Below are positions 1-42,690 of a DNA stretch of 42,690 bases, in pieces. The stretch's first letter is position 1, and each line of letters starts with the position of its first letter. Under the pieces are notes generated by a model. The model saw only the letters and a list, made by a program, of their open reading frames with translations, had not been told where the DNA came from and ran no database searches. This stretch comes from Halomonas sp. (lineage in GTDB: Bacteria; Pseudomonadota; Gammaproteobacteria; Pseudomonadales; Halomonadaceae): contig NZ_JAFWFN010000048.1 in assembly GCF_017515565.1 (NCBI RefSeq), positions 1-42,690 on the forward strand, written 5' to 3'. Both the position numbers and the translations under genes were made by a program.

Positions 1-15
1 GACCTAGGGAAATGG

Positions 16-44
16 TGTAAAACATGCAAATCATGCGTTTTACA
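16..44. repeat. Inverted repeat upstream of the alanine symporter gene
   Basis: Two 8-base arms, tgtaaaac at 16-23 and gttttaca at 37-44, are exact reverse complements separated by 13 bases. The repeat lies about 120 bases before the symporter start. It could be an operator or a weak hairpin. It has no T-tract on either side that would make it a convincing terminator. No glycine-riboswitch core is visible between it and the gene. Confidence 0.35.
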
Positions 45-162
45 TGGCAAAAAGATGCGCTGTGGCAAGACGCTTGGTTATTAGCACCCAACCAATAACG
101 AGGGCAGACAGCTGCCTAACACCCATAATAATTGAGCTGACGTACAGGGTAAGGAGATACGC

Positions 163-1578
163 GTGGAAACATTAACTAGCATCCTGGGGGCGATAAACGG
201 CGTAGTTTGGGGCCCGTTAATGCTGATTTTGCTGTTAGGTGTGGGTCTCTACCTACAGATTGGCTTGAAATTAATGCCGATTCGCAAACTGGGCATAGGT
301 TTCAAGCTGATGTGGCAAGGGCGCGATGTAAAGCCTAAATCAGCCCCCGGCGAAAAAGCCCCAGAAAAAGCTAGCGACAGCGGTGAAATTTCGCCCTTTA
401 ATGCGCTGATGACCGCGCTATCGGCCACTATTGGTACCGGTAATATTGCTGGTGTGGCCACAGCCATTGCACTAGGTGGCCCTGGTGCAGTTTTTTGGAT
501 GTGGATTACAGCGTTAGTCGGTATGGCAACAAAGTTTGCTGAAGCAGTGTTGGCGGTTCGTTACCGTGAAACCGACAGCACCGGCTACCATGTTGGCGGG
601 CCGATGTTTTATATCAAAAACGGCCTGGGTAAAAAGTGGCTTTGGTTGGGGGGCTTATTCTCCTTCTTTGGCGCGATAGCAGCATTTGGTATCGGCAACA
701 CTGTTCAGTCTAACTCTGTGGCCGATGCCATGGATGCTACCTTTGGTGTGCCGCACTGGCTTACAGGGATCATCATTATGGTGCTTGCCGGGGCAGTTAT
801 CCTGGGCGGCATTAAGCGCATTGCAAAAGTGGCCGGTAAGCTTGTGCCAATCATGGGTATTGCCTACGTGATTGCGGGTTTGCTGGTGCTAATGGTTAAT
901 GCTAGCCAAATTGGCGATGCGTTTGGGCTGATTTTCTATTACGCCTTCAATCCTATTGCCGCTGCCGGTGGTTTTGCAGGGGCAGCGGTTATGGCCGCTA
1001 TTCGCTTTGGTGTGGCGCGGGGTATTTTCTCTAACGAAGCGGGCTTGGGTAGCGCACCTATTGCTCACGCGGCTGCTAAGACCAAAAACCCAGTACGCCA
1101 AGGTTTGATCGCTATGCTGGGGACGTTTATCGATACCATTATTGTTTGTACGATTACGGCCCTGGTCATTTTGACGTCAACCGTGTGGATTGAGGGTGAA
1201 GCAGGGGCATCGCTGACCGCGCTTTCATTTGATGCGGCGCTGCCAGGTTTTGGTAACCAGATTGTCGCAGTGGCGCTAGCTGTCTTTGCGTTTACCACTA
1301 TTCTTGGCTGGTCTTTCTATGGGGAGAAGTGCTGCCAGTTCCTGTTCGGTACACGTTCCATTATGCTATACCGCGTGTTATTCGTATTGGCCATTCCGCT
1401 GGGTGCTATCGCGCAGTTGGGCTTTATCTGGCTAATGGCCGATACGTTTAATGCCTTGATGGCTATTCCGAACTTGATTGCCCTGGCACTGCTATCGCCT
1501 GTGGTCTTTAAGCTCACCAAGGATTACTTTGCCGGTAAAGAAGTGTTGCCTGGTGAAGCGCTGGATCATGATAAATAG
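163..1578 (+). CDS. Sodium:alanine/glycine symporter (AGCS family)
   Basis: This is an inner-membrane symporter that takes up alanine or glycine with sodium. The 471-residue length and about 11 hydrophobic segments fit the AGCS (AgcS/DagA) family. The family signature is seen near residues 90-105 (TIGTGNIAGVATAIALGGPG), and a conserved block GIFSNEAGLGSAPIAHA lies near residue 285. The start is GTG, supported by AAGGAG at 151-156 with a six-base spacer. A strong terminator follows, so it is probably transcribed alone. The next gene is gcvT, which makes glycine a plausible substrate, but the sequence does not settle alanine versus glycine. Family is certain, substrate is inferred. Confidence 0.93.
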   Translation: METLTSILGAINGVVWGPLMLILLLGVGLYLQIGLKLMPIRKLGIGFKLMWQGRDVKPKSAPGEKAPEKASDSGEISPFNALMTALSATIGTGNIAGVATAIALGGPGAVFWMWITALVGMATKFAEAVLAVRYRETDSTGYHVGGPMFYIKNGLGKKWLWLGGLFSFFGAIAAFGIGNTVQSNSVADAMDATFGVPHWLTGIIIMVLAGAVILGGIKRIAKVAGKLVPIMGIAYVIAGLLVLMVNASQIGDAFGLIFYYAFNPIAAAGGFAGAAVMAAIRFGVARGIFSNEAGLGSAPIAHAAAKTKNPVRQGLIAMLGTFIDTIIVCTITALVILTSTVWIEGEAGASLTALSFDAALPGFGNQIVAVALAVFAFTTILGWSFYGEKCCQFLFGTRSIMLYRVLFVLAIPLGAIAQLGFIWLMADTFNALMAIPNLIALALLSPVVFKLTKDYFAGKEVLPGEALDHDK

Positions 1579-1636
1579 CTTTTAGCACGTCATAAGAATG
1601 TAATGACTCGCTATGCTGCATCAATAGCTATAGAGC

Positions 1637-1671
1637 CGGGAAGCCAACTGTTGGCTTCCCGTTTCTTTTTT
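1637..1671 (+). terminator. Rho-independent terminator after the symporter gene
   Basis: An 11-bp perfect stem (1637-1647 pairs with 1651-1661) with a three-base loop is followed by a T-rich run at 1662-1671. It separates the symporter from gcvT, whose ribosome site starts only about six bases later, so gcvT may also depend on read-through or a promoter inside this region. Confidence 0.85.
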
Positions 1672-1687
1672 CGACCGAGGAAACCCC

Positions 1688-2800
1688 ATGACTAACCTTA
1701 ACCGTACGCCGCTTCATGCGTTACACACCAAGCTTGGCGCTAAAATGGTGCCCTTTGCTGGCTATGATATGCCGGTGCAGTATCCGTTAGGCGTTAAGAA
1801 AGAGCATGAGCATACTCGCCAGCGGTGTGGCTTGTTTGATGTTTCTCACATGGGGCAGATTCTGGTATCCGGTAAAGATGTTGCGAAAGCGTTAGAGACG
1901 CTAATACCGGCGGATTTGGTAGGGTTGAAGAAAGGCGAGCAGCGCTATGGGCTTTTCACCAGCACTGACGGCGGCATTATTGATGACTTGATGGCGGTAA
2001 ATTCAGGGGATCACTTTTATCTTGTGGTTAACGCCGCGTGTAAAGACCAGGATATTGCCCATCTGCGCACCAATTTAGGCGCCACCCATGAGATCGAGGT
2101 GCTTGATCGCGGGCTGTTGGCGTTACAAGGGCCAGAAGCTCGCGATGTGATGGCGCGTCTTTGCCCAGAAGCCTGTGAACTGACATTTATGCAGCATGGC
2201 CGGTTCACCCTGGCGGGGCAGGACGTATGGATCAGCCGTAGTGGTTATACCGGTGAAGATGGCTTTGAAATTTCTGTCTCCAGTGAGGGGTGTGAAGCAC
2301 TCGCCGAACAGTTGCTTGCAGAGCCTGAGGTTGAAGCCATTGGTCTAGGCGCGCGTGATTCACTGCGTTTAGAAGCGGGGCTGTGCCTCTATGGGCATGA
2401 TATGGATCTAGCGACGACGCCAGTGGAAGCGGGGCTTATTTGGGCCATCGGTAAGCCGCGTCGTCATGGGGGCGAGCGTTCTGCTGGGTTCCCGGGCGCC
2501 GATTTAATTCTCCATCAGGTGGATGCCAAAGACCATATTCGTAAGCGGGTCGGTTTGGTGGCAGAAGGGCGTGCGCCGGTGCGTGAAGGAAGCGTGTTAG
2601 TAGATGAAGCGGGTAACGAGATTGGCGTGGTCACGTCGGGAGGCTTTGGGCCAAGCGTAGGCAAACCAGTGGCACTCGGATACGTAAAGCGTGAATGGGA
2701 AGCCCCTGAAAGCGTTGTTTATGCGCTGGTGCGCGGCAAGCAGCTCCCCATGGTGGTGACGGCAACCCCCTTTGTGAAGCCTGGCTACTATCGCGGATAA
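1688..2800 (+). CDS. gcvT: Aminomethyltransferase, T-protein of the glycine cleavage system
   Basis: GcvT transfers the aminomethyl group carried on lipoyl-GcvH to tetrahydrofolate, giving 5,10-methylene-THF and ammonia in the cytoplasm. The 370 residues match the usual length. Family motifs are present in order: FDVSHMGQ (about 50), GGIIDDLM (about 99), YLVVNAA (about 112), SGYTGEDGFE (about 190) and TPVEAGL (about 240). The ATG has a GAGGA site just upstream. The gene ends at a bidirectional terminator, and gcvH and gcvP are not next to it in this window, so the usual gcvTHP arrangement is broken. Neighbouring uptake of alanine/glycine fits a glycine-use role. Confidence 0.95.
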   Translation: MTNLNRTPLHALHTKLGAKMVPFAGYDMPVQYPLGVKKEHEHTRQRCGLFDVSHMGQILVSGKDVAKALETLIPADLVGLKKGEQRYGLFTSTDGGIIDDLMAVNSGDHFYLVVNAACKDQDIAHLRTNLGATHEIEVLDRGLLALQGPEARDVMARLCPEACELTFMQHGRFTLAGQDVWISRSGYTGEDGFEISVSSEGCEALAEQLLAEPEVEAIGLGARDSLRLEAGLCLYGHDMDLATTPVEAGLIWAIGKPRRHGGERSAGFPGADLILHQVDAKDHIRKRVGLVAEGRAPVREGSVLVDEAGNEIGVVTSGGFGPSVGKPVALGYVKREWEAPESVVYALVRGKQLPMVVTATPFVKPGYYRG

Positions 2801-2830
2801 AAGTAACCGGTTAGCCGCTAAGGTGACGTA

Positions 2831-2860
2831 AAAAAGCCCCTGAACATTCAGGGGCTTTTT
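2831..2860. terminator. Bidirectional terminator between gcvT and the LytM-factor gene
   Basis: The stem GCCCCTGA (2836-2843) pairs with 2848-2855. It is flanked by five A residues on the left and five T residues on the right, so it can stop transcription from both converging genes. Confidence 0.9.
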
Positions 2861-2885
2861 CGTCACAGCTTTTTTCGTCACAGCT
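2856..2885. repeat. Exact 15-bp tandem duplication
   Basis: tttttcgtcacagct occurs twice back to back, at 2856-2870 and 2871-2885. The first copy begins inside the T-tract of the terminator. It looks like a recent local duplication in the short gap between converging genes. Confidence 0.9.
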
Positions 2886-2897
2886 ACTATTGCAGTG

Positions 2898-3863
2898 TTA
2901 CCTTAATACTTGTCGCGGGTCGATAGGTTTTCCACCCTGGCGCAGGTCGAAAAGTAGGTCATAGCGCTGGGTTGAGCTGCTTTGTCCGGTTTCACAAAGT
3001 GGATCACCCGTGCTTACCTGTTGCCCGACTCGTACAATAATGCGTGCGCATAAGGCATAGACCGTCTGAAGATTATCCGCATGGTGAACGATCACCACGT
3101 CACCGAGTTGCCGCATGCCGTCGGCGAAACGTACCTCGCCCGGGGCAACTGCTTTAGCGTTTGCGCCTTCTTGGGTTGCTAGCAGCATCGGTTGAAGCGT
3201 GCCACGGCTATCTGCACCAAAGCGCCGTACGATACGGTAGTCCTCTAATGGCCATGGCCAGCGGCGTGCCGAGGCGGGCAAGCTCGCGCTTGGCGCTGGT
3301 GTTGATGGGGCAGCTGCTGGGCGGCTAGCGTTGCTACTTCCGCTGCTTGCAGCGGTACTGCGTGCTGCACTACTACCAAGGGGCACACTGACTATTTGAC
3401 CAACCCGCAGTGCCGTTGCAGGGGTGCTGGGGTTGGCGCTCTGTAAGCGGCCAGAGGTAGTGCCAAAATGACGTGCGATACTGGAGTAGGTATCCCCTGC
3501 TCGAATTTGGTAGCGGTAGGGGCCGCCGGAAGGCGCGCGCTCTTGCTGGGTAGGTATCAGCAGGCGCTGCCCCGCGTTTAAACTCTGTGCAGAAACGCCG
3601 GGGTTAAAACGCTCAAGACGCTCCAGGGGGACGCTTGCCCTTGCGGCTAGCTGTCCTAATGTATCGCCACGCTGTACTTCAATCCAATTACCACTGATTT
3701 GGCTCGAGCTGCTGGGCGTAGGAGCACGCTCGGTAGACGTGCCAGAGCCAGCACAGCCTGCTAGCCCGGTAGCAATTAAACAAATCACCATCCAGTGAGT
3801 TAATCGTGATCGGTTTGGGTGCCAAGCAAGGTATCTTTTTCCTGCCAGAGTGAATTGATCCAT
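2898..3863 (-). CDS. LysM-LysM-LytM lipoprotein, NlpD/EnvC-like with degenerate M23 site
   Basis: This is an envelope protein probably acting in cell-wall hydrolysis control. A hydrophobic stretch followed by a lipobox (LAGC, Cys about 37) suggests an outer-membrane lipoprotein. LysM domains lie at about 60-104 and 117-161, followed by an Ala/Ser/Pro-rich linker, then a LytM/M23 domain at about 200-321. The zinc ligands of active M23 enzymes are not seen: the HxxxD region reads GTLQPMLLAT and the HLHFE region reads RYDLLFDLR. That matches regulators such as NlpD and EnvC, which activate amidases rather than cut peptidoglycan. The ATG at 3863 keeps the positively charged n-region. A second ATG at 3791, just beyond the stop of the upstream gene, is the alternative. 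It overlaps the acyltransferase gene by 64 bases. Confidence 0.8.
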   Translation of the reverse strand: MDQFTLAGKRYLAWHPNRSRLTHWMVICLIATGLAGCAGSGTSTERAPTPSSSSQISGNWIEVQRGDTLGQLAARASVPLERLERFNPGVSAQSLNAGQRLLIPTQQERAPSGGPYRYQIRAGDTYSSIARHFGTTSGRLQSANPSTPATALRVGQIVSVPLGSSAARSTAASSGSSNASRPAAAPSTPAPSASLPASARRWPWPLEDYRIVRRFGADSRGTLQPMLLATQEGANAKAVAPGEVRFADGMRQLGDVVIVHHADNLQTVYALCARIIVRVGQQVSTGDPLCETGQSSSTQRYDLLFDLRQGGKPIDPRQVLR

Positions 3864-4681
3864 GCGTGGAAGCGTTCCTTGTGCTGCGGTTCTTGGTGAT
3901 AGTTGGCATCAAGCATCCATTGGGGAACAGCCAGTTGCCTTGCTTCAAGGGTAATGGGGGCTTCTTTACCGCATAGAAACCCCCAAAAAGTGGGCGATGG
4001 ATTTTGGTAGCTAATAGTTACGTCAAGAATACCATCCAATTGGTCGCCTAGCAGACTAATCACTTGGGCAATGCCGCCTGCTTTCGGCCTTAACAAATGC
4101 CGGAAAGGGCTGTTCTGGGCATCCCGCTTAGCCACTGTGAAACGCGTGCCCTCAACAAAATTGAGTATTGTAATAGGTGCGTTACGTGCCTGCTGACATA
4201 TACGCTCTGTCGCTTCACGGTCGATAGTGGCGAGCTTAGGGTTTTTAGCAATCTGTTCGCGGCTGAAGCGACGCATAAAAGGAAACTCCAGCGCCCAAAA
4301 CGCTAGCCCAACGATTGGGATCCATATTAATTGATGTTTTAAGAAGAAGCGTGGCAACGGTATTCGACGGTGCAGCGCCATAAAAAGGATAAAAATATCG
4401 GTCCAGCTTCGATGGTTTGAAACTACCAGCCACCACTGATCGGTACTTAGGGTTTTAGGCGTATTAATCGTCAGGTTGGGTTTTAGCCAGCGCCGCATCC
4501 ACCAAAGGTTAAGGCCTATCCAGTTTTGCGCGACAGAACAGAGCTTATTAAGTAACCACTGTTTGCGATGACGGCCAGGTGTGATTACCTTGGCAAGCGT
4601 CAGCATAATAAGGGGCACACCCCAAAAAAGCGTGCTAACTATCAGCAGAAAAACGCTGACTACTCCTTTCACAATAGGCAT
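3800..4681 (-). CDS. 1-acylglycerol-3-phosphate acyltransferase-type protein, YihG-like
   Basis: This is a membrane-bound PlsC-superfamily acyltransferase, expected to acylate a lysophospholipid or related glycerolipid. There is an N-terminal membrane segment (about 5-30). The catalytic H-x4-D motif reads NHRSWTD near residue 89, and the phosphate-binding motif reads EGTRFT near 175. The length of 293 and the overall pattern resemble E. coli YihG more than PlsC itself. The ATG at 4681 has a GAGGA site eight bases upstream. Its 3' end overlaps the start of the LytM-factor gene in another frame, so the two are probably cotranscribed. The exact lipid substrate cannot be read from sequence. Confidence 0.82.
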   Translation of the reverse strand: MPIVKGVVSVFLLIVSTLFWGVPLIMLTLAKVITPGRHRKQWLLNKLCSVAQNWIGLNLWWMRRWLKPNLTINTPKTLSTDQWWLVVSNHRSWTDIFILFMALHRRIPLPRFFLKHQLIWIPIVGLAFWALEFPFMRRFSREQIAKNPKLATIDREATERICQQARNAPITILNFVEGTRFTVAKRDAQNSPFRHLLRPKAGGIAQVISLLGDQLDGILDVTISYQNPSPTFWGFLCGKEAPITLEARQLAVPQWMLDANYHQEPQHKERFHAWINSLWQEKDTLLGTQTDHD

Positions 4682-4844
4682 ACCGCATTTCCTCGATACA
4701 AATTCTTCTGTTCAGCGCTCTGCACGTGAGTACGCCTTTAGACTGAATGCTAAAGGATCAAGGCGATGCTGCCCAGCTTAGCTGTTCACTATTGCACGGG
4801 TAGGGCGTTTTTATGGGTCGTGCTAATAATACCACCAGCGTGTT

Positions 4845-5741
4845 TTAAAACGTTTCAGCTAGGCAAGGTGCTTTTACACTTTCAACAAGGACGCTACGCA
4901 AGGCATGAGCAGCGACTGATAATTCCTGCTGGGTGATTATACCTACCCGGCAAGCAATGCTTGGGCTATTGAGAGGAACACAACGGGCGCCTAGCGCCTG
5001 CATCTGTCTAATGCACATAGAGGGAACGGCACTAACCCCCAAGCCTTCGGCGACCATTCTGCCTACCGTTGAGAGTTGGTGGCTTTCAAACGCGACGGGT
5101 AAATCAATTTTACGTTTGCCTAGTTCTAGTTCCAGCAAGCGGCGAACCATTGACGGGCGCTGAAGGGTGATGAAGTCATCTTGTAAAAGCGTGGCCCATG
5201 AAAGGCTGCTAGCCTGTAAGGGAGATGACGGCGGCACCACCGCCACAAACTCATCTTCAAATAGTGGCGTAAACGTAAGGCTGCCGGTTCCCTCCGGTGA
5301 GAAAGCTATGCCTATTTCTACTTGGCGGGAGCGCACCATGTCGATCACTTCTTCGTTAATCACATCGTGAACGGTAATGTTGATTTTGGGGTATTGTTGA
5401 CGAAACTTAACTAGCGCGCCGGGCAGCAAGTTGCAGGCAAAGGATGGCATGGCGGCGACACTCAAACGGCCCAACTGAAGTGTGAAGCGCTGGCGCAAGC
5501 GCTCCTCGGTATTATCCCACTGCGCTAGCAGGTGCTTGGCAAGAGGGAGTAGCGACTCTCCTTCAGGAGTCAGCCGCACGCTACGGGTGCTTCGGATGAG
5601 TAATTTACCGCCAAGCGAATCCTCTAATCCTTTGATAGCGAGGCTCAGTGCTGGTTGTGAAAGGTGCAGACGCTCACATGCATGGGTAAAGCTCAGGGTT
5701 TGGGCTACCGCGAGAAATGCGCGCAGTTGTTTGGCAGTCAT
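4845..5741 (-). CDS. LysR-family transcriptional regulator, divergent from scoAB
   Basis: This 298-residue LysR-type regulator has the winged helix-turn-helix at about 1-60 (SFTHACERLHLSQPALSLAIKGLE spans the helices, split here only as a description) and the effector-binding domain at about 90-290. It is transcribed away from scoA across a 147-base gap, the classical arrangement for a LysR protein that controls its divergent neighbour. The likely targets are therefore the CoA-transferase genes, with an acetoacetate- or hydroxybutyrate-related inducer, but this is inferred from position only. An AAGAG site precedes the ATG. Confidence 0.85.
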   Translation of the reverse strand: MTAKQLRAFLAVAQTLSFTHACERLHLSQPALSLAIKGLEDSLGGKLLIRSTRSVRLTPEGESLLPLAKHLLAQWDNTEERLRQRFTLQLGRLSVAAMPSFACNLLPGALVKFRQQYPKINITVHDVINEEVIDMVRSRQVEIGIAFSPEGTGSLTFTPLFEDEFVAVVPPSSPLQASSLSWATLLQDDFITLQRPSMVRRLLELELGKRKIDLPVAFESHQLSTVGRMVAEGLGVSAVPSMCIRQMQALGARCVPLNSPSIACRVGIITQQELSVAAHALRSVLVESVKAPCLAETF

Positions 5742-5754
5742 GTAGACTCTTTTA

Positions 5755-5792
5755 TAAGTTTTTAAAATAAATTGATAAGAAAAACAAACTTA
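5755..5792. promoter_or_regulatory. Candidate operator in the LysR/scoA divergent region
   Basis: The inverted repeat taagttt (5755-5761) and aaactta (5786-5792) lies in an AT-rich stretch directly upstream of the LysR start and about 100 bases before scoA. Position and AT-richness fit a LysR-type binding region. The half-site spacing is wide (24 bases), so this is only a candidate. Confidence 0.35.
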
Positions 5793-5888
5793 ACAAATAT
5801 ATCATCAAGTACAACACTGGCACTATCCCGTAAGCAGCATCGTTAGGATCTGCTCAACGTACCACCGACAATAATGAGAGGCATAACA

Positions 5889-6587
5889 ATGGCAGGATTC
5901 GATAAGCGAGTGTCTTCCTACGAGGAAGCAATGGAAGGTATCAAAGATGGGATGACGGTGATTGCAGGTGGCTTCGGCCTGTGCGGCATCCCCGAAAACC
6001 TGATTGCTGAGATCAAGCGCCGTGGTGTTAAAGACCTTTCTGTTGTATCCAACAACTGTGGGGTTGATGGCTTTGGCCTGGGTCTGCTGCTTGAAGATCG
6101 CCAGATCAGTAAAATTTTTGCTTCTTATGTGGGTGAGAACGCGATGTTTGAGCAGCAGATGCTCAACGACGAAATAGATGTGGTGCTTACGCCCCAAGGT
6201 ACTCTGGCAGAAAAAATGCGCGCAGGCGGTGCCGGTATTCCCGCTTTTTATACTGCGACAGGCTACGGTACGCCAATTGGTGACGGCAAAGAGGTCCGCG
6301 AGTTCAACGGTCGTCACTACATTTTAGAAGAGGCGATCACGGGTGACTTTGCAATTGTAAAAGGGTGGAAAGCCGACCGATATGGCAACGTGATGTATCG
6401 CCATACTGCACAGAACTTCAATCCGATGGCGGCGACCGCCGGAAAAATCACCGTAGTGGAAGTTGAGGAAATTGTTGAGCCGGGTGAGCTGGAGCCAAGC
6501 CAAATCCACACGCCGGGTATTTATGTGGATCGCATTATTCAAGGCTCTTTTGAGAAGCGTATTGAGAAGCGTACGGTGCGCAGTTAA
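5889..6587 (+). CDS. scoA: Succinyl-CoA:3-ketoacid CoA-transferase subunit A
   Basis: Subunit A of the enzyme that moves CoA from succinyl-CoA to acetoacetate, giving acetoacetyl-CoA and succinate in the cytoplasm. The CoA-transferase signature [13 protein letters not shown] is at about 27-39, and 232 residues is the normal bacterial subunit length. The start at 5889 is preferred to an in-frame ATG at 5874 because GAGAGG (5876-5881) sits seven bases before it. It forms an operon with scoB, 89 bases downstream. AtoD of an acetate CoA-transferase is a close relative, but the sequence resembles SCOT-type ScoA more. Confidence 0.92.
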
Positions 6588-6676
6588 TCGCGACACGCTT
6601 TTTTTAATTGCGACAGAGCTTTAATGCAATTACTCAACTCGATAACTCTCACGTTATACACTACGAGGTAAGTATC

Positions 6677-7339
6677 ATGGCTTTAACACGTGAACAGATG
6701 GCCCAACGCGTTGCTCGCGAGCTTGAAGATGGCTTCTATGTTAATTTAGGTATCGGTATTCCTACACTGGTTGCCAACTACGTACCCGAAGGTATTGATG
6801 TCATGCTGCAGTCTGAAAATGGCTTGCTAGGCATGGGGCGCTTTCCGACGGAGGAAGAAGTTGACTCGGATATGATCAATGCCGGTAAGCAGATGGTAAC
6901 CGCCAGACCCGGTGCGGCGATTTTCTCTTCGGCTGAATCGTTTGCCATGATCCGCGGTGGTCATGTCGATTTAACGGTGCTTGGCGCCTTTGAGGTCGAC
7001 CAGGAAGGCAATATTGCCTCTTGGATGGTGCCTGGTAAATTGATCAAAGGCATGGGTGGCGCTATGGATTTGGTCGCAGGCGCCGAAAATATTATCTGTA
7101 CAATGACCCATGCGTCTAAACATGGCGAATCTAAACTGCTGGAGAAGTGTACGCTGCCATTAACCGGTGCAGGCTGTATCAACCGCGTTCTGACGGATCT
7201 CGCTTATCTTGAAATTAAAGACGGTGCATTCATTTTGAAAGAGCGTGCGCCGGGTGTAAGCGTTGAAGAGATCATTGAGAAAACCGCTGGAAAGCTAATT
7301 GTTCCAGATAACGTTCCAGAAATGACCTTTGACGAGTAA
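6677..7339 (+). CDS. scoB: Succinyl-CoA:3-ketoacid CoA-transferase subunit B
   Basis: Subunit B of the ketoacid CoA-transferase carries the catalytic glutamate. It is visible as Glu47 in LQSENGLLGMG, where the acyl-glutamyl-CoA intermediate forms. At 220 residues it is full length. The ATG at 6677 has GAGGT at 6665-6669 with a seven-base spacer; longer in-frame starts lack such a site. With scoA and the bdhA gene 2 kb downstream it would feed 3-hydroxybutyrate or acetoacetate into acetyl-CoA. Confidence 0.93.
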   Translation: MALTREQMAQRVARELEDGFYVNLGIGIPTLVANYVPEGIDVMLQSENGLLGMGRFPTEEEVDSDMINAGKQMVTARPGAAIFSSAESFAMIRGGHVDLTVLGAFEVDQEGNIASWMVPGKLIKGMGGAMDLVAGAENIICTMTHASKHGESKLLEKCTLPLTGAGCINRVLTDLAYLEIKDGAFILKERAPGVSVEEIIEKTAGKLIVPDNVPEMTFDE

Positions 7340-7365
7340 TTTTGCTTTCGCTTGTTGATTAGATA

Positions 7366-7394
7366 GGCGTGGGCACACTTGTCGTGCTCACGCC
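7366..7394. other. Hairpin between converging scoB and DUF1338-like genes
   Basis: Arms at 7366-7376 and 7384-7394 pair over 11 bases with one G-T wobble and a seven-base loop. The right arm includes the stop codon of the minus-strand gene. There is no T-tract on either side, so it is at best a weak terminator. Confidence 0.45.
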
Positions 7395-8155
7395 ATTTCG
7401 CAGTGAGTATGGAAAGGCAGCAATATCTCAGCAATTCGCTCATGGTCATCGTCCAGATGCTTTTGAATCAAGGCGAGGCCGCCAAGACAAAGCCGATGTT
7501 CATCACCGTTGCCAAAGGCAATTTTCTGAGGCATTGCGGGATAAAAGCGATGTTGCAGCATCGTTGAGACGGGGAATACGCCATTTTGCTGACTTTCGAT
7601 ACTTGGCATGCCAGCCGTTGCGAGCTGAGCATCGAGTGCTTCAAGTGGATTACCCAGAGCCATGCAATCAAAACCTGCATGATGAAGGCGTGGGCCCATG
7701 ACAGCTAGCCATGCAGCAAGTGGGTGGGCAGCTTGAAGCTGTTGATACAGTGCCCAGGAGGGCATTGGCCAGGGGCGCCCGCGACAAAGCAAGTTATGGC
7801 CTTTGCAATCTTCGGGATGGCTTTGTGCTACTAGACCAGTGAGTGCTTCCCTGGGCGCTTTGCAAAGTGTGCCTAACTGCAATTCTGCCAATAATAGCCA
7901 ACTGCCGTTATCATTAGGGGCGAGAAGGTGAATTAGCATACCTTTATCTGCCATGGCGTAATGGCCTACTGAACGGTACCCCATGTGCGCTAATTTCCCC
8001 CCCAGTACGTTCGCAGCAAAAGGCCCGTGGTTGAGAGTTACCAGCGTCAGGTACTCGGCTGGGGTGTTTAACGGCCACAGCCTAAGTGCCCCTAAATCGG
8101 GGTGTGTATGGATATAGTCAAGCCACAGCTGTTGAATAAACTCCTCTCGCTGCAT
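7388..8155 (-). CDS. Diverged DUF1338-family protein
   Basis: The 255-residue cytoplasmic protein resembles the DUF1338 family, whose studied member HglS/YdcJ is an iron(II) 2-oxoadipate dioxygenase/decarboxylase. The pattern is recognisable: LWLDY near the start, LNHGPF (about 43) where family members have a metal-binding NDH block, PWPMPSW near 130, MGPRLHHAGF (about 157) matching the second histidine block, and a C-terminal QKIAFGNGDEH. The glutamate expected as third metal ligand near STMLQHRF appears to be glutamine. Recognition is from remembered family patterns, so function remains open. The ATG has GAGG seven bases upstream. It converges on scoB. Confidence 0.55.
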   Translation of the reverse strand: MQREEFIQQLWLDYIHTHPDLGALRLWPLNTPAEYLTLVTLNHGPFAANVLGGKLAHMGYRSVGHYAMADKGMLIHLLAPNDNGSWLLLAELQLGTLCKAPREALTGLVAQSHPEDCKGHNLLCRGRPWPMPSWALYQQLQAAHPLAAWLAVMGPRLHHAGFDCMALGNPLEALDAQLATAGMPSIESQQNGVFPVSTMLQHRFYPAMPQKIAFGNGDEHRLCLGGLALIQKHLDDDHERIAEILLPFHTHCEMA

Positions 8156-8271
8156 GGGGTAACCTCGCCGCCTATAGTTGACCCGTATGGGTTAAGTTCT
8201 TGGGCGTTCAGTATAGGCAAGCAAGGGTAAATAGGGTTCAACGGGTATTAACGGCATTTTTAACGCCAAGT

Positions 8272-8535
8272 TTAAGAAGCGAGTAGCTGTTTATTGCGCA
8301 CATAGTGATCGAATTCAGTAAAGCCACCAATGTGCTGCTGGTCGACAAATATTTGCGGAACTGTATGAATTGGTTTGCCCGCGGTTCTAGCAATATCTTC
8401 TTTGGTAACACCCTCTGTGGGCATATCTACGTAGCGATAGCCTTCAATCTTTCCTGTGCTTTCCAGGTGGTCAGCTAACTGCTTTGCGCGGACGCAAAAA
8501 GGGCAAGACATGCGACCAAAAATAACCACAAACAT
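8272..8535 (-). CDS. grxA: Glutaredoxin, GrxA-type
   Basis: A small (87-residue) thiol-disulfide oxidoreductase that uses glutathione to reduce protein disulfides or ribonucleotide reductase. The dithiol active site CPFC is at about 11-14 (GRMSCPFCVRAKQL). The cis-Pro motif TVPQIF lies near 59 and the GG of IGGFTEF near 70, both expected for the family. The ATG at 8535 is chosen because AAAGGAG lies nine bases upstream; an in-frame extension to 8718 has no such support and would intrude on the divergent gene. It is the E. coli Grx1 type by size. Confidence 0.88.
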   Translation of the reverse strand: MFVVIFGRMSCPFCVRAKQLADHLESTGKIEGYRYVDMPTEGVTKEDIARTAGKPIHTVPQIFVDQQHIGGFTEFDHYVRNKQLLAS

Positions 8536-8675
8536 GGGTAACGCTCCTTTAAAATAATGGGCTTTCAGTAAAAAATTGTGACTATTGTGGCGTAGCTGGG
8601 ATGCTTTCGCCAATAGCACCAAACTACGTCCATCATTGAGGCGCGTTATCGGTGCCATTTGTTCAAGGAGAAGTG

Positions 8676-9101
8676 ATGCAACGTTTGGCTCCCCAGGAGT
8701 ATCAGCACCTAGCGACACTGGCGCAGGCGTATCGAGATGCGCACCTCCGCTCTATCAAAGGGAATAGCCACTATAACCCTCGATTAGGCGTAGATGCTTT
8801 ATGCTTTGAGCACCTCAACGAGACAGTTCATGGGGCTTCACTGATGGTGGGGGCCTTGATGACGCCTTGTGAGCTTTGGCTGATGGCGGTTCCCGAACAG
8901 TCCATGCTGACGTCGCCGCTACCTGAAACGCTGTTGCTTGACTTACCCTCGGGGCGTTACTCGTTAGCCCTGGAGCGGTTGCCTACTGGCTATGAAATCT
9001 ACAAGCGTAGTGTCTTAGAGGATTTAAGCGATCTCGAAAGTATGCAGGATGCAGCTCAGCTAGCGCAGAAGATGATGTCGCGCTTGATGGCCCAGAGCTG
9101 A
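8676..9101 (+). CDS. HybE-like [NiFe]-hydrogenase assembly chaperone homologue
   Basis: The 141-residue protein shows the HybE pattern: NPRLGVDALCF (about 34), then GALMTPCELWLMAVP (about 58), corresponding to the family's VxTPW block, then DLPSGRYSLALE (about 88). HybE proteins assist maturation or Tat-signal proofreading of hydrogenase 2. No hydrogenase gene is present in this window, and the TPW tryptophan is cysteine here. It may therefore serve another metalloenzyme or be a divergent relative. The ATG at 8676 has AAGGAG five bases upstream; an in-frame GTG at 8652 is less likely. Confidence 0.62.
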   Translation: MQRLAPQEYQHLATLAQAYRDAHLRSIKGNSHYNPRLGVDALCFEHLNETVHGASLMVGALMTPCELWLMAVPEQSMLTSPLPETLLLDLPSGRYSLALERLPTGYEIYKRSVLEDLSDLESMQDAAQLAQKMMSRLMAQS

Positions 9102-9382
9102 GTGCCTTAAGAGCAGAGTATGCAGACAGCCTGACGGGCTTCTATACTCGTAACCGTTACGTCTGGATGCTTCAGTTTTTTCGTTATGAATAACTTCGAT
9201 ATCATCAACGTGTCCCGGCTTTCGATATTTCTCACTGATTTTTGTAAAAGTCCAAGTGTGGCACGAGAGAGTCGAAGAGTACCGAGCGTTAAATTATTAA
9301 CTATTTTTATGTCGTGTTCTTTCAAGGACGATTTTTCAAGACCTGCTTTTCAACATCCAATTTTACACAAAAGGAAATGCTA
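9102..9382. other. Spacer between the HybE-like gene and bdhA
   Basis: A 281-base, rather AT-rich gap. It contains a small perfect palindromic element gttat-ga-ataac at 9183-9194. Open frames on both strands here lack homology, good ribosome sites and coding character. It probably carries the bdhA promoter, but I cannot place -35/-10 boxes with confidence. Confidence 0.5.
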
Positions 9383-10156
9383 ATGAGTTCTCAAGTAGCC
9401 GCAACTCCCCGCGTTGCTGTGGTAACCGGCACCACCACAGGTATTGGTGCTGCCGTTGTGAAACATTTTTGCGAACTGGGTCATCAAGTCCTGGCAGTGG
9501 ATTTCAATCCAAAAGGAAAGGAAGTGGCCGATGCGGCTGGCGCGGCGTTCTACCAGGCTGACCTAACCGACCCTGACGCGTGTCGGGCAGCTATCGCGGA
9601 TGCGGTAAAGCGCTTTGGTGGCGTGGATATCTTGGTGAACAATGCGGGTATTCAGCACGTTGCTTCGATTGAAACCTTTCCTGAAGAGAAGTGGCGTCAG
9701 ATTATCGATCTAATGCTCACGGCGCCTTTCATTCTCACCCAAGCGGCTTGGCCATCAATGCGTGAAAAAGGCTGGGGGCGAATTATTAATATTGCCTCGA
9801 TTCATGCCCACGTAGCCTCGCCCGGCAAGTCTGCCTACGTAAGTGCTAAGCATGGCATGATGGGGCTGACTAAAACCGCTGCACTGGAAGGCGGCGAGCA
9901 GGGGATTACCGCCAACGCTATTTGCCCTGCCTATGTGAGAACGCCGCTGGTCGATAACCAAATCGCCGATCAAGCCAAGCTGCACGGTATGGGCGAGCAA
10001 GAGGTGATTGAAAACATCATGCTAAAAAATGCCGCTGTTAAGCGTTTAATCGAACCAATCGAAGTGGCGCAGATGGTAGCGTATCTCGCTTCTGACGCTA
10101 CTGGGGCGGTAACCGGTTCAAGCTGGAATATTGACTTAGGCTGGACAGCCCGCTAA
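9383..10156 (+). CDS. bdhA: 3-hydroxybutyrate dehydrogenase (short-chain dehydrogenase)
   Basis: Oxidises 3-hydroxybutyrate to acetoacetate with NAD+. At 257 residues it is a typical SDR. The cofactor motif TGTTTGIG is at about 13-20 and NNAG is near 90. The catalytic Ser, Tyr and Lys lie in IASIHAH (about 140) and YVSAK (about 155-159). GITANAICPAYVRTPLV follows, and the C-terminus NIDLGWTAR resembles the IDGGWTAQ ending of BdhA proteins. The ATG at 9383 has AAGGAA with a six-base spacer. It works logically with scoAB 2 kb upstream in use of 3-hydroxybutyrate, the monomer of polyhydroxybutyrate. Confidence 0.9.
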   Translation: MSSQVAATPRVAVVTGTTTGIGAAVVKHFCELGHQVLAVDFNPKGKEVADAAGAAFYQADLTDPDACRAAIADAVKRFGGVDILVNNAGIQHVASIETFPEEKWRQIIDLMLTAPFILTQAAWPSMREKGWGRIINIASIHAHVASPGKSAYVSAKHGMMGLTKTAALEGGEQGITANAICPAYVRTPLVDNQIADQAKLHGMGEQEVIENIMLKNAAVKRLIEPIEVAQMVAYLASDATGAVTGSSWNIDLGWTAR

Positions 10157-10167
10157 CGCGATCACTT

Positions 10168-10232
10168 CCCCTGTTAGTGTGTGTGCCTCCCATCCCGAAG
10201 CGTTTATAAGAGGGTGGGTAACAGGGGGTTTT
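10168..10232. terminator. Long stem-loop between converging bdhA and regA-type genes
   Basis: cccctgtta at 10168-10176 pairs exactly with taacagggg at 10219-10227. The 42-base loop may pair further (CCTCCC against GGGTGGG). GTTTT follows at 10228-10232, so it can end bdhA transcription. The long loop lowers confidence. Confidence 0.55.
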
Positions 10233-10273
10233 GCTGATGCATAGATGCTTACTCAACTGAGTTTTAAATTGAG

Positions 10274-10813
10274 TTAACGGCGAACCGGGCGTTTTTGTAA
10301 CTTGCGTTGTAGGGTTCGCCGGTGCATGCCCAGCGCGCGGGCAGTCGCGGAAATATTGCCATCGTGCTCTTGAAGCACTTTTTGGATGTGTTCCCAGGTA
10401 ATGCGGTTGATAGAGGGCGGGTTATCGGCAAGCTCGATGTTGGGATCGCCTTCCTGCTGTTCAAACGCATGAATAACGTCGTCCGCGTCAGCGGGTTTAC
10501 ACAAGTAGTTCACTGCGCCTAGCTTGATGGCTTCTACTGCGGTGGCAATGCTCGAATAACCGGTAAGCACCACAATGCGGCACTGAGGCACGGTGATGAG
10601 CAGCTCAGGTAGTAGTTTGAGCCCCGAGCTGTGTTCGAGTTTAAGGTCCAATGTTGCCATGGTGGGTACAAATTGCGCCGCTACCGTTAGTGCTTGGTCG
10701 GCATCGTGGGCAACCATTACCTCGTAGCCACGACGGCTGAGTGCTCGGCTCAATACATGGCAAAACATTTCATCGTCATCAATAATTAGAAGGCGTTGCT
10801 CGTGCGTTTGCAT
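10274..10813 (-). CDS. RegA/PrrA/RoxR-type redox response regulator
   Basis: A 179-residue two-component regulator. The receiver domain spans about 7-120, with acidic residues IDDDE (about 11-15), the phosphoacceptor Asp56 in ATLDLKLE, Thr near 84 and the conserved Lys in CKPAD (about 105). A Fis-type helix-turn-helix closes the protein. Its recognition region GNISATARALGMHRRTLQRK is nearly invariant in the RegA/PrrA/ActR/RoxR family, which controls respiration, redox balance and terminal oxidases. GAGG lies five bases before the ATG. It is last in an operon with the sensor kinase, 36 bases upstream. Confidence 0.93.
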   Translation of the reverse strand: MQTHEQRLLIIDDDEMFCHVLSRALSRRGYEVMVAHDADQALTVAAQFVPTMATLDLKLEHSSGLKLLPELLITVPQCRIVVLTGYSSIATAVEAIKLGAVNYLCKPADADDVIHAFEQQEGDPNIELADNPPSINRITWEHIQKVLQEHDGNISATARALGMHRRTLQRKLQKRPVRR

Positions 10814-10849
10814 GATGTCCTCGGTGTTGCTGCGGCTGCCATGCCGCTA

Positions 10850-12124
10850 TTACCTATCTGGGGCGGAGCAGCGCGGAAGCGTTACTTCCGTTAACGTGCC
10901 ACCTTCAGGGTGATTGTACAGTCTAACGCCGCCGCCAAAGCGGTTAATCGTGGCATGGGTTAAAAACAAGCCAATTCCCATCCCTTTGCTTTTTGTAGAG
11001 ACGAAGGTGTCGCCAAGCTGGTCAGCGATGGACATAGCAATCCCAGGGCCGTGATCGCGTATATCGATAATTACGCTCTCTTCCTGCCAATCTAACCGAA
11101 TGGCAATCTGCTCTGGATTTGCATCGGCGGCATTGTTTAATAAGTTAGTAAGTGCTTGGTCAAGGGTCGCATCCACGGCAAGCCAAGGGCGGCCACGTTT
11201 CTCAGTAACATCGAAGTGGTGGCTAACATCGGGCCTGATAACCAGCCAGCGCTGTACCACGCCTGCCAACCACACTTCTGCATCGAGCACTTCGGGTTCG
11301 GCCATACGCCGACGATCCGCATTGGTGACCAAGTGCTGCAAACGCGATTTGCACACATCGACCTGTTGGCGCAGCAATGCAATATCCTGCTGAAGTACGC
11401 TGTCCTTGGGTGCTTCATCTTGCATCTCTTTAAGAAGCACCGCCATGGTGGAGAGTGGGGTGCCTAGTTCGTGTGCAGTGCCCGCGGCTTGGGTGGCCAC
11501 TGCTAGTACCTGTTCGTTGCGCAGAGCAGATTCCCGAGTGAGCGACAAGGCTTTATCCCGGTTGCGAAGCGCATGCGCCATCTTATAAATAAAAAAAGTG
11601 ACCAGCCCCGCCGATAGGCCAAAGTTGAGCCACATGCCCAGCACGTGAAGGCTGAGTGGGCCATCGCTATTGATGTGGCCTAGCTGCGGGATAGGGTGAT
11701 AGTAAAACATCAAAAACGTATAACCCGCCATGGAGCAGGCGGCTACTGTCCAGGCATGGCGCCAGGGTAGCGTGGCGGCTGCAATGGTTACCGGCACTAG
11801 GTAATAGGTAATAAACGGGTTGGTAGAGCCACCGGAAAAATAAAATAGCAGTGTCAAACCGGCCACATCGGCTAATAAGTGGGAAAGGTATTCAATATGT
11901 TTTACCGCCCGGGGCCTGCCAAGACGCCACCAAGTCGCAATATTAAGCACGCCCATAGCAATGACCACACTGACCACTGCAGTAACGGGCAAATCAAACG
12001 CTAAGAATTCGATGCCGACAATAATCGCCAGTAAAAAGCCAGTCCATGTAATGCCTCGGACAATGGTCAATCGAACCAGATTGCGGTTTGGCGTTGACAG
12101 CGGCAGGGGAAGGGCGGTGGGCAT
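10850..12124 (-). CDS. RegB/PrrB/RoxS-type redox sensor histidine kinase
   Basis: A membrane sensor kinase of 424 residues with about six transmembrane helices in the first 185. GGSTNPF at 98-104 matches the GGxxNPF element linked to quinone sensing in RegB. The phosphorylated His218 lies in TAHELGTPLS. Cys258 (VDVCKSRL) matches the redox-active cysteine region of RegB. The ATPase domain has NLLNNAADA, DHGPGI and KGMGIGLFL. The ATG at 12124 starts eight bases after the stop of the upstream gene; a TTG-initiated longer form (12166) would overlap that gene and is less likely. It signals to the adjacent RegA-type regulator. Confidence 0.93.
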   Translation of the reverse strand: MPTALPLPLSTPNRNLVRLTIVRGITWTGFLLAIIVGIEFLAFDLPVTAVVSVVIAMGVLNIATWWRLGRPRAVKHIEYLSHLLADVAGLTLLFYFSGGSTNPFITYYLVPVTIAAATLPWRHAWTVAACSMAGYTFLMFYYHPIPQLGHINSDGPLSLHVLGMWLNFGLSAGLVTFFIYKMAHALRNRDKALSLTRESALRNEQVLAVATQAAGTAHELGTPLSTMAVLLKEMQDEAPKDSVLQQDIALLRQQVDVCKSRLQHLVTNADRRRMAEPEVLDAEVWLAGVVQRWLVIRPDVSHHFDVTEKRGRPWLAVDATLDQALTNLLNNAADANPEQIAIRLDWQEESVIIDIRDHGPGIAMSIADQLGDTFVSTKSKGMGIGLFLTHATINRFGGGVRLYNHPEGGTLTEVTLPRCSAPDR

Positions 12125-12131
12125 AACGAGC

Positions 12132-12548
12132 TTATTTACCTGATGTTTTAACACTATGAATGACAAATTTGATAAATAGGGTCATGACAAAGGTCATCCA
12201 CCCTGCTGAAGCTAAAAAGTTAAACAGCAGCATTTTGGGTGGGAGCCAGGCGCTACCCACGATGGCTTCAAGCATGATGTGGAAAAACATTGCCAAAAGA
12301 AGTGGCAATGCAAGCGTATGAATCCACATGTCCGTTCGCCGCTTACGGATATGGTAGCGCCCCAATAAATAGCGCATGGGGCGGTGAGCCCAGCTAATAA
12401 GTACCAAGGCGCCGACCACAAACAGCATTGCCACAGTGGGTTCGGTACTGCCTGTGTACATTGAAATAGAGATCGACCAGGCAAGCCCAAGCCACATTAA
12501 CCCTTCAATGCTGGCGATAATGTCGGCATAGCGACGCACGTTCTGCAT
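12132..12548 (-). CDS. Unidentified four-helix membrane protein, first gene of the redox operon
   Basis: I do not recognise the family. The 138-residue protein has four likely transmembrane helices at about 12-30, 37-54, 78-98 and 107-130. A short basic loop (RYHIRKRRTD) precedes helix three, and helix three has histidines at both ends (IHTLALPLLLAMFFHIMLE). It lies seven bases upstream of the RegB-type kinase start, so cotranscription and a functional link to redox sensing are likely. Whether the histidines bind heme or another cofactor cannot be told. The start is ATG 12548 or a TTG six bases earlier, which has the better distance to AAGGA. Confidence 0.75.
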   Translation of the reverse strand: MQNVRRYADIIASIEGLMWLGLAWSISISMYTGSTEPTVAMLFVVGALVLISWAHRPMRYLLGRYHIRKRRTDMWIHTLALPLLLAMFFHIMLEAIVGSAWLPPKMLLFNFLASAGWMTFVMTLFIKFVIHSVKTSGK

Positions 12549-12646
12549 AAACAACGAGATCCTTGATCCTACAAAGTGCCGCCATGATACGACACTTGAT
12601 GAGGGCTGTGGGGCAGAACGGTAGATTTATACCCCGCCGTATTGGG

Positions 12647-12652
12647 TATACT
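12647..12652 (+). promoter_or_regulatory. Candidate -10 element for pyrC
   Basis: TATACT lies 59 bases before the pyrC GTG. No convincing -35 hexamer is found at the expected distance, so this is only a candidate. Confidence 0.35.
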
Positions 12653-12710
12653 GTGCGCTCTCTAATTCTCTGCTCGATTACTCTACAACCAGATAAGCAC
12701 AGGACTTGCC

Positions 12711-13751
12711 GTGGACGCTATTACGTTAACCCGCCCTGATGATTGGCACCTTCATTTACGTGATGATGAGGCGCTAAACGCCGTGGTAGGCCATACCGCC
12801 GCCCAAATGGGCCGAGCGATTATCATGCCAAACCTCAAGCCCCCCGTGACCACCACCGAGCAGGCCATTGCTTACCGCGAACGCATCTTGGCAGCGCTGC
12901 CCAGTGGTAGTCGCTTTGAGCCGCTAATGACGCTCTACCTAACCGATACGACGCCTGTCAGTGAAATTGAAAAAGCGGTTGAGAGCGGTGTGGTTAAAGC
13001 CGTTAAGCTCTATCCGGCCGGGGCAACAACTAATTCGGCCTCTGGCGTGACCGATATTGCCCACTGCGACGAGGCAATTGCGATGATGGCCAAGTTGGGT
13101 ATGCCATTGTTGGTTCATGGTGAGGTCACCGATAGTGATATCGATATTTTCGACCGTGAAGCAGCGTTCATAGAGCGGGTAATGAAACCCCTGCTGGCGA
13201 GGCACCTTAGCCTTAAGGTGGTGTTTGAGCACATTACGACTCAGCAGGCAGCGGAGTTTGTTGCCGCTGCACCTGGCAATATTGCAGCCACGATTACTGC
13301 TCACCATTTGCTGTTTAACCGCAATAAGATGCTGGCGGGTGGCATTCGGCCCCATTACTACTGCTTGCCGATTTTAAAACGCGAACAGCATCGTCAGGCG
13401 CTCTTAAAAGCTGCGACCAGTGGAAGCCCGAAGTTTTTCCTGGGTACCGATAGTGCTCCCCATGCCCAAGGTGATAAGGAGTCGAGCTGTGGTTGTGCAG
13501 GTGCGTACACGGCGCCTGCCGCGATTGAGCTGTATGCAGTCGCGTTTGAAGAGATGCAGGCGCTGGATAAGCTTGAAGCCTTTGCTAGTTTAAATGGCCC
13601 GCGTTTTTACGGGCTTTCTCCCAATACGGACACCATCACGCTGGAGCGCCGAGAATGGCGTCTGCCGGAACGGTTCCCCTACGCCGGTGGCCAGGACATC
13701 ATTCCGCTAATGGCGGGTGAGACCTTGCCGTGGGCGCTTAAAGGCGCCTGA
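12711..13751 (+). CDS. pyrC: Dihydroorotase, class II
   Basis: Cyclises carbamoyl-aspartate to dihydroorotate in pyrimidine synthesis. The 346-residue length is that of the short PyrC form of Gammaproteobacteria. Zinc ligands are all visible: His13 and His15 (DWHLHLRD), the carboxylated Lys99 ([10 protein letters not shown]), His136 (LLVHGEV), His174 (VFEHIT) and Asp247 (LGTDSAPH). The start is GTG with a weak AGGAC site. It converges on mtnN with a terminator hairpin between them and appears to be transcribed alone. Confidence 0.96.
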
Positions 13752-13810
13752 AAAGCGGCGCCAGACCATCAAAGCGCGCTATCGCGTTTTTATCTAGCGC
13801 TAGCAAGGCA

Positions 13811-13834
13811 AAACGGAGCCATTGGGCTCCGTTT
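13811..13834. terminator. Terminator hairpin between converging pyrC and mtnN
   Basis: aaacggagcc (13811-13820) pairs perfectly with ggctccgttt (13825-13834) around a four-base loop. T-rich sequence follows on the plus strand. Confidence 0.8.
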
Positions 13835-13857
13835 CGTTTTGTGTTTTGCGTTGTCGG

Positions 13858-14565
13858 CTAGGCGTTACCGAGCGCTATTAGCATTTGATCGACCATGCGG
13901 GAGGAGTGATCCGCGGCGATGTCTAGGAACTGCTCAAAAGAGAGGTGGTTGTCGCCGCTGCCGGGAATATCCGAGAGCGCGCGGATTACCACAAACGGGC
14001 ATCCGTAGAGGTGACAAGTTTGTGCGATAGCAGCGCCTTCCATTTCAACCGCCAGCATCGTAGGGAACTGCGCGCGGGTAGTGGCCACGCGTTCTGGGTC
14101 AGCCATAAAGGCGTCTCCCGTGGCGATTAATCCTTCACGAACGTTTACTTCCCCCAGCGCTGCAATAGCGCCGCGGGCTATGTCGCGCAGCTGCTTATCA
14201 GCTTGATAAGCGGCGGGCATGCCAGGCACTTGGCCCAACTCATAGCCGAACACGACTGCGTCCACATCATGGTGACGAACTTCATCAGAGATGATGACAT
14301 CGCCGATACTCAGATCGGTAGCGAAGCCACCTGCTGAGCCGGTGTTAATAATAGCGTCAGGCTGATGACGCTCAAGTAGTATAGCGGTGCCTACGGCGGC
14401 GTTGACCTTGCCGATGCCTGACTGCAACACCACAATCTCTAACCCATGACGCGTACCGGTATAGAATACAAAACCGGCATGTTCATAACGCTCAGCATTT
14501 TCAAGCTGGCTGGCTAAAAGGTTAACTTCTTGCGCCATGGCGCCAATAATTCCAATCCGTCGCAC
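13858..14565 (-). CDS. mtnN: 5'-methylthioadenosine/S-adenosylhomocysteine nucleosidase
   Basis: Hydrolyses methylthioadenosine, S-adenosylhomocysteine and 5'-deoxyadenosine to adenine plus the ribose part, recycling by-products of SAM use. At 235 residues it is standard size. Catalytic residues are in place: Glu13 (GAMAQEV), the substrate-binding Glu in AVEMEGAAIAQ (about 174) and Asp in ALSDIPG (about 197). The start is GTG with AAGGAG nine bases upstream. FolD lies just upstream on the same strand across a 55-base gap, so the two one-carbon/methyl-cycle genes may be cotranscribed. Confidence 0.94.
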   Translation of the reverse strand: MRRIGIIGAMAQEVNLLASQLENAERYEHAGFVFYTGTRHGLEIVVLQSGIGKVNAAVGTAILLERHQPDAIINTGSAGGFATDLSIGDVIISDEVRHHDVDAVVFGYELGQVPGMPAAYQADKQLRDIARGAIAALGEVNVREGLIATGDAFMADPERVATTRAQFPTMLAVEMEGAAIAQTCHLYGCPFVVIRALSDIPGSGDNHLSFEQFLDIAADHSSRMVDQMLIALGNA

Positions 14566-14620
14566 GTTAAGGTGCTCCTTGGTTGCTCAGTATCGTCTTC
14601 AGGCGGCGTTCAGTTAGCCC

Positions 14621-15481
14621 TTACAGAGCGTTGTCGTGGCGCTCAGCGGCTTCTAGGGTGTTTTCAAGCAGGGTAGCAACCGTCATTGGCCCTACGCCGC
14701 CGGGTACCGGGGTGATAAAACTGGCGCGTTCAGCGGCGATGGTAAAGTCGACATCCCCCATCAATGAGCCATCTTCTTGCCGGTTAATACCTACGTCGAT
14801 AACAATAGCGCCAGGCTTAATCCATTCACTATTGACGATGCCAGGCTTGCCGACAGCAACTACCAATAGATCAGCACGGCTAACGTGCGCTTGCAGATTC
14901 TGGGTAAAACGATGACAAACCGTCGTAGTGCAGCCCGCGAGCATAAGCTCCAGTGCCATGGGGCGGCCGACGATGTTAGAGGCGCCTACAACGGTGGCAT
15001 CTAACCCACGCACCGCAATCCCGCTTTGCGCCAGCATGGTCATAATGCCTTTAGGCGTACAGGGTCGCAGCGATGGCATTCGCTGAGCCAAGCGGCCAAT
15101 GTTGTAAGGGTGAAAGCCATCAACATCCTTGTCAGGACGGATGCGCTCTAAAATGGGTCGTGCATCCATATGGTCTGGCAAAGGTAGTTGAACCAGGATG
15201 CCATCAACCGCAGGGTCATCGTTTAGCTGGTCGACTAGGGTTTCCAGTGTTTCCTGCGCCGTGTCGGCGGGCAGGGCGTACTGGAAAGAGAGAATGCCCG
15301 CTTGCTCGCAGGCGCGGTGCTTATTACTGACATACACGTGAGACGCGGGGTCTTCTCCGACCACTACAACGGCTAGTCCGGGTACTCGAGCGCCGGCTTG
15401 CTGGCGTGCGCTGACTTTTTCGGCAACAGCGTGACGGACATTAGCGGCGATGGCTTTGCCATCGATGAGTTGGGCGGCCAT
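14621..15481 (-). CDS. folD: Bifunctional methylene-THF dehydrogenase / methenyl-THF cyclohydrolase
   Basis: Interconverts 5,10-methylene-THF and 10-formyl-THF with NADP+ in the cytoplasm. The 286 residues show the catalytic block [14 protein letters not shown] (Lys about 54), QLPLPDHMD (about 98), the nucleotide-binding region [16 protein letters not shown] (about 163) and the C-terminal [10 protein letters not shown] (about 260), all diagnostic of FolD. The ATG at 15481 is preceded by an AGGGA site. It produces one-carbon units that connect with GcvT elsewhere in the window. Confidence 0.96.
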
Positions 15482-15617
15482 GTAATGAGATCCCTATGCG
15501 AGGTTGAAGAGCAAAGCAGACTGCTAAATACGTGCAGCAACGCGCTTTCTATAAGGGGCAATTTTCGCATGCTAGGGCGGGAAGGCAAAGCATCTATCGA
15601 ATCAATCACTTTAGGTG

Positions 15618-15645
15618 TTGACTTTAAAATTAGAAATAGTAATAT
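15618..15645 (+). promoter_or_regulatory. Promoter for the tRNA-Pro-Arg-His cluster
   Basis: TTGACT (15618-15623) and TAATAT (15640-15645) are separated by 16 bases, a good sigma-70 match, about 48 bases before tRNA-Pro. The stretch right after the -10 (gcctcgc) is GC-rich, like the discriminator of stringently controlled stable-RNA promoters. Confidence 0.65.
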
Positions 15646-15692
15646 ATGCCTCGCTTGAGACGGGATACGCAGCAGCGTCTAAGGTAAGAAAT

Positions 15693-15769
15693 CGGGATGT
15701 AGCGCAGTCTGGTAGCGCGCCTGCTTTGGGAGCAGGATGTCGGGGGTTCGAATCCCTCCATCCCGACCA
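15693..15769 (+). tRNA. tRNA-Pro (anticodon TGG)
   Basis: The 77-base cloverleaf has acceptor arms CGGGATG and CATCCCG. The anticodon stem CCTGC/GCAGG encloses TTTGGGA, giving anticodon TGG at 15727-15729. The T arm holds GGTTCGAATCC, and CCA is encoded at the 3' end. Confidence 0.97.
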
Positions 15770-15861
15770 CATACCTAGTGCGGAAGATGGTAGCTTGCTT
15801 CTCCAGGCTTTGGTTGTGGTCAAGTGCTCATCAGTATTCAGCCAGACAGAATGCTTTATGT

Positions 15862-15938
15862 GCGCCCATAGCTCAACCGGATAGAGCAACGGCCTTCTAA
15901 GCCGTAGGTTGCGGGTTCAAGTCCTGCTGGGCGCGCCA
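15862..15938 (+). tRNA. tRNA-Arg (anticodon TCT)
   Basis: Acceptor arms GCGCCCA and TGGGCGC close a 77-base cloverleaf. Stem ACGGC/GCCGT with loop CTTCTAA gives anticodon TCT, reading AGA/AGG. The T loop GTTCAAGTC and an encoded CCA are present. It lies 92 bases after tRNA-Pro, with nothing recognisable between. Confidence 0.96.
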
Positions 15939-16041
15939 TTAATGATATAGATAATTACTTTTACTGAAGTGATTAAATCCAGATCAATAAATGGTGTTCT
16001 TGAGCAGTGACCTAAGGTTGTATTTAAAGTACTTCATCTAT

Positions 16042-16117
16042 GGTGGATGTAGCTCAGTGGTAGAGCCCCGGATTGTGACTCCGGTGGTCGTGGGTTCAAT
16101 CCCCATCATCCACCCCA
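16042..16117 (+). tRNA. tRNA-His (anticodon GTG)
   Basis: Acceptor arms GTGGATG and CATCCAC are extended by the extra G at position -1 (16042), characteristic of tRNA-His. Stem CCGGA/TCCGG with loop TTGTGAC gives anticodon GTG. CCA is encoded. It is the last tRNA of the cluster; 103 bases separate it from tRNA-Arg. Confidence 0.96.
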
Positions 16118-16248
16118 TTATCCTTCCTGTATATTTGCAGCTTCCATAAAAATGGCTGATTGTTCTTTGAGCCAACCCTCCTTGTTAATCTTAATTCCTT
16201 AGTTTTATTATATCTGTTTTGTATCGTCCCTTTTGCCCCAGCGTCATT

Positions 16249-19200
16249 CTATCGTGGCATTACCCTGATCTTATTGTCAGCTGTTCCTGTAATAGCCTCT
16301 GGCCTACCCAACAGATAACCTTGTGCGTACTCAATTCCTAATGAATTCAGCGTATCCAGTGTGTCCTGAGTTTCAACATGCTCGGCAATGGTGTCTATTT
16401 CTAATGCTTTTCCTACCGCGTGAATCGCTTGTACCATAGCCTTGTCAATGGGGTCGTGGTGAATGTTGCGTATAAAGCTGCCATCAATTTTTATATAATT
16501 CACGGGTAGTTGCTTAAGATAACTAAACGAAGAAAGCCCTGTGCCAAAATCGTCCAATGCGAACTTGCAACCGAGCGCTTTTAGCGATTGGATTAATTCA
16601 CTGACTTTTGAAAGTTGCGCAATGGCGGTGCTCTCGGTAATTTCAAAGCATAAGCTTCCCGATGGTAGGCCCGCTTTACGTACTTGTTGAATCAATTCAT
16701 GGCAAAAAGCGCTATCTGAAAGTGATTCTCCGGACAGATTAATGCCCCAATAGCCGATTTCGTTATCAGTTGAGCTGCGGTGTCGATCCGTTAGCCAGGC
16801 AAGCGTATTGCGAATTACCCAGCGGTCAATCCGTGTCATAAAGTGGTAACGTTCGGCGGCAGGTAGAAAACTGCCGGGTGAAATAAGTATGCCGTTTTCC
16901 TCGAGACGTAACAGTATTTCTCGGTAGCCAGGTTTTTCCCCACAAACGGCGCTTACTGGCTGAGCAAAAAGTCGGAAGGTGTCATTATCAAGAGCGTTTT
17001 GTAACCGTTGAACCCATTGCAGTTCGCTGTGGCGCTCTAATAAATGACGGTCACTGGGTTGATGGCTATGAATGCGATTTCTTCCGGCTTCTTTGGCGAT
17101 GTAGCAGGCTGCATCAGCGGTATGAAGGGCGTCTGATAAGTGCATAGGGTGTGCAGGTGTGATCGGCACTAGGCCAATACTAACGCCAATGCCAAACGTG
17201 TGGTTTTGCCAAACAAACCTATAGCATTCGATGTCGCTACGCACTGCTTCGCAAATATGTGCGGCCTTGTCTAATGGGCAGTCTGGAAGAATAAGTGCAA
17301 ACTCATCACCGCCAAGGCGAGCAACGGTGTCACTGTTGCGGACGTGGGTTTTTAGTTTTACCGCCACCTGTCTTAAAAGTTCGTCGCCCGCTAAGTGGCC
17401 GCAGGTGTCATTAACAATCTTGAACTGGTCTAGATCTAAGTAGCAGAGCACATGCGAGTGCTCTGGGTGTTCGAGCAGTTTGGTTAACACGATTTCAAAT
17501 GCACGGCGGTTGATTAATCCGGTTAGATTATCGTGAGTTGCTTGGTAGTTAAGCTGTTCAGAGAGTTTTTGTGTCAGGCTTACGTCTTGGAAAACAACCA
17601 CGGCGCCCAATGTGATGCCCCGCCGAGAGCGAATGGGGGCTGCACTGTGTTGGATTGGGTGGCGCTTGTTGCATCGGTGTAACAACTGGCAGTGTTCGCT
17701 GTATTGAACGGCTTCGTGCTGGGTGAGTACCTGGCGGGCAGGGTTATTAATAAGCTGCTCGTTAATGTCATCATATAATTGATAAACAATCTGTATCGGC
17801 TGATTAATGGCATCTTCCAATGTCCAGCCGGTGAGTCGCTGTGCTTCTGTATTAATAAAGGTGATATTGCCGCTTACGTCACAGGTGATCACCCCGTCGC
17901 CGATGGATGCCAGTGTTATGCGAGCGAGATCCCTTTCTCGATTCAGTTGTTCCTGAAGCTGTTTGCGTTCGGTTATATCTCGCACCATGCCTGAACACTC
18001 CGAGGCAGAGCCAATGGCGCCTTCGCTTACCTGAATCTCTAAGTAGCGTACCTGCTGCTCTTTTGTGCGTAGTTTAACTTCATGACGTACGCCGGGGTGG
18101 AGGGTGTTATTGGGAAGTAGTTTGCTGACGGGTTGGCCAACTAGCTGGTGAGCGTTTACCCCAAATAAAGCTTCCGCACCGGGGTTTAGGCCGGTTAGAG
18201 TGCCGTCAGATTGCCATGTGATTACGCCATCGCGTAAGTTGCGAAGCATCACTTGCGTATGGCCTACGGCGCGCTCAAGGGCGGCGGAAACTCGGTTATA
18301 GCCAGCGGCAATCTCGCCTACCTCAGTAAACGGGTCGGCATCTATACGTTGGTGCATATCACCCTGCCGCTCGTGCTGTCGCATATGCTCAAGGAGCTGG
18401 TGAAGCTCATTTTTTGCGCCATGCTCTGCCAAGTTAAGGCCCATTTTCTCAGCTTCTTCAGAGACACGCAGTGGTAAAAAGCGCTGTGTTACGCTGAAGA
18501 GCAGCCAAGCGATGCCAAAGCTCCATGCACCACAAACCATCACGCCGATCAATTGGACACCAAATTGGTCTGTACGGCTTAAGGTGGTTCCTAAAGTACT
18601 CATATCGGCAAACCAGGGAAGTGCTAATGTTCCCCAAACGCCCGCTACTAGGTGGGCAGGTATTGCGCCCACAGCATCGTCAATGCGGCGCTTGAGCAGC
18701 CACTCGCTAGAAACAACCATAAGAACGCCGCTTACGCTGCCAAGTAAAAATGCGGCTGATAGCGAAAGGACGTTTGCCCCTGCAGTTACTGCCACTAGCC
18801 CTGCTATTGCGCCGTTAATCGCATACATCACATCGGCATAGCGTCGTATGCGCCAGCCCACTAGCATCGCTGATAAGATTCCGCCTACAGCACCCAGTAG
18901 GGTATTGGCGAGAATGCCGGGTACTGCACTGCTAAGCGTTAAAGTGCTTCCTCCATTAAAGCCAAACCAGCCTAAAATCATAAACAGGGCACCAAGCATC
19001 GCGAGCGGCAGATTTCCTGCAGGAAACGTGGAGGGCGGCTTATCAGGCTGGAAGCGCCCGCGTCTTGGGCCGATAACTAATACGGCGGCTAGCGCCACCC
19101 ACCCACCGACACTGTGCACTACTGTTGCGCCTGCGAAATCGACGAAGCCTAGTGCTGCTATCCATCCAAGTGGTCCGCCTAGCAGGCCGCCCCATGCCCA

Positions 19201-19623
19201 GTGGCCAAATATGGGATAGATGAGCAAAGCGATCCAGAAGGCCGTCCACAGGTAGCCGATAAATGTCATCCGCTCAGCTACTGCCCCAGCAACAATAGTC
19301 GCCGCCGTGGCACAAAACATGGCTTGAAAAATAAAGACCGTAATTAACCAGCTGTTTGCCGATTCAAGACCCCAGCCAAACAATGATGTGCCAATCCAGC
19401 CTGAGTGGGAGGTTCCAAACATCATCCCAAAACCAGCAAGCCAAAACACACTTACGGCGATGGCAAAGTCCGCTAGGTTTTTCATGGCGACGTTAATGGC
19501 ATTTTTAGTTCGTGTTGTGCCAGCTTCAAGGCACAAAAAACCCGCCTGCATAACGAAAACCAATGCGGCTGCCCACAATACCCAAAGCGTATCGATTAAC
19601 GTAGTGTCAAAACCGTAAGACAT
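16249..19623 (-). CDS. Ammonium channel (Amt) fused to PAS-PAS-GGDEF-EAL: ammonium-linked c-di-GMP protein
   Basis: This 1124-residue protein joins a complete Amt domain (about 1-385, eleven helices) to a cyclic-di-GMP output. Amt pore residues are kept: Asp in VDFAGATVVH (about 162) and the twin histidines about 170 (VVHSVGG) and 324 (IPAHLVAG). A HAMP-like linker (about 388-455) is followed by PAS domains at about 457-550 and 565-685. The diguanylate cyclase has intact GGDEF at about 771-775 and an RxxD inhibitory site (RNSD, about 762-765). The EAL domain reads EIL (about 902) and keeps NLSGE, FEITES, DDFGTG (about 1024), KIDGSF, AEHVET and a late Gln, so both halves look catalytic. The ATG at 19623 has AAGGG seven bases upstream. 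No glnK is adjacent. It probably senses or transports ammonium at the inner membrane and adjusts c-di-GMP. Confidence 0.92.
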   Translation of the reverse strand: MSYGFDTTLIDTLWVLWAAALVFVMQAGFLCLEAGTTRTKNAINVAMKNLADFAIAVSVFWLAGFGMMFGTSHSGWIGTSLFGWGLESANSWLITVFIFQAMFCATAATIVAGAVAERMTFIGYLWTAFWIALLIYPIFGHWAWGGLLGGPLGWIAALGFVDFAGATVVHSVGGWVALAAVLVIGPRRGRFQPDKPPSTFPAGNLPLAMLGALFMILGWFGFNGGSTLTLSSAVPGILANTLLGAVGGILSAMLVGWRIRRYADVMYAINGAIAGLVAVTAGANVLSLSAAFLLGSVSGVLMVVSSEWLLKRRIDDAVGAIPAHLVAGVWGTLALPWFADMSTLGTTLSRTDQFGVQLIGVMVCGAWSFGIAWLLFSVTQRFLPLRVSEEAEKMGLNLAEHGAKNELHQLLEHMRQHERQGDMHQRIDADPFTEVGEIAAGYNRVSAALERAVGHTQVMLRNLRDGVITWQSDGTLTGLNPGAEALFGVNAHQLVGQPVSKLLPNNTLHPGVRHEVKLRTKEQQVRYLEIQVSEGAIGSASECSGMVRDITERKQLQEQLNRERDLARITLASIGDGVITCDVSGNITFINTEAQRLTGWTLEDAINQPIQIVYQLYDDINEQLINNPARQVLTQHEAVQYSEHCQLLHRCNKRHPIQHSAAPIRSRRGITLGAVVVFQDVSLTQKLSEQLNYQATHDNLTGLINRRAFEIVLTKLLEHPEHSHVLCYLDLDQFKIVNDTCGHLAGDELLRQVAVKLKTHVRNSDTVARLGGDEFALILPDCPLDKAAHICEAVRSDIECYRFVWQNHTFGIGVSIGLVPITPAHPMHLSDALHTADAACYIAKEAGRNRIHSHQPSDRHLLERHSELQWVQRLQNALDNDTFRLFAQPVSAVCGEKPGYREILLRLEENGILISPGSFLPAAERYHFMTRIDRWVIRNTLAWLTDRHRSSTDNEIGYWGINLSGESLSDSAFCHELIQQVRKAGLPSGSLCFEITESTAIAQLSKVSELIQSLKALGCKFALDDFGTGLSSFSYLKQLPVNYIKIDGSFIRNIHHDPIDKAMVQAIHAVGKALEIDTIAEHVETQDTLDTLNSLGIEYAQGYLLGRPEAITGTADNKIRVMPR

Positions 19624-19957
19624 TGGCAAGCCCTTGTGCAGTATTGGTGCGTATTCAGCACTGCTGTGGTGCTGCTAGTTGGCAGGCCCATTTCATTAAG
19701 CCCTGGTAGGCCTTCTCATTTCGCACACGGGTAGATGCGTAACCGTGGTGCTGATAGATATCAAGCAATTGTTGTGCCGCGTTTAGTGAAGTCATCCGTA
19801 TTTATGTTTTTTGCGATATTAACGCCTGAAAATAAAACTAAAAACAGTGTTTATAACTGTGTTAAAGCTCATCAGATAGTGATATTTTTCAATAAGTTAC
19901 TTGCGCAGCTATCTTTGCTTATATGCGCAATCATTGTTAAGAAAGGAGTGCATCAAA
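19624..19957. other. Divergent intergenic region between the Amt fusion and the amino acid dehydrogenase
   Basis: A 334-base gap that must hold both divergent promoters. It includes a short inverted repeat cagcac/gtgctg (19656-19661 and 19669-19674) in the leader of the Amt-fusion gene. It becomes AT-rich from about 19795 to 19900, where acagt-N7-actgt forms another small inverted repeat. I found no convincing sigma-54 (GG-N10-GC) promoter, which might have been expected for nitrogen control. Confidence 0.5.
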
Positions 19958-21199
19958 ATGGCGCGTCAATCGGTGGTGTTAGGGGCAGGAATGGTGGGCG
20001 TCAGCATTGCATGGCACTTACAGCAGCGTGGTCATCAGGTGACACTCGTCGATCGCCGCCAGCCTGGCCGTGAAACCTCCTTTGGTAATGCGGGCATTAT
20101 TCAGCGGGAAGCAGTTAGGCCTTACCCCTTTCCTAGGGACATGAAGACTATTCTTAGCGTATTGCCCAATAACCGCGTGGATATTCGTTATCGCCCGGCG
20201 GGCATGTTTAACGCGGCATCGCCTTTGCTGAGCTATTGGCACCACTCATCTTCGCGGCTTTATAAAAAAATTATTCCTGAGTGGGCTTCATTGATTGAGC
20301 TTTGCTTAGAGACCCATGGGCCAATGATTGAAGCCGCTGGCGCGGATCATTTAGTTCGCCGTGAAGGGTGGTTGGAAATTTATCGTACGCCTGAAAAGCT
20401 TGCCAAACGTGTGAAAGAAGCAGAAGAGGCGCGAACGCTATACAACGTACAGTTTGCGGTGTTGGATCGTGCTGCTCTGACTGCGAAAGAGCCGGATTTA
20501 AGCAGTGATATTATTGGGGCTATTCACTGGCTCGACCCATGGACAGTTGCCGATCCGGGTGGACTAGTAGCCGCATACGCTGCTTCGTTTGTTGAGCAAG
20601 GCGGACGAATTTTGCAAACTGATATTAATGGTTTCCAGCAAGAAGGAGAGGGTTGGAAAGTCGACACCGCTGCTGAAATGTTAGAAGCCGATGAGGTTGT
20701 CGTGGCGCTTGGGCCGTGGGCTGGTGAGTGGATGAAGAAATTGGGCTACCACTTCCCGACTTTTGTTAAGCGTGGTTACCACATGCATTATGCAACGCAA
20801 CCAAATGCTAAGCTTAATTACTGGCTGATGGACGCAGAGGTGGGCTATTTGCTGGCGCCTATGAACGCGGGTGTGAGGCTGACGACAGGCGCAGAGCTTG
20901 ATCGACTTGAGTCACCGGCCCACGAGCAGCAGTTGGGTGCCGCCGAAAAAGTGGCTCGCACCGTTTTTCCACTTGGCGAGCGTCGCGACGCAGCTGCTTG
21001 GAAAGGCGCACGGCCATGCTTGCCGGATATGAAACCGGTGATTGGCCCGGCACCGCGTCACCCAGGGCTGTGGTTGGCATTTGGCCATGGTCACCAAGGA
21101 TTTACGTTGGGGCCAGCCACAGGGCAGTTGCTGGCCGATATGATGGAAGATAAGCCAACGGCTATCGATATGGCACCGTTCCGCGCAGACCGTTTTTAA
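19958..21199 (+). CDS. DadA-like FAD-dependent D-amino acid dehydrogenase/oxidoreductase
   Basis: The 413-residue DAO-superfamily flavoprotein has the N-terminal dinucleotide-binding motif VVLGAGMVGVSIAWHL (about 6-21), the ETSFGNAGII block typical of DadA proteins (about 40) and a C-terminal FAD-contact region GHGHQGFTLGPATG (about 382). Members oxidatively deaminate D-amino acids, giving a 2-oxoacid and ammonium and passing electrons to the respiratory chain; the exact amine substrate is not readable. The ATG at 19958 has AAGGAG nine bases upstream. It diverges from the Amt-c-di-GMP gene, suggesting a nitrogen-related context. Confidence 0.85.
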   Translation: MARQSVVLGAGMVGVSIAWHLQQRGHQVTLVDRRQPGRETSFGNAGIIQREAVRPYPFPRDMKTILSVLPNNRVDIRYRPAGMFNAASPLLSYWHHSSSRLYKKIIPEWASLIELCLETHGPMIEAAGADHLVRREGWLEIYRTPEKLAKRVKEAEEARTLYNVQFAVLDRAALTAKEPDLSSDIIGAIHWLDPWTVADPGGLVAAYAASFVEQGGRILQTDINGFQQEGEGWKVDTAAEMLEADEVVVALGPWAGEWMKKLGYHFPTFVKRGYHMHYATQPNAKLNYWLMDAEVGYLLAPMNAGVRLTTGAELDRLESPAHEQQLGAAEKVARTVFPLGERRDAAAWKGARPCLPDMKPVIGPAPRHPGLWLAFGHGHQGFTLGPATGQLLADMMEDKPTAIDMAPFRADRF

Positions 21200-21341
21200 T
21201 TAGCACGGGCAGATGCTATTAAAGCTACCCTAGAAAGCTGCGTATCTGATGAGATATCTGAACCTAGATGATTAGAAATTTGGTGTGAAGGTCTCGGGTT
21301 TGCTACGCTTGAAGCGTATTTTTTGAAATGTGAGGTGAAAT

Positions 21342-21551
21342 ATGGATGTTGCCGCAAGCAATGCAGTAAGCACCGCTCTATATATGAACCAAGCGCAGAC
21401 CGCTGAGCAAGCTCAAATGCAGGTTTTTAGACAGGCACTTGAGAATCAGGCTGAGCAAGTAACAGAGGTTCTAGCATCATCAACTGCGGGTGCTGAGCCG
21501 GATCTTGCGCAAGAGGGTAGCCTAGGTACTCAGGTCAATACATTCGCATAG
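21342..21551 (+). CDS. YjfB-like putative motility protein
   Basis: A 69-residue, alanine- and glutamine-rich, probably helical protein beginning MDVAASNAVSTALYM. Length, the N-terminal MDV/MDI and the Q-rich amphipathic helix match the small YjfB putative motility family, whose molecular role is unknown. TGAGGTG lies just upstream of the ATG. There is no flagellar gene in the window, so it stands alone, with a terminator about 106 bases after its stop. Confidence 0.6.
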   Translation: MDVAASNAVSTALYMNQAQTAEQAQMQVFRQALENQAEQVTEVLASSTAGAEPDLAQEGSLGTQVNTFA

Positions 21552-21584
21552 ACCTTTTGCATAGACCTTTTGCATAGACTTTTT
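21546..21584. repeat. Three tandem copies of a 13-bp unit at the yjfB-like stop codon
   Basis: gcatagacctttt occurs at 21546-21558 and 21559-21571, with a one-base variant at 21572-21584. The TAG stop of the small gene is inside the first copy, so changes in copy number would not alter the protein but would change the 3' untranslated region. Confidence 0.9.
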
Positions 21585-21656
21585 GCAGAGTCCTGTTGCC
21601 AAGAATTTTCAAAGAGGCTTCATGTAAGCTGTCGCTTTTTTGGAATGCACTATTTT

Positions 21657-21683
21657 AAACGCCGGTTATCCGGCGTTTTTTTG
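21657..21683 (+). terminator. Rho-independent terminator upstream of prfC
   Basis: aaacgccgg (21657-21665) pairs with ccggcgttt (21670-21678) around TTAT and is followed by a T run. It ends transcription from the yjfB-like gene. Confidence 0.87.
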
Positions 21684-21825
21684 TGCGTTGTTTTTAAGTG
21701 AGGTACACGGGCGTCAGCTCGTGGTATGCCGTTATAGCCTAGTTGCGTTACCATATGCCCACTCAAGCGCCGCTGTTGCACGCGCTTCCCTGGATTGAAT
21801 ATTGCACCATCTTTCAGAGAGTCTA

Positions 21826-23415
21826 ATGTCTGACGCTAACATAGCGCGCGAAGCTGAACTGCGCCGTACCTTTGCTATTATTTCACACCCTGACGCGGGT
21901 AAAACAACCATCACCGAAAAGCTGCTGCTGTTTGGGAACGCTATCCAGATGGCTGGCTCGGTGAAGAGTAAGCGCAACGACCGCCATGCCACTTCTGACT
22001 GGATGAAGATGGAGCAGGAGCGGGGTATCTCGGTAACTACCTCGGTGATGCAGTTCCCCTACGGTGGGCGTATTGTAAATCTGCTAGATACGCCAGGGCA
22101 TGAGGACTTCTCCGAAGATACTTACCGCACGCTGACAGCGGTCGATTCAGCGTTAATGGTGATTGATGGTGCAAAAGGGGTTGAGGATCGCACCATCAAG
22201 CTGATGGAAGTGTGTCGTCTGCGCACTACGCCTATCCTGACGTTCATCAATAAGATGGACAGGGATATCCGCGACCCCATTGAGGTCATGGATGAAGTAG
22301 AAACCGTATTAAACATTCAGTGTGCGCCGATGACCTGGCCGATTGGCATGGGGTGGCATTTCAAAGGGGTGTATCACCTCTATAACGATGTCGTTCATCT
22401 GTATACCCAAGGCCAGGGTAGTCGCATTCCTGACGATAAGCGTATTGAAGGGTTAGATAACCCTGAAGTAGATGCTGTGTTGGGTGAAGAGCAGGCAGAA
22501 GAACTGCGTATGGAGGTTGAGCTAGTACGCGGTGCATCCCATGAGTTTGACCTTGACGCTTACCGCCGCGGCGAGTTGTCACCCGTCTATTTTGGTACTG
22601 CCATGGGGAATTTTGGCGTACGTGAAATGCTGGATGGCTTTGTAGAGCATGCCCCGGCGCCCCAACCCCGCAATACCGATACGCGTGAAGTGACTGCTCA
22701 CGATGACCGCTTTACCGGGTTTGTCTTTAAGATACAGGCCAACATGGATCCCAATCACCGGGATCGCATTGCCTTCTTGCGCGTCTGCTCGGGTAAGTAC
22801 GAGAAAAACATGAAAATGCGCCATGTGCGTATCGGTAAAGATGTAAAAATCGCCGATGCATTGACCTTTATGGCCTCGGATCGCTCGCAGGTTGAAGAGG
22901 CGTGGCCGGGCGATATTATTGGTTTACACAATCATGGCACTATTCAGATCGGTGATACCTTTACGGTGGGTGAAGATATGCGCTTTACCGGCATTCCTCA
23001 CTTCGCCCCGGAGCTGTTTAAGCGTGTGCGTTTAAAAGACCCACTGAAAATGAAGGCACTGCAGAAGGGGCTTCAGCAGCTTTCAGAAGAGGGGGCTACT
23101 CAAGTATTTATGCCGGTCGACAATAACGACTTAATTTTGGGTGCGGTAGGTACGCTCCAGTTTGACGTGGTCGCCCACCGGTTGAAGGAAGAGTACAAAG
23201 TTGACTGCCTATATGAAGGCGTCAATGTACAAACGGCGCGTTGGATATATTGCGAAGATGCCAAGATGCTGGAGGAGTTCAAGCGCAAAGCCAGTACCAA
23301 TTTGGCAATCGATGGGGGTGGCTATCTTACCTATATTGCGCCAACCCGGGTTAACTTGCAGATGACCCAGGAGCGTTGGCCCGATATCCGCTTCCAGCCG
23401 ACTCGCGAGCATTAA
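21826..23415 (+). CDS. prfC: Peptide chain release factor 3
   Basis: RF3 is a translational GTPase that removes RF1/RF2 from the ribosome after termination. The 529 residues have all G motifs: G1 SHPDAGKTT (about 20), G3 DTPGHEDF (about 91) and G4 NKMD (about 145), followed by the RF3-specific C-terminal domains. The start at 21826 gives the family N-terminus [20 protein letters not shown] and has an AGAGAG site; an in-frame TTG upstream is unlikely. YjjV follows after 11 bases, so the two are likely cotranscribed. Confidence 0.96.
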
Positions 23416-23426
23416 GCTCACTGCCT

Positions 23427-24194
23427 ATGTTGATAGATGCCCACTGCCACCTCGATTTTTCCGCGTTTGATGATGATCGCCTCGATGTTATTAATGCGGC
23501 CAAAGCGGTGGGTGTGGGCCATTTTGTGGTGCCGGGTACCACACGAGCCCGCTGGCCCAATGTGCTTAAGCTAGGTGAGCGCCAGGATGTAAGCCTTTGC
23601 CTGGGCTTACATCCCTATTTTATCACCGAGCACCAAGAGCAGGATCTTGCTGCTCTGGAGCAGCAGATTGCGGAAAATAAACGGTTCGTCGCTGTCGGTG
23701 AGTGCGGCATTGACGGGCGCTTTACGAATACCTTAGATGTGCAGTGGCACTATTTTAACGCCCAGTTGAGGCTCGCCAAACAGTATGCACTGCCGGTGGT
23801 GGTGCACTGTGTCAAAGCAAATGACACCGTCAGCAAACGGCTGCGCCAGCTCGCGCTACCTAAGGGTGGTTTGATTCATGCATTCGCAGGGTCTTACGAA
23901 CAGGCGAGTAAGTTTTTGCAGCTAGGCTATACGCTAGGCTTGGGGGGCAGCGTTACCTTTGAGCGTGCCCAGCGACTGCGTCGCGTGGTCAGTCAATTAC
24001 CAGACGATGGCTTTGTGCTGGAAACGGATAGCCCCGATATGCCCCTGTGCGGGTATCAGGGCCAGCGTAATGAACCTTGCCGAGTGGCAGACGTATGTGA
24101 AGTCGTCGCTTCGCTGCGCAACCAAACGGTGGAAGAGGTCGCGGCATTAAGCAGCGCTAACGCCGCGCGACTGTTTGGGCTGCCTCATCATTAA
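23427..24194 (+). CDS. yjjV: TatD-family metal-dependent hydrolase, YjjV-like
   Basis: A 255-residue TIM-barrel hydrolase of the TatD family, putative deoxyribonuclease. The metal motif DAHCHLDF is at about 4-11. GECGIDGR (about 91), VVHCVKAN (about 127), IHAFAGS (about 151) and LETDSPDMPLCGYQG (about 201-215) are the expected conserved blocks; the PDMPL form resembles E. coli YjjV. The start at 23427 is chosen from the family N-terminus, as the ribosome site is weak. It follows prfC, and prfC and yjjV also lie close together in E. coli. Confidence 0.88.
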   Translation: MLIDAHCHLDFSAFDDDRLDVINAAKAVGVGHFVVPGTTRARWPNVLKLGERQDVSLCLGLHPYFITEHQEQDLAALEQQIAENKRFVAVGECGIDGRFTNTLDVQWHYFNAQLRLAKQYALPVVVHCVKANDTVSKRLRQLALPKGGLIHAFAGSYEQASKFLQLGYTLGLGGSVTFERAQRLRRVVSQLPDDGFVLETDSPDMPLCGYQGQRNEPCRVADVCEVVASLRNQTVEEVAALSSANAARLFGLPHH

Positions 24195-24216
24195 TACGTC
24201 AGTGTTTACTTGCGCG

Positions 24217-25176
24217 TTATGCGTTCAAATTAACGGCTAATTGTTCTGGATCTAAGCGCTCAAGGGCATAAGGTAGCGAGCAAAGCGTTACGGATTGATC
24301 TTGCCAAAAAATAGCAGGCGCATCTTCGATAACTTTAGTGTTCACAACCGCCAACAGCTCAACGCGCTGCTCTTCACTGAAAGCGCTGCTCACCACTTCT
24401 CCAGCACGTTTACCGTCGGCATCTGTCAAAGCATCCCCCGTGCTAGGCAATGTAGTAGCGGGAACTGAAGCGCGCACCATGCGTTTTTTCACTTGGCCAC
24501 GAAAATGAGCCCGCGCGACGACTTCCTGGCCGGTATAACAGCCCTTTTTAAAGCTGATCCCTCCCAAGGCTTCCCAGTTAAGCATTTGTGGCAAGAAATG
24601 ATCCTGCTGCGCATCGGTAAGCCATGCTATGCCACTACGGATATCTTCAAGATGCCACGCATTGCGCGCTTGGTCGTCATCGCTCAGTTCATGGGGCGAA
24701 CTATCTTTGAGGCAGAATAGCCAGCGTGCTTGGCCTGCTATACGCAGCACAAGCGTTTCGCTATTGCTGTGTTGGGTGTCGCGTAGGTCAGGTAGCGTCA
24801 TACCCGTTGCCTCAGCTAACGGCAGGGCTTCTGTGCTGGCGCCAACAAAGGTAAGTGTAGGCTGAGTGACTAACTCTGTACGGTAAAATGCAGCGAATTT
24901 TTTTAAGTGTGTAGCCAGCATATCCACTAGCGAAGCGCTCATTATCAAGCGAAAGTGCTCTTCACTTAAGCGTAGTATCTGGGCATTAGCCAGCATTCTA
25001 CCTTTTGGGGTGCAAAAGCAGGTTAGCGGTGCAAAGTGACCATTCGCTAAACTGACTTGGGCGCTGGCCTGACCCTGTAGAAATTTTTCTGCATCCGCAC
25101 CTATCACATCCAGAGCGCCAAGGTGGGTAAGACGTACGTTGCGATTTAGCTGGGTCTGGAAAGTGGCGGCCGCCAT
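24217..25176 (-). CDS. ygfZ: Folate-binding protein YgfZ
   Basis: A 319-residue member of the GcvT-like fold that uses folate to support iron-sulfur cluster enzymes such as MiaB. The family hallmark K-G-C-Y-x-G-Q-E is present as KGCYTGQEVVAR at about 229, carrying the essential cysteine. The ATG has AGGAG five bases upstream. It converges on yjjV with a gap of only 22 bases. It shares fold ancestry with gcvT in this window but lacks that protein's catalytic blocks. Confidence 0.93.
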   Translation of the reverse strand: MAAATFQTQLNRNVRLTHLGALDVIGADAEKFLQGQASAQVSLANGHFAPLTCFCTPKGRMLANAQILRLSEEHFRLIMSASLVDMLATHLKKFAAFYRTELVTQPTLTFVGASTEALPLAEATGMTLPDLRDTQHSNSETLVLRIAGQARWLFCLKDSSPHELSDDDQARNAWHLEDIRSGIAWLTDAQQDHFLPQMLNWEALGGISFKKGCYTGQEVVARAHFRGQVKKRMVRASVPATTLPSTGDALTDADGKRAGEVVSSAFSEEQRVELLAVVNTKVIEDAPAIFWQDQSVTLCSLPYALERLDPEQLAVNLNA

Positions 25177-25472
25177 AAAAACTCCTGATTGCAGGTGGTT
25201 GCTAGTATCTGGCTATTAGCTAGCTATGCCTCAGCGACAATAGTTTAGTGTAGAGCGCATAATGGATGCAGAGTGCTAATGTATGTAGAGCATACAAACT
25301 GTATTTTAAGAATGAAACTGAAGCGCGACTTAACTAGGTGAGGGCGCCGTGCGCCAATTGCAAGACAGCTATGGCATACTAGACGTTCTAACTGGACTAC
25401 TACTGCGCACCATATTTGTATAGGTTTCGGCAAGCGCCTGACCATAGATTCATTTTTTCAAAAGGGCTGCGG
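25177..25472. other. Divergent spacer between ygfZ and the HMA-like gene
   Basis: A 296-base gap. The only open frame inside is a 66-codon minus-strand frame with unlikely composition and no ribosome site. Promoters for both divergent genes should be here, but I cannot assign boxes with confidence. Confidence 0.5.
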
Positions 25473-25670
25473 ATGGCTTATCAATCACTAACGTTTAAGG
25501 GCGTAACCACCCCTGAACAGGTCAATAAAATCACGACTGCATTAATGATGTTAGACGGCGTCGATAGCGCTGAGGTGGGCCGTTATGGCGCTGAGGTAGA
25601 AGGGCGTGCTAAGCGCGAGACGCTTATTAAAGCCGTTGAAAAACTTAACCTTGGAGTAAAGGTATCGTAA
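25473..25670 (+). CDS. Small HMA-fold protein lacking the CxxC metal site
   Basis: The 65-residue protein has the size and pattern of a heavy-metal-associated (ferredoxin-like) domain: LTFKGVTTPEQVNKITTALM, then LDGVDSAEVGRYGAEVEG and a second helix. The metal-binding MxCxxC loop is replaced by FKGVTTPEQ; there is no cysteine at all, so it should not bind copper in the usual way. The ATG has AAGGG seven bases upstream. Its TAA stop overlaps the ATG of the OsmC gene (TAATG), so the two are translationally coupled. Confidence 0.75.
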   Translation: MAYQSLTFKGVTTPEQVNKITTALMMLDGVDSAEVGRYGAEVEGRAKRETLIKAVEKLNLGVKVS

Positions 25671-26077
25671 TGCATAAGCCCATCACGATTATCAGCGAGC
25701 GCAATCACGTTTTTCGTCAACGGGTTGAGGTTGATGGTTTGGAAGCGCTGTACGCAGATGTGCCGCCGGTTGTCGGTGGCGATGGTAGTGCCCCCGACCC
25801 GCATGATTACTTCGATATCGCGCTGGGTACCTGTAAAGCGATCACCGTGCAAATGTACGCAAAGCGCAAGCAGTGGCCTCTAGAGGGCATCACCGTGAAG
25901 GTTCAGCGCGATGATAGCCAAGAACGAAAAGGTGTCTATAAGCTGGCCGTCACGTTAATGTTTCACGGGATTGAAGACCCGGAGCAGCGAACCAAGCTGG
26001 AAGAGATCAGTCATCGCTGCCCTATCCAGCGGCTGATGACCCAGGCGACGGTAGAAATTACGACGCACACCGAGTAA
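25670..26077 (+). CDS. OsmC-family peroxiredoxin-like protein
   Basis: A 135-residue OsmC/Ohr-superfamily protein. Such proteins reduce organic hydroperoxides using two cysteines. Both expected cysteines are seen, at about 62 ([16 protein letters not shown]) and about 122 (HRCPIQRL). The glycine-proline-rich [14 protein letters not shown] block before the first cysteine is typical of the YhfA/OsmC branch. Its start codon overlaps the stop of the HMA-like gene by one base. It could also be a redox sensor or detoxifier of other electrophiles. Confidence 0.85.
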
Positions 26078-26118
26078 CGCTGCATACTGAGTGTTCCATC
26101 CTCAGAACGGGAGTAATG

Positions 26119-28143
26119 ATGAGCAAGGAGTTCAGGCTACAGTCAAAATTTAAGCCTGCCGGTGACCAGCCAACGGCAATTCGTAGCTTAATCAGCGGGC
26201 TGGAATCGGGGCTTGCCCATCAAACCCTGCTGGGGGTGACCGGTTCGGGTAAGACGTTTACCATGGCAAATGTGGTACAGCAGCTGCAGCGGCCCACCAT
26301 CGTCATGGCGCCGAATAAAACACTTGCTGCCCAGCTCTACGGGGAGTTTAAGTCGTTTTTCCCAGACAACGCGGTTGAATATTTTGTTTCTTATTACGAT
26401 TACTATCAGCCGGAAGCATACGTTCCCTCTTCTGATACGTTTATCGAGAAAGATGCCTCGATTAATGACCATATTGAACAAATGCGCTTGTCAGCTACTA
26501 AGGCTCTGCTGGAGCGACGCGATGCGTTAATCGTCGTATCGGTTTCAGCTATTTATGGCCTGGGTGACCCCGACCAGTACCTGAAAATGCGCCTGCATTT
26601 TACCCGTGGTGAGCTGATTGATCAGCGGGCCTTTCTGCGCCGCCTAGCTGAGCTGCAATATACCCGCAACGATATGGATTTTCGTCGGGGGACTTACCGG
26701 GTACGCGGCGATGTCATTGATATCTTCCCGGCAGACTCAGACGAAGAGGCGGTACGGGTAGAGCTGTTCGATAGCGAGATTGACACAATTCGCCTGTTTG
26801 ATCCGTTGACCGGCGCTGTCCGTGGGGAGGTGCCGCGTATGACGATCTACCCCAAATCGCACTATGTTACGCCGCGGGAAACTATTTTGGGCGCCATTGA
26901 TGCCATCAAGGGCGAACTTAAAGAGCGCCTAGAATGGATGCGCAAGCACGAGCGGCTGGTGGAAGCGCAACGTCTTGAGCAGCGCACACTCTACGATATT
27001 GAGATGATGCTGGAGCTGAGTTACTGCAACGGTATTGAGAACTACTCGCGCTATCTCTCGGGCCGTGCCCCAGGCGAGCCGCCACCGACTTTCTTCGATT
27101 ACTTGCCCGATGACGCGCTGCTGTTTATAGATGAGTCCCACGTTAGCGTGCCCCAGGTAGGCGGTATGTATAAGGGCGACCGTTCTCGCAAAGAGACGCT
27201 AGTCGAGTATGGCTTCCGGCTCCCCTCTGCGCTGGACAACCGGCCGATGAAGTTTGAGGAGTGGGAAGCGATAAGCCCTCAGACGATTTTTGTCTCAGCT
27301 ACGCCGGGGAAATATGAAGCAGAGCACGCCAGCCAGATAGTAGAACAAGTGGTGCGGCCAACTGGGCTTTTAGACCCTGAGATAGAAGTTCGCCCGGCAA
27401 GCACCCAAGTAGACGATCTGCTTTCTGAAATCGGCTTACGTACCGCTGTTGGCGAGCGTGTGCTTGTGACCACCTTAACCAAGCGGATGTCTGAAGATCT
27501 AACTGACTATCTGGATGAGCATGGTATTCGTGTGCGCTATTTGCACTCCGATATTGATACGGTGGAGCGCGTTGAGATTATCCGCGACCTGCGGCTGGGT
27601 AAATTTGATGTACTAGTAGGGATTAACCTGCTTCGTGAGGGGTTAGATATACCAGAAGTGTCGCTGGTGGCTATTCTGGATGCGGATAAAGAGGGGTTTT
27701 TACGCGCCGAGCGCTCGCTCATTCAAACCATTGGCCGTGCTGCCCGTAACGCCAACGGAAAAGCGATACTCTATGGCGATAGAATCACCGACTCAATGCG
27801 TAAAGCGATTGATGAAACCGATCGGCGCCGCGCCAAACAGGTTGAGCATAACGAAAAACATGGCATTACCCCCACGACGGTCACGCGATCGGTAGCTGAT
27901 ATTCTTGAAGCTGCCCAAGCGCCCGGTAAAAAGAGCAGTCGTCGCCGTGGTTCAGAGCGCAAAGTGGCGGAGAGTGCTGCTGAGTACGATGTGACCACTA
28001 TGAGCAAACAAGACCTGCTAGGCGCTATCAGTAAGCTTGAGGACGCCATGTTTGAAGCAGCACAGAACCTTGAGTTTGAAGAGGCGGCGCGTCTACGTGA
28101 TCAGCTTCATCAAATGAAAGAAAAGCAGCTGGCGCTGGGATAA
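26119..28143 (+). CDS. uvrB: UvrABC excision nuclease subunit B
   Basis: UvrB is the damage-verifying helicase-like subunit of nucleotide excision repair. The 674 residues contain Walker A GVTGSGKT (about 39-46), the beta-hairpin region [12 protein letters not shown] (about 92-103) that grips DNA, DEXD-box FIDESH (about 338), helicase motif [11 protein letters not shown] (about 538) and a C-terminal UVR domain (about 632-667) that contacts UvrA/UvrC. Two ATGs lie in tandem; the second (26119) is better spaced from GGGAG. I found no clear LexA box upstream. It is followed after three bases by nei. Confidence 0.97.
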
Positions 28144-28146
28144 ACA

Positions 28147-28974
28147 ATGCCGGAAGGTCCTGAAATTCGCCGTGCTGCAGATAAAATTGAAAAGCAGCTG
28201 CGTGGTAAAACCTTGGATGATGTGTGGTTTGCATTCCCCGAGCTTGCTAAACAGGCTAGCTCGTTAATCGGCATTCAAGTAAGCGCAGTGGATACCTGGG
28301 GGAAGGCGATGCTGATTCGCTTTGCAGATCAGCGAGTGCTGTACTCTCATAATCAGCTATATGGGGTATGGAAGCTTCATTCAGAGGAGAAACCGCCCTC
28401 GACCAAACGCTCCCTTCGCGTTCGTTTAACGGCAGAGGGCAGGGCGGCGAGCCTTTATAGCGCATCGGATGTGTCGCTGTGGCATGAAAACGAGCTAGAT
28501 TCACACCCATTTTTAGCGCGTTTAGGTCCAGACCTTTTGAGCCAGCAGGTAACTTCAAGTGATGTGCAAAAGCGCTTAAATGCCCCCCAGTTCCGGCGGA
28601 GAAGCTTGGGGGCGCTGTTGTTAGATCAGCGGCTGGTGGCAGGCTTGGGTAACTACCTGCGAACGGAGATTCTATTTTTTTCTAAGCTCCACCCTAAAAT
28701 GCGACCCGTGGATTTAACGTCTTCTCAGCTCTCGCTGCTAGCCGATTCTATTATTGATATCACTCATCGAGCATACCGCCAGGCAGGTGTTACCAACCTT
28801 GACGCCTGGATTGAGCAGGCAATTGCTGCGAAGGAGCCTCGAAGGCAGTGGCGTTTTAGCGCCTTTGAGCGTGCAGGGTTATCGTGTCACCGCTGCGGCA
28901 GCGTTATTGAGCGAACGGTGGTTGGGTCACGTCGGCTATATTTATGCCCCTACTGCCAGCTACTTCCTGCTTAA
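28147..28974 (+). CDS. nei: Endonuclease VIII (Nei), DNA glycosylase/AP lyase
   Basis: Removes oxidised pyrimidines in base-excision repair. The 275-residue protein begins MPEGPEIRRAADK, with the catalytic Pro2 and Glu3 characteristic of the Fpg/Nei family. The Nei-type H2TH region includes VAGLGNYLRTEILF (about 160), and the C-terminus is a four-cysteine zinc finger (CHRCG ... CPYC, about 249-272). It starts three bases after uvrB with no strong ribosome site of its own, suggesting translational coupling. The two repair pathways thus share one transcript here. Confidence 0.92.
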   Translation: MPEGPEIRRAADKIEKQLRGKTLDDVWFAFPELAKQASSLIGIQVSAVDTWGKAMLIRFADQRVLYSHNQLYGVWKLHSEEKPPSTKRSLRVRLTAEGRAASLYSASDVSLWHENELDSHPFLARLGPDLLSQQVTSSDVQKRLNAPQFRRRSLGALLLDQRLVAGLGNYLRTEILFFSKLHPKMRPVDLTSSQLSLLADSIIDITHRAYRQAGVTNLDAWIEQAIAAKEPRRQWRFSAFERAGLSCHRCGSVIERTVVGSRRLYLCPYCQLLPA

Positions 28975-29185
28975 AAAAAGTTATACCGTTATCTTGCTGC
29001 TTTCTTCAAACTTAGATCAAATCATTAGTGTTTATGACTCCGAAGTAGCGTTGAGCGGCTGCCGCTGTCTAGGCAATACGGTATACTCCTCCCACACCCG
29101 GACGGCCACGTTTGACGCATTAGTCCATAGCAGTAGTGACGACTAACGGCCGCGGAAAAGACGATAACCGAGGAGCTGTTTGACC

Positions 29186-30691
29186 ATGACCGTGATCCGC
29201 CAGGACGACGTGATACAAAGCGTTGCCGATGCTCTGCAGTACATCTCTTACTATCATCCAAAAGACTTTATTGATGCCATGGCAGCCGCCTACGAGCGCG
29301 AAGAAAATCCCGCTGCCAAAGATGCTATAGCGCAAATCCTGATCAATTCGCGTATGTGTGCCACTGGCCACCGCCCGATTTGCCAAGATACCGGCATTGT
29401 CACGGTTTTTGTTCATGTCGGCATGAATGTCACTTGGGATGCTGAGCTGAGCCTTGACGACATGATCAATGAGGGCGTTCGTCGCGCCTATAAGCTGCCG
29501 GATAACGTTCTGCGTGCCTCGGTGTTGGCTGACCCAGATGGCAGGCGCCAGAATACCAAAGACAACACGCCAGCGATTATTCACTACAAGATCGTACCTG
29601 GCGACAAAGTCGATATTCATGTGGCTGCCAAAGGTGGCGGTAGCGAAGCAAAGTCTAAGTTTGCCATGCTCAACCCCTCCGATAGCGTAGTGGATTGGGT
29701 AATGGAACAGTTGCCAAAAATGGGAGCAGGCTGGTGCCCACCGGGCATGCTGGGTATTGGCATCGGTGGTACCGCTGAAAAGGCCATGGAAATTGCCAAG
29801 GAAGCGCTGCTGGACCCTATCGATATTCAAGACTTACAGGCCCGTGGCCCAAGTAACCGTGCTGAAGAATTGCGTCTTGAACTGTTCGATAAAGTGAATA
29901 AAAGCGGCATCGGTGCCCAGGGGTTAGGTGGCTTGACCACCGTGTTGGATATTAAAGTTAAAGATTATCCTACCCACGCCGCTAATAAGCCGGTGGCGAT
30001 TATTCCCAACTGTGCAGCTACCCGTCACGCTCACTTTACACTAGATGGTTCAGGCCCTGTTGCGCTGCCCGCCCCCAAGCTTGAAGACTGGCCGCAAATT
30101 ACCCGAGAAGCAGGGGATAACGTTAAACGCGTTAACCTGGATACCGTAACGCCTGAAGAAGTTAAAACCTGGCAGCCGGGTGATACGCTTCTATTAAATG
30201 GCAAGCTATTAACTGGGCGTGATGCGGCGCACAAGCGCATGGTTGATATGATTGCTAAAGGGGAGCCGTTGCCTGTCGATATGAAAGGCCGGTTTATTTA
30301 CTACGTAGGTCCCGTTGACCCCGTTGGCGATGAAGTGGTTGGCCCCGCAGGCCCTACGACTGCGACGCGAATGGATAAATTCACCCGTACTATGCTGGAA
30401 GAAACCGGCTTACTAGGCATGGTAGGTAAAGCTGAACGCGGCCAAGTAGCCATCGACGCAATTCGTGACAATGAAGCCGTTTATTTAATGGCGGTGGGCG
30501 GCTCGGCTTACTTAGTAGCCCAAGCAATTAAAAAATCCCGTGTGGTCGGCTTTGAAGATCTGGGCATGGAAGCAATCTACGAATTTGAAGTGGAAGATAT
30601 GCCGGTAACCGTTGCGGTAGACAGTCTTGGTACTTCTGTCCATCAAACCGGGCCAGCTAAATGGAAAGAAATTATTGCTCAGTCGGCATAA
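29186..30691 (+). CDS. fumA: Fumarate hydratase, class I (iron-sulfur)
   Basis: Converts fumarate to malate in the TCA cycle using an oxygen-sensitive [4Fe-4S] cluster. The 501 residues form the single-chain class I enzyme. Cluster-ligand candidates are Cys66 in PICQDTG and the cysteines in AGWCPPGM (about 193) and IPNCAATRHAHF (about 280). VAVDSLGTSVHQTGP closes the beta-domain near the end. The start at ATG 29186 is preferred over TTG 29180, though AGGAG at 29171-29175 is compatible with either. It stands alone and ends at a terminator. Confidence 0.94.
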   Translation: MTVIRQDDVIQSVADALQYISYYHPKDFIDAMAAAYEREENPAAKDAIAQILINSRMCATGHRPICQDTGIVTVFVHVGMNVTWDAELSLDDMINEGVRRAYKLPDNVLRASVLADPDGRRQNTKDNTPAIIHYKIVPGDKVDIHVAAKGGGSEAKSKFAMLNPSDSVVDWVMEQLPKMGAGWCPPGMLGIGIGGTAEKAMEIAKEALLDPIDIQDLQARGPSNRAEELRLELFDKVNKSGIGAQGLGGLTTVLDIKVKDYPTHAANKPVAIIPNCAATRHAHFTLDGSGPVALPAPKLEDWPQITREAGDNVKRVNLDTVTPEEVKTWQPGDTLLLNGKLLTGRDAAHKRMVDMIAKGEPLPVDMKGRFIYYVGPVDPVGDEVVGPAGPTTATRMDKFTRTMLEETGLLGMVGKAERGQVAIDAIRDNEAVYLMAVGGSAYLVAQAIKKSRVVGFEDLGMEAIYEFEVEDMPVTVAVDSLGTSVHQTGPAKWKEIIAQSA

Positions 30692-30729
30692 TTGCTTGAT
30701 ATATTCATAAGCAATATGCGAAATAAACA

Positions 30730-30754
30730 AGCCCCGTCCTACGCGGGGCTTTTG
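30730..30754 (+). terminator. Rho-independent terminator after the fumarase gene
   Basis: agccccg (30730-30736) pairs with cggggct (30744-30750) around a seven-base loop, followed by TTTT. Its position 38 bases after the fumarase stop fits. Confidence 0.82.
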
Positions 30755-30812
30755 TGCATTGGCAGTAAATCGATAAAACAAAGGATCCCTACCGGATGGC
30801 GAGGAATAGTCA

Positions 30813-32231
30813 ATGACCTCATGGTTATTAGGGACAGGTATTATGCTGATACACCTATTAGGGATTGTGTCAGCCATTATGGCGTTAATGTCGAGCCGTA
30901 CCTCTCAAGGTGCCGTTGCGTGGATCATTTCATTGCTCACGTTTCCTTACGTGGCATTACCTGCGTACTGGTTTTTTGGACGCCCACGGTTTTATGGCTA
31001 TGTTTCGGCGAGAGGCGCCCGGGATAACGTTCTAAGGCGGGTGTTGGCACGCTACAGGAATAACGTCAAACCCCACGTTGCGCTGCCCAAAAGCGCCGAC
31101 ATTCAGGCTGTGGAGCAGCTTGCGATGATGCCTTTAACTAGGGGCAACAGCGCAGAGCTACTCATTGATGGTGAAGCGACCTTTAAAAGTCTTTTCGATG
31201 GCTTAGACGATGCTAAAGATTATCTGTTGCTTCAGTTTTTTATCGTCCGTGACGATGAGCTCGGGCGTCGCTTGCAGCGCCACTTGATTCAAGCTGCACA
31301 GCGGGGCGTACGTGTTTACTTTCTTTATGACGAAGTAGGCAGCCGAAAGCTGAATCAAAGCTATTTTCGAGAGCTCACCAAAGAGGGCATCGACGTAAAA
31401 GCCTTTCGGTCTTCGCGAGGTTTTAAGCATCGGTTTCAGCTTAATTTTCGTAACCACCGCAAAATTATGGTGACCGATGGCAAGAAGGGTTGGGTTGGTG
31501 GTTTTAACGTTGGTGTAGAGTATTTGGGGCAGGGGTCCCGCCATGGGCCATGGCGGGATACCCATTTAGCCTTGCAAGGGCCGAGCGTATTGGGCCTGCA
31601 AGAAGCTTTTTGGGAAGATTGGCACTGGGCGACCAATGAGGTCATCACGCTTAATTGGCATGCGGAAACCCATCCGCAAGAAGACCACCAAGTGGTTATC
31701 GTACCTTCCGGACCTGCTGATAAACAGGACACTGCAAGCCTGTTAATTCAACAGCTAATTCATAGTGCCAATGAAAGGCTATGGGTGACTAGCCCCTATT
31801 TTGTGCCTGATCAAGGGGTGCAAGATGCGCTTCGTTTGGCAGCAATGCGGGGGCTTGATGTTCGCGTAATGATTCCTGAGCGGCCAGACCATCTGCTGGT
31901 ATTCTTGTCTGCATTCTCATTTCTGCCCGATATGCTAAGAGCAGGCGTTAAAATATACCGTTATCTACCCGGTTTCTTACATCAAAAGGTAATACTTATT
32001 GACAATGAAGCAGCGAGTGTAGGTACCGTAAATCTGGATAACCGCTCATTTCGGCTTAATTTTGAAATAACTGCTTTTATCCCTAGTTCAGCGTTTGCTG
32101 CGAAAGTAAGTAATATGCTGGAAGAGGACTTTGCACACTGCCGACGCGTTACCATGGATGAAATAAATCAGCGCTCTATGTGGAAAAAAGTCGTATCAAG
32201 GGCTGCTTATTTGACCGCGCCAATTCAGTGA
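30813..32231 (+). CDS. cls: Cardiolipin synthase (phospholipase D family)
   Basis: Makes cardiolipin from phosphatidylglycerol at the inner membrane. Two N-terminal transmembrane helices (about 5-25 and 33-54) precede two PLD domains with intact HxK-x4-D motifs: His215/Lys217/Asp222 (NHRKIMVTDG) and His389/Lys391/Asp396 (LHQKVILID). The length of 472 is typical of ClsA. GAGGA lies seven bases before the ATG. The HypT-like regulator starts 51 bases downstream on the same strand. Cardiolipin adjustment is a known osmoadaptive response and fits a salt-tolerant host, but that link is inferred. Confidence 0.93.
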   Translation: MTSWLLGTGIMLIHLLGIVSAIMALMSSRTSQGAVAWIISLLTFPYVALPAYWFFGRPRFYGYVSARGARDNVLRRVLARYRNNVKPHVALPKSADIQAVEQLAMMPLTRGNSAELLIDGEATFKSLFDGLDDAKDYLLLQFFIVRDDELGRRLQRHLIQAAQRGVRVYFLYDEVGSRKLNQSYFRELTKEGIDVKAFRSSRGFKHRFQLNFRNHRKIMVTDGKKGWVGGFNVGVEYLGQGSRHGPWRDTHLALQGPSVLGLQEAFWEDWHWATNEVITLNWHAETHPQEDHQVVIVPSGPADKQDTASLLIQQLIHSANERLWVTSPYFVPDQGVQDALRLAAMRGLDVRVMIPERPDHLLVFLSAFSFLPDMLRAGVKIYRYLPGFLHQKVILIDNEAASVGTVNLDNRSFRLNFEITAFIPSSAFAAKVSNMLEEDFAHCRRVTMDEINQRSMWKKVVSRAAYLTAPIQ

Positions 32232-32282
32232 TCAACTGAGCACCGAAAACAGCTGCGAATGGTTGGGCACAAGGAGTTTTGG

Positions 32283-33200
32283 GTGAATTTAGAAACAAAA
32301 TGGCTGGAAGACTTCGTCGCGTTGGCGAATACACGCAGTTTTTCTGCATCGGCAAAACAGCGTCATGTAACACAGCCGGCTTTTAGCCGACGTATTCGGG
32401 CATTAGAGCAAGCAATCGGCGTGACGCTGGTTGATCGCACCACAACCCCGATAGGCTTAACGTCGGAGGGGCAACTTTTTTTAATTACCGCCCGAAACTT
32501 GGTTGAACAGTTAAATGAGTCACTAGGGCATCTTCGTGGTTTATCTATCGCTAACGAAGCGCTGGATATCGTCGCTGCTCACTCATTAGCGCTGAGCTTT
32601 TATCCGCCATGGATATCGCGGTTACAAAAAGGGTTAGGGGAGCTGCCTACCCGTTTGGTTGCTATGAATGTAGGGGAGGCCATTCATGTGCTGCGAGAGG
32701 GTAATTGTGACCTGATGTTGGCTTACTATGACCCCTTTGCCACCATGCAATTAGATGCGGAAGTATTCCCCTCATTTTCAATTGGGAAGGTGAAAATGTT
32801 ACCGGTCACCCTTCCTGACGAGAATGGCGAGCCGCTTTTTTCGCTGCAGCGCGATAGCTCTATCCCTTATTTAGCCTACACTCAAGGGGCTTTTTTAGGC
32901 CGCAGTGTCCGAATGCTGCTGAAGAATGACCCGCTGCGTATGAAGCTTCGCACTGTTTACGAAACCGCCATGGCCGAAGGCTTAAAGGGTATGGTGTTGC
33001 AAGGCGTTGGCACCGCGTGGATTCCGGATTTTTGTATTCGTGAGGAATTGAAAAGTGGCCGGCTGGTAAGGGCCGGAGATGAAAGCTGGGATATTCCCCT
33101 CGAGATTCGTCTCTACCGCTGCTCATTAGTGCATAAACCAGGCGTCGAACGGCTGTGGCGTCAGATGATGAAACTGCCAAGGGATTTTCTACAGGCATAG
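32283..33200 (+). CDS. HypT-like LysR-family regulator
   Basis: A 305-residue LysR regulator. The N-terminus LETKWLEDFVALANTRSFS and the block VTQPAFSRRIRALEQAIGV closely resemble E. coli HypT (YjiE), which is activated by methionine oxidation under hypochlorite stress. Further matches to that branch are AAHSLALSFYP (about 94) and VLREGNCDLMLAYYD (about 130). Several methionines occur in the effector domain, but I cannot align them with the sensing methionines by eye. The GTG at 32283 is chosen because AAGGAG sits exactly six bases upstream. The orthologue assignment is likely but not proven. Confidence 0.78.
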   Translation: MNLETKWLEDFVALANTRSFSASAKQRHVTQPAFSRRIRALEQAIGVTLVDRTTTPIGLTSEGQLFLITARNLVEQLNESLGHLRGLSIANEALDIVAAHSLALSFYPPWISRLQKGLGELPTRLVAMNVGEAIHVLREGNCDLMLAYYDPFATMQLDAEVFPSFSIGKVKMLPVTLPDENGEPLFSLQRDSSIPYLAYTQGAFLGRSVRMLLKNDPLRMKLRTVYETAMAEGLKGMVLQGVGTAWIPDFCIREELKSGRLVRAGDESWDIPLEIRLYRCSLVHKPGVERLWRQMMKLPRDFLQA

Positions 33201-33203
33201 TTA

Positions 33204-33228
33204 AGCGGCGTCGATGTCTGACGCCGCT
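33204..33228. other. Hairpin between converging hypT-like and nadM genes
   Basis: agcggcgtc (33204-33212) pairs perfectly with gacgccgct (33220-33228) around a seven-base loop. No T-tract follows on either strand, so termination would be weak or factor-dependent. Confidence 0.55.
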
Positions 33229-33232
33229 AAGC

Positions 33233-34327
33233 CTAAAAACTACTAAAGTCCGCAGGAAGCCCTAAAAAGTTTTGAATAATAAAAAAGTGGTCTTCAAACA
33301 GGCTTTCCGGCGTTAAATCGGCCAATGCCACCCAGCGCGCATGATCCCCCCCGCGAACCGGTTTAAGGCGTGGTAGCTGCTGGTCAGGACGAAGGGCGAA
33401 GTAAAATGCTTCCGCTAGCGTGCGTCCCCGCCAACTGCGATGCGGCTCGTCAAATAAGCGCTGGCCGCGAAGGGAGCCTTTTAAAACGGGTTCGGGCACT
33501 TTAAGGCGTAGCCGCTCGCGCAACTCCCTCAAACAAGCATCTAACAATCGCTCATGGGGGTTGATAAAGCCCCCCGGTAGAGCAAACAAACCTTTGCCGG
33601 GAGCCGCCGTACGTCTAACCAATAAAACGTGCCCCGACTGCACTACCACCGCATTAACGGTAACAAAAATAGGTGGGTAGGGCGCTTGCGCCCATGCCTG
33701 CCGGTATTGGTCTAGCAATTGCTGCTCTTCTAACAGCTGATGATAGGCGTCGCCTTGGCAAAAGCTGCCCACACGTTTCACTACCCCAGGCGGCAAGTCA
33801 TGATATGCACCGGTACTTAGGTAGTCATCGGTAGAGCCCAGCGAGCGAAAAAGGCGCTCGCGTATTTGGCTAGCTGAAATGCCTTCTACTAAGGGTACGC
33901 TCACTGACTCCCACTGGGGGAAAAGGGACAAATAGTAACTGGACTGCCCACGGCTTGCGCCTATTAACCCAATGCGAGGCAAGCGGGCGTTGGCAGGCGC
34001 TGCTAGGTCACGAACTTTCCGTTGAACGTCTCTTACCCATACATCGTCATTATAAAGAGCGTCCAGCAGCGGCGTAATTTCTAGGCGCTGATTATCATCA
34101 TCATCAAAACCGGAACGAATCATGGCTTGGCGTTCATCAAAATGCCATGGGTTGCGTAGTGAGCGGGCTTGCCAAGCAGAACCCACCAAGACAATGACTT
34201 GTCTCGCCTGTTTAAGCGCTTCTCGGATGATAGCTAAATGCCCCAGGTGGGGAGGCTGGAAGCGTCCGATAAATACCAAACAATCAAAGTCGTAAGCCGT
34301 AGCAGATTCAACAGCATCCGAATTCAT
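33233..34327 (-). CDS. Bifunctional nicotinamide-nucleotide adenylyltransferase / Nudix protein (NadM-Nudix)
   Basis: The 364-residue fusion has an NMN adenylyltransferase of the NadM type at about 12-190 and a Nudix domain at about 218-350. The first has the nucleotidyltransferase motif GRFQPPHLGH (21-30) and EGISASQIRERL (about 148-159), so it should make NAD+ from NMN and ATP. The Nudix box starts normally at Gly253 and Glu259, and continues RELRERLRL. The consensus REUxEExGU therefore has Arg for the second glutamate and for glycine, so pyrophosphatase activity is doubtful. AAGGA precedes the ATG. Confidence 0.9.
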   Translation of the reverse strand: MNSDAVESATAYDFDCLVFIGRFQPPHLGHLAIIREALKQARQVIVLVGSAWQARSLRNPWHFDERQAMIRSGFDDDDNQRLEITPLLDALYNDDVWVRDVQRKVRDLAAPANARLPRIGLIGASRGQSSYYLSLFPQWESVSVPLVEGISASQIRERLFRSLGSTDDYLSTGAYHDLPPGVVKRVGSFCQGDAYHQLLEEQQLLDQYRQAWAQAPYPPIFVTVNAVVVQSGHVLLVRRTAAPGKGLFALPGGFINPHERLLDACLRELRERLRLKVPEPVLKGSLRGQRLFDEPHRSWRGRTLAEAFYFALRPDQQLPRLKPVRGGDHARWVALADLTPESLFEDHFFIIQNFLGLPADFSSF

Positions 34328-34493
34328 AGCGCTTCCTTGATCGTTGATAAATGAGCGCCATTATGGAGTGGGCTGCGAAGTGGTGCAATGTGGTCATACC
34401 TGCGCCCAGCGCTAGGGTTAGGTATGCTTACTATCTCGAGCAGGCGTTAATGTTTGACCAGGGCGCCCCATGAAGTCGTTTAAGGGAATGGAT

Positions 34494-35393
34494 ATGTTCA
34501 AGCGCACACTTATTTTTTGGTGGAAAGTAGTACAAGACGCAACCTCATTATGGCTAGAGCGCAACGCCTTTAGCTATGCAGGCTCGTTGGCGTTTTACAC
34601 GCTGTTTTCATTGGCGCCCACTGTCATCATTGCGGTAACCGTTATTGGGGTAGTGCTGGGTGAAGACGCTGCCCAAGGGCAAATCGTTGCTCAATTACAG
34701 GGTACATTAGGTGTTGATGCTGCTTCTGCGATTGAGCAGGCAGTGGCGCAGTCGCGTATTGAAGAGTCTGGTTTGCTGCCCACTTTGCTTGGGTTTGCTG
34801 CGCTAATCGTTGGGGCGACCACTGTATTTGCGCAAATGCAGTTTTCGCTCAATACCATTTGGGGCGTAACGGCTAAACCTACCTCTAATAGTATGTTTAT
34901 ATTTATCAAAAACCGTTTGCTGTCGCTGACAGTGGTGCTCTCTATTGGCTTTATTCTGCTTGTCTCTTTGGTACTTGGGGTAGTAGTAAGGGGAATGCTG
35001 CAAGCGACAGATCACCTCCTTCCTTTTGCCAGTTTGTTCACCACATCGCTTGAGTCGTTAATTTCATTAGCGGTCGTTGTGCTGCTTTTTGCGACGATTT
35101 TTAAGGTGCTTCCGGATGTGGTTTTAAGTTGGCAAGATGTGTTTATTGGAGCGGTAGTGACAGCTGTACTCTTTACAATAGGGCGCAACATTATCGCCGT
35201 GTATTTAGCCTACACGGCTACTGCGTCTACGTATGGCGCCGCAGGCTCAGTGGTGATGATATTGCTATGGGTCTACTACAGCTCGTTAATTCTACTATTT
35301 GGCGCTGCCTTTACACGCTCGCTGCTATTGCGCCGTGGGCGCCCATTAGTTCCTCGTAACAGCGCAGTGCTGGTTAAGCGCGAGTTAATTTAA
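34494..35393 (+). CDS. YihY/BrkB-family inner membrane protein
   Basis: A 299-residue protein with about six transmembrane helices, of the YihY/virulence-factor BrkB family, formerly and wrongly linked to RNase BN. The signature SYAGSLAFYTLFSLAPTVII (about 23-42) and the late TYGAAGSVVMILLWVYYSS (about 247-265) are typical. Function in the family is not established; transport has been suggested. AAGGG lies seven bases before ATG 34494; an upstream ATG at 34470 with a weaker site would add eight residues. The acylphosphatase gene follows after 14 bases. Confidence 0.85.
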   Translation: MFKRTLIFWWKVVQDATSLWLERNAFSYAGSLAFYTLFSLAPTVIIAVTVIGVVLGEDAAQGQIVAQLQGTLGVDAASAIEQAVAQSRIEESGLLPTLLGFAALIVGATTVFAQMQFSLNTIWGVTAKPTSNSMFIFIKNRLLSLTVVLSIGFILLVSLVLGVVVRGMLQATDHLLPFASLFTTSLESLISLAVVVLLFATIFKVLPDVVLSWQDVFIGAVVTAVLFTIGRNIIAVYLAYTATASTYGAAGSVVMILLWVYYSSLILLFGAAFTRSLLLRRGRPLVPRNSAVLVKRELI

Positions 35394-35407
35394 ATAGGAG
35401 CTAAATC

Positions 35408-35683
35408 ATGGAAAAACGTTGTGTGCGTGCTTATGTGACAGGAAAGGTGCAGGGCGTGTGGTATAGAAATAGCACGCAAGCGCAGGCGCTTAAGCTGGGC
35501 ATTACTGGCTACGCTAAGAACTTGCCAGATGGCCGTGTGGAGGTGGCAATGTGCGGAGAAACCGGCGCTGTGACCGTGCTTGGCGAGTGGCTATGGCAAG
35601 GGCCTGATGGAGCGCGGGTCACCCATGTGACGTTTGAAGTGCTGGATGACTACCACGCTCCTGATCATTTCTCGACGTATTAA
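35408..35683 (+). CDS. acyP: Acylphosphatase
   Basis: A 91-residue cytoplasmic enzyme that hydrolyses acyl phosphates such as carbamoyl- or 1,3-bisphosphoglycerate phosphates. The catalytic arginine is in KVQGVWYR (about 16-23) and the catalytic asparagine in KNLPDGRVEV (about 41). AGGAG lies seven bases upstream of the ATG. It is probably in one transcript with the BrkB-type gene. It converges with the hydroxyacid dehydrogenase gene, leaving only eight bases between them. Confidence 0.92.
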   Translation: MEKRCVRAYVTGKVQGVWYRNSTQAQALKLGITGYAKNLPDGRVEVAMCGETGAVTVLGEWLWQGPDGARVTHVTFEVLDDYHAPDHFSTY

Positions 35684-35691
35684 CGGGGCTC

Positions 35692-36642
35692 TTACTTTGC
35701 GTCTGTTTGCCACGACGTAATATTGCCTGCCGTTAACGCCACAATATTTTGACGGGCTTCAGGGGTAATCCAAGCGTTATGGGGCGTAACAATCAGGTTC
35801 AGCGGCTCCGCCTTCGCCAGCGCTTCTAAAAGCACATGGCCTTCGCGAGGTGGTTCTGTAGGCAATACATCGACTGCCAGCCCACCAAGTTGGCCAGTAC
35901 GTAATGCTTCTAGGGCGGCGGCCTCATCGATAATGCCACCTCGCGCGCAGTTGATAAGCAACAGTGAAGACTTCGCTTTTGCCAGCCGCTCTTGATTGAT
36001 GAGGTGCTTGGTAGCCTCGTTGAGGGGGCAGTGTAGGCTTATGACATCGGCGCTGGGTAATAACTCATCAAGAGACGGTCGCTGGTCGGCAGCCTCGTTT
36101 CCTGGACGTGCGGCAAATGTCACCTGCATACCAAATGCTTCTGCTAAACGCGCCACTTCCGAGCCAAGTTCACCTTGACCAACCATGACTAACTGCTTGC
36201 CTGCTAGCTGCAGGGTTGAGTGCTCTTGTAAACAAAAAAAGTCACTTTGTTGCCACTTACCGGCAGCGATATCCGCCTGGTAGCGTGGCAGACGATTTGC
36301 CAATGTCAGGATTAACATTAACGTATGCTGGGAAACACTGGCGGTTCCGTAAGCGGTAACATTTTTAACGTCAATGTTTTGCGCTTTCGCTGTTTCTAGA
36401 TCGATGTTGTTAAGCCCGGTTGCTAGCACGCAAATAAGCCGTAATTTGGGCAGCTGTGTTAACGTCAGTGCATCCAATTTCACCTTGTTGACGATAGCAA
36501 TTTCGGCGTCTGCAAGACGCTCAAGTGCTTGTTCTGAGGTGCTTTGCCCGTACACTTCAAGATGACTAACAACTGTTTGAATTGCGGTTAAATCAATATC
36601 GGGTCCTAAGCTTTGGGCATCCAGCATGACCGCATTGGGCAT
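35692..36642 (-). CDS. D-2-hydroxyacid dehydrogenase, hydroxypyruvate/glycerate type
   Basis: The 316-residue NAD(P)-dependent dehydrogenase resembles glycerate dehydrogenase/hydroxypyruvate reductase. The nucleotide motif VGQGELGSEVA is at about 150-160. The catalytic Arg lies in INCARGGIIDE (about 230), the Glu in DVLPTEPP (about 258) and the His in TPHNAWIT (about 284). The ATG at 36642 is supported by GGAGAG and fits the family N-terminus; the longer frame to 36759 would run through the fmdB promoter region. HprA is likely, but other 2-ketoacids cannot be excluded. Confidence 0.85.
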   Translation of the reverse strand: MPNAVMLDAQSLGPDIDLTAIQTVVSHLEVYGQSTSEQALERLADAEIAIVNKVKLDALTLTQLPKLRLICVLATGLNNIDLETAKAQNIDVKNVTAYGTASVSQHTLMLILTLANRLPRYQADIAAGKWQQSDFFCLQEHSTLQLAGKQLVMVGQGELGSEVARLAEAFGMQVTFAARPGNEAADQRPSLDELLPSADVISLHCPLNEATKHLINQERLAKAKSSLLLINCARGGIIDEAAALEALRTGQLGGLAVDVLPTEPPREGHVLLEALAKAEPLNLIVTPHNAWITPEARQNIVALTAGNITSWQTDAK

Positions 36643-36704
36643 TTTATTCTCTCCATTAACTGCCAGTAGGCGCTTGGCCTTGCTCGGCAGGGGGCACAAA
36701 AGGG

Positions 36705-36710
36705 TATAAT
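36705..36710 (+). promoter_or_regulatory. Perfect -10 element for the fmdB transcript
   Basis: TATAAT matches the consensus exactly, 138 bases upstream of fmdB. The best -35 nearby is TTGCTC at 36680-36685 with a long 19-base spacer. It probably drives fmdB-aspS. Confidence 0.55.
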
Positions 36711-36847
36711 GTGTCGCTCTATCAACCGCAGTCTTGGAATTTATCCCGACAGGCCACATATTTACAGCCTGTTAACGTCATGTTTGTCAAAACGTTAGCC
36801 TGTGAAAACCTAGTCTGTTGGAGTTGAGCTTTTCAGGAGTTATCAAC

Positions 36848-37132
36848 ATGCCCATCTATGAGTACGAGTGCAAGGCCTGCGGCCATCGCATGGAAAAATT
36901 ACAGAAGATCAGCGCGGACCCACTTAAAGAGTGTCCTGCCTGCCAGCGCGACGGACTTGAACGCTTAGTTTCAGCGGCAGGTTTTCGCTTAGCGGGCGGC
37001 GGTTGGTACGAAACTGATTTTAAGACAGGCAGTAAGAAGAATTTGGTCGCCGATGGCCAAACCGCTTCTAGCGCTACGGGTTCAAAGGCCGAATCCCCCA
37101 GCGCACCAACGAACAAAGGCGCCGCGGCTTAG
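36848..37132 (+). CDS. FmdB-family zinc-ribbon protein
   Basis: A 94-residue protein with the FmdB/CxxC_CxxC_SSSS zinc ribbon at about 1-42: MPIYEYECKACGHRMEK, then CPACQ near 32. An Ala/Ser/Lys-rich, probably disordered tail follows. It is commonly found right before aspS in gammaproteobacteria, as here, and was first named for formamidase/amidase regulation; its real role is unclear. AGGAG lies eight bases before the ATG. aspS starts 66 bases later. Confidence 0.9.
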   Translation: MPIYEYECKACGHRMEKLQKISADPLKECPACQRDGLERLVSAAGFRLAGGGWYETDFKTGSKKNLVADGQTASSATGSKAESPSAPTNKGAAA

Positions 37133-37198
37133 CTGCGGCTGTCAGGGGCGTAATGCCCCGCGACAACCTCATTGCCACGTAACAGAACAGGATTAGAC

Positions 37199-38977
37199 AT
37201 GCGCAGCCATTATTGCGGCCAGCTTAACGAAACTTTGGTGGATCAAACGGTCACCGTATGTGGTTGGGTGCACCGTCGCCGTGATCACGGTGGGGTCATT
37301 TTTCTCGACATGCGCGATCGCGACGGCATCGCTCAGTTCGTTGTAGACCCTGATACCGCCGAGGCGTTTGCCCATGCCGACCGCGTCCGCAGCGAATACG
37401 TCCTGCGTATTACCGGGCGTGTCCGGCTGCGTCCAGAAGGTACCCAAAACCCCAACATGCCCACGGGCATGATTGAGGTGCTGGCCAAAGAAGTAGAAGT
37501 GCTCAATACCGCTGCTACACCGCCTTTCCAGCTTGATGAGCATGGCAAAGTTGGTGAAGAAGTGCGTCTTAAGCATCGCTATATTGACCTTCGCCGCCCT
37601 GACATGATTGAGAAGCTGCGTCTGCGTTCGCGTATTTCCCATAACGTTCGCGCGTATCTTGAAAACCAAGGCTTTCTCGACATTGAAACCCCGGTACTAA
37701 CGCGCGCTACGCCAGAGGGTGCCCGCGACTACCTGGTGCCCAGCCGTACCCACGCTGGAAGCTTCTTTGCACTACCGCAGTCGCCGCAGCTGTTTAAGCA
37801 GCTGTTAATGGTGGCCGGGTTTGATCGCTACTATCAGATCGCTAAATGTTTCCGCGACGAAGATCTACGTGCTGACCGTCAGCCTGAGTTCACTCAGATT
37901 GATATCGAGGCTTCTTTCGTCGAAGAAAATGACATCATGAACATTACTGAAGTCATGATTCGTCAACTGTTCCAAGAAGTACTAAGCGTGGAGTTGCCAG
38001 AGTTCCCGCGGATGACATGGCAAGAAGCCATGAACCGTTTTGGTTCGGACAAGCCAGACCTGCGTATCCCCCTTGAGCTGACCGACGTTGATGATTTAAT
38101 GCAACAGGTCGACTTTAAGGTGTTCTCAGGCCCGGCGAGTGCCGAAGATGGCCGCGTAGCAGCGCTAAAAGTACCCGGCGGCGCTAAGCTTTCCCGTAAA
38201 GAGATCGATGAATACACTAAATTTGTCGGCATTTACGGTGCAAAAGGCCTTGCTTGGATTAAGGTTAACGAGCGCGCCAAAGGCCTTGAAGGTCTGCAGT
38301 CGCCCATCGTGAAGTTTATGGAAAATGTGGTCGAAGCGTTATTAGACCGTGTGGGTGCAGAGGATGGCGATATCATCTTCTTCGGTGCTGACAAAGCGCG
38401 TATTGTTAATGAAGCGATTGGCGCACTACGCGTCAAACTGGGTGCTGATCTTGAGCTGTACACCCAAGCCTGGGCACCTCTGTGGGTCGTTGACTTCCCG
38501 ATGTTTGAAGCCGACGATAATGGCCGCTTGAGCCCGCTTCACCACCCCTTCACGGCGCCATCTTGTTCGCCTGAAGCGCTAAAGGAAGACCCAGCAAAAG
38601 CACTTTCCCGTGCTTATGATATGGTTCTCAATGGCACTGAGTTGGGTGGTGGTTCAATCCGTATTCACGACCAGGCCATGCAGAGCACGGTGTTCGAGAT
38701 TTTTGGCATTGGCAAAGAGGAAGCGCAAGAGAAATTTGGCTTCTTGCTGGATGCTTTGCAGTATGGCGCTCCGCCCCATGGCGGCTTAGCCTTCGGTTTA
38801 GATCGTCTGGTGATGCTCATGGCGGGCGCTAAGACAATCCGTGAAGTGATTGCCTTCCCGAAAACGCAAAGCGCAGGCTGCTTAATGACTGATGCGCCGG
38901 GCGAGGTTAGCCTCGACCAGTTAAAAGAGTTGAACATACGCCTGCGCCAAAAGGCCAAAGCTGACGCTGCTGAATAG
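37199..38977 (+). CDS. aspS: Aspartyl-tRNA synthetase
   Basis: Charges tRNA-Asp with aspartate. The 592-residue, bacterial-type class II enzyme has an N-terminal anticodon-binding OB fold (about 1-105, [18 protein letters not shown]), motif 2 region [19 protein letters not shown] (about 217-235), the bacterial GAD insertion (about 290-420) and motif 3 [15 protein letters not shown] (about 530). The ATG at 37199 has AGGA six bases upstream; an in-frame TTG at 37172 is less likely. A terminator follows, although ruvC continues the same direction. Confidence 0.97.
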
Positions 38978-39002
38978 CTTTCAATTACGCTAAGCTTTAT
39001 CC

Positions 39003-39030
39003 AACACCGACGCCCTGCGTCGGTGTTTTT
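39003..39030 (+). terminator. Rho-independent terminator after aspS
   Basis: aacaccgacgc (39003-39013) pairs perfectly over 11 bases with 39017-39027 around CCT, followed by T residues. It separates aspS from the ruvCAB-tol genes. Confidence 0.85.
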
Positions 39031-39085
39031 GTTAGCAACGTTTTTATGAGTGATATGTTATTGCCAGCACAGTTGAGCACGCACA

Positions 39086-39640
39086 ATGAATGGAATCGAA
39101 ACAGCCCCCACTATTAGGATTTTAGGTATTGATCCCGGTTCGCGCATCACCGGCTATGGGGTGATTGACCTTGTTGGTGTCACACCAAACTACGTCGCAA
39201 GTGGCTGTATTCGCACCGCAGAAGGCGCCTTAGAGCAGCGTTTGGCGCAAATTTATGCAGGCGTAGCCGAGGTCATCGGACTGCATCGCCCTAATGCAGT
39301 GGCCGTTGAACGTGTTTTTATGGCTAAAAATGCCGATTCAGCGCTTAAGCTAGGGCAGGCCCGAGGCGCTGCGTTGGTGTGTATCGCCAACCACGGATTA
39401 AGTATCGGCGAGTACGCTGCACGACAAATTAAACAGGCGGTTACCGGACAAGGTGGGGCTGATAAAAGCCAAGTGCAGCACATGGTAACAGCCATACTCA
39501 AACTCTCCGCTACGCCACAAGCCGACGCAGCGGATGGGTTAGCCATTGCGCTCACCCATGCCTATGCAGGCAGTGGGCTGAGCACAACGACCTCGTCAAG
39601 AGGGCGCAGCCGACGCTCCTCAGGGCGCTGGCGACTCTAA
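39086..39640 (+). CDS. ruvC: Holliday junction resolvase RuvC
   Basis: Cuts Holliday junctions in recombination and fork repair, working with RuvAB. The 184-residue RNase-H-fold nuclease has its first catalytic Asp in [14 protein letters not shown] (about 13-26), Glu in VAVERVFM (about 75) and the paired acidic residues in [13 protein letters not shown] (about 147). The C-terminal tail is rich in Ser and Arg. The ribosome site is weak. A yebC gene, often found between aspS and ruvC in pseudomonads, is not here. Confidence 0.95.
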
Positions 39641-39708
39641 CCACTACTGGTCATCTGTACAGAGTGGCTTTATAGTAAACAGCTGTTTTGAATGTTGCGA
39701 GTAACCTT

Positions 39709-40317
39709 ATGATTGGTCGTTTGAGCGGTTCTCTGCTGGAAAAACATCCCCCGTGGATTGTGATCGACGTTCACGGTGTTGGCTATGAGTTAGAGACCTC
39801 AATGAATACCCTAGTAGCGCTGCCTGCACCCGGGGAGAGCGTTTCACTCTATACCCATCTTACTATTCGCGATGATGCTCATCTCCTTTACGGCTTTGCC
39901 CGAGAACATGAGCGCGCGCTGTTTCGCGCCCTGATCAAAGTTAATGGTGTTGGCCCTAAGCTAGCGTTAGCTATCCTCTCTGGGATGGACGAAGATGCCT
40001 TTATGCGCTGCGTTAGAGACGATGACAGCAAAGCGCTGACCAAACTCCCTGGGGTGGGCAAAAAAACCGCAGAGCGCTTGATCATTGAAATGCGCGACCG
40101 CTTCCCCGAATGGGAAAATGGCAGTCATGCACCTCTAGCGCTGGAAGCTACCAGTGGCCGCCCAGCCCCTCGGGATAGCTTTGCAGATGCTGAAGCTGCG
40201 CTGGTTAGCCTGGGTTATAAGCTGACAGAGGCGTCTAAAATGTTGGCTGATATTAACCCTAATCAATCAACAGAAGCGCTGATCAAAGCGGCTCTAACGA
40301 ATCGTATGAACGGGTAA
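39709..40317 (+). CDS. ruvA: Holliday junction branch migration protein RuvA
   Basis: RuvA binds the four-way junction and positions two RuvB rings. The 202-residue protein begins MIGRLSGSL and has the OB fold (about 1-64), two helix-hairpin-helix segments ([17 protein letters not shown] about 74-90, [16 protein letters not shown] about 109-124) and the C-terminal domain III that contacts RuvB. An upstream in-frame TTG is rejected in favour of the family start. A perfect 12-bp palindrome, aaacagctgttt, lies at 39677-39688. Confidence 0.96.
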
Positions 40318-40385
40318 TTGTCATTGCTCATTTATGGGTAACGGCACTGCGTGCGGTTAAGAAAGCCATCAAAAAAAGAGCCCCT

Positions 40386-41423
40386 ATGTTAGAACACGAC
40401 CGGTTAATCGCTGCTGAACCCGAACAGGGAGAAGTGCGAATTGACCACGCGATTCGCCCCAAGCGACTTAAAGAGTACATCGGCCAGCCTAGGGTGCGAG
40501 AGCAACTAGAGATATTTATTGGCGCGGCCAGGCTTCGCGAGGAAAGCCTGGATCATACGCTGGTATTTGGTCCCCCTGGGCTAGGCAAAACGACGCTTGC
40601 AAATATCATTGCGACAGAAATGGGAGTAGGGCTTAAATCAACCTCCGGGCCAGTGCTTGAACGGGCAGGTGACTTAGCTGCGATGTTAACCAACCTTGAG
40701 CCAGGCGATGTGCTGTTCATTGATGAGATTCACCGCTTATCGCCGGTTGTTGAGGAAGTGCTTTATCCCGCAATGGAAGATTTTCAGCTCGACATCATGA
40801 TTGGTGAAGGGCCTGCTGCTCGATCTATTAAGCTCGACCTGCCCCCTTTTACGCTGGTGGGCGCAACAACACGTGCGGGGCTACTAACGTCACCGCTACG
40901 TGACCGCTTTGGTATTGTCCAGCGTCTTGAGTTTTATAACCTAGAAGAGCTCACTGAAATTGTTTCTCGCTCGGCACGGCTTCTTCGGGTAGAGACCAGT
41001 CATGAAGGCGCTGTGGAGATTGCCCGCCGCTCGCGGGGAACGCCACGTATCGCCAATCGCCTGCTACGGCGTGTACGGGATTACGCAGACATCAAAGGTA
41101 ACGGGGTGGTGGATGCTAGCTTAGCGGATGCCGCGCTTAACATGCTAAATGTCGATCATCATGGGCTTGATCACATGGATCGTCGCTTGTTATTGGCGAT
41201 GATCGACAAATTTGATGGTGGCCCTGTGGGTGTGGATTCACTATCCGCAGCGATAAGTGAAGAGCGCGATACCATTGAAGACGTTATTGAACCTTACCTC
41301 ATTCAGCAAGGCTTGATGATGCGTACACCGAGAGGGCGTATGGTGACCCGCCAAGCGTGGCTGCATTTTGATAGAGTTCCCCATGAACACTCTGTCAATG
41401 TGGAAGGAGAGCGGCGCCCATGA
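40386..41423 (+). CDS. ruvB: Holliday junction branch migration ATPase RuvB
   Basis: The AAA+ motor that drives branch migration with RuvA. The 345 residues include Walker [11 protein letters not shown] (about 60-69), Walker [10 protein letters not shown] (about 108-116), sensor GATTRAG (about 160-166) and a winged-helix C-terminus. An AAGAG site precedes the ATG. The stop overlaps the ATG of ybgC by four bases (ATGA), indicating translational coupling to the tol genes. Confidence 0.97.
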
Positions 41424-41818
41424 GCCACGGCTTTACCATGCCAATACGCGTTTACATGGAAGATACTGACGCAGGCGGGATTGTCTACTACGTTAACTAT
41501 CTGAAGTTTATGGAGCGTGCGCGCAGCGACTGGCTGAGAGAATTAGGAATAAATCAGCAAATGCTGCTAGACGAAGGAACACAGCTAGTGGTATACCGCT
41601 TGGCCTGTCACTATGCCAAGCCAGCTCGTTTAGATGACCAACTGATGGTAAGTGCCTCAGTGGAAACCGTTGGGCGATGTCGTATGACGTTTGAACAACA
41701 GGTTCAACGTAATGAGGAACTCTTGTGCGCGGCGACAGTCGAGATAGCCTGCTTGAGTGCTAAGACGTTGAAGCCTAAGAAATGGCCCGCCACGCTTAGC
41801 CTGCTAGGCGGAGCCTAA
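41420..41818 (+). CDS. ybgC: Tol-Pal-associated acyl-CoA thioesterase YbgC
   Basis: A 132-residue hot-dog-fold thioesterase. The active-site block [19 protein letters not shown] (about 12-30) carries the catalytic aspartate and is the YbgC signature. It acts on acyl-CoAs or acyl-ACP near the inner membrane and is the first gene of the tol-pal cluster in most Proteobacteria. The start overlaps the ruvB stop. tolQ follows after 128 bases, a wider gap than usual. Confidence 0.93.
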
Positions 41819-41946
41819 CGCTTTTAAGCGCTTGATTTATAGTGCGGCTAACGAATGCTGAGTTTTTTTTGTAACGCTTGGCGGATATCACCGCGAATAT
41901 CACCACAGTCGGATAAGCCGACGCTAATTGATTGATGAGGGCAACT

Positions 41947-42642
41947 GTGAACGATAACACCATGTCCATTCCCCACTTAATAATGAGTGCCAGTACGGTT
42001 GTTCAACTGGTGATGCTGCTACTAGTAGTGGGGTCAATCCTCTCGTGGGTGGTGATCTTCCAGCGTAGCATTGCGCTGCGCAAAGCAAAGCAAGAGTACA
42101 ACCAATTTGAAGAGTCTTTTTGGTCCGGCGTCGACCTGAACGAGCTATACCGAGAAATTCCGGCCGACGATCCGCGCCATGGAGCTGAGCATGTCTTTCA
42201 AGCAGGGTTTCGCGAGTTCAATCGGCTAATGCCTAAAACCCGCAATGCTGACTCAGTATTAGACGGCGTTCAGCGCAGTATGCGCGTTGCATGGTCCCGT
42301 GAAGAAGACCGCTTAACCCAACATTTGGTTTTCCTGGCCACCGTTGCTTCAGCTAGCCCCTATATCGGCCTATTTGGCACCGTGTGGGGCATCATGGGTT
42401 CTTTCCAAGCGCTCTCCATGACACAGCAAGCCACCTTGGCAACGGTCGCGCCTTGGATTGCAGAGGCCTTGATTGCTACAGCCATGGGGCTTTTTGCTGC
42501 TATCCCGGCGGTAATTTTTTATAACCGCCTGTCAAATGATGCGGCTCGTTTACTGGGTAAATATGAAGACTTTGCCGAAGAGTTTCACGCTATCTTGCAC
42601 CGTAATCTGCAAGGCCGTGACGGCAAGCCTAACGCCAGTTAA
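41947..42642 (+). CDS. tolQ: TolQ, inner-membrane component of the Tol-Pal system
   Basis: TolQ forms the proton-driven motor with TolR that energises TolA for outer-membrane constriction. The 231 residues have three transmembrane helices (about 17-36, 133-155 and 168-190) with the conserved blocks YIGLFGTVWGIMGSF (about 139-153) and AEALIATAMGLFAAIPAV (about 177-194). GTG at 41947 is chosen because GAGG lies six bases upstream; a later ATG at 41962 is possible. tolR follows after 11 bases. Confidence 0.95.
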   Translation: MNDNTMSIPHLIMSASTVVQLVMLLLVVGSILSWVVIFQRSIALRKAKQEYNQFEESFWSGVDLNELYREIPADDPRHGAEHVFQAGFREFNRLMPKTRNADSVLDGVQRSMRVAWSREEDRLTQHLVFLATVASASPYIGLFGTVWGIMGSFQALSMTQQATLATVAPWIAEALIATAMGLFAAIPAVIFYNRLSNDAARLLGKYEDFAEEFHAILHRNLQGRDGKPNAS

Positions 42643-42653
42643 GGGAGTCTGCC

Positions 42654-42690
42654 ATGCAAGGTCCATTCAACCGTAGCGGCAAAAGCAAGC
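42654..42690 (+). CDS. tolR: TolR, N-terminal fragment cut by the window edge
   Basis: Only the first 12 codons (MQGPFNRSGKSK) are visible. The start has AAGGGAG upstream (42641-42647) and sits directly after tolQ. Position and the basic N-terminus fit TolR, the ExbD-type partner, but identification rests mainly on context. Confidence 0.75.
   Translation, partial: MQGPFNRSGKSK

Follow-up and report, generated by a model that had tools for sequence, protein, structure and literature searches.

A probable membrane ammonium receptor with a built-in c-di-GMP enzyme in Vreelandella, and its place in a wider family of Amt fusions

The minus strand of the analysed DNA (the window, 42,690 nt) encodes in a single frame a protein that is best read, with a probability of roughly 0.7 and judging from its sequence, as a membrane ammonium receptor, i.e., a re-used Amt carrying a built-in c-di-GMP enzyme. 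It is no isolated case but one member of a larger family of ammonium sensors, part of which is already known, and it is not unprecedented, as the Amt-kinase Ks-Amt5 and the Amt-GGDEF protein Sd-Amt1 are solved relatives. The original prediction that the channel acts as a receptor rather than a plain transporter is well supported at the sequence level, because the Amt5-type NH4+ site is largely retained, the neighbourhood lacks a PII gene, the genome has its own glnK-amtB-glnK locus in another place, and the nearest relatives with solved structures are titled receptor or sensor.

The open frame extends over 16249-19629 and counts 1126 aa from a TTG, the plus-strand translation of the same stretch being riddled with stops. 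The likely start is ATG 19623, preceded by AAGGG, which gives a protein of 1124 aa. Residue numbers follow the 1126-aa version (P0001), in which the Met of this ATG is residue 3. The features of the locus are:

16249..19623, minus strand: coding sequence for Amt-(HAMP-like)-PAS-PAS-GGDEF-EAL, 1124 aa, stop at 16249-16251
18412..19590, minus strand: Amt domain, residues 14-406 (Pfam PF00909, AlphaFold2 model; pore residues retained)
19297..19548, minus strand: stretch with Q28, E35, N51, D54 and T111 (alignment to 6EU6; Ks-Amt5 site according to an extract of PMC5764959)
18241..18411, minus strand: HAMP-like linker, residues 407-463 (motif DPFTEVGEIAxxYNRV; hhalign)
17977..18228, minus strand: PAS domain 1, residues 468-551 (second PF00989 stretch; strands in the AlphaFold2 model)
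17578..17913, minus strand: PAS domain 2, residues 573-684 (main PF00989 stretch, Pfam)
17074..17541, minus strand: GGDEF domain, residues 697-852 (Pfam; GGDEF and RxxD I-site complete)
16300..17010, minus strand: EAL domain, residues 874-1110 (Pfam; catalytic residues complete)
19658..19672, minus strand: NtrC-like palindrome GCAC-N7-GTGC, weak, between promoter element and start
19764..19780, minus strand: sigma-54-like -24/-12 element GCGGCACAACAATTGCT, matching 11/14 specified positions

The Pfam search recognised Amt (16-406, 350 bits), GGDEF (697-852, 142 bits) and EAL (874-1110, 231 bits), with two stretches matching PF00989 (PAS), the main one at 573-683. The AlphaFold2 monomer model (mean pLDDT 84, pTM 0.47) placed Amt helices at 11-384, strands compatible with a first PAS domain at 468-551, and a second PAS domain at approximately 578-682, followed by GGDEF and EAL. 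The architecture given in the original prediction is confirmed, one frame with a complete Amt, two PAS, GGDEF and EAL domains. The pore Asp and twin His described in the original prediction are present (D164, H172/H326), as are the catalytic motifs and RxxD site, namely GGDEF 773-777, R764/D767, and the EAL residues E904, N964, E996, D1026, D1027, K1047, E1083, and Q1103.

Separate assemblies show the fusion at the same position in 26 of 27 near loci, a few of these copies being broken or shortened. Within the genus, 37 of 82 genomes contain a match, with the frame apparently full in 31 and broken or incomplete in 6. Owing to this recurrence, the fusion is attributable neither to chance nor to assembly, the frame is genuine, and a sequencing-caused joining of two genes is ruled out. 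The gene is dispensable, given these 6 defective matches and the 45 of the 82 genomes that yielded none. A sample of 299 Pseudomonadota genomes, which includes the present one, has fusions of this type in at least 14, which does not support the earlier view that Amt-output fusions are restricted to rare cases; nor is there support for Kuenenia Amt5 as the main precedent, as OFF- and ON-state structures have been deposited for the Amt-GGDEF protein Sd-Amt1. Among the best 80 of 551 relatives in a public scan, 58 carried Amt, GGDEF and EAL in a single frame (one of them, L117, cut by a contig end) and 12 carried Amt with a kinase, while 5 were broken or shortened (L079, L085, L086, L088, L101) and 5 were of other types, comprising an Amt-PAS (L095), a locus cut by a contig end (L105), and three stand-alone Amts (L133, L136, L140). 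Other proteins attach the same Amt module to kinases, and four genomes have it fused to chemotaxis (MCP) domains.

The high-affinity NH4+ site of Ks-Amt5, described in an extract of PMC5764959, comprises Q24, E31, N47, D50, T51, T109, and T112. Five of these seven residues, both acids included, are present here, the alignment to 6EU6 pairing Q24 with Q28, E31 with E35, N47 with N51, D50 with D54, and T109 with T111. The other two deviate (T51 to F55, T112 to A114), and Sd-Amt1 too deviates at these positions (F and S). In 28 fused and 29 stand-alone Amts retrieved by a PF00909 search blind to the site signature, the five residues were retained in 28/28 fused proteins and missing in 27/29 stand-alone Amts examined; the AmtB of the same genome has A, E, N, L, and S at these sites. 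Across 76 distinct Amt+GGDEF+EAL proteins, Q28 is retained in 75, E35 in 74, N51 in 74, D54 in 73, and T111 in 72, and the site residues rank among the least variable positions. The patterns of the public scan contained Q28 and E35, so the best 80 of 551 relatives it kept are an unfair test for these two residues. The signature helps to separate receptor-type from transport-type Amts, but is no proof of fusion, since 17 of 43 stand-alone Amts in a wider 93-row tree set retain both Q28 and D54. In the tree of this set (152 Amt sequences thinned to 93 at 78% identity), inferred after removal of the ten site columns that had been inspected, a cluster of 51 rows, of which 48 are fused, stood apart from the AmtB types (SH-aLRT 96), indicating that the Amt domain shares descent with the fused rows, apart from assimilatory Amts. 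Neither Ks-Amt5 nor Sd-Amt1 is in the tree, but among solved Amts in the PDB the Amt domain scored highest against Sd-Amt1 (8QJ3/8QJ4/8QPF, 46% identity) and Ks-Amt5 (6EU6, 43% identity), ahead of Af-Amt1 and AmtB.

The GGDEF active-site and EAL catalytic residues are both intact, as in bifunctional GGDEF-EAL enzymes. D775/E776 and E904 are retained in 76/76 proteins and D1026 in 75 (the remaining one is truncated); the GGDEF motif, D732, N740, D749, and K846 are retained in 75 or 76, and the I-site residues R764 and D767 in 71 and 75, respectively. Within the receptor reading, the protein may nevertheless be a phosphodiesterase only, with GGDEF binding GTP and regulating EAL allosterically, as has been argued for RbdA, and ammonium controlling breakdown alone. 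This sub-case is a serious though minority prospect: RbdA, the closest solved homologue of the output, showed phosphodiesterase without diguanylate cyclase activity in its GGDEF-EAL part, and both activities in a longer construct (extract of PMC7825114), whereas the conservation of the GGDEF and I-site positions, and Sd-Amt1 with GGDEF as its sole recognised output, argue against it.

Alongside D164 and H172/H326, the Phe gate F105/F224 and the filter W146/S228 are present, and all seven residues are retained in 73 to 76 of the 76 proteins (F105 in 74 and W146 in 75, the remaining rows being gaps). Two of the three pore-blocking residues of Ks-Amt5 are not retained (Y30 to L34, F34 to T38); among F27, Y30, and F34, only the first has a match, F31, which the AmtB of the same genome has as well, and transport loss through Ks-Amt5-like pore blocking is therefore not supported. 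Loss of transport is not implied, given that 2/7 site and 2/3 pore-blocking residues of Ks-Amt5 differ; equally, intact pore residues do not prove transport, since Ks-Amt5 retains the known pore motifs yet is not an efficient transporter (extract of PMC5764959). No PII ORF was found in the window, which bears out the earlier remark that no glnK lies beside the gene, and the linkage to a PII gene seen for assimilatory AmtB is absent here. Within the examined stretches, a PII ORF occurred at 0/29 fused, 1/80 receptor-type, and 13/32 stand-alone loci, and a glnK-amtB-glnK locus (L061) lies elsewhere in the same genome. The protein could instead be a working ammonium transporter, a transceptor whose flux, rather than a static site, is read by the c-di-GMP enzyme, so that uptake and signalling are coupled. 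The retained pore residues and the two absent blocking side chains favour this alternative, but it is unlikely in view of the separate glnK-amtB-glnK locus, the lack of a PII gene beside fused loci, and the lack of efficient transport by Ks-Amt5 despite its retained pore motifs.

Five stand-alone receptor-type Amts (L164-L168) had no PII match around them. A divergent GGDEF-EAL ORF adjoins L166 and a kinase-like ORF lies about 7 kb from L164; neither kind of ORF was found near L165, L167, and L168.

The linker between Amt and the first PAS domain, with predicted helices at 407-422 and 436-463 (low pLDDT), matched HAMP domains in hhalign over 44 columns (probability 94.8, score 38.8), against a maximum of 14.4 in 50 column shuffles and 13.1 for the reversed profile. 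The comparison used 51 of 81 linkers; one row cut at the wrong place (L154) was left out, and an under-cut-off match from the same genome (L163) was never included. With Pfam HAMP PF00672, the linker scored 16.3 bits and the best relative (L170) 22.5, both under the cut-off of 25. By sequence, the linker appears to be a diverged HAMP-like relay. An Amt trimer placed over pairing PAS, GGDEF and EAL modules is a symmetry mismatch, which counts against the receptor reading. That Amt is a mere membrane anchor or scaffold, with the PAS domains sensing redox, gas or a small ligand and ammonium having no role, is very improbable: two PAS domains do lie between Amt and the enzymes, and their pN/pS exceeds that of Amt in all four comparisons (0.03-0.25 for every domain; only pN/pS is given because dS was saturated in most comparisons), but certain Amt-GGDEF and Amt-MCP relatives have no PAS match (L205, L204, L206, L207; L171), and the NH4+-site residues rank among the least variable.

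The sigma-54-like element has GG-N10-GC and consensus bases around it, occupies a conserved position, and lies in a genome that contains rpoN and ntrC. Across 27 rows, no other 17-bp window of the leader is as conserved (the column count omits L087). Its score of 11/14 is moderate, being reached by 163/4000 random 300-mers and by 10/27 Vreelandella-type leaders; a score of 10 is reached by 25/27 such leaders versus 654/4000 random 300-mers. It is thus the conserved position that argues for a candidate sigma-54 promoter. The right half of the NtrC-like palindrome decays in many relatives. Scans for sigma-70 promoters (4 sites versus a shuffle mean of 6.0) and terminators (6 terminator-like versus 5.3 in shuffles) gave no clear excess.

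On these domains, residues, patterns of conservation and distribution, and this promoter-like element, we infer NH4+ binding, coupling, and sigma-54 control. External NH4+ would cross the Amt selectivity filter (W146/S228) and, as in Ks-Amt5, be held in the in-membrane site of Q28, E35, N51, D54, and T111; filling of this site would shift the C-terminal Amt helix, and the HAMP-like linker and the two PAS domains would relay this movement to GGDEF and EAL, tipping the balance between c-di-GMP synthesis and breakdown. Sigma-54 RNA polymerase would probably transcribe the gene when nitrogen is short, with uptake left to the separate glnK-amtB-glnK locus. As to direction, our guess, at slightly better than even odds, is that the NH4+-bound state would favour GGDEF, so that cells settle where ammonium is, and the unbound state the RbdA-like EAL, so that they disperse and swim; the guess takes the ON state of the Amt-GGDEF protein Sd-Amt1 and the ammonium-coupled Ks-Amt5 as its models.

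It has long been asked how bacteria directly sense ammonium outside the cell and whether Amt proteins take part in signalling, and a review in Molecular Microbiology reportedly treats Amt as a sensor. Extending the receptor reading, we lean, by a narrow margin, towards a distinct Amt branch that may have become a plug-in receptor for ammonium. A single conserved NH4+ site within the membrane and a single HAMP-like relay would be coupled, depending on the bacterium, to c-di-GMP turnover, to histidine kinases or to chemotaxis receptors. Ammonium would then directly steer settling, gene expression and swimming, and the Vreelandella protein would be the c-di-GMP version, sigma-54-expressed under nitrogen shortage. 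One transporter fold would thus be re-used as an exchangeable input module, in a family with culturable hosts (Vreelandella/Halomonas) and measurable outputs (c-di-GMP, swimming). In the open-access literature searched, no study of Amt-GGDEF/EAL or Amt-MCP proteins was found, though one may be published elsewhere, and a 2022 review of c-di-GMP stimuli (PMC8846402) contains no word starting with ammonium, ammonia, AmtB or nitrogen. Another link between ammonium and c-di-GMP, via PII, is described for Azospirillum in an extract of PMC7646526. Added here are the retention of the site in fused versus stand-alone Amts, the separate glnK-amtB-glnK locus with no PII gene at fused loci, the HAMP-like relay, the conserved sigma-54-like element, and the kinase and MCP versions of the Amt module.

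Compared with known systems, the protein shares the Amt fold and pore residues with AmtB, which unlike it is stand-alone, adjoins a PII (GlnK) gene and lacks counterparts of Q24 and D50. Its PAS-GGDEF-EAL part is 43-44% identical over 556-557 columns to RbdA of Pseudomonas aeruginosa (PA0861; 5XGB, 5XGD, 5XGE), which has no Amt and, according to an extract of PMC10294637, a different, putatively periplasmic sensor N-terminus. Ks-Amt5 of Candidatus Kuenenia stuttgartiensis (6EU6; extract of PMC5764959) likewise fuses an NH4+-site Amt to an output, but this is a histidine kinase, and its T51/T112 and pore-blocking Y30/F34 are absent here. Closest is Sd-Amt1 of Shewanella denitrificans, deposited in 2024 as "OFF" (8QJ3) and "ON-state" (8QJ4) receptor entries, and also as 8QPF, a comparison based on PDB entry titles and sequence alignment: it has the same Q/E/N/D/T, shares the linker as far as residue 447, and likewise carries a GGDEF as output, whereas its chains of 644-661 aa carry GGDEF only, two PAS domains and an intact EAL being extra in the protein described here.

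The fusion gene is encoded on the minus strand within an open frame at 16249-19629, where an ATG at 19623, preceded by AAGGG, yields a protein of 1124 residues. Residue numbers follow the translation P0001, in which this start methionine is residue 3, and Pfam delimits the following domains:

P0001 residues 16-406: Amt
P0001, two stretches: PAS
P0001 residues 697-852: GGDEF
P0001 residues 874-1110: EAL

All motifs named in the original prediction are present. The monomer structure model (mean pLDDT 84, pTM 0.47) has unreliable domain packing and models residues about 391-470 poorly.

According to PMC5764959, the Kuenenia Amt-kinase sensor Ks-Amt5 binds NH4+ but does not efficiently transport it, and its in-membrane high-affinity site comprises Q24, E31, N47, D50, T51, T109, and T112. 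Alignment to PDB 6EU6 gave Q28, E35, N51, D54, F55, T111, and A114 as counterparts in the fusion protein, so that five of the seven residues, both acids among them, are matched. This five-residue signature was examined in a set drawn from a plain Amt family search blind to it, covering 29 (28 fetched loci and the window) of the 35 listed rows with frames >700 codons, the other six being rows from the genus. The signature is kept in 28/28 fused proteins with an intact Amt, of which 23 come from one genus and are not independent events. The 29th fused row, L043, is broken, its Amt piece still carrying Q, E, N, D, and T. By comparison, 27 of 29 distinct stand-alone Amts lack the signature, the 29 being 28 of the best-scoring loci plus the genome's own AmtB (A, E, N, L, and S at the five positions) rather than a random sample of those listed. 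The two exceptions (L026, L028) sit in a separate clade of 16 signature-bearing stand-alone Amts. On the sequences compared, the signature is a mark of one Amt branch and not of fusion itself, because Q28 and D54 are kept in 17/43 stand-alone rows of the Amt tree, many of the signature-keeping ones having come from a receptor-profile search. Signature-bearing stand-alone Amts include L164-L168 and further members of the single_sig clade; an unnamed downstream ORF of 222-254 codons without a Pfam match occurs at L165, L166, and L167, and a divergent GGDEF-EAL ORF adjoins the Amt of L166.

In the Amt tree, inferred by a quick search without bootstrap after removal of the ten inspected columns, 51 rows (48 fused rows, L133, L095, and the cut L105) group together with an SH-aLRT of 96, apart from both AmtB types; L170 and L049 lie on long branches. 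Output class switches repeatedly along this tree (four changes for GGDEF-EAL, seven for kinase), and outputs were therefore exchanged. Among distant relatives, four proteins from four genomes join a receptor-type Amt to an MCP signalling domain:

L171:4190-6431, minus strand: Amt-MCP
L204:464-2635, plus strand: Amt-MCP
L206:342-2564, plus strand: Amt-MCP
L207:427-2601, plus strand: Amt-MCP

These are apparently ammonium chemoreceptors made from an ammonium channel; a literature search for Amt-based chemoreceptors found nothing fitting. Kinase and receiver domains accompany the Amt in L202, L212, L130, and L129, while L205 (672 aa) carries Amt and GGDEF only, resembling Sd-Amt1 of Shewanella denitrificans (PDB 8QJ3/8QJ4). 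In the Roseobacter-type loci L133, L136, and L140, a receptor-type Amt gene is followed downstream by a separate kinase ORF, and in L095 (Opitutales) an Amt-PAS protein has an overlapping kinase ORF; all four may be split counterparts of the fused sensor. The picture of a modular family is the most interesting outcome of the analysis.

The linker between Amt and PAS carries the motif DPFTEVGEIAxxYNRV, partly common to Sd-Amt1 and Amt-kinase proteins. Pfam HAMP matches fell in register but below the cut-off (16-22 bits vs 25) in some members and were absent from others, 3/7 linkers being matched in one test. A linker profile (81 sequences, of which filtering kept 51) was compared with 20 HAMP domains from the same genome and matched with a probability of 94.8 and a score of 38.8, against best control scores of 14.4 in 50 column-shuffled profiles and 13.1 on reversal. 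In all four comparisons, pN/pS was lower in the linker (0.03-0.14) than in any other part. We take it as a putative diverged HAMP-like relay. HAMP and GGDEF function as pairs, and their combination with an Amt trimer is a symmetry mismatch in the fusion protein; Ks-Amt5 with its kinase poses the same puzzle.

Output residues were counted in a set of 76 distinct Amt+GGDEF+EAL proteins, to which Halomonadaceae contributed many, using GGDEF and EAL positions that we take to be catalytic. D732, N740, D749, G774, D775, E776, K846, and E904 are kept in 76/76, and N964, E996, E999, D1026, and K1047 in 75/76 with a single gap; the counts are 73/76 for both D1027 and E1083, 74/76 for Q1103, and 71/76 and 75/76 for the I-site residues R764 and D767. 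The nearest solved output is RbdA, for which published studies report DGC plus GTP-enhanced PDE activity with one construct and PDE without DGC with another (PMC7825114), and no GTP stimulation in a third study (PMC10294637). Intact motifs are thus compatible with both activities and do not by themselves fix the net direction. The genome holds 54 GGDEF matches, fragments counted, and the fusion protein is thus one input among many.

The genomic surroundings of the fusion gene include one annotated cluster:

15693-16117, plus strand: tRNA-Pro, tRNA-Arg, and tRNA-His, between the fusion gene and a folD-like gene

This cluster lies directly downstream and is followed by folD-, mtnN-, and pyrC-like genes; upstream are a divergent FAD-dependent amino-acid dehydrogenase-like gene and, beyond it, prfC, all named by reading of translations without a family search. 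Since the closest same-strand gene (folD-like) is ~770 bases away, beyond the tRNAs, the fusion gene is probably the sole member of its transcription unit. The neighbourhood is kept in 26/27 Vreelandella/Halomonas-type loci (L062-L088), 24 with five marker genes, two with fewer, and L087 with none, a sixth marker falling outside the fetched flanks; this fits vertical inheritance. The names of the nearest loci place the organism in the Vreelandella/Halomonas group.

The leader contains a promoter-like element, scored against what we take as the sigma-54 consensus:

19764-19780, leader of the fusion gene: sigma-54-like element GCGGCACAACAATTGCT, 11/14 consensus positions

It is the most conserved 17-bp leader window in the Vreelandella alignment (27 rows, L087 left out), with 11/17 columns at >=93%, and each of the 27 loci, as well as the window, carries a GG-N10-GC element at a comparable distance. 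Over the 300 bp before the gene, 25/27 Vreelandella-type leaders score >=10 and 10/27 >=11, 7/13 other Halomonadaceae leaders >=12, and, in the remaining 40 loci, eight >=11 and three >=12. Among 4000 random 300-mers, 654, 163, and 20 reach 10, 11, and 12, and among neighbour-gene controls 12/99 reach 10 and 0/99 reach 11. The genome has one Sigma54_DBD and one ntrC match above the curated cut-off. An NtrC-site-like palindrome (GCAC-N7-GTGC) between the element and the start carries little weight, because its right half decays in many relatives. At 19780-19900 the leader has further stretches conserved in the genus, AAAAATATCAC and a repeat of the form ACAGT..ACTGT, which could be part of the divergent gene.

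The genome's other Amt lies in a glnK-amtB-glnK locus (L061 5676-7853, annotated from sequence), which gives uptake a locus of its own; there, two PII genes flank a canonical amtB, and a similar sigma-54-like element (11/14) precedes the first. A phmmer search of the fetched stretches, mostly only about 3-4 kb at stand-alone loci, found a PII ORF in 0/29 fused loci (the window plus 28 others), and in 1/80 receptor-type loci vs 13/32 stand-alone loci, the latter list including L002 (the same place as L061) and L023 and L031 (short stretches of fused genes). The single receptor-type case is L129, an Amt-kinase locus from Opitutales.

Within the genus, a profile covering Amt and linker (A1, E<=1e-110) matched 37/82 genomes, 31 of these matches looking full; G001 has a stop within Amt, G415, G003, and G020 have frames shortened to 889, 936, and 741 codons, and the beginning of Amt is missing from G032 and G046. 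Since relatives carry broken or shortened copies (L043 of G001, L101, L079, L085, L086, L088), some species can do without the gene. Among the best matches listed, at least 14 of 299 evenly drawn Pseudomonadota genomes, including the one studied here, encode this kind of Amt in a frame >700 codons, and 30/369 Gammaproteobacteria genomes match at E<=1e-108, 15 with frames >600 codons. A public scan returned 551 relatives, the best 80 of which span Gamma-, Beta-, and Alphaproteobacteria, Cyanobacteria, Planctomycetota, Verrucomicrobiota, and Chloroflexota and comprise 58 Amt+GGDEF+EAL, 12 Amt+kinase, five broken or shortened, and five other proteins.

The proposal that the Amt fusion is an ammonium receptor with c-di-GMP output stands close to established knowledge and is no first, because OFF- and ON-state structures of an Amt-GGDEF receptor are, by their entry titles, already in the PDB. 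The proposal would gain in interest should the Amt module be shown to put c-di-GMP and chemotaxis under the direct control of ammonium. The fusion protein probably works like the sensor Amts Ks-Amt5 and Sd-Amt1, to which it is related by descent, and its two PAS domains and intact EAL mark it as a variant.
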